64,000 bases of DNA, taken from contig NZ_JAEVFE010000005.1 of assembly GCF_016803135.1 (NCBI RefSeq), positions 124,001 through 188,000 of the forward strand, read 5' to 3'. Within the stretch, counting starts at the first letter, position 1. Each line of letters starts with the position of its first letter. Below are positions 1 to 64,000 of this stretch, one piece after another. The notes beneath the pieces were generated by a model, which was given only the letters and a program-made list of their open reading frames with translations, was not told where the DNA came from and did no database searches. Both the position numbers and the translations under genes were made by a program. Source of the DNA: Altererythrobacter sp. C41. Its GTDB lineage: Bacteria > Pseudomonadota > Alphaproteobacteria > Sphingomonadales > Sphingomonadaceae.

Positions 1-1362
1 GACGAGGTCCAAAGCCTGGTCGTCGTGCGCGGCTTCAGCTTCTTCGGCCAGGGCCAGAACAACGCGATCATGTTCGCCTCGTTCAAGCCGTGGGAAGAGC
101 GCACTGCCGACGAAAGCAGCGCCGAATCGATGCTCCAGCAGGCGATGGGCCAGTTCATGCAGATCGACGGGGCCACGGCTTTCGTCATCCAGCCGCCAGC
201 GATCCAGTCGCTCGGCACGGCGAGCGGGTTCACGCTCAAGCTGCAGGACCGTGGCGGCCTCGGCCGTGAAGCTCTGGTCGCCGCGCGCGACCAGCTGCTC
301 GGCATGGCCTCGCAAAGCCCGCTGATCGCCAACCTCATGCCCGAGGACCAGGGCCCGAGCCCGCAGCTCGCGGTCGACATCGACCGGGTGCAGGCCCGCG
401 CGCTCGGCCTCTCGCTGCAGGACGTGAACGCGGCACTCTCGATCACCTTCGGCTCCGCCTACGCGAACGACTTCAACCGCGACGGGCGCGTGCTGCAGGT
501 GCTGGTTCAGGCCGACGCACCGTACCGCATGCAGCCGGAGGACGTGCTGTCGCTGCGCATCCCCAATCAGCAGGGCGAGCTCGTGCCTTTCAGCGCCTTC
601 GCCGACGTCGAATGGTCGGCCGCACCCGCCAGCCTCTCGCGCTACAATGGCTATCCGGCCATGACCCTGTCGGGCATGGCGGCGCCGGGCGAATCCTCGG
701 GCGCCGCGCTCGAGGAGATGGAGCGGCTCGCCAGCCAGCTTCCGCAGGGCATCGGTTACGAATGGACCGGCATCTCGTTCGAAGAGAAGCAGGCGGGAGG
801 CCAGATCGGCCTGCTGCTCGGCCTCTCGGTCGTGGTCGTCTTCCTGGTGCTCGCCGCGCTCTACGAGAGCTGGGCGGTGCCGCTGGCCGTGCTGCTGATC
901 GTGCCGACCGGCGTGCTCGGCGCCGTCCTGTTCACGATGCTGCGCGGGTTTTCGGCCGACGTCTATTTCAACGTCGGGCTGATCACCATCATCGGCCTTG
1001 CCGCGAAGAACGCGATCCTGATCGTCGAGTTCGCGATCGAGGAGGAAGAGCTCGGCAAGCGGCGCATCGATGCTGTGAAGGCGGCCGCGCGCCTGCGCCT
1101 GCGTCCGATCATCATGACCTCGCTCGCCTTCACCATGGGCATGGTGCCGCTGGTGCTCGCGAGCGGCGCGGGCGCGGCAAGCCGCGCTGCGGTGGGTACG
1201 GGCGTGATGGGCGGCATGATCGCCGCGACCGTGTTCGGCATCTTCCTGATCCCGATGCTCTACCTGCTCGTCAGGCGGAACATCAGCCGCAAGCAGCCGG
1301 TGGCCGCCGGTCATCTCGAGGAATCGCCGGTCCCGCCGACCGGGCAGGAGCCCGCACGATGA
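1..1362 (+). CDS. RND multidrug efflux permease, C-terminal part (5' end outside window)
   Basis: This is the C-terminal 453 residues of an AcrB/MexB-type (HAE1) inner-membrane transporter, a proton-driven trimer that hands drugs to an adaptor and an outer-membrane channel. The frame is already open at base 1, so the first half of the protein is missing from the window. Visible family features are FGQGQNNAI near residue 16 (family FSGQGQN), a second porter segment up to about residue 260, then membrane helices carrying ALYESWAVP (about 287), GLAAKNAILIVEFA (about 333) and RLRPIIMTS (about 365). The stop overlaps the next start by four bases (ATGA), as expected for a pump-channel operon. The substrate cannot be read from the sequence. 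Confidence 0.93.
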   Translation, partial: DEVQSLVVVRGFSFFGQGQNNAIMFASFKPWEERTADESSAESMLQQAMGQFMQIDGATAFVIQPPAIQSLGTASGFTLKLQDRGGLGREALVAARDQLLGMASQSPLIANLMPEDQGPSPQLAVDIDRVQARALGLSLQDVNAALSITFGSAYANDFNRDGRVLQVLVQADAPYRMQPEDVLSLRIPNQQGELVPFSAFADVEWSAAPASLSRYNGYPAMTLSGMAAPGESSGAALEEMERLASQLPQGIGYEWTGISFEEKQAGGQIGLLLGLSVVVVFLVLAALYESWAVPLAVLLIVPTGVLGAVLFTMLRGFSADVYFNVGLITIIGLAAKNAILIVEFAIEEEELGKRRIDAVKAAARLRLRPIIMTSLAFTMGMVPLVLASGAGAASRAAVGTGVMGGMIAATVFGIFLIPMLYLLVRRNISRKQPVAAGHLEESPVPPTGQEPAR

Positions 1363-2825
1363 AACGTCTGATCGCCCTCGCCGCGCTCTCGACCGCGCTT
1401 GCGGGCTGCGCCAACTTCGCGCCCGAGCACACCCGACCCGAGCTCGCGGTCGCCCCCGCCTACGACGGCGAGCTGCGGCCCGACGGAACGGTCGTCGCCT
1501 CGCAGCTTTCGTACCGCGACTGGTTCCTCGATCCGCGGCTCGAGGGGCTGATCGCAAGTGCACTGGAGAACAACCGCGACCTCGTCGCCGCGACCGCACG
1601 GATCGAGCAGGCACGCGCCCGCTACCGCATCCAGGACAGCCGCAGGCTGCCCACGGTGGTCGCCGATGCCAGCGGTACGCGCACGCGCCAGTCGCTCGCC
1701 GGCAATCCCGCGCTCGGCGGGGGCGGCGGCGAAGGGGGCAGCGATGCGCCCGGGTCGGTGACGTACAACCGCTTCCAGGTCGGCGTCGGCATCAGCGCCT
1801 TCGAACTCGATTTCTGGGGCCGTATCGCGAACCTGAGTGAAGCGGCGCGAGCCGAGTACCTCTCGACCATCGCCGCTCAACGCGCGTTCTATCTCTCGCT
1901 GATCGCCGATACCGCCAACACCTACTTCGAGATCGTCGAGACCGAAGAACAAGTCGCGCTGGCGGAGGCGACGGCGCAATCCCGCCGCGAAGGCCTGCGG
2001 ATCGCGCGCCTCCGGCTCGACTCCGGCGTGACCTCCGCCCTGCCCTACCGGCAGGCGGAAACGCTGCTGACGCAAGCCGAGCAGCAGCTCGCCGCCGAGC
2101 GGCTCGCGCTCGCACAGCTCCGCAACCAGCTTGCGGTACTGGTCGGCGGAACGGTGCCCCAGGGCCTGCCGCAGGGTCTGACCCTTGCCGCACAGGCCGA
2201 CGAACGGCGACTTGCTGCGGGGCTGCCGTCGGACCTCCTGCTCGCCCGACCCGACATCATTGCCGCGGAAGAGCAACTCCGCGCCGCACGCGCCAACATC
2301 GGCGCGGCACGGGCGGCGTTCTTCCCGACGATCTCGCTCACCGGCAACGCGGGTTTCAGCTCCGACAGTCTCGGCGGCCTGTTCGATTCCGATGGGCTGG
2401 GCTGGAGCTTCGGCCCGACCATCAGCCTGCCGATCTTCGACTGGGGCGCACGTGAGGCCGACCTCGACCTCGCCCGCGCGCTGGAAGTGGAGCAGATCGC
2501 CAACTACGACCGCACGGTTCAGACCGCCTTCCGCGAAGTGGCCGACGCGCTCGCGGGCCGGCGCTATCTCGCCGAGCAGGTCGAGACGCTCGAACGGGCG
2601 CTCGCGGCGCAGGAGAGGATCGCTCGCATCGCCCGCCTGCGCTATCGGGAGGGCGTCGCCGACTACCTCGAAGTTCTGGATGCCGAGCGTAACCTGTTCA
2701 GCGCGCAGCAGCAGCTTCTCGCCACGCGCCGGGCCTGGCTGCAGAACCGCGCCACGCTGTTCGTCGCGCTCGGCGGCGGGTTCGAGCAGGACGGCCGCGC
2801 CGCGCAGGCACCGGTGGAGGACTAA
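1359..2825 (+). CDS. Outer-membrane efflux lipoprotein, NodT/OprM family
   Basis: This 488-residue protein is the outer-membrane channel of the RND pump encoded just upstream. It starts with a lipoprotein signal (lipobox LAGC, Cys17), followed by the two alpha-helical OEP repeats typical of the TolC/OprM fold; LLARPDIIAAEEQLRAARAN in the second half is characteristic. A glycine-rich insert lies at about residues 119-132. The ATG is set by the ATGA overlap with the permease and by the lipobox. The frame is also open far upstream, but that part only shadows the permease gene. Translational coupling to the permease is likely. Confidence 0.93.
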   Translation: MKRLIALAALSTALAGCANFAPEHTRPELAVAPAYDGELRPDGTVVASQLSYRDWFLDPRLEGLIASALENNRDLVAATARIEQARARYRIQDSRRLPTVVADASGTRTRQSLAGNPALGGGGGEGGSDAPGSVTYNRFQVGVGISAFELDFWGRIANLSEAARAEYLSTIAAQRAFYLSLIADTANTYFEIVETEEQVALAEATAQSRREGLRIARLRLDSGVTSALPYRQAETLLTQAEQQLAAERLALAQLRNQLAVLVGGTVPQGLPQGLTLAAQADERRLAAGLPSDLLLARPDIIAAEEQLRAARANIGAARAAFFPTISLTGNAGFSSDSLGGLFDSDGLGWSFGPTISLPIFDWGAREADLDLARALEVEQIANYDRTVQTAFREVADALAGRRYLAEQVETLERALAAQERIARIARLRYREGVADYLEVLDAERNLFSAQQQLLATRRAWLQNRATLFVALGGGFEQDGRAAQAPVED

Positions 2826-2923
2826 CGCCTTTCCGCCGCGAGCGGGCCCGGCGCGCGCAGTCGCTCCCATCCGAAATCCGCCGCCGGTAACATAGGGCCA
2901 TTGCCCTCTCCGGCAGCAAGCCT

Positions 2924-3736
2924 ATGGGCCGGCGGATGGAGCTCACTTTCGAACTCGTCGCCTTCCTGATGGCGGTCGCCTTCGTGGCCGGGGCAATCGA
3001 TGCCATGGCCGGCGGCGGCGGACTGCTGACGCTTCCCGCGCTTCTCGCGGCCGGAGCATCGCCCGCGGCGGCGCTGGGGACGAACAAGCTGCAAAGCACG
3101 TTCGGCGTAGCCACCGCCGTCATCACCTTCGCGCGGAAGGGCCGCATCGATCTGAAGCGGTTCGGCGGCCCGGCGATCGCTGCCTTCGTCGGCTCGGTCG
3201 GCGGGGCCTTCGTGCTGACGCGCATCGATCCGGAGTTTCTCTCCGGCCTCATCCCGGTGCTTCTGATCGCCATGGCCATCTACTACTCGCTCAAGCCCAG
3301 CCTGAGCGACGAGGACCGGCACGGGCGCGCGCGGCCGATCCTGCTGCTCGCCGTGGCGCTGGTGATCGGGTTCTACGACGGCTTTTTCGGTCCCGGCACC
3401 GGCTCGTTCCTGACGACCGTGCTGATCGCCGTGTTCGGCCTCGGCACCGTCAACGCGATCGCCCATACCAAGCTGCTCAACTTCGCGAGCAACCTCGCCA
3501 GCCTGGCCGTGCTGCTCGCCGCCGGGGAGGTTCTGATCGTGCCGGGCCTGGCGATGGCAGTCGCAAGCATTGCGGGCGGTTACGTCGGCGCGCGCAGCGC
3601 CCTGCGCTTCGGGGGCAAGGCGGTGCGGCCGCTGCTGATCGTCATGTGCCTGGCGCTGACCGCGAAACTGCTCGCCGACCCGGCCAATCCACTCACAGCC
3701 GCCATTCTCGAATGGTGGGCCCGCCCGCCCCGGTGA
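2924..3736 (+). CDS. TSUP (TauE/SafE) family permease
   Basis: A 270-residue integral membrane protein of the TauE/SafE family, whose characterised members export or import sulfite, sulfonates and other small organosulfur anions. Two related half-repeats are visible: AIDAMAGGGGLLTLPAL near residue 25 and GFYDGFFGPGTGSF near residue 148, each followed by hydrophobic helices, about eight in all. ATG 2924 is used; an in-frame ATG at 2936 would remove four residues and neither has a good ribosome site. It stands between the efflux genes and the copper genes with no overlap to either, so its substrate is not suggested by context. Confidence 0.85.
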   Translation: MGRRMELTFELVAFLMAVAFVAGAIDAMAGGGGLLTLPALLAAGASPAAALGTNKLQSTFGVATAVITFARKGRIDLKRFGGPAIAAFVGSVGGAFVLTRIDPEFLSGLIPVLLIAMAIYYSLKPSLSDEDRHGRARPILLLAVALVIGFYDGFFGPGTGSFLTTVLIAVFGLGTVNAIAHTKLLNFASNLASLAVLLAAGEVLIVPGLAMAVASIAGGYVGARSALRFGGKAVRPLLIVMCLALTAKLLADPANPLTAAILEWWARPPR

Positions 3737-3770
3737 CAGACACGGCCGCGATGCTTATGGCGTGCGCCCG

Positions 3771-4184
3771 ATGACGCAGTTGCGCGCCTCGATTCGCAGG
3801 CATCACCGTTTGGCGATCGTGCTGCTGGTGCTGGCGTTCTTCATCAAGGCGGCGGTCCCCGCCGGCATGATGATCTCGAGCACGCCCGACAAGGTGCTGA
3901 CGGTAACCGTCTGCACCGGAAGCGCGGGCGAGGTCGAGACGATCGCGCTTGCCGTACCAGTGAACGCCGAAAAGGGCGCCGGCCATCCGAGCGACACCGT
4001 CAAGGCCGATCACTGCGCCTTCACCGGGCTTTCCCAGGCGGCGCTGGGCGGGGCCGATCCAGTCCTGCTCGCCGCAGCTTTCGCATTCATCCTCGTGCTC
4101 GGCCTCGCGCCGGTTCGCGCGGCACCGCTCGCACGCTTTCGCTACCTCCTGCCGCCTCTGCGCGGCCCTCCGGCAGCGGCCTGA
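3771..4184 (+). CDS. DUF2946-like small membrane protein of the copper cluster
   Basis: This 137-residue protein has an N-terminal hydrophobic helix (AIVLLVLAFFIKAAVPAGMM), a short external loop with VCTGS and DHCAF cysteine/histidine motifs, and a second helix near residue 95. The pattern matches DUF2946 proteins, which are often found in copper-responsive gene groups although their biochemical role is not established. The gene precedes the PCuAC copper chaperone by 71 bases in the same direction. ATG 3771 is preferred over an in-frame GTG at 3762; neither has a clear ribosome site. The Cys and His residues could bind a metal, which is inference. Confidence 0.65.
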   Translation: MTQLRASIRRHHRLAIVLLVLAFFIKAAVPAGMMISSTPDKVLTVTVCTGSAGEVETIALAVPVNAEKGAGHPSDTVKADHCAFTGLSQAALGGADPVLLAAAFAFILVLGLAPVRAAPLARFRYLLPPLRGPPAAA

Positions 4185-4255
4185 CGATCTGACCTGATCC
4201 TTTGGCCAACCTCCCGGCCGCGCGCCCGCGCGCCGGGCTGTCGGAGTAATCGAAC

Positions 4256-4816
4256 ATGACTGTTATCCCGCGCTGCCCGCAAAGGCAGCCGAAGGCGGCC
4301 GTTGCCGCCGGACCTCGCCGGGTGGCGAAAGCCATCGCCGCCGCGCTTGTTCTCGCCCTTCCCCTGTCCGCTTGCGGCTCAGCGTCCAACACGGGTGCTC
4401 CCACAGAGGCGGCTGCCGGCCGCATCACCGTGGAGCGCGCGTGGTCGCGCGAGACCGCGCCCGGCCAGGATGCCGGCGGCGCCTTCCTGACGATCGTCAA
4501 TCCGGGCAGCGCCCCCGACCGCCTGATCGGCGGCACGGCCCCCATTGCGGACGACGTCCAGATCCACATGGTGGACATGACTGGGGGCGTCATGCGCATG
4601 CGTCAGCTCACGGAAGGTCTGGAAATCCCCGCAGGCGGGACGGTGACGCTGAAGCCGGGCGGCTATCACATCATGCTGATGGACCTGCAGCAGCCGCTCG
4701 ACCGGGGCGAGGCAGTGCCGCTGACGCTCGAGTTCGAGAATGCGGGCCGCGTCGAAGTGAACCTTGCGGTCCAGCCCATCGGCGCCGCGGGACCCGAGGA
4801 GGCGCACCATGACTGA
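4256..4816 (+). CDS. PCu(A)C periplasmic copper chaperone (lipoprotein)
   Basis: A 186-residue copper chaperone of the PCuAC (DUF461) family, which delivers Cu(I) in the periplasm for assembly of the CuA site of cytochrome c oxidase. A signal region ends in the lipobox LSAC. The family copper site is complete: a His followed by HMVDMTGGVMRM, giving H-x10-M, and later GGYHIM giving H-x-M. The GGAG nine bases before ATG 4256 supports the start. The last eight bases overlap the SCO gene, so the two proteins, which act on the same target, are probably made together. Confidence 0.9.
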   Translation: MTVIPRCPQRQPKAAVAAGPRRVAKAIAAALVLALPLSACGSASNTGAPTEAAAGRITVERAWSRETAPGQDAGGAFLTIVNPGSAPDRLIGGTAPIADDVQIHMVDMTGGVMRMRQLTEGLEIPAGGTVTLKPGGYHIMLMDLQQPLDRGEAVPLTLEFENAGRVEVNLAVQPIGAAGPEEAHHD

Positions 4817-5429
4817 TCCCGCACCAGCAAGCCGTCTCAAAGCCCTGCGCACTATCCTCTGGCTCCTCGTCCTGCTGGCGGCGGGCGCGGGGCTCTACGC
4901 CCTCCTGAATCGAAGCGAAGAGCCGCCCGAAGCGGCAGCCTATGCCGACGCAGTAGGCGGCTCGTTCGCGCTCACCGCGCCCGACGGCTCCGTCGTCACC
5001 GACCAGACGCTGGCCGGCAGGCCGTTCGCCTTGTTCTTCGGCTTCACCCGCTGCCCCGACGTCTGTCCGACCACTCTCGCCCGGCTGGCGCAGCTGCGCA
5101 AGCGGATGGGCGCGGATAGTGACAAGTTCGAGATTGTGTTCGTCTCGGTCGATCCGGAATCCGACACGCCCGAGGACATCGGCCGCTATGTCGCGCTGTT
5201 CGACACCCCGATCATCGGCCTTACCGGCACTAGGAAGCAGGTCGACGCGATCGTCGGCGCCTACCACGCCTTCTACGAGAAAGTACCGACGGAAGGCGGC
5301 GGCTACACCGTCGATCACACGGCCTCGGTGTTCCTGATGGACCGCGAGGGCAGGCTCCAGTCGATCATCGACCATCACGAAAGCGCCGAGACCTCGCTCG
5401 AGAAACTCGAACGGCTCGTAAGCGCCTGA
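4809..5429 (+). CDS. SCO1/SenC family copper-binding thioredoxin-fold protein
   Basis: A 206-residue membrane-anchored thioredoxin-fold protein. SCO proteins bind copper and work with PCuAC to metallate or reduce the CuA centre of cytochrome c oxidase. There is one N-terminal anchor helix, the copper-binding CPDVC motif in GFTRCPDVCPTTL, and the distal His in VDHTASVFLMD, so all three ligands are present. The start is ATG 4809, which overlaps the PCuAC stop by eight bases; longer in-frame starts would lie inside the chaperone gene. A TonB receptor gene follows after 21 bases. Confidence 0.92.
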   Translation: MTDPAPASRLKALRTILWLLVLLAAGAGLYALLNRSEEPPEAAAYADAVGGSFALTAPDGSVVTDQTLAGRPFALFFGFTRCPDVCPTTLARLAQLRKRMGADSDKFEIVFVSVDPESDTPEDIGRYVALFDTPIIGLTGTRKQVDAIVGAYHAFYEKVPTEGGGYTVDHTASVFLMDREGRLQSIIDHHESAETSLEKLERLVSA

Positions 5430-5450
5430 ACGTCCTCGGGAGGACACACC

Positions 5451-7451
5451 ATGACCATTTCACGCCTTGCGCTGGCGGCGTCGCTGCTCGCCTGCGCCCT
5501 TCCCGCTCATGCGGAGACCGCCGTGGAAGCCGATCGGGCGGAGGGCCGCACCATCATCGTCACCGGCGTCAGTGCGGCGGACGAAGCCGAAGCGCGCGCC
5601 GCCGCGACACCCGGCGGCACCGATGTCGTGACGCACGACGAATATGCCGACAAATCGCTCGTCTCGCTGCGCGACGCGCTCGCGTTCTCGCCCGGTGTCT
5701 ATCTCCAGCCGCGCTACGGGCAGGAGGTGCGGATCTCGATCCGCGGGTCGGGGCTGTCGCGCGGCTACCACATGCGCGGCATCACGCTGCTGCAGGACGG
5801 GGTGCCGATCAACCTCGCCGACGACAACGGCGATTTTCAGGAACTGGAGCCGATCTTCTTCGACTACCTCGAGGTCTATCGCGGCGCCAACGCGCTGCGT
5901 TTCGGCTCGGGCACGCTCGGCGGCGCGATCAACGGCGTGACGCCGACGGGCGAGACTGCGCCGGGGCTCTACCTGCGCGGCGATGTCGGCAGCTTCGACA
6001 CCTGGCGCGGACTCGTCTCGGCCGGCACGCAGATGGGGCCGGGCGACGCGTGGGCTGCGCTCAGCGTCGACGGTTCGGACGGCGACCGCGATCATGCGAA
6101 GCGGCGCTCGCTTCGCTTCCACGGCAATGTCGGGCTCGATGTCACGGAGTCGATCGAGACGCGCTTCTACGCCAGCGTGAACGACATCGATCAGGAACTG
6201 CCCGGCGCGCTCGATCTCGCAACCGTCCTGAACGTACCCGAGACCGGCAACTTCGCCGGCGATCAGGCGCGCGATATCGATTCGATCCGGCTGCAGAACC
6301 GCACGCGGTTCTCGTTCGCCGGAGGACAGCTCGATGCAGGGGTCTTCGTCAACGCCAAGTCGCTCTATCACCCGATCTTCCAGGTGGTCGATCAGGAGTC
6401 GGTCGACCGGGGTGTCTATGCGCGGCTCGACTACGCATCCGGCCCGTTCGAGCTGACGCTGGGCGGAGAGGCACGGTTCGGCGATGTCGCCTCGAAGCGC
6501 TTCGTCAATCTCGACGGCCAGCGCGGCGACCGGACCTTCGATGCGAAGCAGGATGCGCGCACCGCCAACCTCTACGGCGAGGTGCGTTTCCGCCCGATCG
6601 ACTCGCTGCAACTGATCGCGGGCGGCATCTACGCCGATGGCTACCGCGCGCAGCGCTTGCGCTACGACGCGTTCCAGGGCGGCCCCGCGGACGTGACCGG
6701 CCGCGCCGACTACAACGCCTTCTCACCCAAGGTCGGCCTGCTCTACGAACCGTCGGCAGGCGTCCAGATCTTCGCCAACTACAGCCGCTCGGTCGAATTC
6801 CCCGGCTTCATCGAGCTGGCGCAGATCGCCAGCTTCGTCGACCTCAATCCGCAGCGCGCGTGGAGCTTCGAAGTCGGCACGCGCGGCCGCACGGGCATCG
6901 CGGAGTGGGACATCGCCGCCTATCGCGCCGATCTCGATGGCGAGTTGCTGCAATTCGATGTCGGACCGGACATTCCGGCCGCGACCTTCAACGCGGGCGA
7001 GACGCGGCATCAGGGGATCGAGGCAGCGCTGGCCCTGAACGTCACCGAGTGGCTCCAGCTCCGCCAGATCTACCAGTACAGCGACTTCCGCTTCGTCGGC
7101 GATCCGCAGTACGGCGACAACCGCCTGCCGGTCGTGCCCGAGCACGTCTACCGCGCCGAACTGCGGTTGGGCACGGACGCGCTCCACGTCGCGCCCAATG
7201 TCGAATGGGTGCCGCGCGGCGCCTGGGCGGATTATGCGAACACACTGCGGGTCGACGGTTATGCTCTGGTCGGGCTGAGTGCGGGGGCGACGGTCGCCGA
7301 AGGGATCGACCTGTTCCTCGACGCCCGCAACCTGCTGGGCGAGAAAGCCGTCGGCGACATCAGCGCGGCGATCAGCGCCACGCCGGAATCGGCGATCTTC
7401 TATCCGGTGGAGCGCCGCGCCGTGTTCGGCGGCGTCCGTGCCCGGTTCTAG
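5451..7451 (+). CDS. TonB-dependent receptor in the copper cluster
   Basis: A 666-residue outer-membrane receptor. A signal peptide ending LPAHAET is followed by a TonB-box-like TIIVTGVS, a plug domain (IRGSGLSRGYHMRGITLLQDGV, here given only in part: RGSGLSRGYHMRGI) and a barrel ending in a terminal aromatic (VRARF). A strong ribosome site GGGAGG precedes ATG 5451. The gene sits between SCO and a His-rich PepSY protein, which suggests copper or a copper chelate as cargo; an iron siderophore is the main alternative, because PepSY proteins often accompany siderophore receptors. The cargo is inference. Confidence 0.88.
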   Translation: MTISRLALAASLLACALPAHAETAVEADRAEGRTIIVTGVSAADEAEARAAATPGGTDVVTHDEYADKSLVSLRDALAFSPGVYLQPRYGQEVRISIRGSGLSRGYHMRGITLLQDGVPINLADDNGDFQELEPIFFDYLEVYRGANALRFGSGTLGGAINGVTPTGETAPGLYLRGDVGSFDTWRGLVSAGTQMGPGDAWAALSVDGSDGDRDHAKRRSLRFHGNVGLDVTESIETRFYASVNDIDQELPGALDLATVLNVPETGNFAGDQARDIDSIRLQNRTRFSFAGGQLDAGVFVNAKSLYHPIFQVVDQESVDRGVYARLDYASGPFELTLGGEARFGDVASKRFVNLDGQRGDRTFDAKQDARTANLYGEVRFRPIDSLQLIAGGIYADGYRAQRLRYDAFQGGPADVTGRADYNAFSPKVGLLYEPSAGVQIFANYSRSVEFPGFIELAQIASFVDLNPQRAWSFEVGTRGRTGIAEWDIAAYRADLDGELLQFDVGPDIPAATFNAGETRHQGIEAALALNVTEWLQLRQIYQYSDFRFVGDPQYGDNRLPVVPEHVYRAELRLGTDALHVAPNVEWVPRGAWADYANTLRVDGYALVGLSAGATVAEGIDLFLDARNLLGEKAVGDISAAISATPESAIFYPVERRAVFGGVRARF

Positions 7452-7463
7452 GGGGGAAGCATC

Positions 7464-8795
7464 ATGGCCGACACGGCGCTCTATCGCAGGGTCTGGCGCT
7501 GGCATTTCCATGCCGGGCTGTTCGTGCTGCCGTTCATCCTGATCCTCGCCGCCACCGGGGCGATCTATCTGTTCAAGCCGCAGATCGACCGGTGGGAGGA
7601 AAGCGCGTTCCGCGGGCTCCCGGCGCAGGGTGCCGTATCGGCCGACGCGCAGCTCGACGCCGCGATGGCGGCCTATCCCGGCAGCCGGTTCAATCACTAT
7701 CGGCTGCCGGAGAACCCCGGCGACGCGGCCATGCTCCAGCTTGCCTTGCCGGGCGGCGAACTGGCCGAGGTCTACGTCTCGCCGCAGGGCGAAGTGCTCG
7801 GCGCGCTCGATCCCGGGGCCCGCATCTCGGCCTCCGTCTCGCGGATCCACGGCACGCTGCTGCTCGGCGACTGGGGCGATGCGCTGGTCGAGCTGGTGGC
7901 GAGCTGGACGATCGTGATGATCCTGAGCGGCCTCTACCTCTGGTGGCCGCGGCCGTTCAAAGCGGCCGGCACGTTCTGGCCGCGCCTGACGCTGCGCGGT
8001 CGCCCGCTGCTCAGGGATTTCCACCGGGCCACCGGCTTCTGGATCTCGGGACTGGTGCTGGTGATGCTCGCCAGCGGCCTGCCCTGGGCCAGCGTATGGG
8101 GCAGCGGCTTCAAGTGGGCGCGTACCGAGCTGGGGCTGATCGACGGACCGCAGGACTGGAAGATCGGCGCCGGCGGCGGGCATTCGGGTCATACGCACGG
8201 CGCGGCGATGCACATGCCTGCGTCCCCGCCGGCCGAGAGCCTCCCGCTCTCGGCCTTCGTCGCGAAAGCCGGGCAGGAGAACCTCGCCTTTCCCGCGCTG
8301 GTTCTGCCGCCGCACGCGCCGCAACTCTTCGGTCCGCCGACGGGCAACGAGTGGACCGCTAAGTCGCAGGCGCAGAACCGCCCGCTCGTGCGCTCGGTCA
8401 CTTACGATCCGCTGACCGACGCGGAGACCGGCCGCAGGGGGTTCGCCGACCAGCATCCGATCGACCGCGCGGTCAACTACGGCATCGCCTGGCACGAGGG
8501 GCAGCTCTTCGGTCTCGCCAACCAGCTTCTCGGCCTCGCGACCGCGCTGGCGCTGATCGCCGTAAGCGCGCTCGGCGCCGCGATGTGGTGGAAGCGCCGC
8601 CCGCGCGGAGAACTCGGCGCGCCCGCAGGTGACGAGCGCCCCTTCGGCCCGCGGCTATGGCTCGCGATCGCCGCGCTGGCGATCCTGCTGCCGCTGTTCG
8701 GCCTCTCGCTGCTAGCCGTCCTCGCAGCCGATCACCTGTGGACCCGGCTGCAAGGGGCGATGCAGCGAAGCGAGCCTCAGTCCTCCCACCAGTAG
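7464..8795 (+). CDS. PepSY-associated membrane protein with His/Met-rich loop
   Basis: A 443-residue inner-membrane protein of the PepSY-associated TM family, linked in several bacteria to reduction or release of metals brought in by TonB receptors. It opens with the hallmark WRWHFHAGLFVLPFI helix, has PepSY segments in the periplasmic part, a second helix pair near residues 145 and 190, and a C-terminal pair. At about residues 237-253 there is a His/Met-rich stretch (GHSGHTHGAAMHMP) suited to copper binding. The ribosome site GGGGGGAAG is strong. The 3' end overlaps the convergent amidohydrolase gene by 19 bases. Confidence 0.85.
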   Translation: MADTALYRRVWRWHFHAGLFVLPFILILAATGAIYLFKPQIDRWEESAFRGLPAQGAVSADAQLDAAMAAYPGSRFNHYRLPENPGDAAMLQLALPGGELAEVYVSPQGEVLGALDPGARISASVSRIHGTLLLGDWGDALVELVASWTIVMILSGLYLWWPRPFKAAGTFWPRLTLRGRPLLRDFHRATGFWISGLVLVMLASGLPWASVWGSGFKWARTELGLIDGPQDWKIGAGGGHSGHTHGAAMHMPASPPAESLPLSAFVAKAGQENLAFPALVLPPHAPQLFGPPTGNEWTAKSQAQNRPLVRSVTYDPLTDAETGRRGFADQHPIDRAVNYGIAWHEGQLFGLANQLLGLATALALIAVSALGAAMWWKRRPRGELGAPAGDERPFGPRLWLAIAALAILLPLFGLSLLAVLAADHLWTRLQGAMQRSEPQSSHQ

Positions 8796-11700
8796 GGCAG
8801 GCGCTGGAAGTCGCCGGTCTCGACTTCGTTCATCGTCCGCGCGTCGTAGAGGCGGCCGCCGAGCATGACCCGCTCGATCTCGTCGCTCGCGCTGATATCC
8901 TGCGAGGGATCGGCCGAGAGGACCACAAGGTCGGCGAGCTTGCCCGGCTCGATGCTACCGATGTCCTGCGCCATGCCGAGCGACTGCGCGGCCACGATCG
9001 TGCCCGCCCGCAGCGCCTCCACCGGCGTCATGCCGCCGCGTACGAAGCTCCACAGCTCCCAGTGGGCTGCAACGCCCGCCTGCTGCCCGTGCGCGCCGAT
9101 TGCGACCTTCACGCCGCGGTCGGCGAGCTTGGCCGCCTCGCGCGCGTTGTTGTCGTCGACGAAAGCCCACTCGGGCGCTTTCACCCGGCGTGCGGTCGCG
9201 GCGAGCAACTGCCGCGGCGGCGTGTGGACCAGCAGCGGGTTCTCGAACACGTTGGTCGCCTGGCGCCAGTACGGGTCGCCGGCGAGCCCGCCGTAGGTCA
9301 CCACCAGCGTCGGGGTGTAGTTGCTCTGGCTCTGGCTGAAGAACTGCAGCACGTCCTCGTACATCACGTCGACCGGCACGTTGTGCTCGATCGTCGAGTT
9401 GCCGTCGGCGACCAGCGCCATGTCCATGCCGAACAGCGAGCCGCCTTCGGCCACCACCAGCATGTTTTCCGCGCGGCTGGCGGCGACGACCTGCTGGCGC
9501 TGCTCGCGCCTCGGCTGGTTGTAGTTCTTGATCGAGATGCCGCCCTGCGCCTTGATCCGTCGGACGTGCGCGAGCGCATCCTCGTAGCTGTCGATCCGCG
9601 CGTAGATGCCGGCGGCTTTGGCGCCGTAGACCACCTCGCCGGTCGAGAAGATGCGCGGGCCGAGCAGCTCGCCGGCGCGCTGGCGTTCGGAGGCGGCGAA
9701 GATCATGCTCGCGCTCGACGAGGGGTCATGGATCGTGGTCACGCCCATCGCCAGTTCCTGGACCAGCGCCCAGTTCTGCTGCGGCACTAGGTCGCCCGTG
9801 CCCTGCGGCCCATGCGCATGGGCGTCGACGAGACCGGGCATGATCGTCTTGCCGCTCGCATCCACCACCGTCGCGCCGCTCGGGATGCTGACGCTGCCGG
9901 CCGGTCCGACCGCGACGATCCGGTCGCCCTCGATCACGATCGTGCCGTTGTCGATGGCGCCGGCATCCTCGCCCGCCATGGTCAGGATGCGCGCCCCGGT
10001 CAGTGCGACCGTGCCGCTCGGCTTGTCGGCGCGCAGGGTGCGCGCGATCGAGATCCCGCTCTCGGGCGGGGTGAAGCCGGGTGCACCTTCCGCCTGCGGT
10101 GCGCGCGGGAACATCGCCGCGGCCGTGGCGCGATAGACCGTCGGGCCCATCGACCAGTAGAGCGTATCGCCCCCGCCCGACCAGCCGATGTATTCGGCGC
10201 CGCCCTTGCTCGCGCGGACCACGGGCAGGACCTTTGCCTCTTCATCGACTTCGACCGCCTGCCCGCCGGGCATCAGCGGCATGGCGAAAACCTCGTAGTT
10301 CTGGCGAAAGGCGAAGAACTCGCCGTTCGGCGAGACGCGGAACTCGCTCGCCAGCTCGCCCTGCGCATGCACGCGGCGCGCTTCGCCGTTGAGGTCGGCG
10401 GAGATGAGCTGCAGCTTGCCCTCCTCCCGGCCGAGCATGAACACCCGCTCGCCGTCGGCGCCGAACTGCGGATCGCCGAGATCGCGCGCGATCAGCTCGG
10501 GCGTGCCGCCCGATACCGGAACACGGTAGACGCCCGGATCTTCCGAATACTCGGGCGCCGTCAGGTCGCCGCCCGCGCGCTTTTCGAACACCAGTGTGCT
10601 GCCGTCGGGCGAGAACTGCGGCACCGCGTAGTGGCCCGGCTGGCTTGTCACCGTGCGCACGTTGCGGCCGCTGGCGTCGGCAACCACGATTTCGCCCAGC
10701 CCCGTGTCGGTCCAGCGCACCCAGGCGAGCTGGCGCCCGTCGCGCGACCAGGCGGGCCAGAGCTCCAGCGCCTCGTCCTGCTGGGTCAGCCGCCGCGGCT
10801 CGCCGCCGGCGGTGTCCTTGACGTAGAGCTTGCCGAGGCTCGCGAAGACCACGCGCCCGCCATCGGGCGAGATCGCGGCGAACTTCGGCATCTTCGCCAC
10901 GAAGGTGTCGGGCGCCACCGGGATCACCGGATGGGGCGCGTCGGCGACGCCGCGGGTGTCGTCGATGGCGAAGGGAATCTCGCTGAGCCCGCTGCCGTCG
11001 GCGTTCACCCGGCGCAGCTTGCCGCCCGCCCAGAACACCACGCTGCGGCTGTCCGGCGTCCAGTCCATATTGGGATAGACGCCGTAGACCGCCCAGGTCT
11101 CCTGCATGTCGAGGTCGAGATCGCCATAGATCATCCGCTCCTCGCCCGTCTCCAGGTTCTTGACCCAGAGCTGCGACTGATCCTTGTCGCGTCGTACGAA
11201 GGACAGCAGCTTGCCGTCGGGCGAGGGATTGGGACGGACCGAGCCGCCGTAGCCGGAAACCGCCGTCGTAACCTTGCCGGTCTTGAGGTCGTAGCGCTCG
11301 ATCTCGAACATGCTCTGGGTCGAATCCTGCGCATATTCGAAGATCGGACCGGGCGTGACATTGCGGGTGTAGTAGATCGCGCTTCCGTCGGGCGCGTAGA
11401 CCGGCTCGCCCAGTTCCTTCTGGAGCTGCTCGTTCGCACGCTCCACCAGCGCCACGCCGCTACCGCCCGACACGTGGTAGAGCCAGACTTCGCCCGTGCC
11501 CGCCGAGCGGCCGGTGGTGAAGTGCTTCTTCGCCGCGATGAAGCGCCCGTCCGGGCTCCAGGTCGGCTGATTCAGCAGGCGGAACTTCTCCTCGGTGACC
11601 TGTCGCTTGTCCGAACCGTCGGGGTTCATCAGCCAGATGTTGTCGCCGCCGCCACGGTCGGAGGTGAAGGCGATCCGGCTCCCGTCGGGCGAGAAGCGGG

Positions 11701-12112
11701 GCTGCACCTCCCAGGCGAGCCCTTCGGCGATCCGCCGCGGCGTGCCGCCGGAAATCGGCATGGTGTAGATGTCGCCGAGCAGCGCGAAGGCAACCGTGCT
11801 GCCGTCGGGCGAGACGTCGACGTCCATCCACGTGCCTTCGTCGGTGCGGATCGGAATCTGCCGGATCGTCGCCCCGCGCGGTGCCATGACGTCCCACTTG
11901 GCCTTGTCCGCCTCGGTCTCGGTGGGGTCGACCGGGCTGGAGGTCACTGCCTCGCCGCTACCTTCCGTCGGGAGCGGGCCTTCGTCGCCTTGCGACGCAT
12001 CGACCTCCTGCTCCTCCACCGGGTTCGGCGAGGGCTGCGGTTCCTGGTCCTGCGCACTAAGCGAGGTGGCGAACAGCAGGCTGGCGATGACGGATGCGAC
12101 GCTGGCTTTCAT
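8777..12112 (-). CDS. Secreted TolB-like beta-propeller / amidohydrolase fusion
   Basis: A 1111-residue exported protein. A signal peptide (ends TSLSAQDQ) is followed by many PD40/WD40-like repeats recognisable by SPDGS and SPDGR (about residues 90-680), then an amidohydrolase domain. In that domain are the metal motif VDAHAHG (about 762), a candidate bridging Lys in ISIKNYN (about 858), His in STIEHNVP (about 907) and IGAHGQ (about 1006), and a terminal GKLADLVVL. Such fusions are annotated as imidazolonepropionase-like or peptide hydrolases; the substrate is unknown. ATG 12112 is chosen because it begins the signal peptide; the frame extends 13 codons further upstream. Confidence 0.86.
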   Translation of the reverse strand: MKASVASVIASLLFATSLSAQDQEPQPSPNPVEEQEVDASQGDEGPLPTEGSGEAVTSSPVDPTETEADKAKWDVMAPRGATIRQIPIRTDEGTWMDVDVSPDGSTVAFALLGDIYTMPISGGTPRRIAEGLAWEVQPRFSPDGSRIAFTSDRGGGDNIWLMNPDGSDKRQVTEEKFRLLNQPTWSPDGRFIAAKKHFTTGRSAGTGEVWLYHVSGGSGVALVERANEQLQKELGEPVYAPDGSAIYYTRNVTPGPIFEYAQDSTQSMFEIERYDLKTGKVTTAVSGYGGSVRPNPSPDGKLLSFVRRDKDQSQLWVKNLETGEERMIYGDLDLDMQETWAVYGVYPNMDWTPDSRSVVFWAGGKLRRVNADGSGLSEIPFAIDDTRGVADAPHPVIPVAPDTFVAKMPKFAAISPDGGRVVFASLGKLYVKDTAGGEPRRLTQQDEALELWPAWSRDGRQLAWVRWTDTGLGEIVVADASGRNVRTVTSQPGHYAVPQFSPDGSTLVFEKRAGGDLTAPEYSEDPGVYRVPVSGGTPELIARDLGDPQFGADGERVFMLGREEGKLQLISADLNGEARRVHAQGELASEFRVSPNGEFFAFRQNYEVFAMPLMPGGQAVEVDEEAKVLPVVRASKGGAEYIGWSGGGDTLYWSMGPTVYRATAAAMFPRAPQAEGAPGFTPPESGISIARTLRADKPSGTVALTGARILTMAGEDAGAIDNGTIVIEGDRIVAVGPAGSVSIPSGATVVDASGKTIMPGLVDAHAHGPQGTGDLVPQQNWALVQELAMGVTTIHDPSSSASMIFAASERQRAGELLGPRIFSTGEVVYGAKAAGIYARIDSYEDALAHVRRIKAQGGISIKNYNQPRREQRQQVVAASRAENMLVVAEGGSLFGMDMALVADGNSTIEHNVPVDVMYEDVLQFFSQSQSNYTPTLVVTYGGLAGDPYWRQATNVFENPLLVHTPPRQLLAATARRVKAPEWAFVDDNNAREAAKLADRGVKVAIGAHGQQAGVAAHWELWSFVRGGMTPVEALRAGTIVAAQSLGMAQDIGSIEPGKLADLVVLSADPSQDISASDEIERVMLGGRLYDARTMNEVETGDFQRLPYWWED

Positions 12113-12231
12113 GTGATCTGTCTCCCCTGGGAAAGGAGGCGTTCTATGCAAGCCGGTGCGCCAGGTCCATGCCGCCCGTCGATTGATTTCGCACCCTTTC
12201 CTTTTGCGCCGGACAGTCTAGCAACCGCGCA

Positions 12232-14421
12232 ATGGACCGGGCGACAATCGTTCACGAGAACTTCCTCCGCCGCGTGGCGCAGGGCGACCTGCCGCAGGGG
12301 GCGGAGCCGCACGGGCCGCTCCGCCGCGAGGCGGCGGTGCAGCTCTATCGCTCGGGCTGCCTGACGCGCGCGCTCGACATCGTCAGCCGGCGGATGCAGG
12401 CGGCCGGAGAGGGCTTCTACACCATCGGATCGTCCGGCCACGAGGGCATGGCCGCGGTCGCCGCGGCGCTGCGGCCGAACGACATGGCCTTCCTCCACTA
12501 CCGCGACGCCGCCTTCCAGATCGAGCGCGCGAACCAGGTGCCGGGCCAGTCGATCCTGTGGGACATGCTGCTGAGCTTCGCCTGTTCGAGCGAGGACCCG
12601 ATTTCGGGCGGACGGCACAAGGTGCTCGGCTCGAAAGCGCTCAACATCCCGCCGCAGACCTCGACCATCGCCAGCCACCTGCCCAAGGCCGTCGGCGCCG
12701 CCTATTCGGTCGGCCTGACGAAGCGCGTGAAGCCCGAGCATCAGGTTCTGCCCGACGACGCCATCGTCATGTGCAGCTTCGGCGATGCCAGCGCCAACCA
12801 CTCGACCGCGCAGGGGGCGATCAACACGAGTTGCTGGACCGCGTTCCAGAAGATCCCGATGCCGGTGCTGTGGGTGTGCGAGGACAACGGGATCGGCATC
12901 TCGACCAGGACCCCGAGCGGCTGGATCGCGGCCAATTTCGCGCACCGCCCCGGCCTCGGCTACTTCGCCTGCGACGGGCTCGACATCTACGACACCTACG
13001 CCACCGCGCGCGCCGCCGCCGAGTTCGTCCGCACGCGCCGCAAGCCTGCCTTCCTCCATGTGCGCACGGTGCGGCTCTACGGCCACGCCGGAGCCGACAT
13101 GCCCACGACCTACATGGCTAGGCACGAAGTTGAGGCGGAGGAGGCGAACGATCCGCTGCTCCATTCGGTGCGGCTGCTCGGCGAGGCCAGCGCGCTCGAG
13201 CGTGAGGAAGCACTGGCCATCTATCAGGACACCCTCGCCCGCGTCGAACGTGTGCGGGCGGAAGCGGTCACGCGCCCGCGGCTGAAAACCGCGTCCGAGG
13301 TCATGGCCAGCCTGATCCCGCCGAAGCGCGAGAATGCGCCCAGCAACGGCCCCTCCGCCGAGACGCGCGAGGTCGCGTTCGGAGCCGATCTCAAGGCGAT
13401 GGAAAGCCCGCAGATCATGAGCCGCCTGATAAATTGGGCGCTCACCGACCTGATGCTCGAACACCGCGAGATCGCGCTGATGGGGGAGGACGTCTGCACC
13501 AAGGGCGGCGTCTACGGCGTGACGCAGAAGCTGGGCCAGCGCTTCGGCCGTGCGCGAGTGATCGACACGCTGCTCGACGAGCAATCGATTCTCGGCCTCG
13601 GCCTCGGCATGGCGCAGAACGGGTTCCTGCCGATTCCGGAAATCCAGTTCCTCGCCTATTATCACAACGCCGAGGACCAGCTTCGCGGCGAAGGCGCGAC
13701 GCTGCCGTTCTTCTCGAACGGGCAATACACGAACCCGATGGTCGTGCGCATTGCCGGGCTCGGCTACCAGCGCGGGTTCGGCGGGCACTTCCACAACGAC
13801 AACAGCTTCGCCGCGCTGCGCGACGTGCCGGGGGTGATCCTCTGCTGCCCGTCGAACGGCGCGGATGCCGCCAGGCTGCTGCGCGAATGCGTACGGCTGG
13901 CGCGGGAGGAGCAGCGGCTGGTCGTGTTCCTCGAGCCGATCGCGCTCTACCCGATGCGCGACCTGCACGAGCCCGGCGATGGGCTGTGGCTGCGGCACTA
14001 TCCCGAGCCTTCCGAGCGGATCGGTTTGGGCGAGGTGACGGCGCACGGTGACGGCCGCGATCTGGCTATCGTCAGCTATGCCAACGGCCTGCATCTTTCG
14101 TTGCAGGCGCAGAAGCGGCTGGCCGGAGAGGGGATCGCCGCGCGCGTGATCGACCTCCATTGGCTTAATCCCCTGCCGGAGGAGGCGCTGCTGGAGGCGC
14201 TCGGCGACGCGGAGCGCGTGCTGGTGGTCGACGAGACACGCCGCACCGGCGGGCTGGCGGAGGCGCTGATGACGCTGCTGACTGAGCGCACCGAGAAGCC
14301 GCATGCCCGCTATGTCGCGGAGGACAGCTTCATCCCGACCGGTCCCGCCTATGCTGCGACGATGCCGAGCGTGGAGGGTATCCTCGACGCCGCGCGCGCG
14401 CTTGCGGGAGGCAAGGCATGA
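12232..14421 (+). CDS. Fused alpha-beta E1 of a thiamine-dependent 2-oxoacid dehydrogenase
   Basis: A 729-residue single-chain E1. The first 330 residues are the alpha part, with the thiamine diphosphate region CSFGDASANHSTAQGAINTS; the second half from about residue 390 is the beta part, with LMGEDVCTKGGVYGVTQKLG and the C-terminal transketolase-like domain (VLVVDETRRTGGLAEAL). It resembles branched-chain (2-oxoisovalerate) E1 more than pyruvate E1. No E2 or E3 gene lies nearby, so it must share these from elsewhere or act differently. The stop overlaps the next gene by four bases. No clear ribosome site precedes ATG 12232. Confidence 0.88.
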   Translation: MDRATIVHENFLRRVAQGDLPQGAEPHGPLRREAAVQLYRSGCLTRALDIVSRRMQAAGEGFYTIGSSGHEGMAAVAAALRPNDMAFLHYRDAAFQIERANQVPGQSILWDMLLSFACSSEDPISGGRHKVLGSKALNIPPQTSTIASHLPKAVGAAYSVGLTKRVKPEHQVLPDDAIVMCSFGDASANHSTAQGAINTSCWTAFQKIPMPVLWVCEDNGIGISTRTPSGWIAANFAHRPGLGYFACDGLDIYDTYATARAAAEFVRTRRKPAFLHVRTVRLYGHAGADMPTTYMARHEVEAEEANDPLLHSVRLLGEASALEREEALAIYQDTLARVERVRAEAVTRPRLKTASEVMASLIPPKRENAPSNGPSAETREVAFGADLKAMESPQIMSRLINWALTDLMLEHREIALMGEDVCTKGGVYGVTQKLGQRFGRARVIDTLLDEQSILGLGLGMAQNGFLPIPEIQFLAYYHNAEDQLRGEGATLPFFSNGQYTNPMVVRIAGLGYQRGFGGHFHNDNSFAALRDVPGVILCCPSNGADAARLLRECVRLAREEQRLVVFLEPIALYPMRDLHEPGDGLWLRHYPEPSERIGLGEVTAHGDGRDLAIVSYANGLHLSLQAQKRLAGEGIAARVIDLHWLNPLPEEALLEALGDAERVLVVDETRRTGGLAEALMTLLTERTEKPHARYVAEDSFIPTGPAYAATMPSVEGILDAARALAGGKA

Positions 14422-15461
14422 GCGGCCGGAAAACCGCCGTGGTCGTCTGCCCCGGACGCGGCACCTACAACAAGGCGGAGCTTGGCTATCTGGGGCGCCA
14501 CTTCCCGGACGCCGCGCTGCTCGCGGCGTTCGACGCGCAACGTGCTGCGGCCGGGCAGGACACGCTCTCCGCGCTCGACGGCGCCGAGCGCTTCAGCCTT
14601 GCGCAGCACACCCGCGGCGACAATGCCTCGGGCCTGATCTACGCCGCGACGCTGGGCGATTTCCTCGCCATCGACCGCGAGCGGATCGAGGTGGTCGCCG
14701 TGACCGGCAATTCGATGGGCTGGTATTCCGCCCTCGCCTGCGCCGGCGCGGTCTCGGCAGAGGACGGGTTCGCAGTCGCCAACACGATGGGCACTCTGAT
14801 GCAGGAAGCGCTGATCGGCGGGCAACTCGTCTATCCCTTCCTTGGCGACGACTGGCGGCCCGACCCGGCGCGCAAAGCCGCGCTGCTCGGCATCGTCGCC
14901 GAAATCGACGCACGGCCCGATCACACGCTGGCGCTGTCGATCGACCTCGGCGGAATGCTGGTGCTGGCGGGCGACGAAGCCGGCTTGAAGGCGTTCGAGA
15001 ACGCGGTCGAGCCGATCGACGGGCGATTCCCGATGCAGCTCGGCAACCACGCCGCGTTCCACACGCATCTCCAGGCACCGGTCGCCGAGCGGGGCCGCGC
15101 GGCGCTCGCGCTGGACCTGTTCGGCCAGCCTGCGCTGCCGATGATCGACGGGCGCGGTGCGGTCTGGTGGCCGCGCTCGGCCGACGTGCACGCGCTGCGC
15201 GACTACACGCTCGGCGCGCAGGTCACCGAGACCTACGACTTCACCCGCGCGATCGCTGTCGCCGCGCGCGAGTTCGCGCCCGACCTGTTCATCGTCACCG
15301 GCCCCGGCACGACGCTGGGCGGCGCGGTGGCGCAGTCGCTGATCCTCGCCGACTGGCGCGGGATGGGCGGCAAGGCCGACTTCAAGGCACGGCAGGACAG
15401 CGAACCGCTGCTCGTCTCGATGGGCATGGCCGAGCAGCGCGCTCTCGCCGCCGGACCGTAG
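14418..15461 (+). CDS. FabD-like acyl carrier protein S-malonyltransferase family protein
   Basis: A 347-residue member of the FabD/acyltransferase fold. The nucleophile elbow reads VTGNSMGWYSAL (Ser about residue 98), so the usual GHSxG is GNSMG with the Ser kept. A candidate catalytic His lies in NHAAFHTHLQ (about 215), and FIVTGPGTTLGGAVAQ near the end matches the family GPG motif. It overlaps the E1 gene by four bases, which is an unusual partner for a malonyltransferase. A housekeeping fabD in a fatty-acid operon is not what this context suggests, so it may load an acyl group made by the E1; that is inference. Confidence 0.75.
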   Translation: MSGRKTAVVVCPGRGTYNKAELGYLGRHFPDAALLAAFDAQRAAAGQDTLSALDGAERFSLAQHTRGDNASGLIYAATLGDFLAIDRERIEVVAVTGNSMGWYSALACAGAVSAEDGFAVANTMGTLMQEALIGGQLVYPFLGDDWRPDPARKAALLGIVAEIDARPDHTLALSIDLGGMLVLAGDEAGLKAFENAVEPIDGRFPMQLGNHAAFHTHLQAPVAERGRAALALDLFGQPALPMIDGRGAVWWPRSADVHALRDYTLGAQVTETYDFTRAIAVAAREFAPDLFIVTGPGTTLGGAVAQSLILADWRGMGGKADFKARQDSEPLLVSMGMAEQRALAAGP

Positions 15462-15554
15462 CCGAGGCGCGCCGCCTGCGACACCGGAGGGCGGCCGAGC
15501 CAAGCCGGTCGGTTTCAATTTGCCATGGGGACTCGCCAACCCGCACGCGATAGT

Positions 15555-15568
15555 TTACGTTCGCGTAA
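15555..15568 (+). promoter_or_regulatory. Inverted repeat TTACG-N4-CGTAA, candidate operator
   Basis: A perfect five-base inverted repeat with a four-base centre lies 17 bases before the monooxygenase start. It resembles sites bound by MerR-type LiuR regulators of branched-chain amino-acid and fatty-acid catabolism. Assignment to that regulator is inference. Confidence 0.45.
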
Positions 15569-15584
15569 GGAGGGAGAGAGGCCA

Positions 15585-17096
15585 ATGTCAGCAACACCAC
15601 CCGATTTCGACGTGCTGATCGTCGGCGCCGGAATTTCCGGCATCGGCATGGCGGCGCACATGGAAATGATGTGTCCCGGCCGCAGCTACGCAGTCGTCGA
15701 GCGGCGCGAGGACCTCGGCGGAACCTGGGATCTGTTCCGCTACCCCGGCATCCGTTCGGACAGCGACATGCACACGCTCGGCTTCGTGTTCGAACCGTGG
15801 AAGCACGAGAAATCGATCGCCGATGCGCCCGCCATCCTCGATTACCTGAACCGTATCGTCGACGAGCGCGGCATTCGCGGCAAGATACGCTACGGTCACA
15901 AGGTGCTCTCGGCCGACTGGCGCAGCAGCGAGGCGCGCTGGCACGTCACGGCCGAGCTGCCCGACGGGACAACGACCACTCTCACCGCCAACTTCCTCTA
16001 CCTCGGCTCGGGCTATTACGACTACGACGATCCCTACGACGCCGGGTTCGACTTCGGCGAATTCGCCGGCCGGGTCGTGCATCCGCAGTTCTGGCCCGAG
16101 GATCTCGACTACGCCGGCAAGAACGTCGTGGTGATCGGATCGGGCGCCACGGCCGTGACGATCGTTCCCGCGATGGCCGAGCAAGCGGCGCACGTCACCA
16201 TGCTCCAGCGCACGCCGACCTGGATGTTCTCGCGCCCGGCGAAGGACCGGATCGCCAATTTCCTGCGCAAGCTTCTGCCCGAGGAGCTCGCCTATCGGAT
16301 TACGCGGTGGAAGAACATCAAGCTGCAGGACATCAGCTACAAGCGCGCGCGCGAACGGCCCGAGAAGGTCAAGGAATTCCTCCACAAGCGCATCCGCAAG
16401 ATCTTCGCCGGCCGCGACTACGACGCGGCCGCCTTCACCCCGCCCTACAATCCGTGGGAACAGCGGCTGTGCCTGGTGCCCGACGACGATCTGTTCGAAG
16501 CGATCAAGCGAGGCAAGGCGGACATCAAGACCGGCCGCATCGCGCGCTTCGTAAAGGAAGGGATCGAGCTCGAAAGCGGCGAGGTTCTGCCTGCCGACGT
16601 CGTCATCACTGCCACCGGCCTGAAGCTCGCCATCGCCGGCAAGATCGCCGTCAGCCAGGACGGAGCGCCGGTCGATTTCGCGCAGCGCTATTACTACAAG
16701 GGCTGCATGTTCTCGAACCTGCCGAACCTGGCGGTGGTGTTCGGCTATCTCAATGCGAGCTGGACGCTGCGGGCGGATCTCAATTCGGACTACGTCTGCC
16801 GCCTGCTCAACGAGATGGAGGCCAAAGGCGCGCAGATCGCCATGCCGGTGCTGAGCGAGGCCGAGCAAGCCGCGCTGGAGGACGACGACATCTTCGATTT
16901 CTCGTCGGGCTACATCCAGCGTTCGAAGCACATCATGCCCAAGAACGCGGTCGACTTCCCGTGGCGACTGAACCAGGAATACGTGCTCGACCGCAAGCGC
17001 ATGGCGGAAGATCCGGTGGACGACGGGATCATCGCCTTCCGCCGTGCCGGGGCGAATGCGAGCGCTCCCGAAGAGCAGCTCGAGGCGGCGGAATAA
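15585..17096 (+). CDS. Flavin-containing Baeyer-Villiger-type monooxygenase
   Basis: A 503-residue flavoprotein monooxygenase that would use NADPH and O2 to insert oxygen next to a ketone or oxidise a heteroatom. Seen: the FAD-binding GAGISGIG near residue 12, the GGTW segment about residue 46, the Baeyer-Villiger fingerprint FAGRVVHPQFWP (F-x-G-x3-H-x3-W-P, about residue 158) and the NADPH Rossmann motif VIGSGATAV (about 180). ATG 15585 follows AGGGAGAG and is preferred to an upstream in-frame start. A TTACG/CGTAA palindrome sits just before the gene, suggesting its own regulation. Confidence 0.9.
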   Translation: MSATPPDFDVLIVGAGISGIGMAAHMEMMCPGRSYAVVERREDLGGTWDLFRYPGIRSDSDMHTLGFVFEPWKHEKSIADAPAILDYLNRIVDERGIRGKIRYGHKVLSADWRSSEARWHVTAELPDGTTTTLTANFLYLGSGYYDYDDPYDAGFDFGEFAGRVVHPQFWPEDLDYAGKNVVVIGSGATAVTIVPAMAEQAAHVTMLQRTPTWMFSRPAKDRIANFLRKLLPEELAYRITRWKNIKLQDISYKRARERPEKVKEFLHKRIRKIFAGRDYDAAAFTPPYNPWEQRLCLVPDDDLFEAIKRGKADIKTGRIARFVKEGIELESGEVLPADVVITATGLKLAIAGKIAVSQDGAPVDFAQRYYYKGCMFSNLPNLAVVFGYLNASWTLRADLNSDYVCRLLNEMEAKGAQIAMPVLSEAEQAALEDDDIFDFSSGYIQRSKHIMPKNAVDFPWRLNQEYVLDRKRMAEDPVDDGIIAFRRAGANASAPEEQLEAAE

Positions 17097-17161
17097 CGGG
17101 CCCTCTTCTCCCGAGGTGAGAGGGCTAGCAGCACGGCGGCATATCGAATAACCCGATCCGC

Positions 17162-17923
17162 ATGACCGCCAGCGACCGCATCTACACCGCCGGCCTCGTC
17201 GTGATCGGCGACGAGATTCTCTCGGGCCGCACGCACGACCGGAACATCGCGCAAGTGGCGAGCTGGCTGCAGGTTCAGGGCATCCGCCTGGCCGAAGTGC
17301 GCGTGGTGCCCGACGTGCTCGACAGGATCGTGGCCGCCGTCAACGCGCTGCGGGCGGAGAACGACTATCTCTTCACCACCGGCGGGATCGGGCCGACGCA
17401 CGACGACATCACCGTGGACGCGGTCGCTGCCGCTCTCGGCGTTCCGGTGGTCATTCACCCGGAGGCGCGCGCGGTTCTGGAGCGGTACTATGCCGGCCGA
17501 GGCGGGCTCAACGAAGGGCGCCTGCGCATGGCCCGCGTACCCGAAGGGGCCGAGCTGATCCCCAACCGCATGTCGGGCGCGCCGGGGATCAAGATCGGCA
17601 ACGTCCACATGATGGCGGGCGTGCCGCACATCGCCGCGCAGATGCTGGACGCGCTGACGGGCACGCTGGAAGGCGGCGCGCCGCTGCTGAGCGAGACGGT
17701 CGGCGGCTACATCCCCGAAAGCGAAGTCGCGGTGCTGCTGCGCGAGGTCGAACAGGCGCACGAGAACTGCCAGATCGGCAGCTATCCCTTCTTCCGCGAG
17801 GGCAAGGTGGGTGCGAACTTCGTCGTCCGCTCGACCGATCCCGATGCGCTGCAGAGCTGCGTCCACACGCTGTGCGAAGGCCTCGGCGAGCTGGGCTTCG
17901 ACTTTACCCCCGGCGGCATCTGA
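17162..17923 (+). CDS. CinA N-terminal / molybdopterin-binding-like domain protein
   Basis: A 253-residue protein with the MoaB/CinA N-terminal fold: VVIGDEILSGRTHDRN near residue 13 and TTGGIGPTHDDITVDAV near residue 75 are the family signatures. Full CinA proteins carry an extra C-terminal nicotinamide-nucleotide deamidase domain of about 150 residues, which is absent here, so this is the short COG1058-only form common in alphaproteobacteria. The real substrate of short forms is uncertain (a nucleotide pyrophosphatase activity is known for related CinA domains). It stands alone 65 bases after the monooxygenase. Confidence 0.85.
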   Translation: MTASDRIYTAGLVVIGDEILSGRTHDRNIAQVASWLQVQGIRLAEVRVVPDVLDRIVAAVNALRAENDYLFTTGGIGPTHDDITVDAVAAALGVPVVIHPEARAVLERYYAGRGGLNEGRLRMARVPEGAELIPNRMSGAPGIKIGNVHMMAGVPHIAAQMLDALTGTLEGGAPLLSETVGGYIPESEVAVLLREVEQAHENCQIGSYPFFREGKVGANFVVRSTDPDALQSCVHTLCEGLGELGFDFTPGGI

Positions 17924-17977
17924 AGCGCACGCAGCGGTGAAAACCCGGTCTTAACCTTGGGTTGCTAGGCCCCACGC

Positions 17978-18940
17978 ATGACGGGGGTCTACATCACGAT
18001 CGACACCGAGTACGCGTCGAGCCTTGCGGGCCTCGGCCGGGCGGAGAACTTCGCGCGCTCGATCGCGGGGGAGACGCCCGAGGGTCCTGCCGGCGTGTTC
18101 TACAAGATGCGCCTGATGGAGCGCTGCGGCCTCAAGGGCGTGTTCTTCGTCGATCCCATGCCCGCGCTGCTGTGGGGGCGGGAGGCGATCGTCGACGTCG
18201 TCCGCCCGATCGTCGAGGCGGGTCACGACGTCCAGCTCCACTGCCATACCGAATGGCTCGAACTGGCCGGCAGTGCCAATCCGTTCGGCGGGCGGACCGG
18301 CCGGAACATCGCCGACTTCCCATTCGACGAGCAGTGCGCGATCCTCGAATGGGCGCGCGATACGCTGGTGGCGGCGGGCGCGCCGCGGCCGGTCGCGTTT
18401 CGCGCGGGCAACTACGGTGCGAACGACGACACCCTGCACGCCCTCGCCGAGATCGGGCTCGCCTACGATACGAGCCACACCCCGGGCATCGCCGATAGCG
18501 CGTGCCGCATCTCGCTGACCCGCCGGCATCGTCGGCCGATCCGCCACTGCGGGGTGATCGAAGTGCCGACCGGCTGCATCCGCACCTTCGGCCGCGGGCT
18601 GCGCCACGCGCAGGTCACGGCGATCTCCTCGGACGAGATGCTGGCGGCGATCCGCCACGCGCGCGATCACCACCTGTCGAGCTTCACGCTCGTCTCGCAC
18701 AGCTTCGAGCTGCTGTGCCGTGCGCGGATGCGGGTCAACACCATCCTGCAGCGGCGTTTCGAGAAGCTGTGCAAGGGGATCGCGGAAATGCCCGGCGTGG
18801 CAAGCGCGACCTACGCCGACGCCCCGCCCCGCCCTTCGGCGAAGGAAGGCCCGCGGCCGGTCCTGCCTGCAAGCCGCATGCGCGCGGGCATGCGGATGGC
18901 GGAGCAGCTCGTTTCAAACAGTCTCTACGGCGCGCGCTGA
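17978..18940 (+). CDS. Polysaccharide deacetylase-fold protein
   Basis: A 320-residue NodB/polysaccharide-deacetylase-like protein. It opens with VYITIDTEY, where the Asp and Glu take the place of the metal-binding Asp pair, and continues with DVQLHCHTEW (His-x-His metal site, about residue 87) and AFRAGNYGANDDTL (about 141), the motif-3 Arg region. Members of this subgroup in sphingomonads occur near cell-surface polysaccharide genes, but no such genes are adjacent here. No signal peptide is visible. The substrate, presumably a carbohydrate amide, is inferred only from the fold. Confidence 0.8.
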   Translation: MTGVYITIDTEYASSLAGLGRAENFARSIAGETPEGPAGVFYKMRLMERCGLKGVFFVDPMPALLWGREAIVDVVRPIVEAGHDVQLHCHTEWLELAGSANPFGGRTGRNIADFPFDEQCAILEWARDTLVAAGAPRPVAFRAGNYGANDDTLHALAEIGLAYDTSHTPGIADSACRISLTRRHRRPIRHCGVIEVPTGCIRTFGRGLRHAQVTAISSDEMLAAIRHARDHHLSSFTLVSHSFELLCRARMRVNTILQRRFEKLCKGIAEMPGVASATYADAPPRPSAKEGPRPVLPASRMRAGMRMAEQLVSNSLYGAR

Positions 18941-18949
18941 GGCGGTGGG

Positions 18950-19129
18950 CTAGAGGTCGATCGTCCGATCCTGCCGTTCCTCGAGATCCTCGCGCAGCTC
19001 GCGGGCGCCCCGCTCCGACTCGCGCACCGAGCTCTCGTCGGTCTGCTTGTCCCTCATCCAGACGTAGATCGCCACGACGAGGAGAATGATCGGGCCGAGA
19101 ATGACGGCGACGCCCCAGATGGAACCCAT
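18950..19129 (-). CDS. Small single-pass membrane protein, 59 residues
   Basis: A short open frame encodes 59 residues: an N-terminal helix [18 protein letters not shown] followed by a strongly charged tail rich in Arg and Glu ([19 protein letters not shown]) likely to form a helix. The ATG is preceded by AAGGAG at good spacing, and the stop lies ten bases past the convergent deacetylase-like gene. I do not recognise a named family. The ribosome site, membrane segment and tight fit between neighbours support it as a real gene. Confidence 0.65.
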
Positions 19130-19201
19130 CGGTCTGCTCCTTGGATCAGCTCATCCAAGGAAAACGCGCGGCGGCACCGATCTTTCCGGCGGACAAAGAG
19201 A

Positions 19202-19233
19202 AAGGGCCGGGAAGATCGCTCTTCCCGGCCCTT
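19202..19233 (-). terminator. Rho-independent terminator of rplK-rplA
   Basis: A perfect 14-base stem (19202-19215 with 19220-19233) and four-base loop is followed on the minus strand by a T-rich stretch. It lies 24 bases after the rplA stop. Confidence 0.85.
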
Positions 19234-19256
19234 CGATCGCGTCAACTCAGGCTGGA

Positions 19257-19952
19257 TCAGGCGCCTTCGACCTCGGCGAGGTCGAGCTTGAGGCCCGGGC
19301 CCATTGAGCTGGTCAGGGTGACCTTGCGCACGTACTTGCCCTTGGCGCCGGCCGGCTTGGCCTTCACCACGGCGTCGGTCAGCGCCTTGAAGTTCTTCAG
19401 CAGGTCCTCGTCCTTGAACGAGAGCTTGCCGATGCCGGAATGGATGATGCCCTGCTTCTCGACGCGGAATTCGACCTGGCCCGCCTTGGCGTCCTTCACG
19501 GCCTGCTCCACGTTCGGCGTCACGGTGCCCAGCTTCGGGTTCGGCATCAGGCCCTTGGGGCCGAGCACCTTACCGAGGCGGCCGACCACACCCATCATGT
19601 CGGGCGTCGCGATCACGCGGTCGTAGTCGAGGTTGCCGTTCTGCATGTCTTCCATCAGGTCCTCGGCACCGACCTTGTCGGCACCGGCGGCCAGCGCCTT
19701 GTCGGCGTTGTCGCCGCGCGCGAAGACCGCGACCTTGACGTCCTTGCCCGTGCCCGAGGGCAGCGAGACCATGCCGCGGACCATCTGGTCGGCGTGGCGC
19801 GGATCGACGCCGAGGTTCATCGCGACCTCGACCGTCTCGTCGAACTTCTTGCTCGCGTACTGGCGCAGGGTGCTCAGCGCCTCTTCGACGTTGTAGAGCT
19901 TCTCGGCGTCGAGCTCGGCGAGCGTCTTCTGCTTCTTCGTCAGCTTTGCCAT
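19257..19952 (-). CDS. rplA: 50S ribosomal protein L1
   Basis: A 231-residue ribosomal protein L1, the usual bacterial length. It forms the L1 stalk on 23S rRNA and in many bacteria represses its own operon by binding the mRNA. Signature segments include [30 protein letters not shown] (given in part) and [12 protein letters not shown]. It follows rplK by four bases, the standard order, and ends at a strong hairpin terminator. Unlike many genomes, rplJ and rplL do not follow immediately. Confidence 0.98.
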
Positions 19953-19956
19953 CGGA

Positions 19957-20388
19957 TCAGCCCTCCACCACTTCGAGGCCCATCGAACGCGCGGAGCCTT
20001 CGATGATCTTGGTCGCCTGCTCGATATCGTTCGCGTTGAGATCCTTCATCTTGGTCTCGGCGATCTCGGCAAGCTGCGAGCGCTTGATCGTTCCGGCCGA
20101 AACCTTGCCCGGCTCCTTCGAGCCCGACTTGAGCTTGGCCGCACGCTTGATCAGGAAGCTCGCCGGCGGGGTCTTGGTGACGAAGGTGAACGAGCGATCC
20201 GCATAGACCGTGATGATGGTCGGGATCGGCATCGACTTCTCGAGATCCTGCGTCGCGGCGTTGAACGCCTTGCAGAATTCCATGATGTTGACGCCGCGCT
20301 GACCCAGCGCGGGGCCGATCGGCGGGCTGGGGTTGGCAACGCCAGCCGGCACCTGCAGCTTGATGTAGCCGGTGATTTTCTTGGCCAT
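19957..20388 (-). CDS. rplK: 50S ribosomal protein L11
   Basis: A 143-residue ribosomal protein L11 of normal length, part of the GTPase-associated centre and needed for the RelA stringent response. It begins [16 protein letters not shown] and contains [19 protein letters not shown] and the C-terminal rRNA-binding [14 protein letters not shown] region. A ribosome site (AGGAGTGGCC) precedes ATG 20388. Its promoter should lie in the 616-base gap that separates it from nusG, a gap that also holds an inverted repeat. Confidence 0.98.
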
Positions 20389-21004
20389 GAGGCCACTCCT
20401 TTCTCACTGTTGCCCCGGCCGAGGCCGAAGCTCATGGTAAGCGGTCAAGCGGTCTACCGGGGCAGACCTCCCGCAATGGTTTCCCGGTGCTGTCGCGTGG
20501 GAAGGCGCGCAGATAGCGCCAACCGGGCAAAATGCAAGCGATAGTGCCCGCCGCGGCGGCGCAAGGTGACGCCGAGGCCTGACGCTCCCGCGGGTTTTAG
20601 CAAGTGTAACCTTGGCACCTTTTCGCTTTCACACCAGGGACTTGCGGGATGCTTGCGCGGACCGGGTGTGGCTTTTCCCATCGCGAAAGCCACACTGTCA
20701 CCTTGCACCGTCACCTTCTTCTTCACCGCCCGCAGAGGACGGGAGACTGGCACCATGGTGGCCCGCGAATCGTTCGTTCGATAGAACATATACGGAACGT
20801 AAGCGGGAAACGCGCATGTAGGAAAGGGGCAATCTCGAGCCCGGCCCACAGCCCGCCTGACCCGGTCCCTCCGTCATCCCAGCGGAAGCTGGGATCGGGT
20901 GCAGCAAGGTCCGGCTTGGCGGCCAGCGATCCCAGCTTCCGCTGGGATGACGGTGTGGGTGTCGGTGTGTGAGTGAATGGGACGGCGAGACGCCGCCCCG
21001 GCCC
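20389..21004. other. 616-base intergenic region between nusG and rplK
   Basis: No convincing gene is visible. The half near rplK should carry the rplKA promoter, though I could not fix a -35/-10 pair. The half near nusG holds the inverted repeat at 20871-20953. Open frames here lack ribosome sites and family motifs. In many relatives nusG and rplK are nearly adjacent. Confidence 0.6.
20871..20953. repeat. Extragenic inverted repeat, 27-base perfect arms
   Basis: Arms 20871-20897 and 20927-20953 are perfect reverse complements around a 29-base centre. Each arm itself contains the small palindrome TCCCAGC-GGAA-GCTGGGA. The layout, GTCATCCC at the outer edges, recurs at 31361, which suggests a REP-like repeat family. 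Confidence 0.85.
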
Positions 21005-21541
21005 TTACTTGACCAGTTCGACCTGCTCGAAGTCGAGCTCGACCGGGGTCGCGCGGCCGAAGATCGAGACGCTGACCTTGACCTTGGCCTTGTCGAAATC
21101 GAGCTCTTCCACCACGCCGTTGAAGCTCGCGAACGGGCCGTCGAGCACCTTGACCTGATCGCCGATCTCGTAATCGACGCTGATGTCCTTCTTCGGTGCG
21201 GACTTCGCTTCCTCGACGCCGCCGAAATAGCGCGCGGCCTCCTTCTCGGAGATCGGCTGCGGCTTGTTGCCCGAGCCGAGGAAGCCGGTGACCTTGGGCG
21301 TGTTCTTGACCAGGTGGTAGACGTCGTCGGTCAGCCGCAGCTTGGCGAGCACGTAGCCGGGCATGAACTTGCGCTCGACCTGCACCTTCTTGCCGCGCTT
21401 GACCTCGGTCACGGTCTCGGTCGGGACCTGCACTTCCTCGACGGCTTCCGACAGGCCCAGCCGTTCGGCCTCCGCAATGATCGCGTCGCGGACCTTGTTC
21501 TCGAAACCCGAATAGGCGTGGATGATGTACCAGCGAGCCAT
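21005..21541 (-). CDS. nusG: Transcription termination/antitermination protein NusG
   Basis: A 178-residue NusG, the universal transcription elongation factor that links RNA polymerase to Rho or ribosomes. It begins [19 protein letters not shown] (NGN domain), contains MPGYVLAKL, and ends with a KOW domain ([19 protein letters not shown]). ATG 21541 is chosen because it starts the conserved NGN domain; the frame remains open upstream but that part shadows secE. It follows secE by 32 bases, the normal gene order. Confidence 0.98.
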
Positions 21542-21573
21542 TGTGATCCCTGTCGTGCCTTTGTGTTTTTCGA

Positions 21574-21768
21574 TCAGGCGATCGTCAGCAGCCAGCGCAC
21601 CACTGCGCCGAAGGCCGAATCGATGCCGAGAAAGAACAGCGAGAGAATCAGCATCATGATCCCGACGAAGATCGACGTGCGGACCGTCTCTTCGCGCGAC
21701 GGCCATACCACCTTGCTGCCTTCGGCGCGGACCTGGCGGATGAACTCCCCGGGGCTGGTCTTGGCCAT
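21574..21768 (-). CDS. secE: Preprotein translocase subunit SecE
   Basis: A 64-residue single-helix SecE, the short form found in most bacteria other than enterics. It stabilises SecY in the protein-export channel. A cytoplasmic amphipathic segment with the conserved KVVWPSREET is followed by one membrane helix (IFVGIMMLILSLFFLGI). ATG 21768 is used because the conserved region begins there; an 18-codon extension would be atypical. It is co-directional with nusG. The usual upstream tRNA-Trp is displaced by about 2.2 kb. Confidence 0.95.
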   Translation of the reverse strand: MAKTSPGEFIRQVRAEGSKVVWPSREETVRTSIFVGIMMLILSLFFLGIDSAFGAVVRWLLTIA

Positions 21769-22029
21769 GTGCTCTCTCGCTCTTGCCTGAAATTCCTGTC
21801 GCGCCTTCCGGAATGGGGCCATCGCCGCCCCGGTTCAAGTCCGGGAGGGGCTTTTCAAGGCTCCGATGTCGGAAGGCGGGCTGCATTTAGGCGGCATGGC
21901 AGGCAAAAGCAAGGCGGTGCGGCGTGGAGCGACAAACCGGTTGCAGTGGAAACTTGGGGGTGGTCCTCGCCGCTTCGCGCCGTTAGCCTGCCCATCATAT
22001 TTCAGGGGCACTTAAGGGGATAGACGCGA

Positions 22030-23571
22030 ATGGCAGCAAGCCAGGCACCAGCCACGCTGGGCGAACGACTGATCGCACCGGTCACCAACATATCCGACTT
22101 CATCTGGGGCGGGACGTGGAACGGTGAGCAGTTGATCCCCATTCCGCCCCTGGCCGTGATCCTGCTCGGCGTGGGGCTGTGGATCATGATCGGCCTGCGC
22201 TTCTATCCCATCGTCAAGTTCGGCGCGGCAGTGCGCGGGCTCTTCGCGGGCCGCAAAGGCTCCGGATCAGGCGAGATCAGCCCTTTCGCCGCGCTTTCCA
22301 CCGCGCTCTCGGGTCAGGTCGGCACCGGCAATCTGGCCGGCGTCGCCACGGCGATCGCGCTCGGCGGGCCCGGCGCCGTGTTCTGGATGTGGATCACCGC
22401 GCTGTTCGGCATGGCGCTCGCCTTTGCCGAAGGCAGCCTCGCCATCCGCTATCGCGAGACCACGTCCGATGGCGTCGCTCGCGGCGGTCCGATGAGCTAC
22501 ATCATGCTGGGCCTCGGCCCGAAATGGACCTGGCTGGCGATCGTGTTCTGCATCGGCACGCTGTTCTCGGCGCTGGTCACCGGCAATTCGATCCAGGCCA
22601 ACGAAGTGGCGAGCGGCCTCACCGAGCTGTTCGGGTTCGAGCGGTGGCTGGGCGGGCTGATCGTCGCGATCGCGGTGTTCGTGGTGATCATCGGCGGCAT
22701 CAAGTCGATCGGCAACGTGGCCGAGAAAATCGTGCCGTTCATGGCAGCGGCCTACATCGTCATGGCGCTGATCGCCCTCGCCATCAATTTCGGGGACCTA
22801 CCGGAGACTTTCGGCCGCATTTTCGCCGGGGCGTTCAACGCGCAGAGCGCCAGCGGCGGCTTCGCCGGCGCGGCGATCATCCTGGCGATCCGCGCGGGCG
22901 TGGCACGCGGGCTGTTCTCCAACGAGGCCGGGCAAGGTTCGACGCCGATGGCGCACGCCGTGGCGCAGACAGACGATCCCGAGCAGCAGGGCCGGATGGC
23001 GATGCTCGGCACCTTCATCGACACGATCGTGATCTGCACCATGACCGCGCTCGTCATCCTGACGGTGCAGGGCGACTTCACCTACAACGGCCAGCCCGTC
23101 GATCACGTGTGGCAGTCCGACCTCGGGACCACGGCCATGTCGGGCTTCGTGACGACATCGGGCGCATTCGCCGCGGCGTTCCCGTTCGAGATCGGATCGA
23201 TCCCGCTCGGCACGCTGGTCGCCAGTGTGGCGCTGATCCTGTTCGTCTTCACCACCCTGCTGACCTGGTCCTATTACGGCGAGCGCGCAATCACGTTCAT
23301 CTACGACCGGGTGCCCGGCTCCACTCGGGGCGGCGAGAAGGTGCTCCACATCATCTGGCGGGTGATCTGGTGCATCGCCATCTTCATCGGCGCGATGCAG
23401 CCGTCCCAGCTCGTCTGGCGGCTGGGCGACATCTCGAATGCGACGATGGCCCTGCCCAACCTGCTTGCGCTGGCGCTGCTGTCGGGCGTCGTGTTCAAGC
23501 TGGCGCGGGGCGAGCGCAAGGCCGGGCGCGACTACCGCAGCGAAACGCCGGAAGAGCCCGAAGAATACTGA
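22030..23571 (+). CDS. Sodium:alanine/glycine symporter (AGCS family)
   Basis: A 513-residue inner-membrane symporter of the AGCS family, which imports alanine or glycine with Na+. Signature segments include FAALSTALSGQVGTGNLAGV (about residue 90), GVARGLFSNEAGQGSTPMAHA (given in part: FSNEAGQGSTPMAHA, about 300) and a series of about eleven hydrophobic helices. An AAGGGGA site precedes ATG 22030. It is divergent from secE and ends at a hairpin terminator. It separates secE-nusG from tRNA-Trp, which are usually neighbours in alphaproteobacteria. Confidence 0.95.
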   Translation: MAASQAPATLGERLIAPVTNISDFIWGGTWNGEQLIPIPPLAVILLGVGLWIMIGLRFYPIVKFGAAVRGLFAGRKGSGSGEISPFAALSTALSGQVGTGNLAGVATAIALGGPGAVFWMWITALFGMALAFAEGSLAIRYRETTSDGVARGGPMSYIMLGLGPKWTWLAIVFCIGTLFSALVTGNSIQANEVASGLTELFGFERWLGGLIVAIAVFVVIIGGIKSIGNVAEKIVPFMAAAYIVMALIALAINFGDLPETFGRIFAGAFNAQSASGGFAGAAIILAIRAGVARGLFSNEAGQGSTPMAHAVAQTDDPEQQGRMAMLGTFIDTIVICTMTALVILTVQGDFTYNGQPVDHVWQSDLGTTAMSGFVTTSGAFAAAFPFEIGSIPLGTLVASVALILFVFTTLLTWSYYGERAITFIYDRVPGSTRGGEKVLHIIWRVIWCIAIFIGAMQPSQLVWRLGDISNATMALPNLLALALLSGVVFKLARGERKAGRDYRSETPEEPEEY

Positions 23572-23584
23572 CGGCCGACCAGAG

Positions 23585-23619
23585 AAAGGGGCCGGATGCC
23601 CGTGCATCCGGCCCCTTTT
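23585..23619 (+). terminator. Rho-independent terminator after the AGCS symporter
   Basis: A perfect 15-base stem (23585-23599 with 23604-23618), four-base loop and a TTTTC tail follow the symporter stop by 13 bases. It can also fold in the minus direction, for the convergent small gene. Confidence 0.85.
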
Positions 23620-23650
23620 CCGTTCTGTCGTCCCACCGGGTGACGGGATT

Positions 23651-23800
23651 CTAGCGGACGCCGAACAGGCGGGCCCAGAACCCCGGCTCTTCCATCGGCC
23701 GGATCGGTCCGTGCATCAGATATCGCAGCGAAGCGTCGCGATGGGGGCGGGGCTGAACCCACCGGTCGGGGCGACTGCTGCGGAAGGTCAAACCCGACAT
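23651..23800 (-). CDS. Small conserved-looking protein, 49 residues
   Basis: A 49-residue open frame rich in Arg and Pro, without a membrane helix, ending in PMEEPGFWARLFGVR. Its ATG at 23800 is preceded by GGAGACG at good spacing, and it fits between the terminator and the tRNA. The compact C-terminal aromatic motif looks like a conserved small sphingomonad protein, but I cannot name a family and this recollection is weak. A longer start at 23905 is less likely because the ribosome site marks 23800. Confidence 0.5.
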   Translation of the reverse strand: MSGLTFRSSRPDRWVQPRPHRDASLRYLMHGPIRPMEEPGFWARLFGVR

Positions 23801-23998
23801 GGCATCGTCTCCATGATCACTCGTGCCCTCCGTCCGACGCATACAATGACCGGTTCGGCGCAGCGGTTCCCGGCCTTGCGGCGGCTGCTCCACTGCGGGA
23901 CGCAAGCCCGAGCGCCTCGCGCTGTTTGTCGAGGGGGTTCCCGTGGAGAGCGAATTTTCAGGAGCTGTGGCGCGAATGCCATCGCGGCCGGAATCGCC

Positions 23999-24074
23999 TG
24001 GCAGGGGTGACAGGATTCGAACCCGTGGCCCTCGGTTTTGGAGACCGATGCTCTACCAACTGAGCTACACCCCT
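23999..24074 (-). tRNA. tRNA-Trp (anticodon CCA), CCA tail encoded
   Basis: The minus strand folds as a complete tRNA: acceptor AGGGGTG with CACCCCT, D-arm GCTCAGTTGGTAGAGC, anticodon stem TCGGT/ACCGA with loop CTCCAAA (anticodon CCA), T-arm with GGTTCGAATCC, discriminator G and an encoded CCA. This tRNA normally precedes secE in related genomes. Confidence 0.98.
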
Positions 24075-24173
24075 GCAGGCGGAAGCGCCCTCTAAAGCGA
24101 AGCACGGGGGATGGCAAGGCGGCGCGCGCATGGCGCTAGGAACTTCGCCCCATGCGCGATAGAGGCGGCGGTC

Positions 24174-24869
24174 ATGCACGCGCCCGCGCAAGGCCCGATC
24201 CCCGGCGATCTCCTGCTGCTCGCCTATCGCAACGGGATCTTCCCGATGGCGGACGGCCGCGACGACCCGGAAGTGTTCTGGGTCGAGCCGCGCAAGCGCG
24301 CGATCCTCCCGCTCGACCGATTCCACTGCTCGCGCTCGCTGCGCAAGGTCCTGCGGCACGGCGGGTTCACCGTCACCTGCGACCGCGCCTTCGAGGAGGT
24401 CCTGCGCGCCTGCGCCGCGCCCCGGCCGGATCACGAGGGGACCTGGATCAACCGCCGGATCGAGGAGAGTTTCTGCGCACTTCACCGCGACGGGCACGCC
24501 CATTCGCTCGAATGCTGGCGGGGCGGCGAGCTCGTCGGCGGGCTCTACGGGCTCGCGGTCGACCGGGCATTCTGCGGCGAGAGCATGTTCAGCCGCGCCG
24601 ACAATGCGTCCAAGGTGGCGCTCGCCTGGCTGGTGGCGCTGATGCGGCGGGCCGGCTTCGCGCTGCTCGACTGCCAGTTCATGACCCCGCACCTCGCCTC
24701 GCTAGGTGCGGTGGAGATTTCACAGCGGCGCTACTGCGCCTTGCTGGAGGATGCGCGCGGCGAGCCGCGCATGACGCTGGCCGAAGCCTACGATTCGCTG
24801 CTGGCCGAGGCCGAGCCGCCCTCTTCGCCCGGGAACGTCATCGCGCAGTCCTTCACCCAGACGTCGTAG
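24174..24869 (+). CDS. aat: Leucyl/phenylalanyl-tRNA-protein transferase
   Basis: A 231-residue L/F-transferase, which adds Leu or Phe to proteins with N-terminal Arg or Lys for degradation by ClpAP. Family signatures: LAYRNGIFPMAD near residue 16, WVEPRKRAILP, the GTWIN segment, SLECWRGGELVGGLYGLAVD and FCGESMFSRADNASK. ATG 24174 gives the normal length; upstream in-frame starts overlap the spacer next to the tRNA. The last 82 bases overlap the convergent DUF2155 gene, an arrangement that keeps both C-termini constrained. Confidence 0.96.
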   Translation: MHAPAQGPIPGDLLLLAYRNGIFPMADGRDDPEVFWVEPRKRAILPLDRFHCSRSLRKVLRHGGFTVTCDRAFEEVLRACAAPRPDHEGTWINRRIEESFCALHRDGHAHSLECWRGGELVGGLYGLAVDRAFCGESMFSRADNASKVALAWLVALMRRAGFALLDCQFMTPHLASLGAVEISQRRYCALLEDARGEPRMTLAEAYDSLLAEAEPPSSPGNVIAQSFTQTS

Positions 24870-25321
24870 ATCGGGTGCTCGACCACGTTCAGGCTGGGCG
24901 AGTTCTTGAACAGCCAGCCCGAGAAGGTCTTGTCCCACACCCCTTCGTCGCCCGCCTGGCGGACGAAGACCTGGACGAACGCCCCGGTCTCGTGCGGCAT
25001 CTCCCAGGGGGCGGTGCGCTCGCAGGCGGCGAGGCGGACGATCACGTCACCCACGCGGCGCGATTCGCCGGGCTGCATCTCCAGGTCCTGCGACAGGTTG
25101 TTGCGCTTGTTGAGCAGGCCGAGCGTGGCGACCCGCTCTTCCATCTGCGTTCCCGCGCCGCTGTCGCCGACCGGCGCGGGCGGCGTGCCGGTGCGCAGGC
25201 TTTCGGGAATCTCGGTCTCGACCGGCTCCGGCGCCGGCGCTTCCTGCGTGCAGGCGGCGAGCGCCGCGGCCAGTGGCAGCGCGAGGGCGAGCCGGCCCAC
25301 GCTCAGTTGTCCGGCGACCAC
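24788..25321 (-). CDS. DUF2155 family lipoprotein
   Basis: A 177-residue exported protein with a lipoprotein-type signal (ALPLAAALAAC). The second half carries the DUF2155 core: GDVIVRLAACERTAPWEMPH, AFVQVFV and FSGWLFKNSPSLNVVEHPIYDVWVKDC (shown in part: FSGWLFKNSPSLNVVEHP). Function is unknown; the family is confined mainly to alphaproteobacteria. The start is GTG: 25321 is used, overlapping NDUFA12 by 19 bases, while GTG 25300, directly after that stop, is a fair alternative. The 3' end overlaps aat by 82 bases. Confidence 0.85.
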   Translation of the reverse strand: MVAGQLSVGRLALALPLAAALAACTQEAPAPEPVETEIPESLRTGTPPAPVGDSGAGTQMEERVATLGLLNKRNNLSQDLEMQPGESRRVGDVIVRLAACERTAPWEMPHETGAFVQVFVRQAGDEGVWDKTFSGWLFKNSPSLNVVEHPIYDVWVKDCAMTFPGEEGGSASASSES

Positions 25322-25701
25322 GCTTCGTAGTCACCCGTTGCCGCCGCACGGCGCCCGCCGCGCTGCAGCGCCCCCTGCGGCAGGTAGGCTGCCTCCGTCC
25401 CCGTCGCGTTCGGCGTGTAGTCGGCTTCCCAGATCCGCGGCGGGGGCAGGCGGCTCTCGGGCACGTCGTCGAACTGGCCGTGGAGCCAGCCATGCCATTC
25501 GGGGGGCACCCGGCTGGCGTCGTTCGAACCGTCGTAGATCACCCAGCGGCGCTCCCGCCCGTCGGGCGACTTCTTGCGCGACCGGAAGTAGCGGTTGCCC
25601 TGCGCGTCGGTGCCGACTTCGACACCGTGGCGCCAGCTATTGAGCAGCGTGCCGATCGTCGCGCCGTTCCACCAGGTGAAGATCTTGGCCAGGAAGTTCA
25701 T
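25303..25701 (-). CDS. NDUFA12-type NADH:ubiquinone oxidoreductase accessory subunit
   Basis: A 132-residue soluble protein of the NDUFA12/B17.2 family, an accessory subunit of respiratory complex I shared by alphaproteobacteria and mitochondria. Family residues are clear: GTDAQGNRYFRSRK, RRWVIYDG and PPEWHGWLHGQFDDVP. ATG 25701 gives the normal length. It precedes DUF2155 and aat in the order usual for alphaproteobacteria, although the reason for that conserved neighbourhood is unknown. Strong taxonomic marker for the class. Confidence 0.95.
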   Translation of the reverse strand: MNFLAKIFTWWNGATIGTLLNSWRHGVEVGTDAQGNRYFRSRKKSPDGRERRWVIYDGSNDASRVPPEWHGWLHGQFDDVPESRLPPPRIWEADYTPNATGTEAAYLPQGALQRGGRRAAATGDYEAWSPDN

Positions 25702-25762
25702 GGAGCGGGCGGTTAGCCGATTCGCTCCGCGCGGCCAAGCGCGCAATTGAGAACGGCCGCGA

Positions 25763-26245
25763 TTACCATTCGACCGCGTCGCCCGGCTCGATCCCCAGTT
25801 CGGCCGCCCGGCCCCCGGGAATTTCGAGCACGGCGCTCGTCAGCCCGACGGCCGAAACGGAATCGAGCGAATAGGGAACGGTGTTGGCAGCGATGTTCAT
25901 GATCCGCCCGTCCTCGCCGATGAAGATGATGTCGAGCGGCAGCGGGGTATTCTTCATCCAGAAGCTCGCCACGTCGGGCGGATTGCGGGGAAAGACCATG
26001 CCCTCGTTCGGCCCGAGCTCGGTGCGGAACATGAGCCCGCGTGCCTGCTCCTGCGGGGTGCGTGCAACTTCCACCGTGAAGGCGTGGCGCTTGCCGTCGC
26101 TGACCACCGCGAGCGGGATCGTCTCCAGCCCCGAGACCGGATGGCGGCTGGTGGTGGTCTCGGCAGGGGCGGCCGCCCCCGCGCCGGCCTGGGGCGAGCA
26201 GGCCACCGCGAGTGCGGCGGCGAGAAGGGAAAGCAGTGGGCGCAT
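25763..26245 (-). CDS. DUF192 family lipoprotein
   Basis: A 160-residue exported protein with lipobox AVAC (Cys16) and a DUF192 domain: EQARGLMFRTEL, GMVFPRNPPDVASFWMKNT (in part: FWMKNTPLPLDIIFI) and IPGGRAAELGI are the family core. DUF192 proteins are small periplasmic or extracellular beta proteins of unknown function. The start codon directly follows the recX stop (TAGATG), so translation is probably coupled. Nothing about recX suggests a shared role. Confidence 0.88.
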   Translation of the reverse strand: MRPLLSLLAAALAVACSPQAGAGAAAPAETTTSRHPVSGLETIPLAVVSDGKRHAFTVEVARTPQEQARGLMFRTELGPNEGMVFPRNPPDVASFWMKNTPLPLDIIFIGEDGRIMNIAANTVPYSLDSVSAVGLTSAVLEIPGGRAAELGIEPGDAVEW

Positions 26246-26821
26246 CTATCGATCCTCTTCTTCGGCGGGGGCTTCGGCCACCCATTGCTTGGCTTCCGCG
26301 ACGTCCTTCGCGTCCACTACCGCGCGGGCGTCGTCAAATCCATGCCCGGCGCGGATCATTGCGGCGATCTGCTTCTCGCGCCGGTCGCGTTCGGGCACCT
26401 CCCCCGCGAACGGTCCGAAGCGCCGCCGGCGGGCCAGCGTCAGGGCGGCTTCGCGCCGCGCCCGCTCGCCCGGCCGGGCCGAGATGCGCAGATCCTCCTC
26501 GACGCCGGCCCCGCGCAGCGCCTGGTCGATCCGGCGCGCGCCGTATCCGCTCCGCAGCAAGCCCCCGGCCCGCGCCCGGGCATAGGCTTCGTCGTCGATG
26601 TAGCCCAGTTCGGCGAATCGCGCCGCGATCGCCGCGGGGTCGGCCGGGCGCTCTCCGTCCCATCCGCGCTCACGCAGCTTGCGCGCCAGATAGCCCTCCA
26701 GCTTCGCCGCCGTGGTGGCGAAACGCGCGACATAGGCGAGCGCGAGCTCCTCCAGCCGCTGGGCGTCGAGCGGCCTCGGCGGGCGCTTCCTGCGCCTCTC
26801 GTGCGTTCCTTCGCGATCCAT
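26246..26821 (-). CDS. recX: Regulatory protein RecX
   Basis: A 191-residue RecX, which binds RecA filaments and limits recombinase activity. The helical repeats are recognisable: LALAYVARFATTAAKLEGYL, RFAELGYIDDEAYARARA and GYGARRIDQALRGAGV. The N-terminus is an unusually basic run (ERRRKRPPRP). recA is not adjacent. I found no convincing LexA-type GTTC-N7-GTTC site upstream, so SOS control is not shown here. DUF192 follows with no gap. Confidence 0.88.
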   Translation of the reverse strand: MDREGTHERRRKRPPRPLDAQRLEELALAYVARFATTAAKLEGYLARKLRERGWDGERPADPAAIAARFAELGYIDDEAYARARAGGLLRSGYGARRIDQALRGAGVEEDLRISARPGERARREAALTLARRRRFGPFAGEVPERDRREKQIAAMIRAGHGFDDARAVVDAKDVAEAKQWVAEAPAEEEDR

Positions 26822-26910
26822 GCGGCCTTATTCGTGCCACAGTCGTTCGGAAATGGGAAAGTTTGAAACGACGGCGAGGAAGGGATAAGGGCGCCGGATA
26901 GGGGATAATG

Positions 26911-26924
26911 GCGCATTGTTGCGC
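26911..26924. promoter_or_regulatory. Small inverted repeat GCGCA-TTGT-TGCGC before the acyl-AMP ligase
   Basis: A perfect five-base inverted repeat with a four-base centre lies 27 bases before the fatty-acyl-AMP ligase start. It could be an operator; no regulator is suggested. Confidence 0.3.
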
Positions 26925-26950
26925 ACTAATGACGGGTACCGCCTCCAGAC

Positions 26951-28705
26951 ATGACCGATTCCAACCTGATTCCGACCCCGAACGACTGCGCCTTACCGCG
27001 CCGCAGGTCGGATTTCGCCACCTTCAACGAGGCGATCGACTACGCCGCCCGTAGCGAGAAGGGCCTCAATTTCCACGACATGCGCGGCACGCTGGAACGG
27101 GCCTATCCCTACGGCGAAATGCGCGAGGATGCGCTCGCGATGGCGCGGCGTCTGGTCGCGGCCGGCATCGGCAAGGAAGACCGCGTGGCGCTGGTGGCCG
27201 AGACCGGACCCGAATTCGCCGCCCTGTTCTGCGCCTGCGTCTATGCCGGCGCCTGGCCCGTGCCCCTGCCCCTGCCGACCAGCTTCGGCGGCAAGGACAG
27301 CTATATCGACCAACTCGCCGTGCAGCTCGAGAGCTCGGACCCGAAGATCTTCATCTATCCGCCCGAGATCGCCGAAATGGCGCAGGCCGCCGCAGACCGG
27401 CAGGGCTGCGAAGGGATCGACTGGGCGCGCTTCGCCGAGCGCGAAGCGCCCGAATGCGAACTGCCCGAGGCGCGGCCCGACGACATCTGCTACCTCCAGT
27501 ATTCCTCCGGCTCGACCCGTTTCCCGACCGGCGTGGCCGTGACGCACGAGGCGCTGCTGCACAATCTCTACGGCCACGCGACCATGGTCGACCTGGGCGA
27601 GAACGACCGCGTGGTGAGCTGGCTGCCGTGGTATCACGACATGGGGCTGGTCGGCTGCTTCCTCTCGCCGATCGCCAACCAGGTGAGCTGCGACTACCTC
27701 AAGACCGAGCATTTCGCGCGCCGCCCGCTCGCTTGGCTCGACCTGATCAGCCGTAACGAGGGCAACACGCTCTCCTACTCGCCGACTTTCGGCTACGACA
27801 TCTGCGCCCGCCGCATATCGAGCCAGAGCAGCGTGGCCGACCGCTTCGACCTCTCCCGCTGGCGCACGGCGGGCAACGGAGCGGACATGATCCGGCCCGA
27901 CGTGATGCAGAGCTTCGTCAACGCCTTCGCCGACGCGGGCTTCCGCGCGAGCGCCTTCACTCCGAGCTACGGCCTCGCCGAAGCGACGCTCGCGGTCACC
28001 GTGATGCCGCCGGGCGAAGGGATCCGCGTCGAGCTGGTGGAGGAGGAGCGGCTGTCGGGCACGCGCGCCGATTTCTCGCGCCCCGCCCGCTACCGCGCGA
28101 TCGTCAACTGCGGCAAGCCGCTGCCCGGCATGGAAGTCGAGATCCGCGGCGAGGACGACAAGGCCAAGGGCGATCACAAGATCGGCAAGGTCTGGTGCCG
28201 CGGCAAGAGCGTCATGCACTCCTACTTCCGCAACGAGGAAGCGACCAGCGACTGCCTCGTGGCCAAGGAAAACGGGGAGGTCTGGCTCGACACCGGCGAC
28301 ATGGGCTACATGGCGAACGGCTACCTGTTCATCGTCGGCCGGGCGAAGGACATGATCATCATCAACGGCAAGAACCACTGGCCGCAGGACATCGAGTGGG
28401 CGGTGGAGCAGCTTCCGGGCTTCAACCACGGCGACATCGCCGCCTTCTCGGTCGAGACCGAGAACGGCGAGGAAGCGCCGGCGGTGCTGGTCCATTGCCG
28501 CGTGTCCGACCCCGAGGAGCGCGTGCGCCTGCACGAGCAGATCCGCGACAAGGTCCGCTCGATCACCGGGATGAACTGCGTCGTCGAACTGGTCCCCCCG
28601 CGCACCCTGCCCCGCACCAGCTCGGGCAAGCTCAGCCGGGCCAAGGCCAAGCGGCTCTACCTCGCCGGCGAGATCCAGCCGCTGCCGCTGATGGAAGCCG
28701 CCTGA
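26951..28705 (+). CDS. Fatty-acyl-AMP ligase (FAAL)
   Basis: A 584-residue adenylate-forming enzyme of the FAAL type, which activates a fatty acid as acyl-AMP and normally passes it to an acyl carrier protein rather than CoA. Seen: the A3 loop YLQYSSGSTRFPTGVAVTH (about residue 183), the A5-like SYGLAEATLAVT (about 340), WLDTGDMGY (about 445) and the terminal catalytic Lys region PRTSSGKLSRAKAK. No polyketide synthase, peptide synthetase or acyl carrier gene is adjacent, so the partner is unknown. A GCGCA/TGCGC palindrome lies just upstream. Confidence 0.88.
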   Translation: MTDSNLIPTPNDCALPRRRSDFATFNEAIDYAARSEKGLNFHDMRGTLERAYPYGEMREDALAMARRLVAAGIGKEDRVALVAETGPEFAALFCACVYAGAWPVPLPLPTSFGGKDSYIDQLAVQLESSDPKIFIYPPEIAEMAQAAADRQGCEGIDWARFAEREAPECELPEARPDDICYLQYSSGSTRFPTGVAVTHEALLHNLYGHATMVDLGENDRVVSWLPWYHDMGLVGCFLSPIANQVSCDYLKTEHFARRPLAWLDLISRNEGNTLSYSPTFGYDICARRISSQSSVADRFDLSRWRTAGNGADMIRPDVMQSFVNAFADAGFRASAFTPSYGLAEATLAVTVMPPGEGIRVELVEEERLSGTRADFSRPARYRAIVNCGKPLPGMEVEIRGEDDKAKGDHKIGKVWCRGKSVMHSYFRNEEATSDCLVAKENGEVWLDTGDMGYMANGYLFIVGRAKDMIIINGKNHWPQDIEWAVEQLPGFNHGDIAAFSVETENGEEAPAVLVHCRVSDPEERVRLHEQIRDKVRSITGMNCVVELVPPRTLPRTSSGKLSRAKAKRLYLAGEIQPLPLMEAA

Positions 28706-28711
28706 CCTCTC

Positions 28712-28852
28712 CCGAGTCCCCGCGCAGGCGGGGACCTCAGGCCGCTGGCACTCCGCCCGCCTAAGTATAAGGCCCTGCCCGCGCTGAGGCTCGGACGAGG
28801 TGCGCCGGCGTATCGCCCGCTGCCTGAGACCCCCGCCTGCGCGGGGACTCGG
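28712..28852. repeat. Extragenic inverted repeat, 31-base arms
   Basis: Arms 28712-28742 and 28822-28852 are reverse complements with two mismatches around a 79-base centre. Each arm contains a small CCCCGC/GCGGGG palindrome. It follows the acyl-AMP ligase and may be a REP-like element or terminator. Confidence 0.8.
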
Positions 28853-28930
28853 ACAGGCCTTTCTCGCTTGCCTTGCGCCGAAAAAAGCCGACATTCCGTC
28901 GACGACGGTCAGCGCCACCGTTGAATTTCG

Positions 28931-28950
28931 TGTGTTATGCACTTAACACA
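28931..28950. promoter_or_regulatory. Palindrome TGTGTTA-N6-TAACACA, candidate operator of the TelA operon
   Basis: Perfect seven-base arms with a six-base centre lie 46 bases before the telA start, a typical place for a repressor or activator site of GntR or PadR type. The regulator is not in the window. Confidence 0.5.
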
Positions 28951-28996
28951 GTATGCAGGAGCCGGGCCGTGCCCGGCGAGGAGCGAAGAAGCAGGC

Positions 28997-30214
28997 ATGG
29001 CTACCGAAACCAAGACCGCCACGGCGACCGCAACCGATTTCGAGCTGACCCCGCCCGATCCGGTGCCGGACATCGCGCCCGAGAAGGCCGCCGGACTGGT
29101 GCCGGTGAGCGAGGAGAAGAAGTCCAAGCTGGACGAGAAGGTCGAGGCGTTCATCAGCGACCTCGTCGCCGAGGACGCGAATTCGCCCGCCTTCGGCCAG
29201 AAGGTCGACCAGATCACCAACATGGGCCGCAAGGAGATCATGGCGGCCTCGCAGCATTCCAATCGTTTCCTCGACCGCCCGGTGCGCGCGATGGACAAGG
29301 ACGAGGGCGTGGGCGCCAACCTGGCCGAACTGCGCCGCACGGTGGAGGAGCTGGACCCTTCGCGCCGCGGCAAGCTGACCGGGCCGAAGAAGCTGCTCGG
29401 CATCATCCCCTTCGGCAACAAGCTGAACGACTATTTCCGCAGCTACCAGAGCGCGCAGACCCACATCCAGCAGATTCTCTCCAAGCTCGGCAACGGCAAG
29501 GACGAGCTGCTGATGGACAACGCCGCGATCGACGTCGAGCGCGCCAAGCTGTGGGAGGCGATGGGCAATCTGGAACAGATGATCCACATCTCCAAGACGC
29601 TCGACGAGCGGCTGGAGGAGAAGGCCGCCGAGCTCGACGCGACCGACCCGGCCAAGGCCAAGGCGATCCGCGAAACCGCACTGTTCTACGTCCGCCAGCG
29701 CACGCAGGACCTGCTGACGCAGATGGCGGTTTCGGTGCAGGGCTACCTCGCGCTCGATCTGGTCAAGAAGAACAACGTCGAGCTGGTGAAGGGCGTCGAC
29801 CGCGCCAGCACGACCACCGTCGGCGCGCTGCGCACGGCGGTGACGGTGAGCGAGGCGATGACCAACCAGCGGCTGGTGCTGCAGCAGATCACCGCGCTCA
29901 ACGACACGACCGCAGGGATCATCGATTCGACCAGCACCATGCTGCGCGAGCAGACCGGCAAGATCCACGAGCAGGCCGCATCGAGCACGATCCCGCTCGA
30001 AACGCTGCAGCGCGCGTTCCAGAACATCTACGACACGATGGACGAGGTCGACACCTTCAAGCTGCGCGCGCTCGATTCGATGAAGCAGACGGTGACCGCG
30101 CTGAGCCAGGAGGTCGAGAAGTCGAAAGGCTATATCGCCCGCGCCGAAGGCCAGGCGCAGGCGCAGGCCAAGATCGGCTCCAGCGAACCGTCGCTGCTGA
30201 CGCTCGATAGCTGA
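28997..30214 (+). CDS. telA: TelA/KlaA family toxic anion resistance protein
   Basis: A 405-residue soluble, largely helical protein of the TelA family, named for plasmid tellurite resistance; chromosomal members are linked to envelope stress and metal tolerance and their mechanism is unknown. Recognisable segments include LLGIIPFGNKLNDYFRSYQS (about residue 130) and VKKNNVELVKGVDRASTTTV (about 255). A GAAGAAGCAGG ribosome site supports ATG 28997; an in-frame start at 28937 lies inside the palindrome region. It forms an operon with two further genes, joined by one-base TGATG overlaps. Confidence 0.85.
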   Translation: MATETKTATATATDFELTPPDPVPDIAPEKAAGLVPVSEEKKSKLDEKVEAFISDLVAEDANSPAFGQKVDQITNMGRKEIMAASQHSNRFLDRPVRAMDKDEGVGANLAELRRTVEELDPSRRGKLTGPKKLLGIIPFGNKLNDYFRSYQSAQTHIQQILSKLGNGKDELLMDNAAIDVERAKLWEAMGNLEQMIHISKTLDERLEEKAAELDATDPAKAKAIRETALFYVRQRTQDLLTQMAVSVQGYLALDLVKKNNVELVKGVDRASTTTVGALRTAVTVSEAMTNQRLVLQQITALNDTTAGIIDSTSTMLREQTGKIHEQAASSTIPLETLQRAFQNIYDTMDEVDTFKLRALDSMKQTVTALSQEVEKSKGYIARAEGQAQAQAKIGSSEPSLLTLDS

Positions 30215-30954
30215 TGCCCGACAGTACCCACGAGAGCGACGTGATCATGGCCGGCGCGCGGCGCTCGCTGGCCGAGAACCGCGCGGGCGGCTACCACCGG
30301 CGCGCCTCGATCGGGCGCGGATCGGCCGATCTCAAGTCCCGGCACCTGATCGGCAAGGTGAAGCGGATCGCGCTCGCCGTCGGCGGGATCGTGATCGCGG
30401 CGATGGTCGCCGGGCTGGTGATCGACGGGATCGGCTTTGCCGGCGTGATGGTCACCCTGCTGGCGATCGTCGCGGCGGTCTTCGTGTTCTCGGCTTTCCC
30501 GAAGATGAAGGTGCCCAAGCGGGCCGAGCTCAACAAGGGCGATACCCGGGAGATGGTCGGCCGCACCGAGCTGTGGCTCGAGCACCAGCGTCCCGCCCTG
30601 CCCCCGCCGGCGGCGAAGATCGTCGACGACCTCGGCGTGCAGCTCGACGCGCTGGGCCTCCAGCTGGAGACGGTCGACCAGTCGCACCCCGCGGTGCGCG
30701 ACGTGCGTCAGCTCGTCGGCGAGCATCTGCCGGAAATGATCGATTCCTACCGCAAGGTGCCGGCGCACCTCCGCGGCGAGAAGCGTGCGGGGGCGACGCC
30801 CGACGAGCAGCTTGCCGACGGCTTGGGCCGTATCAGCCGGGAGATCGACAGCGTCACGCGGCAGCTCGCCGACGGCGCGCTCGACGATCTCGCCGTGCGC
30901 CACCGCTATCTCGACTACCGCTACGGCGAAGGCGCCACGAAGGACGAAGGCTGA
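30214..30954 (+). CDS. TelA-partner membrane protein (XpaC-like position)
   Basis: A 246-residue protein with a basic N-terminal part, two close membrane helices (IALAVGGIVIAAMVAGLVI and VTLLAIVAAVFVF, about residues 52-95) and a soluble helical C-terminal domain with acidic and basic heptad-like patches. In Firmicutes telA is paired with xpaC, and this gene holds the same place, but sequence similarity to XpaC cannot be judged by eye. TGATG overlaps on both sides bind it to telA and the next gene. A TelA membrane anchor is a reasonable inference. Confidence 0.6.
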   Translation: MPDSTHESDVIMAGARRSLAENRAGGYHRRASIGRGSADLKSRHLIGKVKRIALAVGGIVIAAMVAGLVIDGIGFAGVMVTLLAIVAAVFVFSAFPKMKVPKRAELNKGDTREMVGRTELWLEHQRPALPPPAAKIVDDLGVQLDALGLQLETVDQSHPAVRDVRQLVGEHLPEMIDSYRKVPAHLRGEKRAGATPDEQLADGLGRISREIDSVTRQLADGALDDLAVRHRYLDYRYGEGATKDEG

Positions 30955-31256
30955 TGCGCGTTGCGATTCCCCACGATCTTCCGCGCGAGACGGTGCGCGA
31001 GCGGCTGCGCAACCGCAGCCACGAGATGGCGGATCACATTCCCGGCGGCATGGCCGAAGTGACGACCGCCTGGCCCAGCGAGGACAGCATGACCATGCGG
31101 GTCAGCGCCATGGGCCAGAACCTCGACGGCCGCGTCGATATCGAGGACGGCCAGCTCGTGTTCGAGATCGACCTGCCGCCCGCCCTCGGCTTCGTCGAAC
31201 CGATGATCGCCAACGCCGTGCGCCAGCAGGGGCACAAGCTGCTGACGAAGGACTAG
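30954..31256 (+). CDS. Polyhydroxyalkanoic acid system (PHA_gran_rgn) family small protein
   Basis: A 100-residue protein that begins MRVAIPHDLPRETVRERLRN and ends with FVEPMIANAVRQQGHKLL, matching small proteins annotated as polyhydroxyalkanoic acid system family (PHA_gran_rgn), with a central two-strand segment AMGQNLDGRVDIEDGQLVFE. No PHA synthase or phasin gene is near. The start ATG 30954 overlaps the previous stop by one base, so it belongs to the TelA operon; a longer frame upstream only shadows the membrane-protein gene. Its link to TelA is unexplained. Confidence 0.65.
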   Translation: MRVAIPHDLPRETVRERLRNRSHEMADHIPGGMAEVTTAWPSEDSMTMRVSAMGQNLDGRVDIEDGQLVFEIDLPPALGFVEPMIANAVRQQGHKLLTKD

Positions 31257-31360
31257 AGCCGGCCGATATTCAGAGGTTTGGCGTGTCGTCGCCGGTCGGC
31301 ACCGGATGTGCGCGGGGATCGATCCGCAGGGCTCTTGCCCATTCGATGGCCCAACGCTTT

Positions 31361-31431
31361 GTCATCCCCGCGAAAGCGGGGATCCAGGGCGCGGCCGTTC
31401 CTCCGTGGATTCCCGCGTGCGCGGGAATGAC
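31361..31431. repeat. Extragenic inverted repeat with GTCATCCC ends
   Basis: Arms 31361-31386 and 31406-31431 are imperfect reverse complements, each with a CCCGCG/CGCGGG palindrome and GTCAT at the outer ends, around a 19-base centre. This lies between the convergent TelA operon and the GDP-mannose gene, and shares its outer GTCATCCC with the element at 20871. Confidence 0.8.
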
Positions 31432-31515
31432 AGAAGGGGGACGTGCCGCCGCGTTGAGCTGAGCCGCCATTTCGCAAGCCCTCGTGGCGGGATGTCGATT
31501 GGTTCTAAGACGGGC

Positions 31516-32544
31516 TCAGCCGCTCGCGCCGCCGAGCTTGCCGACCTTCTGTGCGCCCGACGCGCTCATCACCAGCACCTCGTCGCCGTCGACCACCACG
31601 ATCACGTCCTCGAGCCCGATGCACGAGACGCGCGGGCCGTCGCTGTCGACCATGACGTTGCGACAGTCGACCAGCTCGGCCGCTCCGCGCACGACATTAC
31701 CGGCTTCGCCCACTTCCCGCGCCTCGCGCAGCGCGACCCAGTTGCCGATGTCCGACCAGCCCATGTCGACCGGCACGAGCGCCGCGCGGCCGGTGTTCTC
31801 CATCACCGCGTAATCGATCGATTCCGCCTCGATCCCGGCGAACACCGAGGCCGAGGGATGGAACCGTGCGCCGTGTTCCGATCCGCGGGCCACGGCTTCC
31901 CGCGCGGCTTCGGCCATCGCCGGGCGGTGGTGCGCCAGCTCCTCCAGGAACGTCCCCGCCCGAAACGCGAAGATGCCGCCGTTCCAGCTGAATTCGCCCG
32001 AGGCGAGGAAGTCGCGCGCCAGCGCCTCGTTCGGCTTCTCGACGAAACGCGCCACGTCGTAGCCGCCGTCGATAACCGCGCCGCGCTGGATATAGCCGTA
32101 ACCGGTCTCCGGCCGGTCGGGCGCGATGCCGAAGGCGACGAGACGGCCGCGCCCGGCGAGCGCCACGGCGGCGTCCACCGCCGCGAGGAAGGCGTGAGTG
32201 TCGGCGATATAGTGGTCGCTCGGGCAGACCAGCATGATCGCATCCTCCGGCAGCAGCGCCGCCGCGAGCGCGATGGCAGGCGCGGTGTTCCGCCCCTCCG
32301 GCTCCACCACGATCCGCATGCCCGGCTGTCCCTGCGCCTCGACAAGATCGAGATGCCGCGCCCCCGTCACGACCATCGGCGGCGCGAACCGCGCCCTGTC
32401 GTGGCACCGGGCCAGCGTGGCTTCGAACAGCGATTGCTCGCCCAGCAGGCGCAGGAAGGGCTTGGGGCGGTCGGCGCGGCTTCGCGGCCAGAGCCGCGTT
32501 CCGCTCCCGCCGCACAGGATCACCGGATGGATGCCGTCGGTCAT
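31516..32544 (-). CDS. manC: Mannose-1-phosphate guanylyltransferase
   Basis: A 342-residue nucleotidyltransferase that makes GDP-mannose from GTP and mannose-1-phosphate for surface polysaccharide synthesis. The N-terminal signature VILCGGSGTRLWPRSR, the sugar-binding segments VCPSDHYIAD and TGYGYIQRG, FVEKPNE and WNGGIFAF are all present. It lacks the C-terminal phosphomannose isomerase domain of the bifunctional enzyme, so it is the short form. No other polysaccharide genes adjoin it. ATG 32544 is immediately upstream of the signature. Confidence 0.92.
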   Translation of the reverse strand: MTDGIHPVILCGGSGTRLWPRSRADRPKPFLRLLGEQSLFEATLARCHDRARFAPPMVVTGARHLDLVEAQGQPGMRIVVEPEGRNTAPAIALAAALLPEDAIMLVCPSDHYIADTHAFLAAVDAAVALAGRGRLVAFGIAPDRPETGYGYIQRGAVIDGGYDVARFVEKPNEALARDFLASGEFSWNGGIFAFRAGTFLEELAHHRPAMAEAAREAVARGSEHGARFHPSASVFAGIEAESIDYAVMENTGRAALVPVDMGWSDIGNWVALREAREVGEAGNVVRGAAELVDCRNVMVDSDGPRVSCIGLEDVIVVVDGDEVLVMSASGAQKVGKLGGASG

Positions 32545-32615
32545 GCGTGCCCGTCATTCACCAGCTTGCGCGGCAGGGCAAGGCTCAGCACCCGCCCGGT
32601 GCCCGTGTGTCCCGA

Positions 32616-33329
32616 TCAGAACCACCGTTGCCGCCAGTAGAACGGGGCCGGAACGGGGTTGCCCTGCGCATCGGTCGCGGGGCGGAAACGCAGCCGCTCG
32701 ACCACCAGACGGCAGGTGATCCGGTCCGCTTCGGGGTCGGGGCTCGGGCGGTAGACCGTGCAGTTCGATGCGCGCCCGTCGACCCCGACGACCACTCGCA
32801 CGATCACCTCGGTTCCGCGGCGCGCCGCGCGACCGCCCTCGGGCACCGGGTAGTCGCCCGCGTCGTCGATCGAACCCGCAATGTGCTCGGGCTTGGTCAC
32901 CGCCCCGTCGCCCTGGCCGCTGCCGCCCTGTCCGCTGCCGGTCCCCTCGCCGCCGGCACCGGTCCCCGACCCGCTCTCGCTCGCGCCCGAACTATCGGCG
33001 CTGCCGGTCGACGAAGCGCGCGGAGCCGGCACCGGCCGAGGCACCGGGATCGGCGGGTCGGGCGCCGCGACCTCCCGCGGCACCGCCTCGCGCCCCTCCT
33101 CGCCCGAAGCGCCGGCGTCGGGCTCGGCCGCAGGTTCGGGTTCCTCGGGCGGGGCCGTGATCGTGACCGTAACCGCCTCGACCACCTGCCGCTCGACCGC
33201 GCCGGTAAGATCGGGCGCGAACGCCTTCGCGAGCCCGTAGATCGCCAGCACGTGCAGCAGCGCGATCAGCGCCAGCGTGCCGAAGCGAGGCCTGCGGCGC
33301 GAAGTGAAGGAGGAGCCGGTCCCGATCAT
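32616..33329 (-). CDS. TonB family energy-transducing protein
   Basis: A 237-residue TonB-like protein. It has a basic N-terminus, one membrane helix (TLALIALLHVLAIYGLAKAF), a proline/glutamate-rich spacer (PPEEPEPAAEPDA), a long Gly/Ser-rich linker (about residues 110-150), and a C-terminal TonB domain with VRVVVGVDGRASNCTVYRPS and the terminal FYWRQRWF. It would couple the proton-motive force to a TonB receptor, most likely the one encoded just upstream on the same strand. ATG 33329 is used; a good GGGAGG lies rather far (16 bases) away. Confidence 0.85.
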   Translation of the reverse strand: MIGTGSSFTSRRRPRFGTLALIALLHVLAIYGLAKAFAPDLTGAVERQVVEAVTVTITAPPEEPEPAAEPDAGASGEEGREAVPREVAAPDPPIPVPRPVPAPRASSTGSADSSGASESGSGTGAGGEGTGSGQGGSGQGDGAVTKPEHIAGSIDDAGDYPVPEGGRAARRGTEVIVRVVVGVDGRASNCTVYRPSPDPEADRITCRLVVERLRFRPATDAQGNPVPAPFYWRQRWF

Positions 33330-33410
33330 CCCGCGGATTAGAACACCTCCCTCGCGCCCTGCGTTCCCCTTGCAAAAGCATAACCGACCATGCGCCGCGC
33401 CCGGGCATAA

Positions 33411-33450
33411 AAAAGCGGCGGCGCTCCTTTCGGAACGCCGCCGCCTTTTC
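33411..33450 (-). terminator. Hairpin terminator after the large TonB receptor gene
   Basis: A GGCGGCG stem with CGCCGCC and a TTTC loop is followed on the minus strand by TTTTTT. It lies between the receptor and tonB genes and could also end plus-strand transcripts. Confidence 0.75.
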
Positions 33451-33470
33451 AACGGTGCTGGATCGGTTCG

Positions 33471-36014
33471 TCAGTAGCCGACGACGAGCGAGATGCTCGC
33501 TGCGCGCGGCGCGCCGATCTGCGCGAAGGGCACGCTGTCGAGCGAGCCGCCGTAGTAACCGACGTAGAGCTCGTCGAACAGGTTGGTGACGTTGAACTGG
33601 AGCGCCGCTTCCTTGCCCGGCGCGAACTCGCCGAGAGTGTAGCGCACGTCGAGGTCGACCAGCGTGTAGGACGGCACCGTGGTGTCGTTCAGGTCGTTGA
33701 CGAAGCGCTTGCCCGTGTACTTGACCTGCGCACCGAATTCGACCGGGCCGAAGTTGATCTGACCACGCGCACCGACCGTGTACTTGGCCGAGCCGCTCTC
33801 GCGGCTCCCCGCGGTGGGAAGATAGTAGTCTTGACCGACCGTGGCGACGGTGCAACCGAACTGCGCCGGATCGGGCATACCCTCATCGTCGAGGCCGCAC
33901 TGGCCGCCCAGAACGTCGTCCTTGATCTCGGAGTTGTTGAACGAGCCGAACACGTAGAGCAGCGTGTTCGGAGTCGGGCTCCAGGCCACCGAGCCGTCGA
34001 TGCCGTATTTGTCCACCCGGCCGAGGTTCCGGTAAAGGGTCTCGTCCAGGATCGGATCGTAGGCCGACGCAAGCCGGTTGTTGTAGCGCGTGTACCAGCC
34101 GGCGATCTGCGCCGTCAGGTTGTTGCCCAAGCCGTACCGCAGGCCGACGTCGAAGCTGTCGGTCGTTTCCGGAACCGGCTGCGATTCACGAACGTCGGCC
34201 AGGAAGAGCGAGTCGTAGAGCGGATCGGTGCCGGGCACCGAAAGGCCCTTGGCATAGTTCGCGAACAGCGAGACGTTCCCGAAGTCGTAGGTCAGCCCGA
34301 TGTTCGGGAGCAGCTTGTCGTACTTGTAGGTACGCGTCTGCGGCGGCGCATTTTCCGGATTGGCCGCTTCGTAAGCAGCCGTGTCCTGATTGCCGAGGCA
34401 GTCGACGAAGCCCGACGCCGAGGTCGTGAAGCAGTTCTGGTTCAGCTCGCGCTTGAAGAACGGGAGCCGCAGCCCGGCCACGACGCCGAGCGGACCGAAC
34501 GTGCCGCTATATTCGCCCGATACCTGATTGAGGATGGCGTAGGACAGGCGGTCGCGCTTGTTCAGCGCATAGCCGTCCGAGGTCAGGACCGGATCGTTCA
34601 TCGGGAACACGTCGAACGGCTCGCCACTCGCGCGCAGGAAGCCCGTCTGGCCCGTCTGCCGGTGACGCGCGTGGTCGAGCGTGTATGCCAGGCGGACGCG
34701 GTGATCGTCGTTGATGTCGTAGATCAGGTTCGCGATGACACCGTAGCGATCGGTGCGCGTCTGGCTGGGGTCGATACCGGCCACGCGATCCTCCAGATCG
34801 CCGTCACCGTTGAGGTCCATGCCGTAGTAGTAACCGCCACCGATGAAGCCGGTGTACTGCACGCCGCCGATCGTCTGGAAACCTTCGCGAAGATCTTCCA
34901 CGCCGCCGCCATTTGCCTTGACGTACTGGAAGCTCGGATCGACCGTGAGGGTCAAACCGTCCGACAGGGTGAAACGCGACGAACCGCGGATGTTGCCGGT
35001 GTTCGACGGGTTGTAGCGCCGGTCGAATTCCGCGCCGCAGCCGTTCCGGTCATCATATTGCTCGGCGACGCCAGCTGTGCCCTCGCCGAAACCGCCGCCC
35101 AACTGGCCAGCCGGAATCGTGCAGGGATAGTTGATTTCGTAAAACCGGTCGCGGCCTTCGCCGTTCTGCACCATCTCCTTGAGATCGAGCACGTCGAACG
35201 AGCCGAAGAAGTTGTTGCGGTTCTCGTTGTAGTGACCGGCCACGGAGATGAAGTCGCCGTTCGAGCCGATCTCCTGATAGAGGCGGCCGTTGTACTGCTG
35301 CTTGCGGACTTCGCCGTAGTTGTTGAACGGATTGTCGTAGCGGGTCCACGACGCCGAAACGAAGGCGCGCGTGCCGAAGCCGGTGATGTCGCCGGTGTCG
35401 ACCATGCCGAACGCACGAACGTAGGGGCGGTCGCCGGCGCCTTCGGCGAGAATGTTGCCGTAGCTCGCCGTCGCGACGACGCCGAACGTTTCGCCGGGAA
35501 CCCGCGTGCGCAGGTTCACCGTGCCGCCGGTCGCGGACGCGGTCGGGCTGTCGACGTCGGTCACGCCGAGGTTGACATTGACCTGCTCGAGAATCTCGGG
35601 GTCGATCTGCTGGTTGGTGTAGAGCGCGTAGTTGCCCGAGTCATTGAGCGGCAGGCCGTCGAGGGTCTGCGACACGCGATCGGCGCCGAAGCCGCGGATG
35701 GTGAAACCACCGCCGCCCGAACCCCAGGGATCGTTGTTCTGGAAGCTGACGCCCGGAACGAGGTTGATGATGTCGTTCACGGTCTGGCCGGGGCGCTGAC
35801 GCCGGATCACTTCCTCGGTCAGCACCTGCTTCGCCTTCGGCGTGTTGGGCACATCGACACCGCCGACGTCGGAGTCGCGCGTGCCGGTCACGATGATGAC
35901 GTCGTCATTCTCGAAGTCGACGGAGCCGGTGGACTGGGCATGTGCCGTGGAGGGCATCACGGCCGCGGCGGAAAGGCTGACGACGCTGGCAGCCAGGAGA
36001 TACTTGAGCTTCAT
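33471..36014 (-). CDS. TonB-dependent receptor (847 residues)
   Basis: A large outer-membrane receptor with a signal peptide ending STAHAQ, a TonB-box-like DVIIVTGTR, a plug with FTIRGFGADRVSQTLDGLPL and a barrel ending in SLVVGY. Single Cys pairs occur in predicted external loops (for example NYPCTIPAG and DRNGCGAEF; QNCFTT and VDCLGN). The cargo is unknown. A TonB-like gene follows downstream, separated by a terminator hairpin. About 92 bases upstream lies GTTACCAAATAGTGACAG, weakly similar to a PHO box, so phosphate control is a possibility only. Confidence 0.92.
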   Translation of the reverse strand: MKLKYLLAASVVSLSAAAVMPSTAHAQSTGSVDFENDDVIIVTGTRDSDVGGVDVPNTPKAKQVLTEEVIRRQRPGQTVNDIINLVPGVSFQNNDPWGSGGGGFTIRGFGADRVSQTLDGLPLNDSGNYALYTNQQIDPEILEQVNVNLGVTDVDSPTASATGGTVNLRTRVPGETFGVVATASYGNILAEGAGDRPYVRAFGMVDTGDITGFGTRAFVSASWTRYDNPFNNYGEVRKQQYNGRLYQEIGSNGDFISVAGHYNENRNNFFGSFDVLDLKEMVQNGEGRDRFYEINYPCTIPAGQLGGGFGEGTAGVAEQYDDRNGCGAEFDRRYNPSNTGNIRGSSRFTLSDGLTLTVDPSFQYVKANGGGVEDLREGFQTIGGVQYTGFIGGGYYYGMDLNGDGDLEDRVAGIDPSQTRTDRYGVIANLIYDINDDHRVRLAYTLDHARHRQTGQTGFLRASGEPFDVFPMNDPVLTSDGYALNKRDRLSYAILNQVSGEYSGTFGPLGVVAGLRLPFFKRELNQNCFTTSASGFVDCLGNQDTAAYEAANPENAPPQTRTYKYDKLLPNIGLTYDFGNVSLFANYAKGLSVPGTDPLYDSLFLADVRESQPVPETTDSFDVGLRYGLGNNLTAQIAGWYTRYNNRLASAYDPILDETLYRNLGRVDKYGIDGSVAWSPTPNTLLYVFGSFNNSEIKDDVLGGQCGLDDEGMPDPAQFGCTVATVGQDYYLPTAGSRESGSAKYTVGARGQINFGPVEFGAQVKYTGKRFVNDLNDTTVPSYTLVDLDVRYTLGEFAPGKEAALQFNVTNLFDELYVGYYGGSLDSVPFAQIGAPRAASISLVVGY

Positions 36015-36105
36015 GAAAACGATCCCTTCGGTGAGGCTCGGTTGCGGGGGTGGAAACGGATGTCGGGCCGATAGGCACGAACCGCGACGCTAGGAAGTCG
36101 CTTTT

Positions 36106-36123
36106 GTTACCAAATAGTGACAG
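36106..36123 (-). promoter_or_regulatory. Weak PHO-box-like sequence upstream of the TonB receptor
   Basis: Read on the minus strand, CTGTCAC-TATT-TGGTAAC resembles two direct PhoB half-sites (CTGTCAT-N4-CTGTCAC), the second with three mismatches. It lies about 90 bases before the receptor start. Confidence 0.25.
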
Positions 36124-36252
36124 TCCAGCACCTTACGCCGCCGCCGCCGCGGCAATCCGCGAAAAAGCGCGGATTCACTGGGGTTTCGCGCTGTTGCTGC
36201 AATGCAACATCATGGGAGATTTTGCGATCCGGTGGAAAACCGGGCGCCGATT

Positions 36253-37182
36253 TCAGACGAGATTGATCTCGCGCAGCCGCTGCATCAGGAAATCGTGGCT
36301 CGATATCGGGGCGGGGGCCGCCTCGTCCGAGTCGGGGTCGATGCAGCTTTCCAGCGTCTCGATCGTGAAGTCGGGCCGGAAGTGGAGGAAGAACGGCATC
36401 GAGTAGCGGGAGCGATAGGCCGCCTCGCCGCGTGGGTTGACCACCCGGTGAGTGGTCGAGCGGAGCGTGCCGTTGGTCAGCCGGTCGAGCATGTCGCCGA
36501 TGTTCACCACCAGCGCGCCTTCCGGAACCTCGATCGCCTTCCATTCGCCGCTCGCGGTGAGCAGCTCGAGCCCCGCTTCCTCGGCGCCGAGCAGCAGGGT
36601 GATCGTGTTGATGTCGCCATGCGCGGCGGCACGGATCGCGCCCTCGGCATCGGCGCCGGTCAGCGGCGGGTAGTGCAGCAGGCGCATGACGGAGTTGCCG
36701 TCCTCCACCGTTCTCGCGAACCAGTCCTGCGGCAGACCCAGGTGGAGCGCGATCGCCTCCAGCACGCGTGCGCCGGCTGTCTCGAACGCGGTGTAGAGCG
36801 CCTCGAAGGTCTCGCGGAACCCGGCGATCTCGGTCGGCCAGAGGTTCGGCGCCATGTATTCGGCGAGCGGATGACCCTCGGGCAACGAGCGGCCGACGTG
36901 CCAGAATTCCTTCAGGTCATGGACCGAAGCGTCCTTGGCCTTCTCGGTTCCGAACGGGGTATAGCCGCGCGCGCCGCCGCCGCCGGGGATGTGATAGGCG
37001 CGCTTGACCTCGTCCGGCAGGGCGAAGAACGCCTTGGAGAGGTCTTCCGCCTTCGCGATCAGGTCGGCCGGGATGCCGTGGTCGCGGATCACCGCGAAGC
37101 CGTATTCCTCGAAGCTGCGCCCGATCTCTTCCGAAACTTCGGACAGCGGGCGGGCGATGGAAACGGAAGCGATCTCGGACAT
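36253..37182 (-). CDS. 2-oxoglutarate/Fe(II) oxygenase, isopenicillin N synthase-like family
   Basis: A 309-residue oxygenase of the IPNS-like family. The N-terminal DIOX_N region FEEYGFAVIRDHGIP is followed by the catalytic core: AAHGDINTITLLLG gives the His-x-Asp iron ligands (about residue 186), TTHRVVNP the distal His (about 243) and RSRYSMPFFLHF the Arg-x-Ser cosubstrate site. The product cannot be predicted; many such proteins in proteobacteria are uncharacterised. It starts ten bases after the stop of a nucleoside transporter on the same strand, which suggests a nucleoside or related compound as substrate or signal. Confidence 0.85.
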   Translation of the reverse strand: MSEIASVSIARPLSEVSEEIGRSFEEYGFAVIRDHGIPADLIAKAEDLSKAFFALPDEVKRAYHIPGGGGARGYTPFGTEKAKDASVHDLKEFWHVGRSLPEGHPLAEYMAPNLWPTEIAGFRETFEALYTAFETAGARVLEAIALHLGLPQDWFARTVEDGNSVMRLLHYPPLTGADAEGAIRAAAHGDINTITLLLGAEEAGLELLTASGEWKAIEVPEGALVVNIGDMLDRLTNGTLRSTTHRVVNPRGEAAYRSRYSMPFFLHFRPDFTIETLESCIDPDSDEAAPAPISSHDFLMQRLREINLV

Positions 37183-37192
37183 GTGCTGCGAC

Positions 37193-38500
37193 TCAATAAG
37201 GTAGGAACAGGCCTGCCAGCGCAGCGCTCATCAGATTGGCGAGGCTGCCCGCGGCCAGCGCGCGCAGGCCCAGCTTCGCGATGACCGGGCGCTGATTCGG
37301 CGCGAGTCCGCCCGTAACCGCCATCTGGATCGCAATCGAGGAAAAATTGGCGAAGCCGCACAGCGCGAAGGTGACGATCGCGCGGCTACGGTCGGTCAGC
37401 ATCTCGAGCTGTCCAAGCTCGATGAAGGCGACGAATTCGTTGAGCACGATCTTGGTGCCGAACAGCCCGCCGGCGATGCCTGCCTCTTCCCACGGCACCC
37501 CGATCAGGAACATGACCGGCGCGAACAGCCAGCCGAGCACCATCTGGAACGACAGCTCGGGTTGTCCAAACAGTCCGCCGACGGCGCCGAGAATGCCGTT
37601 GGCAAGGGCCACCAGCGCGACGAAGGCCAGCACCATGGCGCCGACCGCCACGGCCAGTTTGACGCCCGTCTGCGCCCCTTGTGCGGCTGCCTCGATGATA
37701 TTGGCGGGCCTGTGCCCTTCCTCGAACGTTTCCGCGACTTCGACTTCGTGGGCCTTGTCCCCTTCGGTGATCGCGGCGGGCCCCTCCGCGCTGATCCGCC
37801 CGCGGGGCAGCACGATCTCCCCTTCCGCCTCGGGCGAGGGTTCCTCGTCATCGGGCATGATGATCTTCGCCATCAGGATGCCCCCGGGCGCCGACATGAA
37901 GGCCGCGGCAAGCAGGAACGGCAGGTATTCGTTGCCGAGCAATCCGGCGTAGGCTGCGAGGATCGTGCCCGCGACGCCCGCCATGCCGACGGTCATCAGC
38001 GTGAACAGCCGGCTCGGCGACAGCGCGGCGAGATAGGGGCGGACCACCAGCGGGCTCTCCGACTGGCCGACGAAGATGTTCGCCGCCGCGCCGAGCGATT
38101 CCACGCGGCTGATGCCCGTCACCCAGCCGATCGCTCCCCCGACCCAGCGCACCACGCGCTGCATGATACCCAGATAGTAGAGGATCGAGACGATCGAGGC
38201 GAAGAACACGATCACCGGCAGCGCGCCCAGCGCGAAGGTGTTCTCCAGCGGATTGTCCGCCCCGAAGAGGAACGCGGTGCCCGCATCGGCATAGGACAGG
38301 AGCGCCGCGACCCCGTCGCTCATGCCCTTGATCGCCGCCCGGCCCCACGGGGTGCGCAGGACGAGGAACGCAAGCAGGGCCTGCAGGGCAAAGGCCGCGG
38401 CTACCACCCGCAGGCGGATGCGCCGCTTGCCCGTCGACAGAAGGAAGGCGAGCGCCAGGATCGCGACGATCCCGAGCAGGCTGGTGACGACTGGATGCAT
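37193..38500 (-). CDS. Concentrative nucleoside transporter (NupC/CNT family)
   Basis: A 435-residue inner-membrane transporter that imports nucleosides with H+ or Na+. CNT signatures are present: [36 protein letters not shown] (about residue 140) and [15 protein letters not shown] followed by [12 protein letters not shown]. An unusual acidic cytoplasmic insert ([13 protein letters not shown] to ETFEEGHRP, about residues 217-265) breaks the usual helix pattern but is seen in several CNT proteins. It precedes the oxygenase gene by ten bases in the same operon. Confidence 0.92.
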
Positions 38501-38621
38501 GGACGGCCCTGTTCGGCGAGATATCTAAGCCGCTCTCTTGCCTGCCCGGCATCCACAGTCAAACGGGCAGCGCCGCTTAGCCACGCTTCCCTTTTTGCCG
38601 GCGAGACAATAGGCGGTGGCC

Positions 38622-39281
38622 ATGAACGACGCATCCGCCGCGAATCCCATCCCCCGTTCGCTTTTCGTCTTCGCGCTGGTCTATGGCGGGATGACGGTTC
38701 TGGCCGGGTTCCTCGCGGTCAAGCAGGTCATGCTGTGGCCGACCTCGCTGGGGGTGGAATCGGGCATCTTCGCGTTCCTGGTGCTGGTCGTGCTGTCGAG
38801 CGCGACCGCGCAGGTACACGGGGCGCCGGCGGCCAACCGGCTGGTGGTCTGGGGCTTCCTGCCGCTCGCCATGTCGATCGTGCTGATCCTGGTGGTGCTG
38901 CGCCTGCCGGCCGATCCAGCCATGTGGCCGGAAGGACTGGAGGCGTTCCAGCTCATCCATGCGACGACGCCGCGGATCATGGCGGCCGGCCCGGTCGCCT
39001 ATCTCGTTTCGCTGCTGCTCAACGTGTGGATCTTCTCGAAGCTGCGCGGAGAGGGCGAGGCGAACGGCAGCGTGGGCCTGATGGTGCGCGGCGCGGTCGC
39101 CTCGGCGCTGAGCCAGGCGATCGATTCGGTCATCTTCATCACTCTCGCCTTCGGCGGAGAGCGCGAGATCGGATCGCTCATCGTGGGCCAGGCGCTGGCG
39201 AAGATCGTGCTGTCGCTCGTCCTCGTGCCGTTCCTGATCGCGATCGCGGTGAAGATCGCGCGGCGGCTCGATCGAGCCTAA
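38622..39281 (+). CDS. Queuosine precursor transporter (YhhQ/DUF165 family)
   Basis: A 219-residue membrane protein of the VUT/YhhQ family, which imports 7-deazaguanine precursors of the tRNA base queuosine. About six helices are visible; the conserved SALSQAIDSVIFITLAF near residue 165 is diagnostic, and TPRIMAAGPVAYLVS fits the family middle region. ATG 38622 is preferred to the GTG two codons earlier. The stop overlaps the convergent 86-residue gene by four bases. No queuosine synthesis gene is adjacent. Confidence 0.85.
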   Translation: MNDASAANPIPRSLFVFALVYGGMTVLAGFLAVKQVMLWPTSLGVESGIFAFLVLVVLSSATAQVHGAPAANRLVVWGFLPLAMSIVLILVVLRLPADPAMWPEGLEAFQLIHATTPRIMAAGPVAYLVSLLLNVWIFSKLRGEGEANGSVGLMVRGAVASALSQAIDSVIFITLAFGGEREIGSLIVGQALAKIVLSLVLVPFLIAIAVKIARRLDRA

Positions 39282-39538
39282 GATTTTCCGGCGGCGTCGA
39301 GCAGGTCCATGAAGTTGCGGGCCGCCTCGCGCTCTTCGTGACTCTCGAAGACCTCGTCCAGATCGGGCGCGGCGCCGAGCATGTAGAGCAGCGTCCACAG
39401 CGCGAAGCGCTTGCCGGGATCGGTCTCGAGACCGAGATCCACCTGGCACCGCTCGATCCCCGCAGCCAGCGCAGGCCCGGGCACGGCATCGATGTCGTCG
39501 GTCGCGAAATAGCGGCGGAGAAGGTCGTCGAGGTCCAT
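39278..39538 (-). CDS. Small acidic protein of unknown function, 86 residues
   Basis: An acidic, soluble 86-residue protein beginning MDLDDLLRRYFATDDIDAVP and rich in Leu, Asp and Glu, with no signal peptide or membrane segment. The composition and the segment RFALWTLLYMLGAAPDLDEVF suggest a small helical protein. I do not recognise a family. ATG 39538 and the snug position between two neighbours support it as real; its stop overlaps the queuosine transporter by four bases. Confidence 0.6.
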   Translation of the reverse strand: MDLDDLLRRYFATDDIDAVPGPALAAGIERCQVDLGLETDPGKRFALWTLLYMLGAAPDLDEVFESHEEREAARNFMDLLDAAGKS

Positions 39539-39588
39539 GCGGGGTGCCTAGCGCAGATCACGGCCCGCGGCCATGCGCCGCCCGGGCG

Positions 39589-40053
39589 TCACTCCAGCGG
39601 CAGCTCGGTCGTCGCCTTGATCTCCGACAGGGCGACGGTGGAATTGATCTCCTGAACGCCGGGCAGCTTGCTGAGCTGATCGAAGAAGAAACGTTCGTAG
39701 GCGTCGATGTCCTTCGCCACGATCCGCAGCATGAAATCCATCGTCCCCATCAGGACATAGGCGTCGAGCACTTCGGGGAAGCCGCGGATCGTCTCGCTGA
39801 ACTCGTCGAGATTGGCGCGTCCGTGGGCGTTGAGCTTCACCTGCGCGAAGACATGGGCGTTGAGGCCGACCTTGCGCCGGTCGACGATCGCCACGCGCTT
39901 ACGGATGTAGCCCTCGCGCTCGAGGCGGTCGATGCGCCGCCAGCAGGGGGAGGCGGAGAGGCCCACCCGTTCGGCGATCTGCGCCGTCGTCTGATTCGCG
40001 TCACGCTGCAATTCGCGGAGAATCTTTTTCTCGTATCGGTCGAGCTGGGTCAT
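39589..40053 (-). CDS. Lrp/AsnC family transcriptional regulator
   Basis: A 154-residue leucine-responsive regulator. The N-terminal helix-turn-helix (KKILRELQRDANQTTAQIAERVGLSASPCWRRI, with ERVGLSASPCWRRIDRLE as the recognition part) is followed by a ligand-sensing RAM domain ending GVQEINSTVALSEIKATTELP. ATG 40053 is chosen because it gives the normal family length. It is divergent from the amino-acid dehydrogenase gene, whose start lies 129 bases away, so it very probably controls that gene in response to a branched-chain or aromatic amino acid. Confidence 0.92.
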   Translation of the reverse strand: MTQLDRYEKKILRELQRDANQTTAQIAERVGLSASPCWRRIDRLEREGYIRKRVAIVDRRKVGLNAHVFAQVKLNAHGRANLDEFSETIRGFPEVLDAYVLMGTMDFMLRIVAKDIDAYERFFFDQLSKLPGVQEINSTVALSEIKATTELPLE

Positions 40054-40181
40054 CTGTTTCTCATAATCCCACATCTCGGGCAGGAACATCCCCCAAAGAA
40101 GCTGCACCGCCGCCAAAGCGAGCAAGTTTCTCCGGCGGACCGGTGCGATGATCTGCGCGAGCTCGTGAAGGAGAGACTTGC

Positions 40182-41234
40182 ATGGTTGCCCGCCCCGCCC
40201 GCCTGACCCCGCCGCTGCAGTGCGTGCCGCTGCGCGACCCCGAGAGCGGTCTCGAAGGCGTGATCGTCATCCACTCGACCGCGCTGGGGCCGGGTGCCGG
40301 CGGATGCCGCTTCTGGAGCTACCCGGACATGGACGGGGCGCGGGCCGATGCGATGCGGCTGGCGGAAGGGATGAGCTACAAGAACGCGCTCGCCGGCCTG
40401 CCGCTCGGCGGGGCCAAGGCGGTCCTGCGCAGGCCGGGGGGAGAATTCGACCGGGCGCGCCTGTTCCACGCCTTCGGCCGCGCGGTCGAGGAACTCGGCG
40501 GGCGCTACGTCACGGCGGAGGATGTCGGCACTTCGGTCGCCGACATGCAGGACGTCGCAAAGGCGACGCGCCACGTCGCGGGCCTGCCGCCGGCCGAAGG
40601 GCGCGCGGGCGGCGACCCCTCGCCCTGGACGGCGCGGGGCGTGTTCGAATCGATGCAGGCCGCGGCCGCCTTTGCGCTCGGCAGCGAGTTGCGCGGCCTG
40701 ACAGTCGCCGTGCAGGGAACCGGCAACGTCGGAGCGGATCTCTGCCGCCATCTCGCCGAAGAGGGTGCGCGCCTGGTGATCGCGGACCCGAGCCCCGCCC
40801 GGCGGGAGGAGCTGCGCGTCGCCCTCGGCGCAAAGGTCGTCGGAGTGGGCGAGATCGCCGAAGTCGAGGCCGACGTGTTCGCGCCCTGCGCGCTCGGCGG
40901 AGCGCTGACCCGCGAGAGCGTCGGCAAGCTCCAGGCGCGCCTGGTCTGCGGCGCCGCGAACAACCAACTCGCCAGCCCCGAGGTCGGCGCCATGCTGCTC
41001 GACCGCGGGATCGCCTACGTGCCCGACTATGTCGCGAACGCGGGCGGGATCATCAGCGTCTCCGCCGAGTACCTTGGCGAGACCGAAACGGATGTGGCGC
41101 AGCGTGTCGCCGCCATTGCCCCGCGCGTTGCCGAGATCCTCGAGCGCGCCGCGCACGAGAGCCGCTCGCCCGCCACCGTTGCCGACGAGATGGCGGAAGA
41201 AGTTATCGGCCGGGCGCAGCAGGCGGCGGCCTGA
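40182..41234 (+). CDS. Leu/Phe/Val-type amino-acid dehydrogenase
   Basis: A 350-residue NAD-dependent dehydrogenase that deaminates branched-chain or aromatic amino acids to 2-oxoacids. The catalytic Lys region GMSYKNALAGLPLGGAKAVL (about residue 65-80), the Asp in RYVTAEDVGTSVADM, and the Rossmann motif VQGTGNVG (about 184) are clear. GAAGGAGAG precedes ATG 40182. The divergent Lrp-type regulator and the small ACT-like gene that follows both point to amino-acid control. Which amino acid is used cannot be decided by eye. Confidence 0.92.
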   Translation: MVARPARLTPPLQCVPLRDPESGLEGVIVIHSTALGPGAGGCRFWSYPDMDGARADAMRLAEGMSYKNALAGLPLGGAKAVLRRPGGEFDRARLFHAFGRAVEELGGRYVTAEDVGTSVADMQDVAKATRHVAGLPPAEGRAGGDPSPWTARGVFESMQAAAAFALGSELRGLTVAVQGTGNVGADLCRHLAEEGARLVIADPSPARREELRVALGAKVVGVGEIAEVEADVFAPCALGGALTRESVGKLQARLVCGAANNQLASPEVGAMLLDRGIAYVPDYVANAGGIISVSAEYLGETETDVAQRVAAIAPRVAEILERAAHESRSPATVADEMAEEVIGRAQQAAA

Positions 41235-41247
41235 GGCGCATCTCGCC

Positions 41248-41493
41248 ATGCACCGGTTCCGCATCGACGCGATTGCCGATCCGCAGTCGCTGCCGCGCGT
41301 CACCGGTGCATTCGCGCAGCGCGCGATAATCCCCGATACCCTGTCGGCGCGCTTCGACGGCGAGGCCGTACGGATCGAAGCGACGATCTCAGGGCTGGAC
41401 GCCCGGCAAGCGGCCGTCATTGCGGCGAAGCTGGGCGCAACCGTGGCGGCGGTCGCGGTGAGGCTGGAGGCAGTGGAGGAGGCGTTCGCCTAA
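41248..41493 (+). CDS. Small ACT-like domain protein, 81 residues
   Basis: A short protein beginning MHRFRIDAIADPQSLPRVTGAF and built like a single ACT domain: a beta strand, the DPQSLPRVTGAFAQRAI helix, then RIEATISGLDARQAAVIAAKL. Stand-alone ACT proteins include the IlvM subunit of acetolactate synthase. It begins 13 bases after the dehydrogenase stop and may sense the same amino acid. The frame stays open upstream inside the dehydrogenase gene, but that part is a shadow. The stop overlaps the convergent dipeptidase gene by four bases. Confidence 0.55.
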   Translation: MHRFRIDAIADPQSLPRVTGAFAQRAIIPDTLSARFDGEAVRIEATISGLDARQAAVIAAKLGATVAAVAVRLEAVEEAFA

Positions 41494-42680
41494 GGTCGAG
41501 GTTCCCCGCCCTGCGCGGCTAGGATGCGCAGCACGTTGCCGCTCCACATCTTCTCGATGTCGGCATCGGAATAACCTGCAGCCTCGAGCCGTTCGGTCAC
41601 CTTGGGCAGCGCCGAAATATCCTCGATCCCCGCAAGGCCGCCGCCGCCGTCCCAGTCGGCGCCGAAGCAGATATGGTCTACCCCGCCGACTTCGATCGCG
41701 CGCAGGACCATCGCCATGTAGTCTTCGAAATCGGCGGCCCACATCGGTTCGGTCTTGTCGAGTTCGCGCCACTTGCGGGTGAGTTCGGCCTGCTCCTCCG
41801 GTGCCATCCCGCCGATCTGCTCGTACTGCCCGAACAGCTCGGCCCGCGCCGGAGACATGTTCATCTCCGACATGAAGATGGTCGAGATGCACATCGCGCC
41901 GCCTTTCGCCGCGAGCTTGCGCAGACGCTCCTCGTCGAGATTGCGCGGGTGATCGTAGGCCGAGCGCAGGCTCGAATGCGACAGGATGATCGGATACTTC
42001 GACAGCTCCAGAAGCTGGTCGAACGCGGCGTCCGAAGAATGGCTGGCATCGATGACGATGCCGAGCCGGTTCATCTCCGCCACCCATTTCCTGCCGAGGG
42101 GACTCAGGCCGCTCCAGCGCGCTTCCCCGGTCGCCGAGTCCGCGAACTGGTTGGTCGCCGAATGGACCGGGCCGGCCATGCGCACGCCCTTGTCGTAGAA
42201 TTCCTGCAGCAGCGAGAGATCTTCGCCCAGCGGGTAGCTGTTCTCGATCGACTTGAACGCGATCAGCTTGCCTTCGCCGTTGAGCCGCCGCGCATCGTCG
42301 GCGGTCAGCGCCGGAGCGATCGCACTGCCGTTCTCCGCAACCACGCCATCGATCAGGTCGGACCGCTCGCGCGCGAACGCCAGCGCATCGGCGTAACCCT
42401 GCGGTGTCAGCGGCCCCTGCTCGGTATAGATGACGAAGAACCCGCCATCGAGCGCGCCGTCCTTCATCCGCGGAATGTCGAGCTGGACGAGGTCGTTCGC
42501 CAGCGCGTGCCGGTCGGCGAAACTCCACCCTTCGCGCTCGAAATGAAGCGGCGTGTCGAGGTGAGTGTCGAGCACGAGCATGTCCGCGTGAAGCGATGCA
42601 GGCCCGGCGGGTTTCTCCTCGCCCACGGCCGAGCAGGATGCGAGCGCCGTGGCGGCGAGCAGCAGGGCGGGCTTCTTCAT
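41490..42680 (-). CDS. Membrane dipeptidase (peptidase M19), lipoprotein
   Basis: A 396-residue exported lipoprotein (lipobox LASC) of the M19 renal-dipeptidase family, zinc enzymes that split dipeptides, including those with a C-terminal D-residue. The full metal site is visible: VLDTHLDTPL (His-x-Asp), KSIENSYPLG (bridging Glu), VIDASHSSD and LSHSSLRS (His), and CFGADWDG (Asp). It is the last gene of a run of six on this strand, joined to the preceding hydrolase by an ATGA overlap. Role proposed: releasing D-Glu or other D-amino acids. Confidence 0.9.
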   Translation of the reverse strand: MKKPALLLAATALASCSAVGEEKPAGPASLHADMLVLDTHLDTPLHFEREGWSFADRHALANDLVQLDIPRMKDGALDGGFFVIYTEQGPLTPQGYADALAFARERSDLIDGVVAENGSAIAPALTADDARRLNGEGKLIAFKSIENSYPLGEDLSLLQEFYDKGVRMAGPVHSATNQFADSATGEARWSGLSPLGRKWVAEMNRLGIVIDASHSSDAAFDQLLELSKYPIILSHSSLRSAYDHPRNLDEERLRKLAAKGGAMCISTIFMSEMNMSPARAELFGQYEQIGGMAPEEQAELTRKWRELDKTEPMWAADFEDYMAMVLRAIEVGGVDHICFGADWDGGGGLAGIEDISALPKVTERLEAAGYSDADIEKMWSGNVLRILAAQGGEPRP

Positions 42681-44254
42681 TTCTTGTCCTCCACGGGCTT
42701 CAGATCGAGATCCTGATAGTCCCAGCTGAAGTCGGCGATAACGCTCACCGGCTTCATGGTCACGCCGGTCACCTTGCCGTCCGCATCGAGCGCGAAGGTA
42801 ACGTAGGCGGGCTCGATCGCCGGATCGTCGAATTCGGTGACGAAGCTGTCGTATTGCCAATGCTTCAGCCGCCCCGCCATGTCGGGCGTGGGGGTGAAGT
42901 CGATTCTCAGGCCCTCGGGCGTGGCACCGATCACGACGTCGCCGTACCACGCATCGCGGTACCGCCCCGCGTAGCGCGCGAGATCGAGCGAGGGGCCGAC
43001 ATCGACCGGCGAGGCTTGCGCCTGTTCGAGGTATTCCTTGCCCCCCTGCAGCCGGGCTTCGAACCAGTCCTGCCACTTGGTCGTCCAGTCGAAATCGGGC
43101 TGATCGAGATAGTGGTCGAGCAGGTCGTAGGTCAGGCCGAGGATCATTCCGCTGTCCTCGCTGTTCATCATGATCGCGAAACCGACGTCCAGATCCGGGA
43201 TCATCACCACGCGGGTGATCGAGCCGAACACACCGCCGCTATGCTGGACGATACGGTGTCCGCGATAGTCCTGCACCTGCCAGCCGAGCGCATAGGCCTG
43301 CTGCGTGGGCTGTGCGGGCTTCAGACTGTCGGGCAGTTCGGTGATGGGCATCGGCGTCACCGGCGTCCACATCTCCCGCGCCTGCTCCTCGCTGAACAGC
43401 CGCCCGCCGCCGGGCAGCGCGCCGTGTGCGAGCTGGATCTTGAGCCAGGCCGCCATGTCCTCCGCGCTCAGCGCAAGCCCGCCTGCGGGTGCGGCGCTGC
43501 GGCCGAGTTCGTCGCGCTCGTCGAGCACCTGCTGCGGCCCGAGACCTCGCAGCACGCCCGAGAGACGGGCATGCGGCCACGAGCGGTTGGGCGTGCGGAA
43601 CCGGTCCGCGCTGTCGCTGGTCGCGTTCTCCATCCCGCCTGCGCGCAATACGCGGTCGCGCATGAAGACTTCCCAGGTCTGTCCGGTGACTTCCTCGATC
43701 AACTGTCCGGCCACGGTGTAGAGGATGTTGTCGTAGGCATAGGCGGAGCGGAAGCTCGTCTTCGGCTTGAGGAAGGCCACGCGCTCGACCGTCTCGCGGC
43801 GAGTGAGACTGCTGCGCGGCACGAACAGCAGGTCGCCCTGCCCGAGCCCCAGACCGCTGCGATGGACGAGCAGGTCGCGGATCGTGATCTCGCGCGTGAC
43901 CCAGGGGTCGTACATGCGGAACCAAGGCATGTGCTCGATCACCGGATCGTCCCACGCGATCTTGCCCTCGTCTACGAGGATCGCGAGCGCCGCGGCCGTC
44001 ATGGCCTTGCCGGTCGAGCCGGTCTGGAACAGCGTTTCGGCGTCGACCGGTGCAGGCTCGCCCAGCTTGCGCACGCCCCAGCCGCGCGCGAGCGTCGTCT
44101 CTCCGTCCTCGACGATCGCGATCGCCACGCCGACGGCGCCGATCTCCTGCCGCAGCGCCTCGACGCTTTCGCCGATATCCGCCGGCGGATCGGCCAGCGC
44201 GGGTGCCGAGCATATCAGCAGGAACGAGAGGGCAAACAGGCGGACGTGGCTCAT
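42677..44254 (-). CDS. Beta-lactamase-fold serine hydrolase (class C/D-aminopeptidase-like)
   Basis: A 525-residue exported serine hydrolase. A signal peptide ending SAPALA is followed by the class C fold: nucleophile QTGSTGKAMT (Ser-x-x-Lys, about residue 75), YAYDNILY (Tyr-x-Asn, about 165) and QHSGGVFG (third motif, about 335). A C-terminal beta domain of about 130 residues resembles the lipocalin-like domain of D-aminopeptidases. It is joined by ATGA overlaps to the permease gene before and the dipeptidase after. True beta-lactamase activity is less likely than peptide or ester hydrolysis. Confidence 0.85.
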   Translation of the reverse strand: MSHVRLFALSFLLICSAPALADPPADIGESVEALRQEIGAVGVAIAIVEDGETTLARGWGVRKLGEPAPVDAETLFQTGSTGKAMTAAALAILVDEGKIAWDDPVIEHMPWFRMYDPWVTREITIRDLLVHRSGLGLGQGDLLFVPRSSLTRRETVERVAFLKPKTSFRSAYAYDNILYTVAGQLIEEVTGQTWEVFMRDRVLRAGGMENATSDSADRFRTPNRSWPHARLSGVLRGLGPQQVLDERDELGRSAAPAGGLALSAEDMAAWLKIQLAHGALPGGGRLFSEEQAREMWTPVTPMPITELPDSLKPAQPTQQAYALGWQVQDYRGHRIVQHSGGVFGSITRVVMIPDLDVGFAIMMNSEDSGMILGLTYDLLDHYLDQPDFDWTTKWQDWFEARLQGGKEYLEQAQASPVDVGPSLDLARYAGRYRDAWYGDVVIGATPEGLRIDFTPTPDMAGRLKHWQYDSFVTEFDDPAIEPAYVTFALDADGKVTGVTMKPVSVIADFSWDYQDLDLKPVEDKK

Positions 44255-45390
44255 GACGATACCTCCGGTCGGGGTTCGCGGCCTCCGCGCAGGAGGCGAT
44301 AAGTGCCGATGCCTAGCAGCGGCACGACGAAGACGGCGAGGAACAGCCAGGCAAGGAAGCGGTAGCCGCTGGCGATCAGGTCCACGAGACCCACGCGAAC
44401 GGCGATGAACATGCATCCGGCGAGGATAGCCGCGCCGATCAATGCGCGCAGGGCCGGCCCCGGTGCCGGGCGTCCGCGCGATTCCAGTGCGCCGGCGATC
44501 CGTTCGTTGACCGCATGGATCGCGCCGACACCGCTTTCGAGCAGCGCGGTGAAGATCATCACCTGGAAGAGGACGTGAAAGCCGGGCACGTCCATCTGCC
44601 GCAGGAGGAAGTCGGACGGCAGGATCTCCGCTCCGATCGCCGGGTAGTAGGCCATCATCGCGGTGAAGAAGAGGATCGCCGGCAGCATGGTCAGGGGCCC
44701 GGCGACGACGCCCGCGATCAGCGCATCGCGCCGGCTGGTCAGGTGGCGCAGCACCGGCAGGATCACCACCGCGCCGACGATGTTGTAGCTCGCATAGGTG
44801 AACCCGCCCGCCATCCAGTCCCCGGCCGGTGACGGCGCGGCGGCGAAGCCTTGTCCGATCAGATCGCCGAAGCTCGTCAGCGCGAAGACGATGAACAGCG
44901 CGTAGACCGTGTAGATCAGCATCGAGGCGTATTTGAACAGGCGCTCGACCCCGGCAGTCCCGAAGGCGGTCGTCACCAGGATCGCCGCCGCCAGCAGGAT
45001 CGAACCTGCCAGCTCCGGCCAGCCGAAGGTCGCCGCCCCGATCGCGCCCGCTGCGGCGCCGAACACCGCGACGATCAGGACGACGAAGATCAGATAGGCA
45101 GCCTCGAACAGCACCCAGCCGGGTCCGAGCAGCCCCTTGAAGAAAGCGCGGTAGTCGTAGGCGTTCATCGCCCGGGCGAGCGCGAAAGTCAGCGCCGCGA
45201 CGACGCTCCAGATCAGCGTCGCCAGCAGCATTCCCGCCAGCCCGCCCCATGGTCCGGCCGGCACGAAATACTCCGCCAGTTCGCGCCCCGTGGCGTAGCC
45301 TCCGCCGATGATCACCGCCTTGAGCGCGAAGCCCGGCAACAGGAAGCGCTGGAACCAGTTCCCCCCGCCGACGGCTTCGCCCGTGCTCAT
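44251..45390 (-). CDS. YkvI-family membrane transporter (APC superfamily)
   Basis: A 379-residue inner-membrane protein with about ten helices, matching the YkvI group (COG3949): FLLPGFALKAVIIGGGYATGRELAEY near the start (in part: IIGGGYATGRELAEY), NIVGAVVILPVL in the middle and LESGVGAIHAVNERI. Members belong to the amino acid-polyamine-cation superfamily but substrates are mostly unknown. Its place between a DgcN-like enzyme and a hydrolase, with four-base overlaps on both sides, suggests uptake of D-glutamate or a related amino acid. That substrate is inference. Confidence 0.75.
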   Translation of the reverse strand: MSTGEAVGGGNWFQRFLLPGFALKAVIIGGGYATGRELAEYFVPAGPWGGLAGMLLATLIWSVVAALTFALARAMNAYDYRAFFKGLLGPGWVLFEAAYLIFVVLIVAVFGAAAGAIGAATFGWPELAGSILLAAAILVTTAFGTAGVERLFKYASMLIYTVYALFIVFALTSFGDLIGQGFAAAPSPAGDWMAGGFTYASYNIVGAVVILPVLRHLTSRRDALIAGVVAGPLTMLPAILFFTAMMAYYPAIGAEILPSDFLLRQMDVPGFHVLFQVMIFTALLESGVGAIHAVNERIAGALESRGRPAPGPALRALIGAAILAGCMFIAVRVGLVDLIASGYRFLAWLFLAVFVVPLLGIGTYRLLRGGREPRPEVSS

Positions 45391-46427
45391 GCGAGGCAGC
45401 TGTCGACCAGTGCGGCGAACGCGGCGCCCCCGCGGATCGGGTCGGCGACCGGGATGTTGAGCCGCTCGCGCTCCGCCGCCATCAACGCCTCAGCCTCCCC
45501 GGCGCTCAGACTTGAGGTGTTGAGGCTGACGCCGCCGCAGCGGATCACCGGATTGGTGCGGCTACCGAGGCGGATCGTGAGATCGACCACCTCCTCGACC
45601 GAGGGCAAGACGAAGTCTTCGAGCCCGAGGATCACCTTGCGCGCGGGATCGTGGCAGACGACGAAGACGTCGGGCTGGCTGCCGTGCAGCAGGCCGAGCG
45701 ACACCGCGGCGTAGGCCGGGTTGAAGATCGAGCCCTGCCCCTCGATCACGTCCCAGTGATCAGCGGGCGCGTCGGGGCTCAGGATCTCCGCCGCGCCTGC
45801 TTCGAAATCGGACACGACGGCATCCATCGGGATACCGCCGCCCGCTATCATGATGCCCGTCTGGCCCGTGGCGCGGAAGTCCGCGTCGATCCCGCGCTCG
45901 ACGAAGGCGCGGTGCAGCGCGAGCGCGGTGTACTTCTTGCCCAGCGCGCAATCGGTGCCGACGGTCAGCAGCCGCTTCCCGCTGCGCTTGCGCCCGTTGC
46001 CGACCGGAATGCCCGGCGGCGGGCTGCGCACGTCGATCAGCCGCCGCCCGGTGCGCCGTGCGGCCTCGGCCAGTGCCGGAATGCTGTCGAGCCGGACGTG
46101 GAGGCCGCTGACGATGTCGAGTCCCGCTTCCATCGCCTCGACCAGCGCCGCTACCCATCGCTCCCCGATGATCCCGCCCTGGTTGGCCACCCCGATCACC
46201 AGCGAGCGCGCACCCGCACTGCGCGCCTCGGCCGGCGTCATGCGCGGCAGACCGGTCGAAACCGCGCAGCCGTCCACGCCGAACTCGCCGACGCAGCGGT
46301 CGGCCGCCCAGTCGGCCAGCCCGAACGCCGTCTTGGCGAAGCTCGGCTCGGTCGTGTCGCCGAGGAACAGCAGATAGGGCTGCGGCAGCACCATGGCGTC
46401 GGCCCGCCGGCCGATCGGAGCGTTCAT
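45387..46427 (-). CDS. dgcN: DUF1611 protein, D-glutamate N-acetyltransferase (DgcN-like)
   Basis: A 346-residue DUF1611 protein with a P-loop-like VGTDCALGKKYTALALH (about residue 155) and FRATGQTGIMIAGGGIPMDA. DUF1611 proteins include DgcN, which acetylates D-glutamate in the DgcN-DgcA catabolic route; a DgcA-like epimerase is encoded 3.4 kb upstream in the same region. ATG 46427 is chosen because GGGGAGGGG lies eight bases before it, whereas the GTG three codons earlier overlaps that site. Overlaps the permease by four bases. Function is transferred from the family. Confidence 0.8.
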   Translation of the reverse strand: MNAPIGRRADAMVLPQPYLLFLGDTTEPSFAKTAFGLADWAADRCVGEFGVDGCAVSTGLPRMTPAEARSAGARSLVIGVANQGGIIGERWVAALVEAMEAGLDIVSGLHVRLDSIPALAEAARRTGRRLIDVRSPPPGIPVGNGRKRSGKRLLTVGTDCALGKKYTALALHRAFVERGIDADFRATGQTGIMIAGGGIPMDAVVSDFEAGAAEILSPDAPADHWDVIEGQGSIFNPAYAAVSLGLLHGSQPDVFVVCHDPARKVILGLEDFVLPSVEEVVDLTIRLGSRTNPVIRCGGVSLNTSSLSAGEAEALMAAERERLNIPVADPIRGGAAFAALVDSCLA

Positions 46428-46446
46428 CTCGTCCACCCCTCCCCGC

Positions 46447-48633
46447 TCAAAAGGCCATGTCGACCGCGAGGCCGATCGTGCGGGGTTGCAGCGGCGAGAT
46501 GGCCAGGAAACTGGGCTGGTTGAGCCCGTCGGCCAATGTCGTCCGCCCCATCTCCCCTTTGTTGTCGAGCAGGTTGCGGGCGTAGGCGCGCAATGTCCAA
46601 TGGTCGTCGAACGTCACCGAGGCGTTGAGATCCACCGAGGTGTACGGCTTCGCCCGGGCCGCGAGCGGATCGCTCTCCACGAGCGAAAGGCGGCTGCCGG
46701 CATGGCGGACGCCGACGCCGAAGCTTCCGGTGTTTGATGCGCCGAGCGCGAACTCGTAGTCGGCGCGCACCGCGCCGCTGAACTTGGGAACCGCGGGCAG
46801 GCGGTCGCCGTCCATGCCGCTGATCTCGGGCACGTCCTCGCTCAAGGTCGCGTCGGTGTAACTGCCGGTCGCACTGATCGTCAGGCCGGGCGACGGGCGC
46901 AGGGCGATGCTCCCTTCGAAGCCCTTGCTCGTCGCCTTGCCCCCGTTGGCGCCGCCGGAAACCCCGCCGAACGCGCGCGTCACCTGGATGTCGGTCCAGT
47001 CCATCCAGAAGGCTGCGATGTCGAGAGAGATCATGCGGTCGGCGAGATCGCCTTTGAAGCCGATCTCGTAGTTGGTCATGCGGTCTGCATCGACGCTCGG
47101 CGGCACGTTGGGGACGATCACGTTGGGGCCGCCAGGGCGGTAGCCCGTCGCCACCCGTCCGTAGAGCATCGCGTTCTCGTTCAGGTGGATTTGCGGGCTG
47201 ACCGAGAAGGTCCACACGCTTTCGGCCGACTTACCCGGGTCGTTCGCGCTCGGCACGATCGCCCCCTCGCTGATCTGACGGAAGGTCTGTTCGTTGCGCG
47301 CCCAGCGCAGGCCGGCGGTGATGTCGAACATGTCGCTGAACTTGTAGGTGCCGTTGCCGAAGACCGCGTATTCCTTGTAGGTCGCAGGCAGGCCGACGGT
47401 CGCCAGCGGATCGAGCGGTGCGATCGGATTGCCGTCCATGTCGAACGAGCGGACGAGTTGGACGTTGCTGGTCGTCTCGTCGGTGAAGAAGCCGCCGATC
47501 ATCCATTCGAACCGGTCGCCGGTCGGCGATGCGAGGCGCACTTCCTGGGTCCACTTCTCGAGACCCAGGTCGAGCGCGAAAGGCGTGATCCCCGGAGCAA
47601 TCGCGCCGCCCGTGAGCAGCGGGAAGAGAACGCCGAAGGCGTAGCTCGCGTCCTGCAACTGCCGGCTCTGCGTCTCGCTGTAGGTGGTTGCGGAGGTCAG
47701 TATGGCCGGACCGAAGTCGTAGTCGATCGTCGCCGAATAATACTCGAGATCGATGTCGTAGGATTCGGGGACGAAATTGTTGAACGAGCGCCCGTCGCCC
47801 AGCCGGTTGCCGTCGAGATCGGCGGCGTAGAGCGCGTTGCCGTCGGAATCGAGGGACTGCCAGATACCGGCCAGCTTGACGCTGAGTTCCGGTGTGGCCT
47901 GCCACAGCAGGGCAACGCGGCCGCCGCGCTGTTCGTAATCGTTCTGATCCTCGAGCGCGGGATTGTTGATGCTGTCGACCCAGCCGGGCGTGCTGCGCCA
48001 GGCAAAGCTGCCGCTGATCGCCAGCTTGCCCTCCACGATAGGCACGTTGACCAGCGTCTGTGCTGCCCAGCCGAGTCCATCGCCCCCCTTGATGCTGAAT
48101 CCTTCGACACCGCCCCGTACCCGGAACTCGCGGGTGTCGGGCTGTACGGTCACGTATTTTACCAGGCCGCCGATCGAACTCGCGCCATAGAGCGTGCCCT
48201 GCGGTCCCTTGAGCACTTCAACCCGTTCGAGATCGTAGGGCATCAGATCGATGGTGAACGCCCCGGCGCGATTGTAGATCGCGCTCGATCCGACCGGCGC
48301 GTCGTCGAGATAGATGCCGACCGTCTGCGCGGCCGAGATCGGCGCGACGCCGCGCAAGGTGATCGTGGTCTGTCCCGGCGTGCCGAAGTTGGAGACCTGC
48401 ATGCCCGGCACGTACCCAGCATAATCGACCAGGGAGACGGCGCCCTGCTCCTTCAGTTCCTCCCCGCCGACGACACTGATCGAGATCGGCACGTCCTGCA
48501 CGTTCTGCACCCGCTTCTGCGCGGTGACGACGATCTCGTTTTCGGTCTCGACCGCCGTATCCTCCTGCGCCTGCGCCGGCATGGCGGCCGCGAAGGCGAG
48601 CACGCTTCCTGCAATCCAGAGATTCTGTTTCAT
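46447..48633 (-). CDS. TonB-dependent receptor of the D-amino-acid/dipeptide cluster
   Basis: A 728-residue outer-membrane receptor when read from its own ATG (48633). It has a normal signal peptide (ending MPAQAQ), TonB-box-like NEIVVTAQKR, a plug with LRGVAPISAAQTVGIYLDDA and a barrel ending GLAVDMAF, the pattern of the FyuA-like receptors common in sphingomonads. The frame is open upstream with no stop through the whole dipeptidase-like gene, so a fusion protein is formally encoded. An intact signal peptide after the junction argues for separate translation. It probably imports peptides or muropeptides, as inference. Confidence 0.88.
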   Translation of the reverse strand: MKQNLWIAGSVLAFAAAMPAQAQEDTAVETENEIVVTAQKRVQNVQDVPISISVVGGEELKEQGAVSLVDYAGYVPGMQVSNFGTPGQTTITLRGVAPISAAQTVGIYLDDAPVGSSAIYNRAGAFTIDLMPYDLERVEVLKGPQGTLYGASSIGGLVKYVTVQPDTREFRVRGGVEGFSIKGGDGLGWAAQTLVNVPIVEGKLAISGSFAWRSTPGWVDSINNPALEDQNDYEQRGGRVALLWQATPELSVKLAGIWQSLDSDGNALYAADLDGNRLGDGRSFNNFVPESYDIDLEYYSATIDYDFGPAILTSATTYSETQSRQLQDASYAFGVLFPLLTGGAIAPGITPFALDLGLEKWTQEVRLASPTGDRFEWMIGGFFTDETTSNVQLVRSFDMDGNPIAPLDPLATVGLPATYKEYAVFGNGTYKFSDMFDITAGLRWARNEQTFRQISEGAIVPSANDPGKSAESVWTFSVSPQIHLNENAMLYGRVATGYRPGGPNVIVPNVPPSVDADRMTNYEIGFKGDLADRMISLDIAAFWMDWTDIQVTRAFGGVSGGANGGKATSKGFEGSIALRPSPGLTISATGSYTDATLSEDVPEISGMDGDRLPAVPKFSGAVRADYEFALGASNTGSFGVGVRHAGSRLSLVESDPLAARAKPYTSVDLNASVTFDDHWTLRAYARNLLDNKGEMGRTTLADGLNQPSFLAISPLQPRTIGLAVDMAF

Positions 48634-49779
48634 CGTCTCACCCCCACACTGCGCGAGCAGCCGGCGGAAATTCCCGCCGAGCACCGCCCGGATGTTGTCG
48701 TTGGAATAGCCGCGGCGGATCAGTTCCTCGGTCAGATCGAAGATCTTGCGGGGATGATCGAAGCCGTCGATGTCGATCTTGTCGCGGAAGCCGTAGCTTC
48801 CCTTGTAGCTCGCCTTCAGGGCCGCGTATTCGTCCGGCACCATGTCGTCGTAACCATGGAGATCGGCATCGGAGCCGATGCCTACGTGTTCGATACCGAC
48901 CAGCTTCGCGACGTGATCGATATGATCGACCATGTGGCTCACGCTCGTCGGATCGGCCGCGCGAATGAACATCCGCACGCCGGTAATACCCATCACACCG
49001 CCCTTGGCGGCGAGCGCCCTGATGGCCTCGTCGGTCTTGACCCGCGGGTGATCGACCAGCGCGCGCGCATTGCTGTGCGTGATCGCGATCGGCCCCTGGG
49101 CGATGGCGATCGCATCGAGCGTGGTCCGGTCGCCGCAGTGCGATACGTCGACCAGCATCTTCGCCTCTTCCATGGCAGCGATGATCGCCGCACCGAAATC
49201 GCTGACGCCCCCGTCGCCCCGCTCCGTGCTGCCCGAACCGATCAGGTTCTGGCTGTTGTAGGTGAGCTGAGCGCACCGCAGGCCGAGGCTGCGAAAGCGG
49301 GCGACGTCTTCCACCGTCTCGAACTGCTCGGCATTCTGGATGCCCATGATGACCGCGCACTTGCCCTCGGCCTTGGCCCGGTCGAGATCCTCCACGCGGC
49401 CGGCGAGGGTGAAGACGTGGCTGTTGCGCCCCACGAACCCATGCCACCCGGCAAGGTATTCGAGCGCCTGCTCCTGCGCGTCCGGTCCGCCCAGGCCGAC
49501 CGCGTTGTGAAAGCCGGTGATGCCGCTGGCCCAGAACTCCGCCGCTTCGGCATCGGTCAGCCGGTGCGCGACATAGGCGGGGTTCATCGTGATCTTGAGC
49601 GGCGCGAGCATGTCGATGACGAGCGTTTCGGCCACGAGGTCGACCGCACGGCGCGAGTAGGTGCGCCCCGGCGCGCCGGAGAAGGCGAATGCACCCGTGG
49701 CGATCATCGGCGCCGCCACGGCTGCGCCGATCGCGCCCGCCATGACCGCGCGCCGCGTCGCGGGGAATGAACGCGCCAT
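48634..49779 (-). CDS. Dipeptidase-like (M19 family) exported protein, no own stop, altered metal site
   Basis: About 382 residues of an M19-family protein with a Tat-type start (ATRRAVMAGAIGAAVAAP). His in LVDVSHCGDR and ITHSNARA and the Asp in GIGSDADL are kept, but the family His-x-Asp near the N-terminus is replaced by VIDMLAPLK and the bridging Glu region reads GIQNAEQF. A complete active site is therefore doubtful. The frame continues into the receptor gene; a one-base shift near the end would give a natural end VWG and stop at 48638. A TTGACA promoter at 49840 and GGGAGGAAGGA support ATG 49779. Confidence 0.78.
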
Positions 49780-49811
49780 TCCTTCCTCCCTCAAGATTAT
49801 CTGTTTTGCCG

Positions 49812-49853
49812 AGTATTTGTCCTGATTGGAAAATTGTCAACCCATTCAGGACA
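49812..49853 (-). promoter_or_regulatory. Promoter with dyad operator before the dipeptidase-receptor operon
   Basis: On the minus strand TTGACA (49840-49835), a 17-base spacer and AATACT (49817-49812) form a promoter. A dyad, TGTCCTGATTGG at 49819-49830 with its near-complement at 49842-49853, straddles the -35. The stretch 49820-49840 is identical to 52955-52975. Confidence 0.7.
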
Positions 49854-49863
49854 TATCCGCCAA

Positions 49864-50871
49864 CTAATGCCCCCAGACCTCCGGCGAGCAGTGGATCATG
49901 CCATCGCGGTAGCGCACGCCCGGCGTGCGATCGCGCGCGAGGAAGGTCGGCCCGTCGAGATCGACGATGTCGCAGAGCTGGCCCACGAGGTAGGAAGGCG
50001 CCATCGACAGGCTCGTGCCCATCATGTTGCCGACCATGACCTCGAGCCCGAGCTGCCGTGCCTGGCGCGCGATCGCGAGCCCCTCCGTCAGCCCCCCGCA
50101 CTTGTCGAGCTTGATGTTCACCACATCGAATCGCCCGACCAGCGAGGGCGTATCGGCGAGCGACAGTGCACTCTCGTCCGCGGCGAAAGGCAGCGGGCGC
50201 TTCAGTCCGTCCAGATCGCTCTCCTGCCCGCGGGGCAGCGGCTGTTCGAGCACCGCCATTCGATGCTCGACGAGCACCTCGAGCAGGGCCGGAAGCGTCT
50301 CCCGCCGATAGCCCTGGTTGGCATCGACGCCGATCCATGCCTGCGGCCGCGCTGCGCGGATCGCCGCGACACGGGCCGCGTCCTCGTCAACGTCGCCGGT
50401 CAGCTTGACCTTGACCGGCGCCAGCGGGTCGATCGCGCGCGAGGCAGCTGCCATCGCCTCGGGCGTGTCGGCGCCGAGCGTCAGCGTCGAGCGCAGCGGG
50501 CGCGGTTCCGGGAGGCCTGCCAAGTCCCACACCGGCCTGCCGGTGCGCTTCGCCTCCAGATCCCAGTAGGCGCAGTCGAGCGCGTTGCGCGCGCCGCCGG
50601 GCGGTAGCAGCTCCTGCAGGTCGTCGCGCGTTGCCCCCGCCTCGATCGCGCTCCGCACCCGTTCGGCCTCGGCGAGCATGTGGTCGGCGTCGTCGCCGAG
50701 GTAATAGACTCCCGCACCCTCGCCCCGCCCGCGATGCTCGCCGTCCACGATCTCCGCGACGAGCAGTGCAGTCTCGCTGAACACATGGCCGGAGATGCGG
50801 AACGGCTGGTGATAGGGAAAGCGCTCGACCCGAAGGTCGAGCGCCAGTTTCCGCCTGTCTCGCGTGGCCAT
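49864..50871 (-). CDS. dgcA: Enolase-superfamily dipeptide epimerase / N-acetyl-D-glutamate racemase (DgcA-like)
   Basis: A 335-residue enolase-superfamily enzyme of the muconate-lactonizing subgroup. Catalytic residues: Lys pair in PVKVKLTGD (about residue 160), metal ligands in IGVDANQGY, LEQPLPRG and FAADESALS, and the second Lys in VVNIKLDKCGG. The group contains L-Ala-D/L-Glu epimerases of murein recycling and DgcA, which racemises N-acetyl-D-glutamate. A DgcN-like gene in the same cluster favours DgcA, but Ala-Glu epimerase is a real alternative. ATG 50871 shares one base with the previous stop (TGATG). Confidence 0.78.
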   Translation of the reverse strand: MATRDRRKLALDLRVERFPYHQPFRISGHVFSETALLVAEIVDGEHRGRGEGAGVYYLGDDADHMLAEAERVRSAIEAGATRDDLQELLPPGGARNALDCAYWDLEAKRTGRPVWDLAGLPEPRPLRSTLTLGADTPEAMAAASRAIDPLAPVKVKLTGDVDEDAARVAAIRAARPQAWIGVDANQGYRRETLPALLEVLVEHRMAVLEQPLPRGQESDLDGLKRPLPFAADESALSLADTPSLVGRFDVVNIKLDKCGGLTEGLAIARQARQLGLEVMVGNMMGTSLSMAPSYLVGQLCDIVDLDGPTFLARDRTPGVRYRDGMIHCSPEVWGH

Positions 50872-52850
50872 CAATAGACCATCGAGAAGCCGTAGAGATT
50901 GAAGGCGAAGGTCACCCAGACCAGCACCAGCGCCGCCAGAACCAGCAGGGCGCCGCCGACCTTCATCGTCCACCGCCGCCCGTCGCGGAAGCAGAGCCAC
51001 AGGTGCCATGCCGAAGCAGCGAGCAGACCGATCGTCGCCACCGGCGTCAGCACGCGCAGCAGGATGATGAGCCAGTCGAGCGGGCCGCCGAGGCTGCCGA
51101 TGTCGCCCATGAAGGTCACCACCAGCATGACCCAGCCGAAGACCGCGAGCAGCACCAGCCAGGCGAAGATCCGCGACAGGCGCCACGCCTTGCGGGCATG
51201 GTCCTCCAGCGCAAACGTCGCCTGGAAGTGCCGGCGAACCAGCGCACGCACCGGCCAGGCGAGCGCGGCGAGAAGCACCAGCGTCAGGGCCAGAAGCAGT
51301 GCGGGCACCAGCCATGCGCCGTTCGTGCCTGCCGCGGCCGGTTCGAGCACCATGAACGGCGAGACCGCATCGGTGCTTACGCGAACGACGCGGCCGTCCT
51401 TCACTTCGGCAGCCAGCCGCTCACCGGTGGCAGTGTCTATCCAGACGAACGGCTCGACCTCCACCCAGTCGCGCGCAGCGGCGCTGAGGCCATCGAGCGC
51501 CGGCATGGCGATCTTGCCATCCTCGCCCACCACGATCTGCATCTGGCTGAGCAGGCCGAGCACACTCATGAAGTTCGTGAACGAACCGCGGCTCGACACG
51601 TAGTGGCCCGCCAACATCGCGGCATGCTCACGCGCAGTCTCCGGGTCGACCCGTGCGGTCGGGTCCGCGCCGGGCAGATAGCGGTCGGCGAATTCGTGGA
51701 ACAGTGCGCTGCGCAGCGCCTGCGCCGCCCCTTCCTTGCCCGCGCTGTTGACCGAGACGAACAGCCCGATGTCGTCCTCCGGGAACAGCCAGAGGTACGA
51801 GTGGAACCACTCCGTATCGCCGCCATGGCCGATCGCCCGGCGGCCGTTGACCCATTGCTCGTAGAAGCCGAGCGCCATCGTGTTGAGCGGCCCCACGCCC
51901 GGCGCACGATAATCGTGCATCGTCCGGGCAGTCTCCGGCTGCAGCAGGGCCCCTCCCTCGTTGAGGTGCGCCATCATGAACTTGCCCATCGCCGCGCCCG
52001 ATGCGGACAGGCTGCCTGCCGGTGCGGGAATGACGATCTCGAACGGCTTCGCCTTCTGGGCCACCGTCGGATAGCCGCTCGACATGAACGGCTGCAGCGC
52101 TGCCGGAAGCGGCTGACGGAAGGTCGCGTAACGCATTTCCAGCGGCGCGAAGATGTGCCGCTCGACATAGTCGTCAAACGGCTCTCCGCTCACCCGCTCG
52201 ACGATATATCCGGCGAGCGCGGTGGCGTAGTTGGAATAGGCGGGCGTCGTGCCGGGCGCGAAGACCCGCTCGGGCAGCGCCTCGCGCGCATAGGCCTGGA
52301 GCGGCATGACCGCATCCGGGTCGCTGCTGATCAGGTGGCGGATCGATTCCTCGAAACCGGCCGTGTGGGTCAGGATGTGGCGCAGCGTGATCGGCTCGCC
52401 CTCGTACGGCGGAATCTCGAAGTCGAGATAGGCGTTCACGTCCCCGTCGAGATCGAGCTTGCCCGCCTCGACCTGCTGCATCACCGCCGTCCAGGTGAAC
52501 AGCTTCGACACCGAACCGGGCCGGAACAGCGTGGTCGCCGGATCGACCGGTTTGCGCGTGGCGACGTCGGCGAAGCCGTAGCCCTTTTGCAGTACCGGCC
52601 CATCGCCGCGCACGACCACGACCACGGCGCCGGCAATCTGCCCGCGATCAAGCGCGAACGGCATGAAGCCGTCGAGCCAGGCCTCGACGTCGGCCGCATC
52701 GAGTTCGGCACGCTCGGTCTGTGCGGCCGACGCCGGCGGCACGGAGCTCTCCGGCTGTTCCGCCGGTTGCTGCGGCACCGGCCCCTGCGCTACCAGGGGC
52801 AACGCCAGCAGCGCGGCCAGACCGATCATCAGCTTGCGAACAAAACGCAT
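50871..52850 (-). CDS. Beta-lactamase-fold serine hydrolase with C-terminal membrane domain
   Basis: A 659-residue exported protein. After a signal peptide (ending LPLVAQ) and a Pro/Glu-rich linker comes a class C beta-lactamase fold: RPGSVSKLFTW (Ser-x-x-Lys, about residue 113), PAYSNYATALAG (Tyr-x-Asn, about 205) and AIGHGGDTEW (about 340). From about residue 510 there are four or so membrane helices, so the hydrolase faces the periplasm from the inner membrane. It leads the DgcA-like gene in one operon. A peptidase or esterase role is more likely than antibiotic resistance. Confidence 0.85.
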   Translation of the reverse strand: MRFVRKLMIGLAALLALPLVAQGPVPQQPAEQPESSVPPASAAQTERAELDAADVEAWLDGFMPFALDRGQIAGAVVVVVRGDGPVLQKGYGFADVATRKPVDPATTLFRPGSVSKLFTWTAVMQQVEAGKLDLDGDVNAYLDFEIPPYEGEPITLRHILTHTAGFEESIRHLISSDPDAVMPLQAYAREALPERVFAPGTTPAYSNYATALAGYIVERVSGEPFDDYVERHIFAPLEMRYATFRQPLPAALQPFMSSGYPTVAQKAKPFEIVIPAPAGSLSASGAAMGKFMMAHLNEGGALLQPETARTMHDYRAPGVGPLNTMALGFYEQWVNGRRAIGHGGDTEWFHSYLWLFPEDDIGLFVSVNSAGKEGAAQALRSALFHEFADRYLPGADPTARVDPETAREHAAMLAGHYVSSRGSFTNFMSVLGLLSQMQIVVGEDGKIAMPALDGLSAAARDWVEVEPFVWIDTATGERLAAEVKDGRVVRVSTDAVSPFMVLEPAAAGTNGAWLVPALLLALTLVLLAALAWPVRALVRRHFQATFALEDHARKAWRLSRIFAWLVLLAVFGWVMLVVTFMGDIGSLGGPLDWLIILLRVLTPVATIGLLAASAWHLWLCFRDGRRWTMKVGGALLVLAALVLVWVTFAFNLYGFSMVY

Positions 52851-52947
52851 CGCTCTTTCCCCTCCCCTACGGCTCCGCTCGTGACACCTTGCAGCATCTT
52901 CGGCGAGCCCTTACCAAGGAACAACAGTTGTTGGCCCGATGGGGACA

Positions 52948-52975
52948 TAATGATCCTGATTGGAAAATTGTCAAA
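52948..52975 (-). promoter_or_regulatory. Promoter sharing the 21-base element, before the serine hydrolase
   Basis: On the minus strand TTGACA (52975-52970), a 16-base spacer and CATTAT (52953-52948) form a promoter 98 bases before the hydrolase start. The stretch 52955-52975 is identical to the one at 49820-49840. It lies 19 bases before the divergent regulator start. Confidence 0.65.
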
Positions 52976-52993
52976 CCCGAGTTGGAAGATTTG

Positions 52994-53617
52994 ATGGCGG
53001 ACGCTGCCGATCCGCCGACGCTGGGAACGGTGTTGCGCGGCATCCGCTCGCGAAACGGCTGGACGCTCAAGGAGATGAGCGCCCGGTCCGGCATCCCCGT
53101 GTCGACGCTCTCGAAAGTCGAGCATGACCGCCTGACGCTGAGCTATGACAAGCTCCAGCAGCTCAGCCAGCGGCTCAACATCCGCATGTCCGACCTGTTC
53201 GCGGAAGGCGCGGAGGAGAGCGCGCCGCGCGTGACCGGCCGGCGCAGCATCGGTACGCTGGACCAGGCGGTGCGCGTCACCACCGACAACTACGATTACC
53301 ACTACCTCTGCACCGATCTGCGCCAGAAGCGCATGATCCCGATCATCACCCGCATCCGCGCGCACAGCGCCAGCGAATTCGGCGACCTCGTCCGCCACCA
53401 GGGCGAGGAATTCATCTACGTCCTCGAAGGCCAGATCGAGGTGCATTCGGAATTCTACGACCCCGTCCTGCTCAAGGCCGGGGAAAGCATCTATCTCGAT
53501 TCGTCGATGGGCCATGCCTACGTGGTCGCGAAAGGCTGCGAGGAAGCGCTCGTTCTCGGCGTCTGCTCAAGCGCCGACGAAGGCTTGATGGATTCGCTGA
53601 TGAACCTCCACGGCTGA
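52994..53617 (+). CDS. XRE-family transcriptional regulator with cupin domain
   Basis: A 207-residue regulator: an XRE helix-turn-helix (TLKEMSARSGIPVSTLSKVE, about residues 22-41) followed by a C-terminal cupin (RHQGEEFIYVLEGQIEVHSE, about 133-152, and SMGHAYVVAKG). XRE-cupin proteins commonly control catabolism of amino acids and amines in response to a ligand held in the cupin. ATG 52994 is preceded by GGAAG at five bases; the frame is open further upstream but has no ATG there. It is divergent from the hydrolase-dgcA operon, whose promoter element recurs at the dipeptidase operon, so it is the obvious regulator of both. Confidence 0.88.
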   Translation: MADAADPPTLGTVLRGIRSRNGWTLKEMSARSGIPVSTLSKVEHDRLTLSYDKLQQLSQRLNIRMSDLFAEGAEESAPRVTGRRSIGTLDQAVRVTTDNYDYHYLCTDLRQKRMIPIITRIRAHSASEFGDLVRHQGEEFIYVLEGQIEVHSEFYDPVLLKAGESIYLDSSMGHAYVVAKGCEEALVLGVCSSADEGLMDSLMNLHG

Positions 53618-53637
53618 TCCGGCCGCGGTATCAGGGA

Positions 53638-53712
53638 GGTGGTGAGCCCGCCGGGCTCGAACCATCCTTACGGATACATGCCGTAGCTCTGGGATTTTCT
53701 CGCCCGGCCCAC
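53638..53712 (-). pseudogene. tRNA-like sequence, possibly a degenerate tRNA
   Basis: On the minus strand 75 bases show a GTGGGCC/GGCTCAC outer stem with one wobble pair, an anticodon-like stem TACGG/CCGTA with seven-base loop CATGTAT, and a T-loop GGTTCGA. Base 33 of the loop is A instead of T and the T-stem is poorly paired. The GAGCCC/GGGCTC hairpin alone could instead be a terminator. Confidence 0.25.
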
Positions 53713-53778
53713 AAAATTCCAGATCATAGCCGCCATTTCCACGGCCGTTTTCGGCTATCGCCTCAGACCAACCTGTTA

Positions 53779-53806
53779 TTGACATAAGAATATGTCATAA
53801 TATGGT
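53779..53806 (+). promoter_or_regulatory. Candidate promoter and operator before the 241-residue gene
   Basis: TTGACA (53779-53784), a 16-base spacer and TATGGT (53801-53806) face the next gene. A perfect palindrome TGACATA-AGAA-TATGTCA (53780-53797) overlaps the -35 and spacer, the usual place for a repressor. Confidence 0.5.
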
Positions 53807-54014
53807 GGATATGCCTTTTCCAAGGGCCGATTTACGAGTAAAATTCTAAGCTTAAAACATATCACAATAGACTCATAACTTATGCCTTGAGGAACAGTGT
53901 GAGAGGCGGAATCCGCTCACGCAAAGCGCGTCGCTTTTCCAAATCGATCGTGTTCCGCCGGCCTGGGTCGTCCGGCAATGAACCAGGGATAGTCATCCAT
54001 CCACGGAGAGAGAA

Positions 54015-54740
54015 ATGAAGCACAGCACAATAAGCGGAAAGATTCTTTACACTTCCCGTAAACCTGGTCGTGAAGGCCAGGAGCGCGGCCGCGAGTATTT
54101 CACCTTTACGAAGCATAGCAATGGCTCGCGGACCCTGCGCGCGCTGTGCGAGATCGAGGAACCCGATCCGACGGTTCTGCGCGACATCACCTACAGCCTG
54201 GACGCTAACGACATGCCGACGGATTGCTTCGTCCGGCTGATGATCGGTGACGAATTCATGGGGGCGGGATTGTTCCGCATTCTCGAAAACGAGATCGAAT
54301 GCGAGAGCTTCGGACCATCGATCGGAAGAATCTCACAGCGCCTGCCTATCGTTGGCAAGTATGACGGTTTTGGCACGCATCCTATTTCGGGCGACGCCTA
54401 TATCACGAAGAAAATGGACCGTTCCAAAGGACCACACCAGCGCGCCCTGCGCACCTTCCTGCCCTCCCCGGACCATCGCGGCGCGACACCCCCACTGCTC
54501 GACGAAGTCAACATGGAACTGGCCTATGTCGGCGAAGAGACGGTGACGGTCGCGGCCGGCACGTTCGACGCCTATCATTACCGCTTTTCCGATGAACATG
54601 GCGGCATGGCGACGACCAGCGGTGCGCATCCCGACTATGACGTGTGGGTCACGGCCGACGACGACGCCATTTTCCTGAAGGGCGGCGTCGGAGGCTATAT
54701 GCAGACTTGGTACGAGCTTACCGAACTGACCCGGCGCTGA
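54015..54740 (+). CDS. Uncharacterised 241-residue protein, DUF3108-like C-terminal part
   Basis: A soluble-looking protein without a clear signal peptide. The second half (EETVTVAAGTFDAYHYRFSD, about residues 178-197, and DYDVWVTADDDAIFLKG) has the VPAGTF-like and DVWV patterns of DUF3108-type beta-barrel proteins, but I cannot name a family with confidence. GGAGAGAG precedes ATG 54015. It is the only plus-strand gene between the regulator and the CoA-transferase, is convergent with the alcohol dehydrogenase, and follows an AT-rich palindromic promoter, so it may respond to its own regulator. Confidence 0.55.
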   Translation: MKHSTISGKILYTSRKPGREGQERGREYFTFTKHSNGSRTLRALCEIEEPDPTVLRDITYSLDANDMPTDCFVRLMIGDEFMGAGLFRILENEIECESFGPSIGRISQRLPIVGKYDGFGTHPISGDAYITKKMDRSKGPHQRALRTFLPSPDHRGATPPLLDEVNMELAYVGEETVTVAAGTFDAYHYRFSDEHGGMATTSGAHPDYDVWVTADDDAIFLKGGVGGYMQTWYELTELTRR

Positions 54741-54803
54741 GCACTGCCGCGTCGCCGGCCCAAGTAGCGCCGGCGACGCGGAATACCGCAGCCCTGCCGG
54801 CTA

Positions 54804-55946
54804 TCAGCTCTCCTGCAGATCCGGGACCATGACCTGACGGATCGCTTTGCCGTCGGCGAGCTTGTCGAGCAGACCGTTGATCTCCGTGAGCGGACTGATC
54901 GAGGTCAGAAGTTTTTCGACCGGCAGCCGTCCGTTTTTCCACATCGTGATGTAACGGGGTATGTCTCGCGCCGGAACGGCCGATCCCATGTAGGAACCGA
55001 TCAGGGTCTTCCCCTCCGCCACGAGCGAAACGGCTGGAATGTCCAGCCGCTCGGCAGGGTTCGGCAGACCGACGGTTACGATGCGGCTACCGCGCCGCCC
55101 GGCTTCGTAGGCAGCCTTGAGCACTGCGGCCTTCCCAACCGTTTCGATCACCACATCCGCTCCCCCCTGGGGGAAAAGCGCAGGCAGGCGCTCGGCCGCT
55201 TCCTCCGGACCAAAGGCGATGGCGCCAAGTTCTTCGGCAAGTGCGCGCTTCTCCGCCGAAGGATCTATGGCGCACAGGATGGCCGCACCGGCCGCACGAG
55301 CTGCAAGCAATGCGGACAGACCCACTCCGCCCAGGCCGTAGATCAGGATGCTTTCGCCGGCGCGCAACTGGGCGGAGTTGATCACCGCTCCAGCGCCCGT
55401 GAGCACTGCACAGCCGAACAGTGCCGCGATGTGTGGCGGAATATCGGGAGCGACCTTCACGGCCGAACGGCGATCGACGACGGCATGCGTCGCGAACGCG
55501 GAAACGCCGAGGTGATGGTGCACGTCCCCGCCGCAGCCATCATGCAGGCGGCGCCCGCCATTCAGCAAGCGCCCTTCTCCGTTGGCGGCGGCACCCTCGG
55601 AGCACATGTAGGGCTCGCCGCCGTGGCACGCCGCGCATTCGCCGCATGAGGGAAGGAAGGCGAGGATGACCCGGTCGCCAATCGCGAACTGTCGTTCGTC
55701 GGGCGAGCCGAGACCCTCGACTATCCCCGTCGCTTCATGCCCCAGCGCCATCGGCATCGGACGCGGACGATCGCCGTTGATGACCGACAAGTCCGAATGG
55801 CACAGGCCAGCGGCGTCGATGCGGACCAGCAGTTCACCCGGCCCCGGCGGATCGAGAGTCAGCCCGGTCAGCTTGAGCGGCGCCTCGTCCGAATAGGGGC
55901 GAGGATTGTCTCCCGAGCGCTCAAGTACGGCGGCGGTGATCTGCAT
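54804..55946 (-). CDS. Zinc-dependent alcohol dehydrogenase
   Basis: A 380-residue medium-chain dehydrogenase oxidising an alcohol (or hydroxyl side chain) with NAD. Catalytic zinc residues are in AAGLCHSDLSV and LGHEATGIVEG, the structural zinc is held by CGECAACHGGEPYMC (about residues 94-108), and the Rossmann motif is IYGLGGVGLSA. An extra His run HDGCGGDVHHHLG occurs near 140. ATG 55946 is preferred to 55955 because AAGAGG lies nine bases before it. It follows the lyase gene by 67 bases on the same strand and probably serves the same pathway. Confidence 0.88.
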   Translation of the reverse strand: MQITAAVLERSGDNPRPYSDEAPLKLTGLTLDPPGPGELLVRIDAAGLCHSDLSVINGDRPRPMPMALGHEATGIVEGLGSPDERQFAIGDRVILAFLPSCGECAACHGGEPYMCSEGAAANGEGRLLNGGRRLHDGCGGDVHHHLGVSAFATHAVVDRRSAVKVAPDIPPHIAALFGCAVLTGAGAVINSAQLRAGESILIYGLGGVGLSALLAARAAGAAILCAIDPSAEKRALAEELGAIAFGPEEAAERLPALFPQGGADVVIETVGKAAVLKAAYEAGRRGSRIVTVGLPNPAERLDIPAVSLVAEGKTLIGSYMGSAVPARDIPRYITMWKNGRLPVEKLLTSISPLTEINGLLDKLADGKAIRQVMVPDLQES

Positions 55947-56013
55947 CCCATTCATCCTCTTGCAAACGTCATTGAAGGTGGGTCGGAGCCGACCGCGAAA
56001 CGAGGCGCGCGGA

Positions 56014-56868
56014 CTATTTCGACCACTTCCGTTCGAAATCCCAGACTTCCCGAAAGCCGATCATTTCGCAGAACGTCCGGAAATCGAACATCGGCATGTC
56101 GGCGGGTTCGCCGTCTCCCTCGTCCCGCAGTTTGACGAAGGCGGTCTCCATGGCGGAGGCTGCGATCAGGCTCGACAGGGCCGGATAGATCGCAAAGGCA
56201 TAGCCGATGTCCGTCAGCACGTCGGCCTTGAGGATCGGGGTAGATCCGCCGTTGGCCATATTGGCCATCACCGGCAGGTCGAAAGCGGCGCAGACCTTGC
56301 GCATCTCTTCTTCGCTTTCCATCGCTTCCGGGAAAAGGATGTCCGCGCCGGCCTCGGCATAGGCCTCCAGCCGGCGCAGCACGGCGTCCATGCCTTCCGA
56401 CTGGCGCGCGTCACTGCGGGCGATGATCAGCATGTCCTCACGCGTGTCCGCAGCGACCTTGATCTTCTCCGCCATCTCCTCGACCGGGATCACCCGGCGA
56501 TTGGGCGTGTGGCCACACTTCTTGGGAAACTCCTGATCCTCTATCTGGATCGCGGAGACGCCCGCCGCTTCGTATCCCTTGACCGTGTGATGGACGTTCA
56601 GCAGCCCGCCGAAACCCGTATCGGCGTCCGCGATCAGTGCTGCCTTGCTCGTGCGCTTCAGCGTGGCCATGCGATCCAGCATCTGCGTATAGGTCACGAG
56701 CCCGGCGTCGGGCAGGCCCCACGCCGACGCCGTCAGCCAGTATCCCGTGCCATAGACGATGTCGAAACCGACTTTGTCCGCGATGACGGCCGCGATCATG
56801 TCGTGAACGCCGGGCACCACGAAGAAGTCTCCGGCCGCGAGCTTGTCGCGCAGGCGGGTGTCGGTCAT
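56014..56868 (-). CDS. PEP mutase/isocitrate lyase family carbon-carbon lyase
   Basis: A 284-residue TIM-barrel protein of the PEP mutase/ICL family. Metal-binding IADADTGFGG (about residue 80), the catalytic loop FPKKCGHTPNR (about 118) and IIARSDAR (about 150) are present; KKCGH marks the lyases (2-methylisocitrate, 2,3-dimethylmalate) rather than phosphonate enzymes. It lies 13 bases after a LeuD-like gene. With the LeuC/LeuD-like pair it matches the hydratase-plus-lyase step known from dimethylmalate cleavage to propionate and pyruvate, which would be its role by inference. Confidence 0.8.
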   Translation of the reverse strand: MTDTRLRDKLAAGDFFVVPGVHDMIAAVIADKVGFDIVYGTGYWLTASAWGLPDAGLVTYTQMLDRMATLKRTSKAALIADADTGFGGLLNVHHTVKGYEAAGVSAIQIEDQEFPKKCGHTPNRRVIPVEEMAEKIKVAADTREDMLIIARSDARQSEGMDAVLRRLEAYAEAGADILFPEAMESEEEMRKVCAAFDLPVMANMANGGSTPILKADVLTDIGYAFAIYPALSSLIAASAMETAFVKLRDEGDGEPADMPMFDFRTFCEMIGFREVWDFERKWSK

Positions 56869-56881
56869 GAAAACTGCTTCC

Positions 56882-57466
56882 TTATGTCCAGAGCCATGGG
56901 GCGGCGCGTTTCTGTGCCGCCTCGAAACGCGCGATGTCAGCCGCGTGAAGAGCGAGAATGCGGGTCGTGTCGTTCCATCCGTTGAGCAGGGCCTGCCGGC
57001 GGTCGTCGGCAACCTCGAAGGAAATCGAGGCTAGATCGCCCGCAACCACTGTCTTTGCCTTCAGGTCGACCAGGATCGTTCCGTTCGCTTCGGCGATCCG
57101 TCGCAAACTCTCCACCCGATCCCGCTCGAGCCGGATCGGCAGCATGCCGTTCCGGAAGCAGTTCGAATAGAATATCTCCCCGAAGCTTTCGGCGACGATG
57201 ACCCGGATACCCAGGTCTCCGATCGCCCAGGGGGCTTGCTCGCGGCTCGATCCGCAGCCGAAATTGGGGCCCGCGATCAGGATCGGGCGGTCGTTGCCCA
57301 CTCCGATCGGAAAACCGGGTTCATCACGTCGGTCGGCAAAGGCATAGCGGCCGAGACCCTTCTTCTCGGTAATGAGGAGAAAGCGCGCCGGATAGATCAC
57401 GTCCGTATCCACGTCCGCATCGGGCAGCGAGATCGCCTGCCCCTCCACCCGTTCCAGCCGGTTCAT
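56882..57466 (-). CDS. LeuD-like small subunit of an aconitase-family hydratase
   Basis: A 194-residue small subunit of the isopropylmalate isomerase type. The swivel domain signature [20 protein letters not shown] (about residue 63-82) and the N-terminal [15 protein letters not shown] are clear. It overlaps the LeuC-like gene by four bases (ATGA) and precedes the lyase by 13. No leuA or leuB is near, so leucine synthesis is unlikely; a substituted maleate hydratase such as DmdB is the better fit. ATG 57466 is fixed by the overlap. Confidence 0.88.
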
Positions 57467-58839
57467 GCGAGCGCCTCGCGAACATCCACGATCCGGCCGG
57501 CAATGGCGGCGGCTGCGACCATGGCGGGGCTCATCAGATGCGTGCGGGCGCCCGCGCCCTGCCGGCCTTCGAAATTGCGATTGGAGGTGGAAGCGCAGCG
57601 CGCGCCCGCAGGCAGACGATCGCTGTTCATGGCGACACAGAGCGAACAGCCGGGTTCGCGCCATTCGAAGCCCGCGGCCTTGAAGACACGGTCGAGCCCC
57701 TCGGCCTCGGCCTGGCGTTTCACCTGCATCGAGCCCGGCACCACAAGGGCGCGCACCCCATCGGCGACATGAGCTCCCCCAATGACTGACGCGGCCGCCC
57801 GCAAGTCTTCCAGCCGGCCGTTCGTGCAACTGCCGATGAACGCATGGTCGATGGGCAAACCGGCGATCGCGGCTCCCGCGGCAAGCCCCATGTACTGCAT
57901 CGGCCGCTTCAGGGCACCATCTCCCGGGAGCGCGCTGTCGATCGAGACGGCCTGATCGGGGCTGGTGCCGAACGTTACCTGTGGGGCGATCTCACCCGCT
58001 GCGATCACGATCTCGGGGTCGAAAACGGCATCCGCGTCGCTCGCGAGCGTGCGCCAGTGAGCGACTGCCGCTTCCCACGCTTCTCCCGAAGGTGCGCGGG
58101 GGCGCCCCTCGAGGTAGGCGAACGTCTTCTCGTCCGGAGCGACCAGACCGGTCCGCGAGCCCGCCTCGATCGCCATGTTGCACAAGGTCATTCGGCCTTC
58201 CATCGAGAGCGCCTCGACCGCTTCACCGGCGAACTCGACCGCGTGGCCCGTGCCGCCCGAAGAACCGACCGCTGCGATGAAGGCGAGAGCCATGTCCTTC
58301 GCCGATACGCCGGGTTGCAGCGCACCCGTAAAGGTCACGCGCATCGTTCGGGCGCGGGTCTGCCAGAGCGTCTGCGTCGCCATCACGGTGCCGCATTCGG
58401 ATGCCCCTATGCCGAACGCGAGCGCGCCGAACGCGCCATGGGTCGAGGTGTGGCTGTCGCCGCAGACGAGTGTGATCCCAGGCAGGGTAAAGCCCTGTTC
58501 CGGGCCGATGACATGCACGATGCCCTGATCGTTCCCTTGCAGCGGCAGATACGCGATCCCGAACTCGGCGCAGTTGCGCTCAAGCAGTGCGATTTGAGCC
58601 GCGGCCTGCGGATCGTCGATCGCTAGGTTGCGGTCATGCGTCGGAACCGAGTGATCGGCGACGGCGAGCTGGGTTCCGGGCCGGTGCACCTCCAGACCGT
58701 CTTCACGCAACGCCTCGAACGACTGCGGCGTGCTCACCTCGTGCAGGAGATGCCGGTCGATGTAGAGCAGCGCCTTGCCGTCGCCGCTATCGACGACGAC
58801 GTGCGCGTCCCACAACTTGTCATAGAGGCTGCGAGACAT
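57463..58839 (-). CDS. LeuC-like large subunit of an aconitase-family hydratase
   Basis: A 458-residue [4Fe-4S] large subunit of the LeuC type. Cluster cysteines lie in [14 protein letters not shown] (about residue 335) and [13 protein letters not shown] (about 400); [20 protein letters not shown] is the substrate-site signature. Length and motifs are those of isopropylmalate isomerase, but the neighbours are hydrolases and a lyase, not leucine genes. A role as dialkyl- or alkylmaleate hydratase large subunit (DmdA type) is inferred. It starts six bases after the stop of the first deacetylase-fold gene. Confidence 0.9.
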
Positions 58840-58845
58840 GCTCGA

Positions 58846-59772
58846 TCAATCGATCTGCGGCCCCGCCGCCGCGGCGATTTCGCCTCCCGTGGCGAAGCCA
58901 TGGCCCGGCTGCGCGGCCAGCCACTGCAGCAACCGGTCGAACTCCGCCATGCGGTAGGGAAGGCCGGTGATATAGGGCGTGACGTTGAGGCTGAGCATGC
59001 GTCCGCCAAACGTTTCGGCCTCGCCTGCCAGCCAGGCGAAGGCGTCCTGCATCTGCTGGCAGTAGGATGCCATGCTCTGCTGCTGCACGTTCAGGATCTG
59101 CCGATCCGACAACTCATGGTTTAGCGGCAAGTTGAGTATCGGGCCCTCGGGCGTGCGCATGCGATAGGGCAGATCGTCGTTCACCCAGTCGCACATGTAG
59201 CTCAGCCCGGCCTCGGCCAGGAGCGCGGGCGTGTTGAAGGACTGCGACCGGGCGATGGAAAGCCAGCCGGTGGGACGGGTCCCGGTGGCCTTCTCGAGTT
59301 CGCTCAGAGTGTCTGCGATGATTCGTCGCTCGTCGTCCTCGTCCACACCGGTCGCGATGGTTCCGTTCATATCGGTCGAATGGGCGATGATCTCGTGCCC
59401 AGCTGCGACGATGTCCGCGATGAGCGCGGGATAGCGCGCCGCGATTGCGGCGTTGGCGGCGATGCTGGCTCGCGCCCCCGCTTTTTCGAGCGCATCCAGC
59501 AACCGGTAGACGCCCACCCGGCTGCCGTAGTCGCGCGACGTGTAATGGCGATAATCGGGATAGGCCGTCTGCATATGGCCCGGAGCCCTGAACGGCTTGT
59601 CGTTCGGCACGATCGGGAACCATTCGAGATCGATCACGATCCAGGTCAGCACCTTGCTGCCGTTCGGCCAGGAGATCGGCGCGCGTTCGAACAGGTTCGA
59701 CCAGGAATAGAGGTCGTGATCCATGCCGTGGCGGCGCATCGGATATTCGAGATAGCCGGGGTCGAGGGTCAT
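58846..59772 (-). CDS. Polysaccharide deacetylase-fold hydrolase 1 (PuuE/cyclic-imidase-like)
   Basis: A 308-residue cytoplasmic protein with the CE4/NodB fold used by the allantoinase PuuE and cyclic imide hydrolases. WPNGSKVLTWIVIDLEWFP (about residue 35) replaces the NodB Asp-Asp motif, GHEIIAHSTDMNG (about 125) carries the His, and WLSIARSQSFNTPALL (about 168) is the motif-3 region. No signal peptide, which argues against a cell-wall deacetylase. ATG 59772 overlaps the second paralogue by four bases. Substrate proposed: a cyclic imide or ureide. Confidence 0.78.
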   Translation of the reverse strand: MTLDPGYLEYPMRRHGMDHDLYSWSNLFERAPISWPNGSKVLTWIVIDLEWFPIVPNDKPFRAPGHMQTAYPDYRHYTSRDYGSRVGVYRLLDALEKAGARASIAANAAIAARYPALIADIVAAGHEIIAHSTDMNGTIATGVDEDDERRIIADTLSELEKATGTRPTGWLSIARSQSFNTPALLAEAGLSYMCDWVNDDLPYRMRTPEGPILNLPLNHELSDRQILNVQQQSMASYCQQMQDAFAWLAGEAETFGGRMLSLNVTPYITGLPYRMAEFDRLLQWLAAQPGHGFATGGEIAAAAGPQID

Positions 59773-60671
59773 GCCTTGCCTCCCGCGAGATCCGCATGGT
59801 GGGTCAGATAGTGGTCGGCAATATCGCCGCTGCGCGTGATCCATGCACGCCCGTCGGCCGCAATGTGGCGCAGCACTTCTTCGAACGGTCCGATACGGTG
59901 CGGCTGACCGATCAGATAGCTGTGCAGGGGGATGCACATGACGGTTCCCGAAGCCTCGCCCTCCTCGGCCAGCCGTTCGTACTGCCGGATCAGCGTCTGC
60001 GCATATTCACGCGGGCTCATGTTGTAGATGAAGAAGCCGTAGTGGTCGTTGACCTCGAGGCTGTAGGGCATCGAGATCAGGCGTCCCGACTTCGTCGCCA
60101 CCGGCATCGGCTGATCGTCGTGATAGAGGTCGCAAGTGTAGCTCATGCCGTATTCGGCGATCAGATCGAGCGTGCGCGGGGTGTGCGTCAGCGCCGGAGC
60201 GAGCCACCCCTTGATCGTCTGGCCGGTCGCATCGCGAACCGTGCGGATCGAATCCTCGATGATCGCGCGTTCCTGCGCTTCATCCATCCCATAGCTGTAG
60301 CGGGTATTGTAAATGCCGTGGCTGAAAAACTCCCATCCCAGTTCGTTGGCATGGGCGACGACCTCCGGCACGTGCTGGCAAAGGGCGACCGACAGGGACA
60401 CGCTGCCCTTGAAGCCGTGCTTTTCCATGACCTCGGCCATCCGCCAGTGGCCGACGCGGTTGGCATAGTCCCGGTGGCTGTATCCGACGACATCCGGATG
60501 CGGCTTGGGCCAGCTCTTTCGGTGAGGATTCGCCGGCGGATCCAGTTCGTAGAACTCGAGATTGGGCGAAACCCACACGGCAATCTGCTTGCCGCCCGGC
60601 CAGGTGATCCGCGGACGCGCCCTATAGGGAACGTAATCGTAGAGACCTGGATCGCCCTCGCCTTCACGCAT
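59769..60671 (-). CDS. Polysaccharide deacetylase-fold hydrolase 2 (PuuE/cyclic-imidase-like)
   Basis: A 300-residue paralogue of the next gene. WPGGKQIAVWVSPNLEFYEL (about residue 25), ELGWEFFSHGIYNTRYSYGM (about 110) and KGWLAPALTHTPRTLDLIAE (about 152) match the three core motifs of PuuE-like allantoinases, including the ring-opening-type residues near the His. The two copies differ at these positions, so they may act on different substrates or form a heteromer. Overlaps: eight bases with the amidohydrolase gene before, four with paralogue 1 after. Confidence 0.78.
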   Translation of the reverse strand: MREGEGDPGLYDYVPYRARPRITWPGGKQIAVWVSPNLEFYELDPPANPHRKSWPKPHPDVVGYSHRDYANRVGHWRMAEVMEKHGFKGSVSLSVALCQHVPEVVAHANELGWEFFSHGIYNTRYSYGMDEAQERAIIEDSIRTVRDATGQTIKGWLAPALTHTPRTLDLIAEYGMSYTCDLYHDDQPMPVATKSGRLISMPYSLEVNDHYGFFIYNMSPREYAQTLIRQYERLAEEGEASGTVMCIPLHSYLIGQPHRIGPFEEVLRHIAADGRAWITRSGDIADHYLTHHADLAGGKA

Positions 60672-61350
60672 CGCGCGCCTCCAGCCAATCGATCACCGTT
60701 TGCACGGGCTCGACATCCGCATACTTGAGCTGAAGGTCGGTCAGGTTCGCGAAGTGATAGCTTTCATGCTTGTCCGCGCAGGTTTCGATCGGAACGATCG
60801 TGCGGTAGCCGCGGCTGAGCGAATCGACGGCCGTGGCCCGGACGCAGCCCGACGTGCTGCCGCCGGTCACGACGACGGTATCGACGCCGTGCCAGACGAG
60901 CAGGCTTTGCAGCGGAGTCTCGAAGAAGGCCGAGGGCATGCGCTTGTCGTAGATCGTGTCGGCCGGATCGATCCGGCACCGATCGTCGAACGCATGGCGG
61001 CGGCTGCCGTATTTTATATTCTGCAGCGAGTCGGGCGTGTTCGTACGCGTACCCCATACGCCGGCATCCGAGGCGTCCTCGGCATAGGCAACATGCGTCC
61101 AGATGACGGGCATGTTCCGCGATCGCGCGAGGTCCGACAGGGTATTGATATATTCGATCTGACGCGGGTCAGTCTCGTAAGCGGTCTTGAATTCGTCGAT
61201 CCGCGTATAGGCGTTCTGGACGTCCACGTTCACGATCGCGAGCTTCCGCCCGAAGCCGAACTTGGCGCGCGCCGGGTTGGCCATCACTTCTTCGAATATC
61301 TGCCGCGCGGTCTTGTCTTCGCGGATCATGCGCGTGCCTATCAGCGTCAT
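60664..61350 (-). CDS. Isochorismatase-fold cysteine amidohydrolase (N-carbamoylsarcosine amidase-like)
   Basis: A 228-residue cysteine hydrolase. The catalytic triad is visible: Asp in AIVNVDVQNAYT, Lys in TIYDKRMPSAFFET and Cys in GGSTSGCVRATAVDSLSRGY. The subgroup includes N-carbamoylsarcosine amidase and maleamate amidohydrolase (NicF), which release ammonia from ureido or half-amide groups. ATG 61350 overlaps the lyase stop before it (ATGA). Its place directly before two imidase-like genes fits the second step, half-amide to diacid. The frame extends far upstream only as a shadow. Confidence 0.82.
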   Translation of the reverse strand: MTLIGTRMIREDKTARQIFEEVMANPARAKFGFGRKLAIVNVDVQNAYTRIDEFKTAYETDPRQIEYINTLSDLARSRNMPVIWTHVAYAEDASDAGVWGTRTNTPDSLQNIKYGSRRHAFDDRCRIDPADTIYDKRMPSAFFETPLQSLLVWHGVDTVVVTGGSTSGCVRATAVDSLSRGYRTIVPIETCADKHESYHFANLTDLQLKYADVEPVQTVIDWLEARDA

Positions 61351-62294
61351 TCGGTTGCTCCTGTCCGGTCGATGGTTGCAGGGGTGAAACCCAGCGGCAG
61401 CCCCGCAAGCGGGGCGAAACCGTAAAGGGGTTCGTCGCCGATCACGCCCTGCAGGTATTCGCGGACGGCGAAAAGTGCTTCCAGATCGATTCCCGTCTTC
61501 ACGCCCATTGCCTCGAACATGAAGACCAGATCTTCGGTCACGATATTCCCACTCGCGCCCGGCGCGAAGGGACAACCGCCGATCCCGCCCAGCGAACTGT
61601 CAAAGGTGGTGAGGCCGGCTTCGAACGCGGCGAAGGCGTTGGCGATGCCGAGCCCGCGCGTGTTGTGAAGGTGGATGCCGGTGAGCGCCCCTTTCCCGAA
61701 CGCGCTCCACAGTGCCCTGATCATGGTCTGCACCGAGCGCGGGTCGGCGTAACCGGTCGTGTCCGCCAGCCCGACTTCGTCGCAGCCGGCTTCCAGCAGC
61801 GCTTCCGCCAGTTCCAGGACTTTCGCCTGGGGCACCTCGCCTTCGAGCGTGCATCCGAATGCCGTGGACAGGCTCCCCTCGAAGTGCGGGCGCTCACCTT
61901 CCGGAAGCTCACGAATAAGCTCCCCGATGCGCCGCGCCTCTTCGATGACCTGCGCGTGCGTCCGGCGCAGGTTCGCCAGGCTGTGCGTTTCACTGCATGA
62001 CAGCGGCAGTGTGATCTTGTGCGCGCCGGCGGCAATCGCATCGGCCGCTCCGCGCGCGTTGGGGACCAGCGCCGCGATTGTCAGCCCTTCGATTTGCGTT
62101 GCATAGCGCACGATTTCCGCTGTGTCGGCGAGCTGCGGCAGAAGCTTTGCCGGCACGAAGCTGCCGACCTCGATTTCCCTGACTCCTGCCTCCCAAGCCA
62201 TTGAGATCCATTTCTTCTTGGCCTCGGTGGGTAAAATTTGGGCGATGCTTTGCAAGCCATCCCGCGGCCCAACCTCACTGATCAAAACTTCCAC
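61347..62294 (-). CDS. HMG-CoA lyase family protein
   Basis: A 315-residue TIM-barrel lyase of the hydroxymethylglutaryl-CoA lyase family. Seen: ISEVGPRDGLQSIA at the start, EVGSFVPAKLLPQLAD (about residue 42), GIHLHNTRGLGIANAF (metal His pair, about 200) and GGIGGCPFAPGASGNI, which holds the catalytic Cys loop. Relatives include citramalyl-CoA lyases, so the CoA substrate is open. The start is GTG 62294, with AGGA six bases upstream. It is the first gene of the minus-strand operon and divergent from a CoA-transferase gene. Confidence 0.87.
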   Translation of the reverse strand: MEVLISEVGPRDGLQSIAQILPTEAKKKWISMAWEAGVREIEVGSFVPAKLLPQLADTAEIVRYATQIEGLTIAALVPNARGAADAIAAGAHKITLPLSCSETHSLANLRRTHAQVIEEARRIGELIRELPEGERPHFEGSLSTAFGCTLEGEVPQAKVLELAEALLEAGCDEVGLADTTGYADPRSVQTMIRALWSAFGKGALTGIHLHNTRGLGIANAFAAFEAGLTTFDSSLGGIGGCPFAPGASGNIVTEDLVFMFEAMGVKTGIDLEALFAVREYLQGVIGDEPLYGFAPLAGLPLGFTPATIDRTGATE

Positions 62295-62375
62295 TGGAGT
62301 TCCTGCCTTGATCCCATATGTATTGCGTATATATCAATTAAATCTCGAATGTCGAGAGCGCAGCAGGGAGCACAT
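62295..62375. promoter_or_regulatory. Divergent promoter region of the catabolic island
   Basis: The 81-base gap between two divergent starts contains an AT-rich tract (ATATGTATTGCGTATATAT, about 62318-62336) that likely holds both -10 regions and any operator. No clean palindrome or -35 can be assigned. Confidence 0.4.
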
Positions 62376-63596
62376 GTGCAGCATCTTATGGAAAGCCCCC
62401 CCCTTCAGGGAATCCGGGTGGTCGAATTCAGCCACATGGTCATGGGGCCATCGACCGGTGCGATTCTGGCGGACCTGGGCGCCGACGTGATCAAGGTCGA
62501 GCCGCTGGGCGGAGACCGCACACGCAGACTGCTGGGATCTGGTGCGGGCTACTTCCCGATGTTCAATCGGAACAAGCGCAGCATCTGCATCGACCTGAAA
62601 AGCGAATCGGGCCTCGCCGTCGCAAAGCGACTGATCGGCGAGGCAGATGTGTTGATAGAGAACTTCCGACCAGGTGCGCTGGAGCGACTGGGACTTGGCC
62701 CAGACGGATTCCCGGAGAGCAACCCGGGGCTGATCTATTACAGCGCCAAGGGTTTTCTGAGCGGCCCCTACGAACATCGCTCCGCCCTGGACGAGGTGGC
62801 GCAGATGATGGGCGGCCTTGCCTACATGACCGGTCCGCCGGGGCGCCCTCTCCGAGCGGGCGCATCTGTCATCGACATAGCAGGCGGCATGTTCGGCGCG
62901 ATCGGGATCATGGCCGCACTCTTGCGCCGCCAGGAAGGCGGGAACGGCGCCGTCGTCCGCTCCTCCCTCTACGAGACCACGGCCTACGTGGTGGGACAGC
63001 ACATGGCGCAGATGGCGGTTACGGGCGAGGCTGCGCGTCCGATGCCGGATCGCGTTTCCGCCTGGGCGATCTACGACGTCTTCGAAACCGCGCATCCGGG
63101 CGAACAGGTCTTCATCGGTGTGGTCAGCGACAGCCAGTGGCAGAGTTTCGTAGGCACGTTCGATCTGGGGTCGATTGGCAGCGATCCGGCCTTCGAGAAG
63201 AACAACGACCGCGTCAAAGCGCGCGACGTGATCCTGCCCGTCGTTCGCGATATCATGGCCCGGCACACCCGCGCCGACCTGCTGGCCAAGCTGGAAGCCG
63301 CGGCCGTTGCCTTCGCACCGATCGCGCGGCCGGAGGATCTGTTCGACGACACCCACCTCAACGCCAATGGCACTTTGGTCGACCTGACACTCAACGACGG
63401 GCGAAAGGTGAAACTGCCTACGACGCCGGTCGAACTTGATGGAGCTTTACCAAGCGTCCGGCGCGATATCCCGCATCCCGGAGCCGACGCGGAACAGATC
63501 CTCGCCGACATTGGCTACTCCGATGCCGAAATCGCGGAACTGCTTGCCCGGCAGGTGATCGGATCGACGCGACCCGCGGCGGGCGAGGAGAACTGA
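62376..63596 (+). CDS. Family III CoA-transferase (CaiB/BaiF)
   Basis: A 406-residue CoA-transferase that moves CoA between carboxylic acids. Typical segments: GIRVVEFSHMVMGPSTG near the start, LADLGADVIKVEPLGGDRTR, ENFRPGALERLGLG, and SALDEVAQMMGG carrying the catalytic Asp (about residue 150). The start is read as GTG 62376 because GGGAG lies five bases before it; ATG 62388 in the same frame has no site. It is divergent from the HMG-CoA-lyase-like gene, and the two together suggest activation and cleavage of a branched hydroxy acid. Confidence 0.88.
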   Translation: MQHLMESPPLQGIRVVEFSHMVMGPSTGAILADLGADVIKVEPLGGDRTRRLLGSGAGYFPMFNRNKRSICIDLKSESGLAVAKRLIGEADVLIENFRPGALERLGLGPDGFPESNPGLIYYSAKGFLSGPYEHRSALDEVAQMMGGLAYMTGPPGRPLRAGASVIDIAGGMFGAIGIMAALLRRQEGGNGAVVRSSLYETTAYVVGQHMAQMAVTGEAARPMPDRVSAWAIYDVFETAHPGEQVFIGVVSDSQWQSFVGTFDLGSIGSDPAFEKNNDRVKARDVILPVVRDIMARHTRADLLAKLEAAAVAFAPIARPEDLFDDTHLNANGTLVDLTLNDGRKVKLPTTPVELDGALPSVRRDIPHPGADAEQILADIGYSDAEIAELLARQVIGSTRPAAGEEN

Positions 63597-63690
63597 TCGG
63601 CGCCTACTCGCGCCTCAATTGTATTTTCTCTATGTCAAATCGTGCGCAACTCGCTATCCGGCGGCTGGCACCAGGGAAGGGAGCGGGGAA

Positions 63691-64000
63691 ATGACCCTCT
63701 TGAAATGCGCCACGCACGTAGTTGAATCTGTCGACGACGCCGTCGCGCGCTATGCTCGCTGGTTCGACTACGACGTGGTCGAAGACGGCGTCGTGGCCGC
63801 GGATCTCGCGGCCGCGTGGGGAACCCCCGCGAGCGCCGGCCGGCGCTACGCGATCATGAAGCCCGCTTCGGATAGCCCGATCTTTCTCCGCTTCATCGAG
63901 GGAGACGAGGTTCCATCGTACCTGCCGATCCGCACATATGGCTGGGCCGCCATCGAAATCTGCGTGCAGGATGTGGAGGCCGTGAACGAGCGGATGCTGA
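63691..64000 (+). CDS. VOC/glyoxalase-family protein, 3' end outside window
   Basis: Only the first 103 codons are in the window. The translation starts MTLLKCATHVVESVDDAVARYARWFDYDVVEDG (shown here in part: CATHVVESVDDAVARYARWF), the usual first half of a vicinal-oxygen-chelate domain, and continues with FLRFIEGDE and YGWAAIEICVQDVEAV, the start of the second beta-alpha-beta unit. VOC proteins include glyoxalases, dioxygenases and epimerases, so the reaction is open. GGGAAGGGAGCGGGG precedes ATG 63691. It follows the CoA-transferase by 94 bases on the same strand. Confidence 0.75.
   Translation, partial: MTLLKCATHVVESVDDAVARYARWFDYDVVEDGVVAADLAAAWGTPASAGRRYAIMKPASDSPIFLRFIEGDEVPSYLPIRTYGWAAIEICVQDVEAVNERML

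Follow-up and report, generated by a model that had tools for sequence, protein, structure and literature searches.

Background

Does the gene cluster at positions 41490-53617 of the window (the whole stretch of DNA analysed here, 64,000 nucleotides) serve the scavenging of D-glutamate, as its best family matches would suggest, or is it directed at another D-amino acid? D-amino acids make up a portion of marine recalcitrant organic matter. A preliminary description of this locus had read it as a D-glutamate and D-dipeptide scavenging cluster with outer membrane uptake and its own regulator, and had regarded the coupling of a DgcN-DgcA pair to a receptor and exported peptidases as new. The pathway itself is not new, the DgcN-DgcA route of D-glutamate catabolism being known from the literature (PMC12363236, PMC10845958), where it is described, in PMC12363236, as acting on acidic D-amino acids and their amides. 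As to the coupling, a literature search, the reach of which did not extend to the founding DgcN-DgcA paper, returned no account of such a pair associated with a receptor and hydrolases.

Organization of the cluster

The region comprises eight genes on the minus strand and one divergent gene specifying an XRE-cupin regulator. All of the genes named in the preliminary description (DgcN- and DgcA-like proteins, two M19 and two S12 proteins, TonB receptor, permease and regulator) are present in the window, at the following coordinates:

40182..41234, plus strand: leucine-dehydrogenase-like ELFV dehydrogenase, a neighbour of uncertain membership; nearest PDB entries are leucine dehydrogenases
41490..42680, minus strand: M19a, M19 dipeptidase; PF01244 292 bits, nearest PDB entry 2rag (406 bits)
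42677..44254, minus strand: BLA1, S12 serine hydrolase with DUF3471 and a signal peptide; PF00144 and DUF3471
44251..45390, minus strand: YkvI-type permease; LeuT fold in an AlphaFold2 model
45387..46436, minus strand: DgcN-like DUF1611 protein; PF07755 241 bits, NF041892 451 bits
46447..48633, minus strand: TonB-dependent receptor bearing a separate signal peptide (MKQNLWIAG...); PF00593, PF07715
48634..49779, minus strand: M19b, M19-family protein with a Tat-type leader; PF01244 255 bits
49820..49840, no strand assigned: candidate promoter/operator element 2, TCCTGATTGGAAAATTGTCAA, upstream of M19b; the genome has just one other such site
49864..50871, minus strand: DgcA-like racemase/epimerase of the enolase superfamily; NF042940 369 bits
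50871..52850, minus strand: BLA2, S12 serine hydrolase with a signal peptide and C-terminal hydrophobic (membrane) helices; PF00144 214 bits
52928..52975, no strand assigned: candidate promoter/operator element 1, core RGGACATAATGATCCTGATTRGAAAATTGTCAA, upstream of BLA2; conserved among relatives
52994..53617, plus strand: XRE-cupin transcriptional regulator; HTH_3 and Cupin_2, start codon predicted

Start and stop codons of adjacent genes overlap at 42677-42680, 44251-44254, 45387-45390 and 50871, which fits an arrangement in operons. Gene order is identical in congeners whose DgcN is 91-96% identical to that of the window and, since cognate clusters also occur elsewhere, the association is not due to chance: the gene set is a real unit. 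In the GCF_016803135.1 assembly M19b and the receptor form a single unbroken frame, because one nucleotide is missing that every relative having that junction possesses; as this 1-nt deletion removes a stop present in those relatives, a genuine M19-TonB receptor fusion is rejected.

The DgcN- and DgcA-like proteins

Like the canonical DgcN-DgcA pair (NF041892, NF042940), the window encodes homologous DUF1611 and enolase proteins together, and the two pairs share the P-loop (GTDCALGK in the window DgcN), the enolase-superfamily catalytic lysines and metal ligands (VKVKL, VDANQGY, LEQPL, ADES and NIKLDK in the window DgcA) and the DLDGP, or DxD, motif (VDLDGP). They differ in score, phylogeny and putative substrate residues. 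The DgcN-like protein reaches 451 bits on NF041892 (DgcN N-acetyltransferase), under the NCBI equivalog cut-off of 480 which DgcN proteins of bare, canonical pairs from the same bacterial family pass with 488-515 bits; similarly, the DgcA-like enolase scores 369 bits on NF042940 (N-acetyl-D-Glu racemase; cut-off 400) compared with 426-438 bits for its bare-pair relatives. Phylogenetically the window types of both enzymes stand apart as a branch of their own, and a starred (99) branch separates the window DgcN from the solved relative 7xrj, which lies among the canonical rows. Only four alignment columns set the two DgcN types apart and two of these are changes from arginine to a nonpolar residue (R44A and R270L, window numbering), at positions where 39/40 and 40/40 canonical members, respectively, carry Arg. 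Further DUF1611 motif classes were encountered among the sequences compared. In DgcA, position 29 is Arg in all 40 canonical proteins and Gly (60) or Asp (2) in the 62 of the window type, while position 58 is Arg in 38/40 of the former and Tyr or Phe in the latter. Gly29 occupies the position of Arg24 of the dipeptide epimerases, which is Arg in 1jpd and 4gfi and which, in work on the Bacillus subtilis L-Ala-D/L-Glu epimerase, reportedly serves the Glu side chain.

Across the DgcN/DgcA pairs the Arg residues occur in neither protein in 73, in both in 38, in DgcA only in seven and in DgcN only in none. This covariation was dropped as statistical proof: the tree needs only about two DgcN residue changes, so that a sign test is without power, and the losses in the two proteins coincide on one or two branches and are therefore not independent statistical evidence.

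The DgcA-like enolase might alternatively be a dipeptide epimerase for L-Xaa-D-Yaa, where Yaa is neutral or hydrophobic, the DUF1611 protein acting on another compound and the dipeptides being broken down without N-acetylation. It retains the DxD motif, which in dipeptide epimerases holds the amino group of the dipeptide, and its 20s loop (PFRISGHVF) resembles that of 2zad (PFHITGSV), the solved Thermotoga maritima epimerase, which acts on L-Ala-D/L-Phe; with 2zad/3des it has in common Gly in place of Arg and the pattern PF.I.GxV, although the overall relationship is distant (74 bits). POT di/tripeptide transporters at 22 related loci are also in keeping with dipeptides. Canonical DgcA, however, has the same DxD motif and yet bears the NCBI name of N-acetyl-D-Glu racemase, and the enolase often co-occurs with the DgcN-like protein. 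It also scores higher with the DgcA model than with those of the Glu epimerases (240 bits against an L-Ala-D/L-Glu epimerase cut-off of 343), and while it belongs to the same enolase subgroup as the latter enzymes (E. coli YcjG, 1jpd; PDB 4gfi) and shares their DxD motif, their Arg24 and PYPRYGE loop are replaced by GHV/GVYYLGDD. We consider this explanation fairly unlikely.

That the cluster scavenges D-glutamate, free or from murein peptides, by the known DgcN-DgcA route, as was first proposed, appears improbable. The top family matches are indeed DgcN and DgcA, M19 and S12 peptidases would suit murein or D-peptides, and the alignment reveals two arginines (Arg176 and Arg215) gained in the window type of DgcA, which might provide another means of binding an acidic side chain. 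Against this substrate assignment stand the cut-offs, which pairs from the same family pass, the separate branch and the missing, nearly invariant arginines at positions 44 and 270 of DgcN and 29 and 58 of DgcA. Moreover, some genomes hold a canonical pair as well, and no murein-peptide-specific gene (gamma-D-Glu-DAP peptidase, amidase or AmpG) was recognised within the cluster.

Hydrolases and permease

Members of the S12 and M19 families often prefer D-residues. Both S12 enzymes possess the SxxK, YxN and HxG motifs (STGK/YDN/HSG in BLA1, SVSK/YSN/HGG in BLA2), and they are related to ClbP and alkaline D-peptidase, which are among the PDB neighbours of BLA2. M19a, the leader of which is lipobox-like (LASC), keeps the metal ligands HxD, E, H, H (HLD, SIEN, ASH, LSH) of the M19 membrane dipeptidases (2rag, 3id7, renal dipeptidase). 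M19b differs from these in having IDMLAP and GIQN in place of the HxD and Glu of the usual zinc site, while both His residues are retained; since HxD and Glu are missing from all 32 aligned sequences of its subfamily, its metal site looks altered. The YkvI-type permease had no matches in Pfam or NCBIfam. Its AlphaFold2 model (pLDDT 87.5) found BasC and AdiC as best PDB matches (TM 0.72 and 0.68), and judged by this model the protein is a LeuT-fold (APC) amino-acid transporter.

Conservation of the locus

Loci were assigned by alignment to an extended DgcN type, that of the window (n=79), and to the canonical type (n=32). The extended loci include BLA2 (70), an XRE regulator close by (62), the cognate DgcA (60), YkvI (59), BLA1 (57), the TonB receptor (50), a D-aminoacylase-like protein (42), M19a (40) and the POT transporter (22). 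At the canonical loci each of the genes scored occurs zero or one time (XRE 0, YkvI 0, S12 1, TonB receptor 1), except D-aminoacylase with eight. The canonical genes form a bare pair, whereas those of the window lie ca. 3.4 kb apart, in a regulon to which the receptor, the permease, the hydrolases and the XRE-cupin protein also belong. The suspected coupling of receptor and peptidases to DgcN-DgcA is accordingly borne out by synteny, being conserved over the extended loci and nearly absent from the canonical ones. Both types are present in two genomes (G099 and G043).

The neighbouring ELFV dehydrogenase, which in the PDB comparison scores 270-299 bits with leucine dehydrogenases versus at most 91 with glutamate dehydrogenases, is found at 8/79 extended loci. 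The window genome has D-aminoacylase and POT homologs on other contigs, but these share just 27-48% identity with the relatives that are linked to clusters. D-aminoacylase neighbours were discarded as a guide to substrate, as copies adjacent to extended and canonical loci alike match D-aminoacylase better than N-acyl-D-Glu deacylase.

A single natural product containing D-residues, such as a nonribosomal peptide, is a most improbable target, for although the receptor (93-96% identical in congeners) falls to 35-40% identity in many other, otherwise conserved, clusters, suggesting a changing ligand, and the S12 enzymes are akin to ClbP and alkaline D-peptidase, the extended clusters are spread over Sphingomonadaceae, Xanthomonadaceae and Steroidobacter relatives and possess generic peptidases and POT transporters.

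Regulation

No operator emerged in the window when the surroundings of the regulator were searched for palindromes in general. A fixed-spacing search gave a conserved 21-bp element with exactly two copies in the 3.2-Mb genome, one ahead of each operon; sites matching its weight matrix (PWM) occur at 56/79 extended and 0/32 canonical loci. The reverse strand of element 1 reads as a TTGACA-like -35 sequence toward BLA2. The open frame of the regulator gene extends from 52721 and runs through element 1, but as 19/41 relatives have a TAG there in the window's frame the element is noncoding; the XRE-cupin gene likely starts at the ATG at 52994. Its divergent position is conserved. That the cluster has its own regulator, as first suggested, is supported by these data, and the XRE-cupin protein likely controls both operons through the two elements, to which its position suggests that it binds.

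Proposed function

We propose, with a probability of roughly 0.55, that the two operons of the locus, under local control, together scavenge peptides containing D-amino acids, the substrate being a neutral, perhaps hydrophobic, D-amino acid rather than D-glutamate. Of the original reading, the D-amino-acid/peptide unit with receptor, exported hydrolases and permease is retained and D-glutamate is not. The receptor would bring in a D-amino-acid-containing peptide from which, going by family tendencies, periplasmic BLA1 and BLA2 and the dipeptidase M19a may liberate D-amino acids or D-containing dipeptides, and the permease would carry the amino acid to the cytoplasm. There, by analogy with the canonical pair, the DgcN-like protein would probably N-acetylate the D-amino acid and the DgcA-like enolase would turn the N-acetyl-D into the N-acetyl-L form. 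No obvious N-acyl-L-amino-acid deacylase is present within the cluster, and an unlinked deacylase would complete the conversion to the L-amino acid. The two operons would be governed by the XRE-cupin protein. That the amino acid is probably neutral, perhaps hydrophobic, is suggested by the presumed pocket changes in DgcN and DgcA and by the resemblance of the 20s loop of the latter to that of 2zad.

Conclusions

More tentatively, and with somewhat less than even confidence, we suggest that this is a second PLP- and flavin-free D-to-L system, in which a paralogous DgcN-DgcA pair for neutral or hydrophobic D-amino acids is combined, under one local regulator, with its own receptor, exported D-peptidases and permease in alpha- and gammaproteobacteria. 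A paralogous, receptor-coupled pair with altered substrate residues would widen the DgcN-DgcA route to other D-amino acids. The dgcN gene serves as a marker in metagenomes, and the finding would warn that calling every DUF1611 protein a D-Glu acetyltransferase overcounts D-glutamate use. If true then, together with the other DUF1611 motif classes, it would make the DUF1611-enolase pairs a family of D-amino-acid-specific racemisation modules.

Gene content and organization

All nine genes that the preliminary description had placed in the region 41490-53617 were found, eight of them on the minus strand (listed here in order of transcription) and the XRE-cupin gene divergent from these.

50871-52850, minus, BLA2, S12 (beta-lactamase-fold) hydrolase
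49864-50871, minus, DgcA-like enolase
48634-49779, minus, M19b, M19-family protein
46447-48633, minus, TonB receptor
45387-46436, minus, DgcN-like DUF1611 protein
44251-45390, minus, YkvI-type permease
42677-44254, minus, BLA1, S12 hydrolase
41490-42680, minus, M19a, M19-family protein
from 52994 (likely ATG start), plus, XRE-cupin gene

Neighbouring genes share 4 nt at 42677-42680, 44251-44254 and 45387-45390, and a single nucleotide at 50871 (BLA2 and the DgcA-like enolase). Judged by eye from the translations, signal-peptide-like leaders are present in BLA1, BLA2, M19a, M19b and the receptor, that of M19a being lipobox-like (LASC) and that of M19b twin-arginine-like. The motifs of BLA1, BLA2 and M19a are intact, and the solved S12 relatives in the PDB include alkaline D-peptidase, D-amino-acid amidase and ClbP. 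The permease had no match in Pfam or NCBIfam; its structure model (pLDDT 87.5) has the fold of amino-acid transporters, resembling BasC (TM 0.72) and AdiC (TM 0.68). An Lrp/AsnC-type regulator and a divergent leucine-dehydrogenase-like gene (39589-41234) adjoin the cluster in the window and in several relatives.

M19b keeps two histidines and is without HxD and the metal-binding Glu; since these are absent from all 32 sequences of its subfamily that were compared, it may not be an ordinary dipeptidase. M19b and the receptor share a single unbroken frame (46447-49794), because the CAAGTGTGG of relatives at the junction (48625-48650) is CAGTGTGG in the window, reflecting either a 1-nt deletion in the last codons of M19b or an assembly error. 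The receptor retains its own ATG and signal peptide.

Conservation

A family-level search of 200 genomes returned DgcN-like proteins from 49, at loci of two types. Extended loci resemble that of the window and keep the receptor, permease, S12 hydrolases, M19 proteins and regulator with varying completeness, while canonical loci consist of a bare dgcN-dgcA pair (DgcN identity about 50%). Both types occur together in genomes G099 and G043 (loci L033/L056 and L034/L058).

Genes within 10 kb of DgcN in 79 extended and 32 canonical loci. The counts are descriptive, since the queries were drawn from extended clusters, some extended loci are duplicated between two collections and the loci are related by descent.
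Gene: extended, canonical
BLA2: 70, 1
XRE: 62, 0
Cognate DgcA: 60, 32
YkvI: 59, 0
BLA1: 57, 0
Receptor: 50, 1
D-aminoacylase-like: 42, 8
M19a: 40, 0
M19b: 31, 0
POT transporter: 22, 0

The cluster is thus a real and well-conserved unit. Its named carriers include Sphingopyxis, Sphingomonas, Sphingobium, Novosphingobium, Sphingosinicella and Pacificimonas, the gammaproteobacterial Xanthomonas sp. AmX2, Luteimonas, Pseudoxanthomonas, Dyella, Rudaea, Povalibacter and Steroidobacter, and Duganella; the closest named relatives of the window cluster are in Sphingopyxis (DgcN identity up to 86%). D-aminoacylase-like amidohydrolases adjoin seven of the bare canonical pairs in Sphingomonadaceae.

Probable promoter element and proposed regulation

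The stretch RGGACATAATGATCCTGATTRGAAAATTGTCAAA between the XRE and BLA2 genes recurs with few or no changes in Sphingopyxis-type clusters and is recognizable in Xanthomonadaceae. It is noncoding, since the window's frame gives TAG in 19 of 41 relatives (alignment column 20). A half-site pattern with a spacing of 4 reached at least 10 of 12 matches in 20 of 44 regions, whereas shuffled sequences did so in about 1.5%; no other spacing rose above background. With a position matrix built from 31 sites, at least one site was found in 56 of 79 extended loci (a count that includes the training loci), in none of 32 canonical and in none of 16 other loci. The matrix also located a second copy 5' of M19b, at 49820-49840 in the window and in many relatives, such second sites being absent from the training set. 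A search of the 3.2-Mb genome for the 21-bp core TCCTRATYRGARAATTGTCAA, with as many as 3 mismatches tolerated, gave just two sites, both of them perfect matches within the cluster, and no site for the reversed control. On the BLA2 side (52928-52961) the element apparently consists of a pair of similar half-elements (CCYGATnRGGA and TCCTGATTRGAA) spaced by about 20 bp; the element 5' of M19b is single.

Since the core contains TTGACA when read in the operon direction, the element probably overlaps a promoter. The cluster is most simply read as two operons (BLA2-dgcA; M19b-receptor-dgcN-ykvI-BLA1-M19a) controlled by a single local regulator, which is presumably the XRE-cupin protein.

Substrate of DgcN and DgcA

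In the known pathway DgcN converts D-Glu to N-acetyl-D-Glu and DgcA converts this to N-acetyl-L-Glu, in agreement with the NCBIfam family names. Published work describes dgcN as the key gene of a route by which acidic D-amino acids and their amides are racemised irreversibly (PMC12363236; also PMC10845958). The window pair is a variant of this system in a separate subfamily. Its DgcN (451 bits, NCBIfam cut-off 480) and DgcA (369 bits, cut-off 400) fall below thresholds that three bare pairs of the same bacterial family exceed (DgcN/DgcA 515/426, 503/435 and 488/438); a further extended pair reaches 419/338. When 134 DgcN-type proteins were placed in a tree, a starred branch lay between the canonical rows, 7xrj (a solved DgcN relative) included, and the branch of the window.

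Canonical (n=40) and extended (n=90) DgcN are told apart by just four alignment columns; Arg44, replaced by Ala, and Arg270, replaced by Leu, account for two of them. Extended DgcA (n=62, against 40 canonical) has Arg29 changed to Gly and Arg58 to Tyr, its catalytic residues unchanged and two new arginines (176 and 215). Position 29 corresponds to Arg24 of L-Ala-D/L-Glu epimerases, where this residue holds the side chain of glutamate. The DgcA 50s loop changes from PYPRYGE to GVYYLGDD and the 20s loop from RISRG to RISGHVF, the latter similar to PFHITGSV of the T. maritima dipeptide epimerase 2zad, which epimerises L-Ala-D/L-Phe.

That both enzymes lost positive charge is what one would expect if the substrate had changed from acidic to neutral. 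It counts as one observation rather than many because the changes are confined to one or two tree branches, and the new arginines 176 and 215 of extended DgcA are a further caveat. We favour a neutral or hydrophobic D-amino acid as substrate (probability about 0.55). D-Glu, the substrate named in the preliminary description, is unlikely given the sub-threshold scores, the separate branch and the lost arginines, and that label is probably wrong. The leucine-dehydrogenase-like neighbour (40182-41234; present in the window and 7 more loci), which matches PDB leucine dehydrogenases at up to about 296-299 bits and glutamate dehydrogenases at no more than 91, points weakly to a hydrophobic L-amino acid as the product.

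Five loci in MAGs of gammaproteobacteria and Bacteroidales carry a further DUF1611 class, whose motif is RxxISGW or near it as against RTHMRGL or RxxILG. Where a partner can be seen, it is a DgcA-like enzyme of another loop type (FRISGAEW/FRISNFEW). The class possibly represents a further substrate specificity.

Proposed pathway

The scavenging role first suggested for the cluster is upheld. A peptide containing a D-residue would be imported by the TonB receptor, and the S12 enzymes with M19a would set the D-amino acid free for uptake by the YkvI permease. DgcN and DgcA would then acetylate and racemise it, and an unlinked deacylase would release the L-amino acid.
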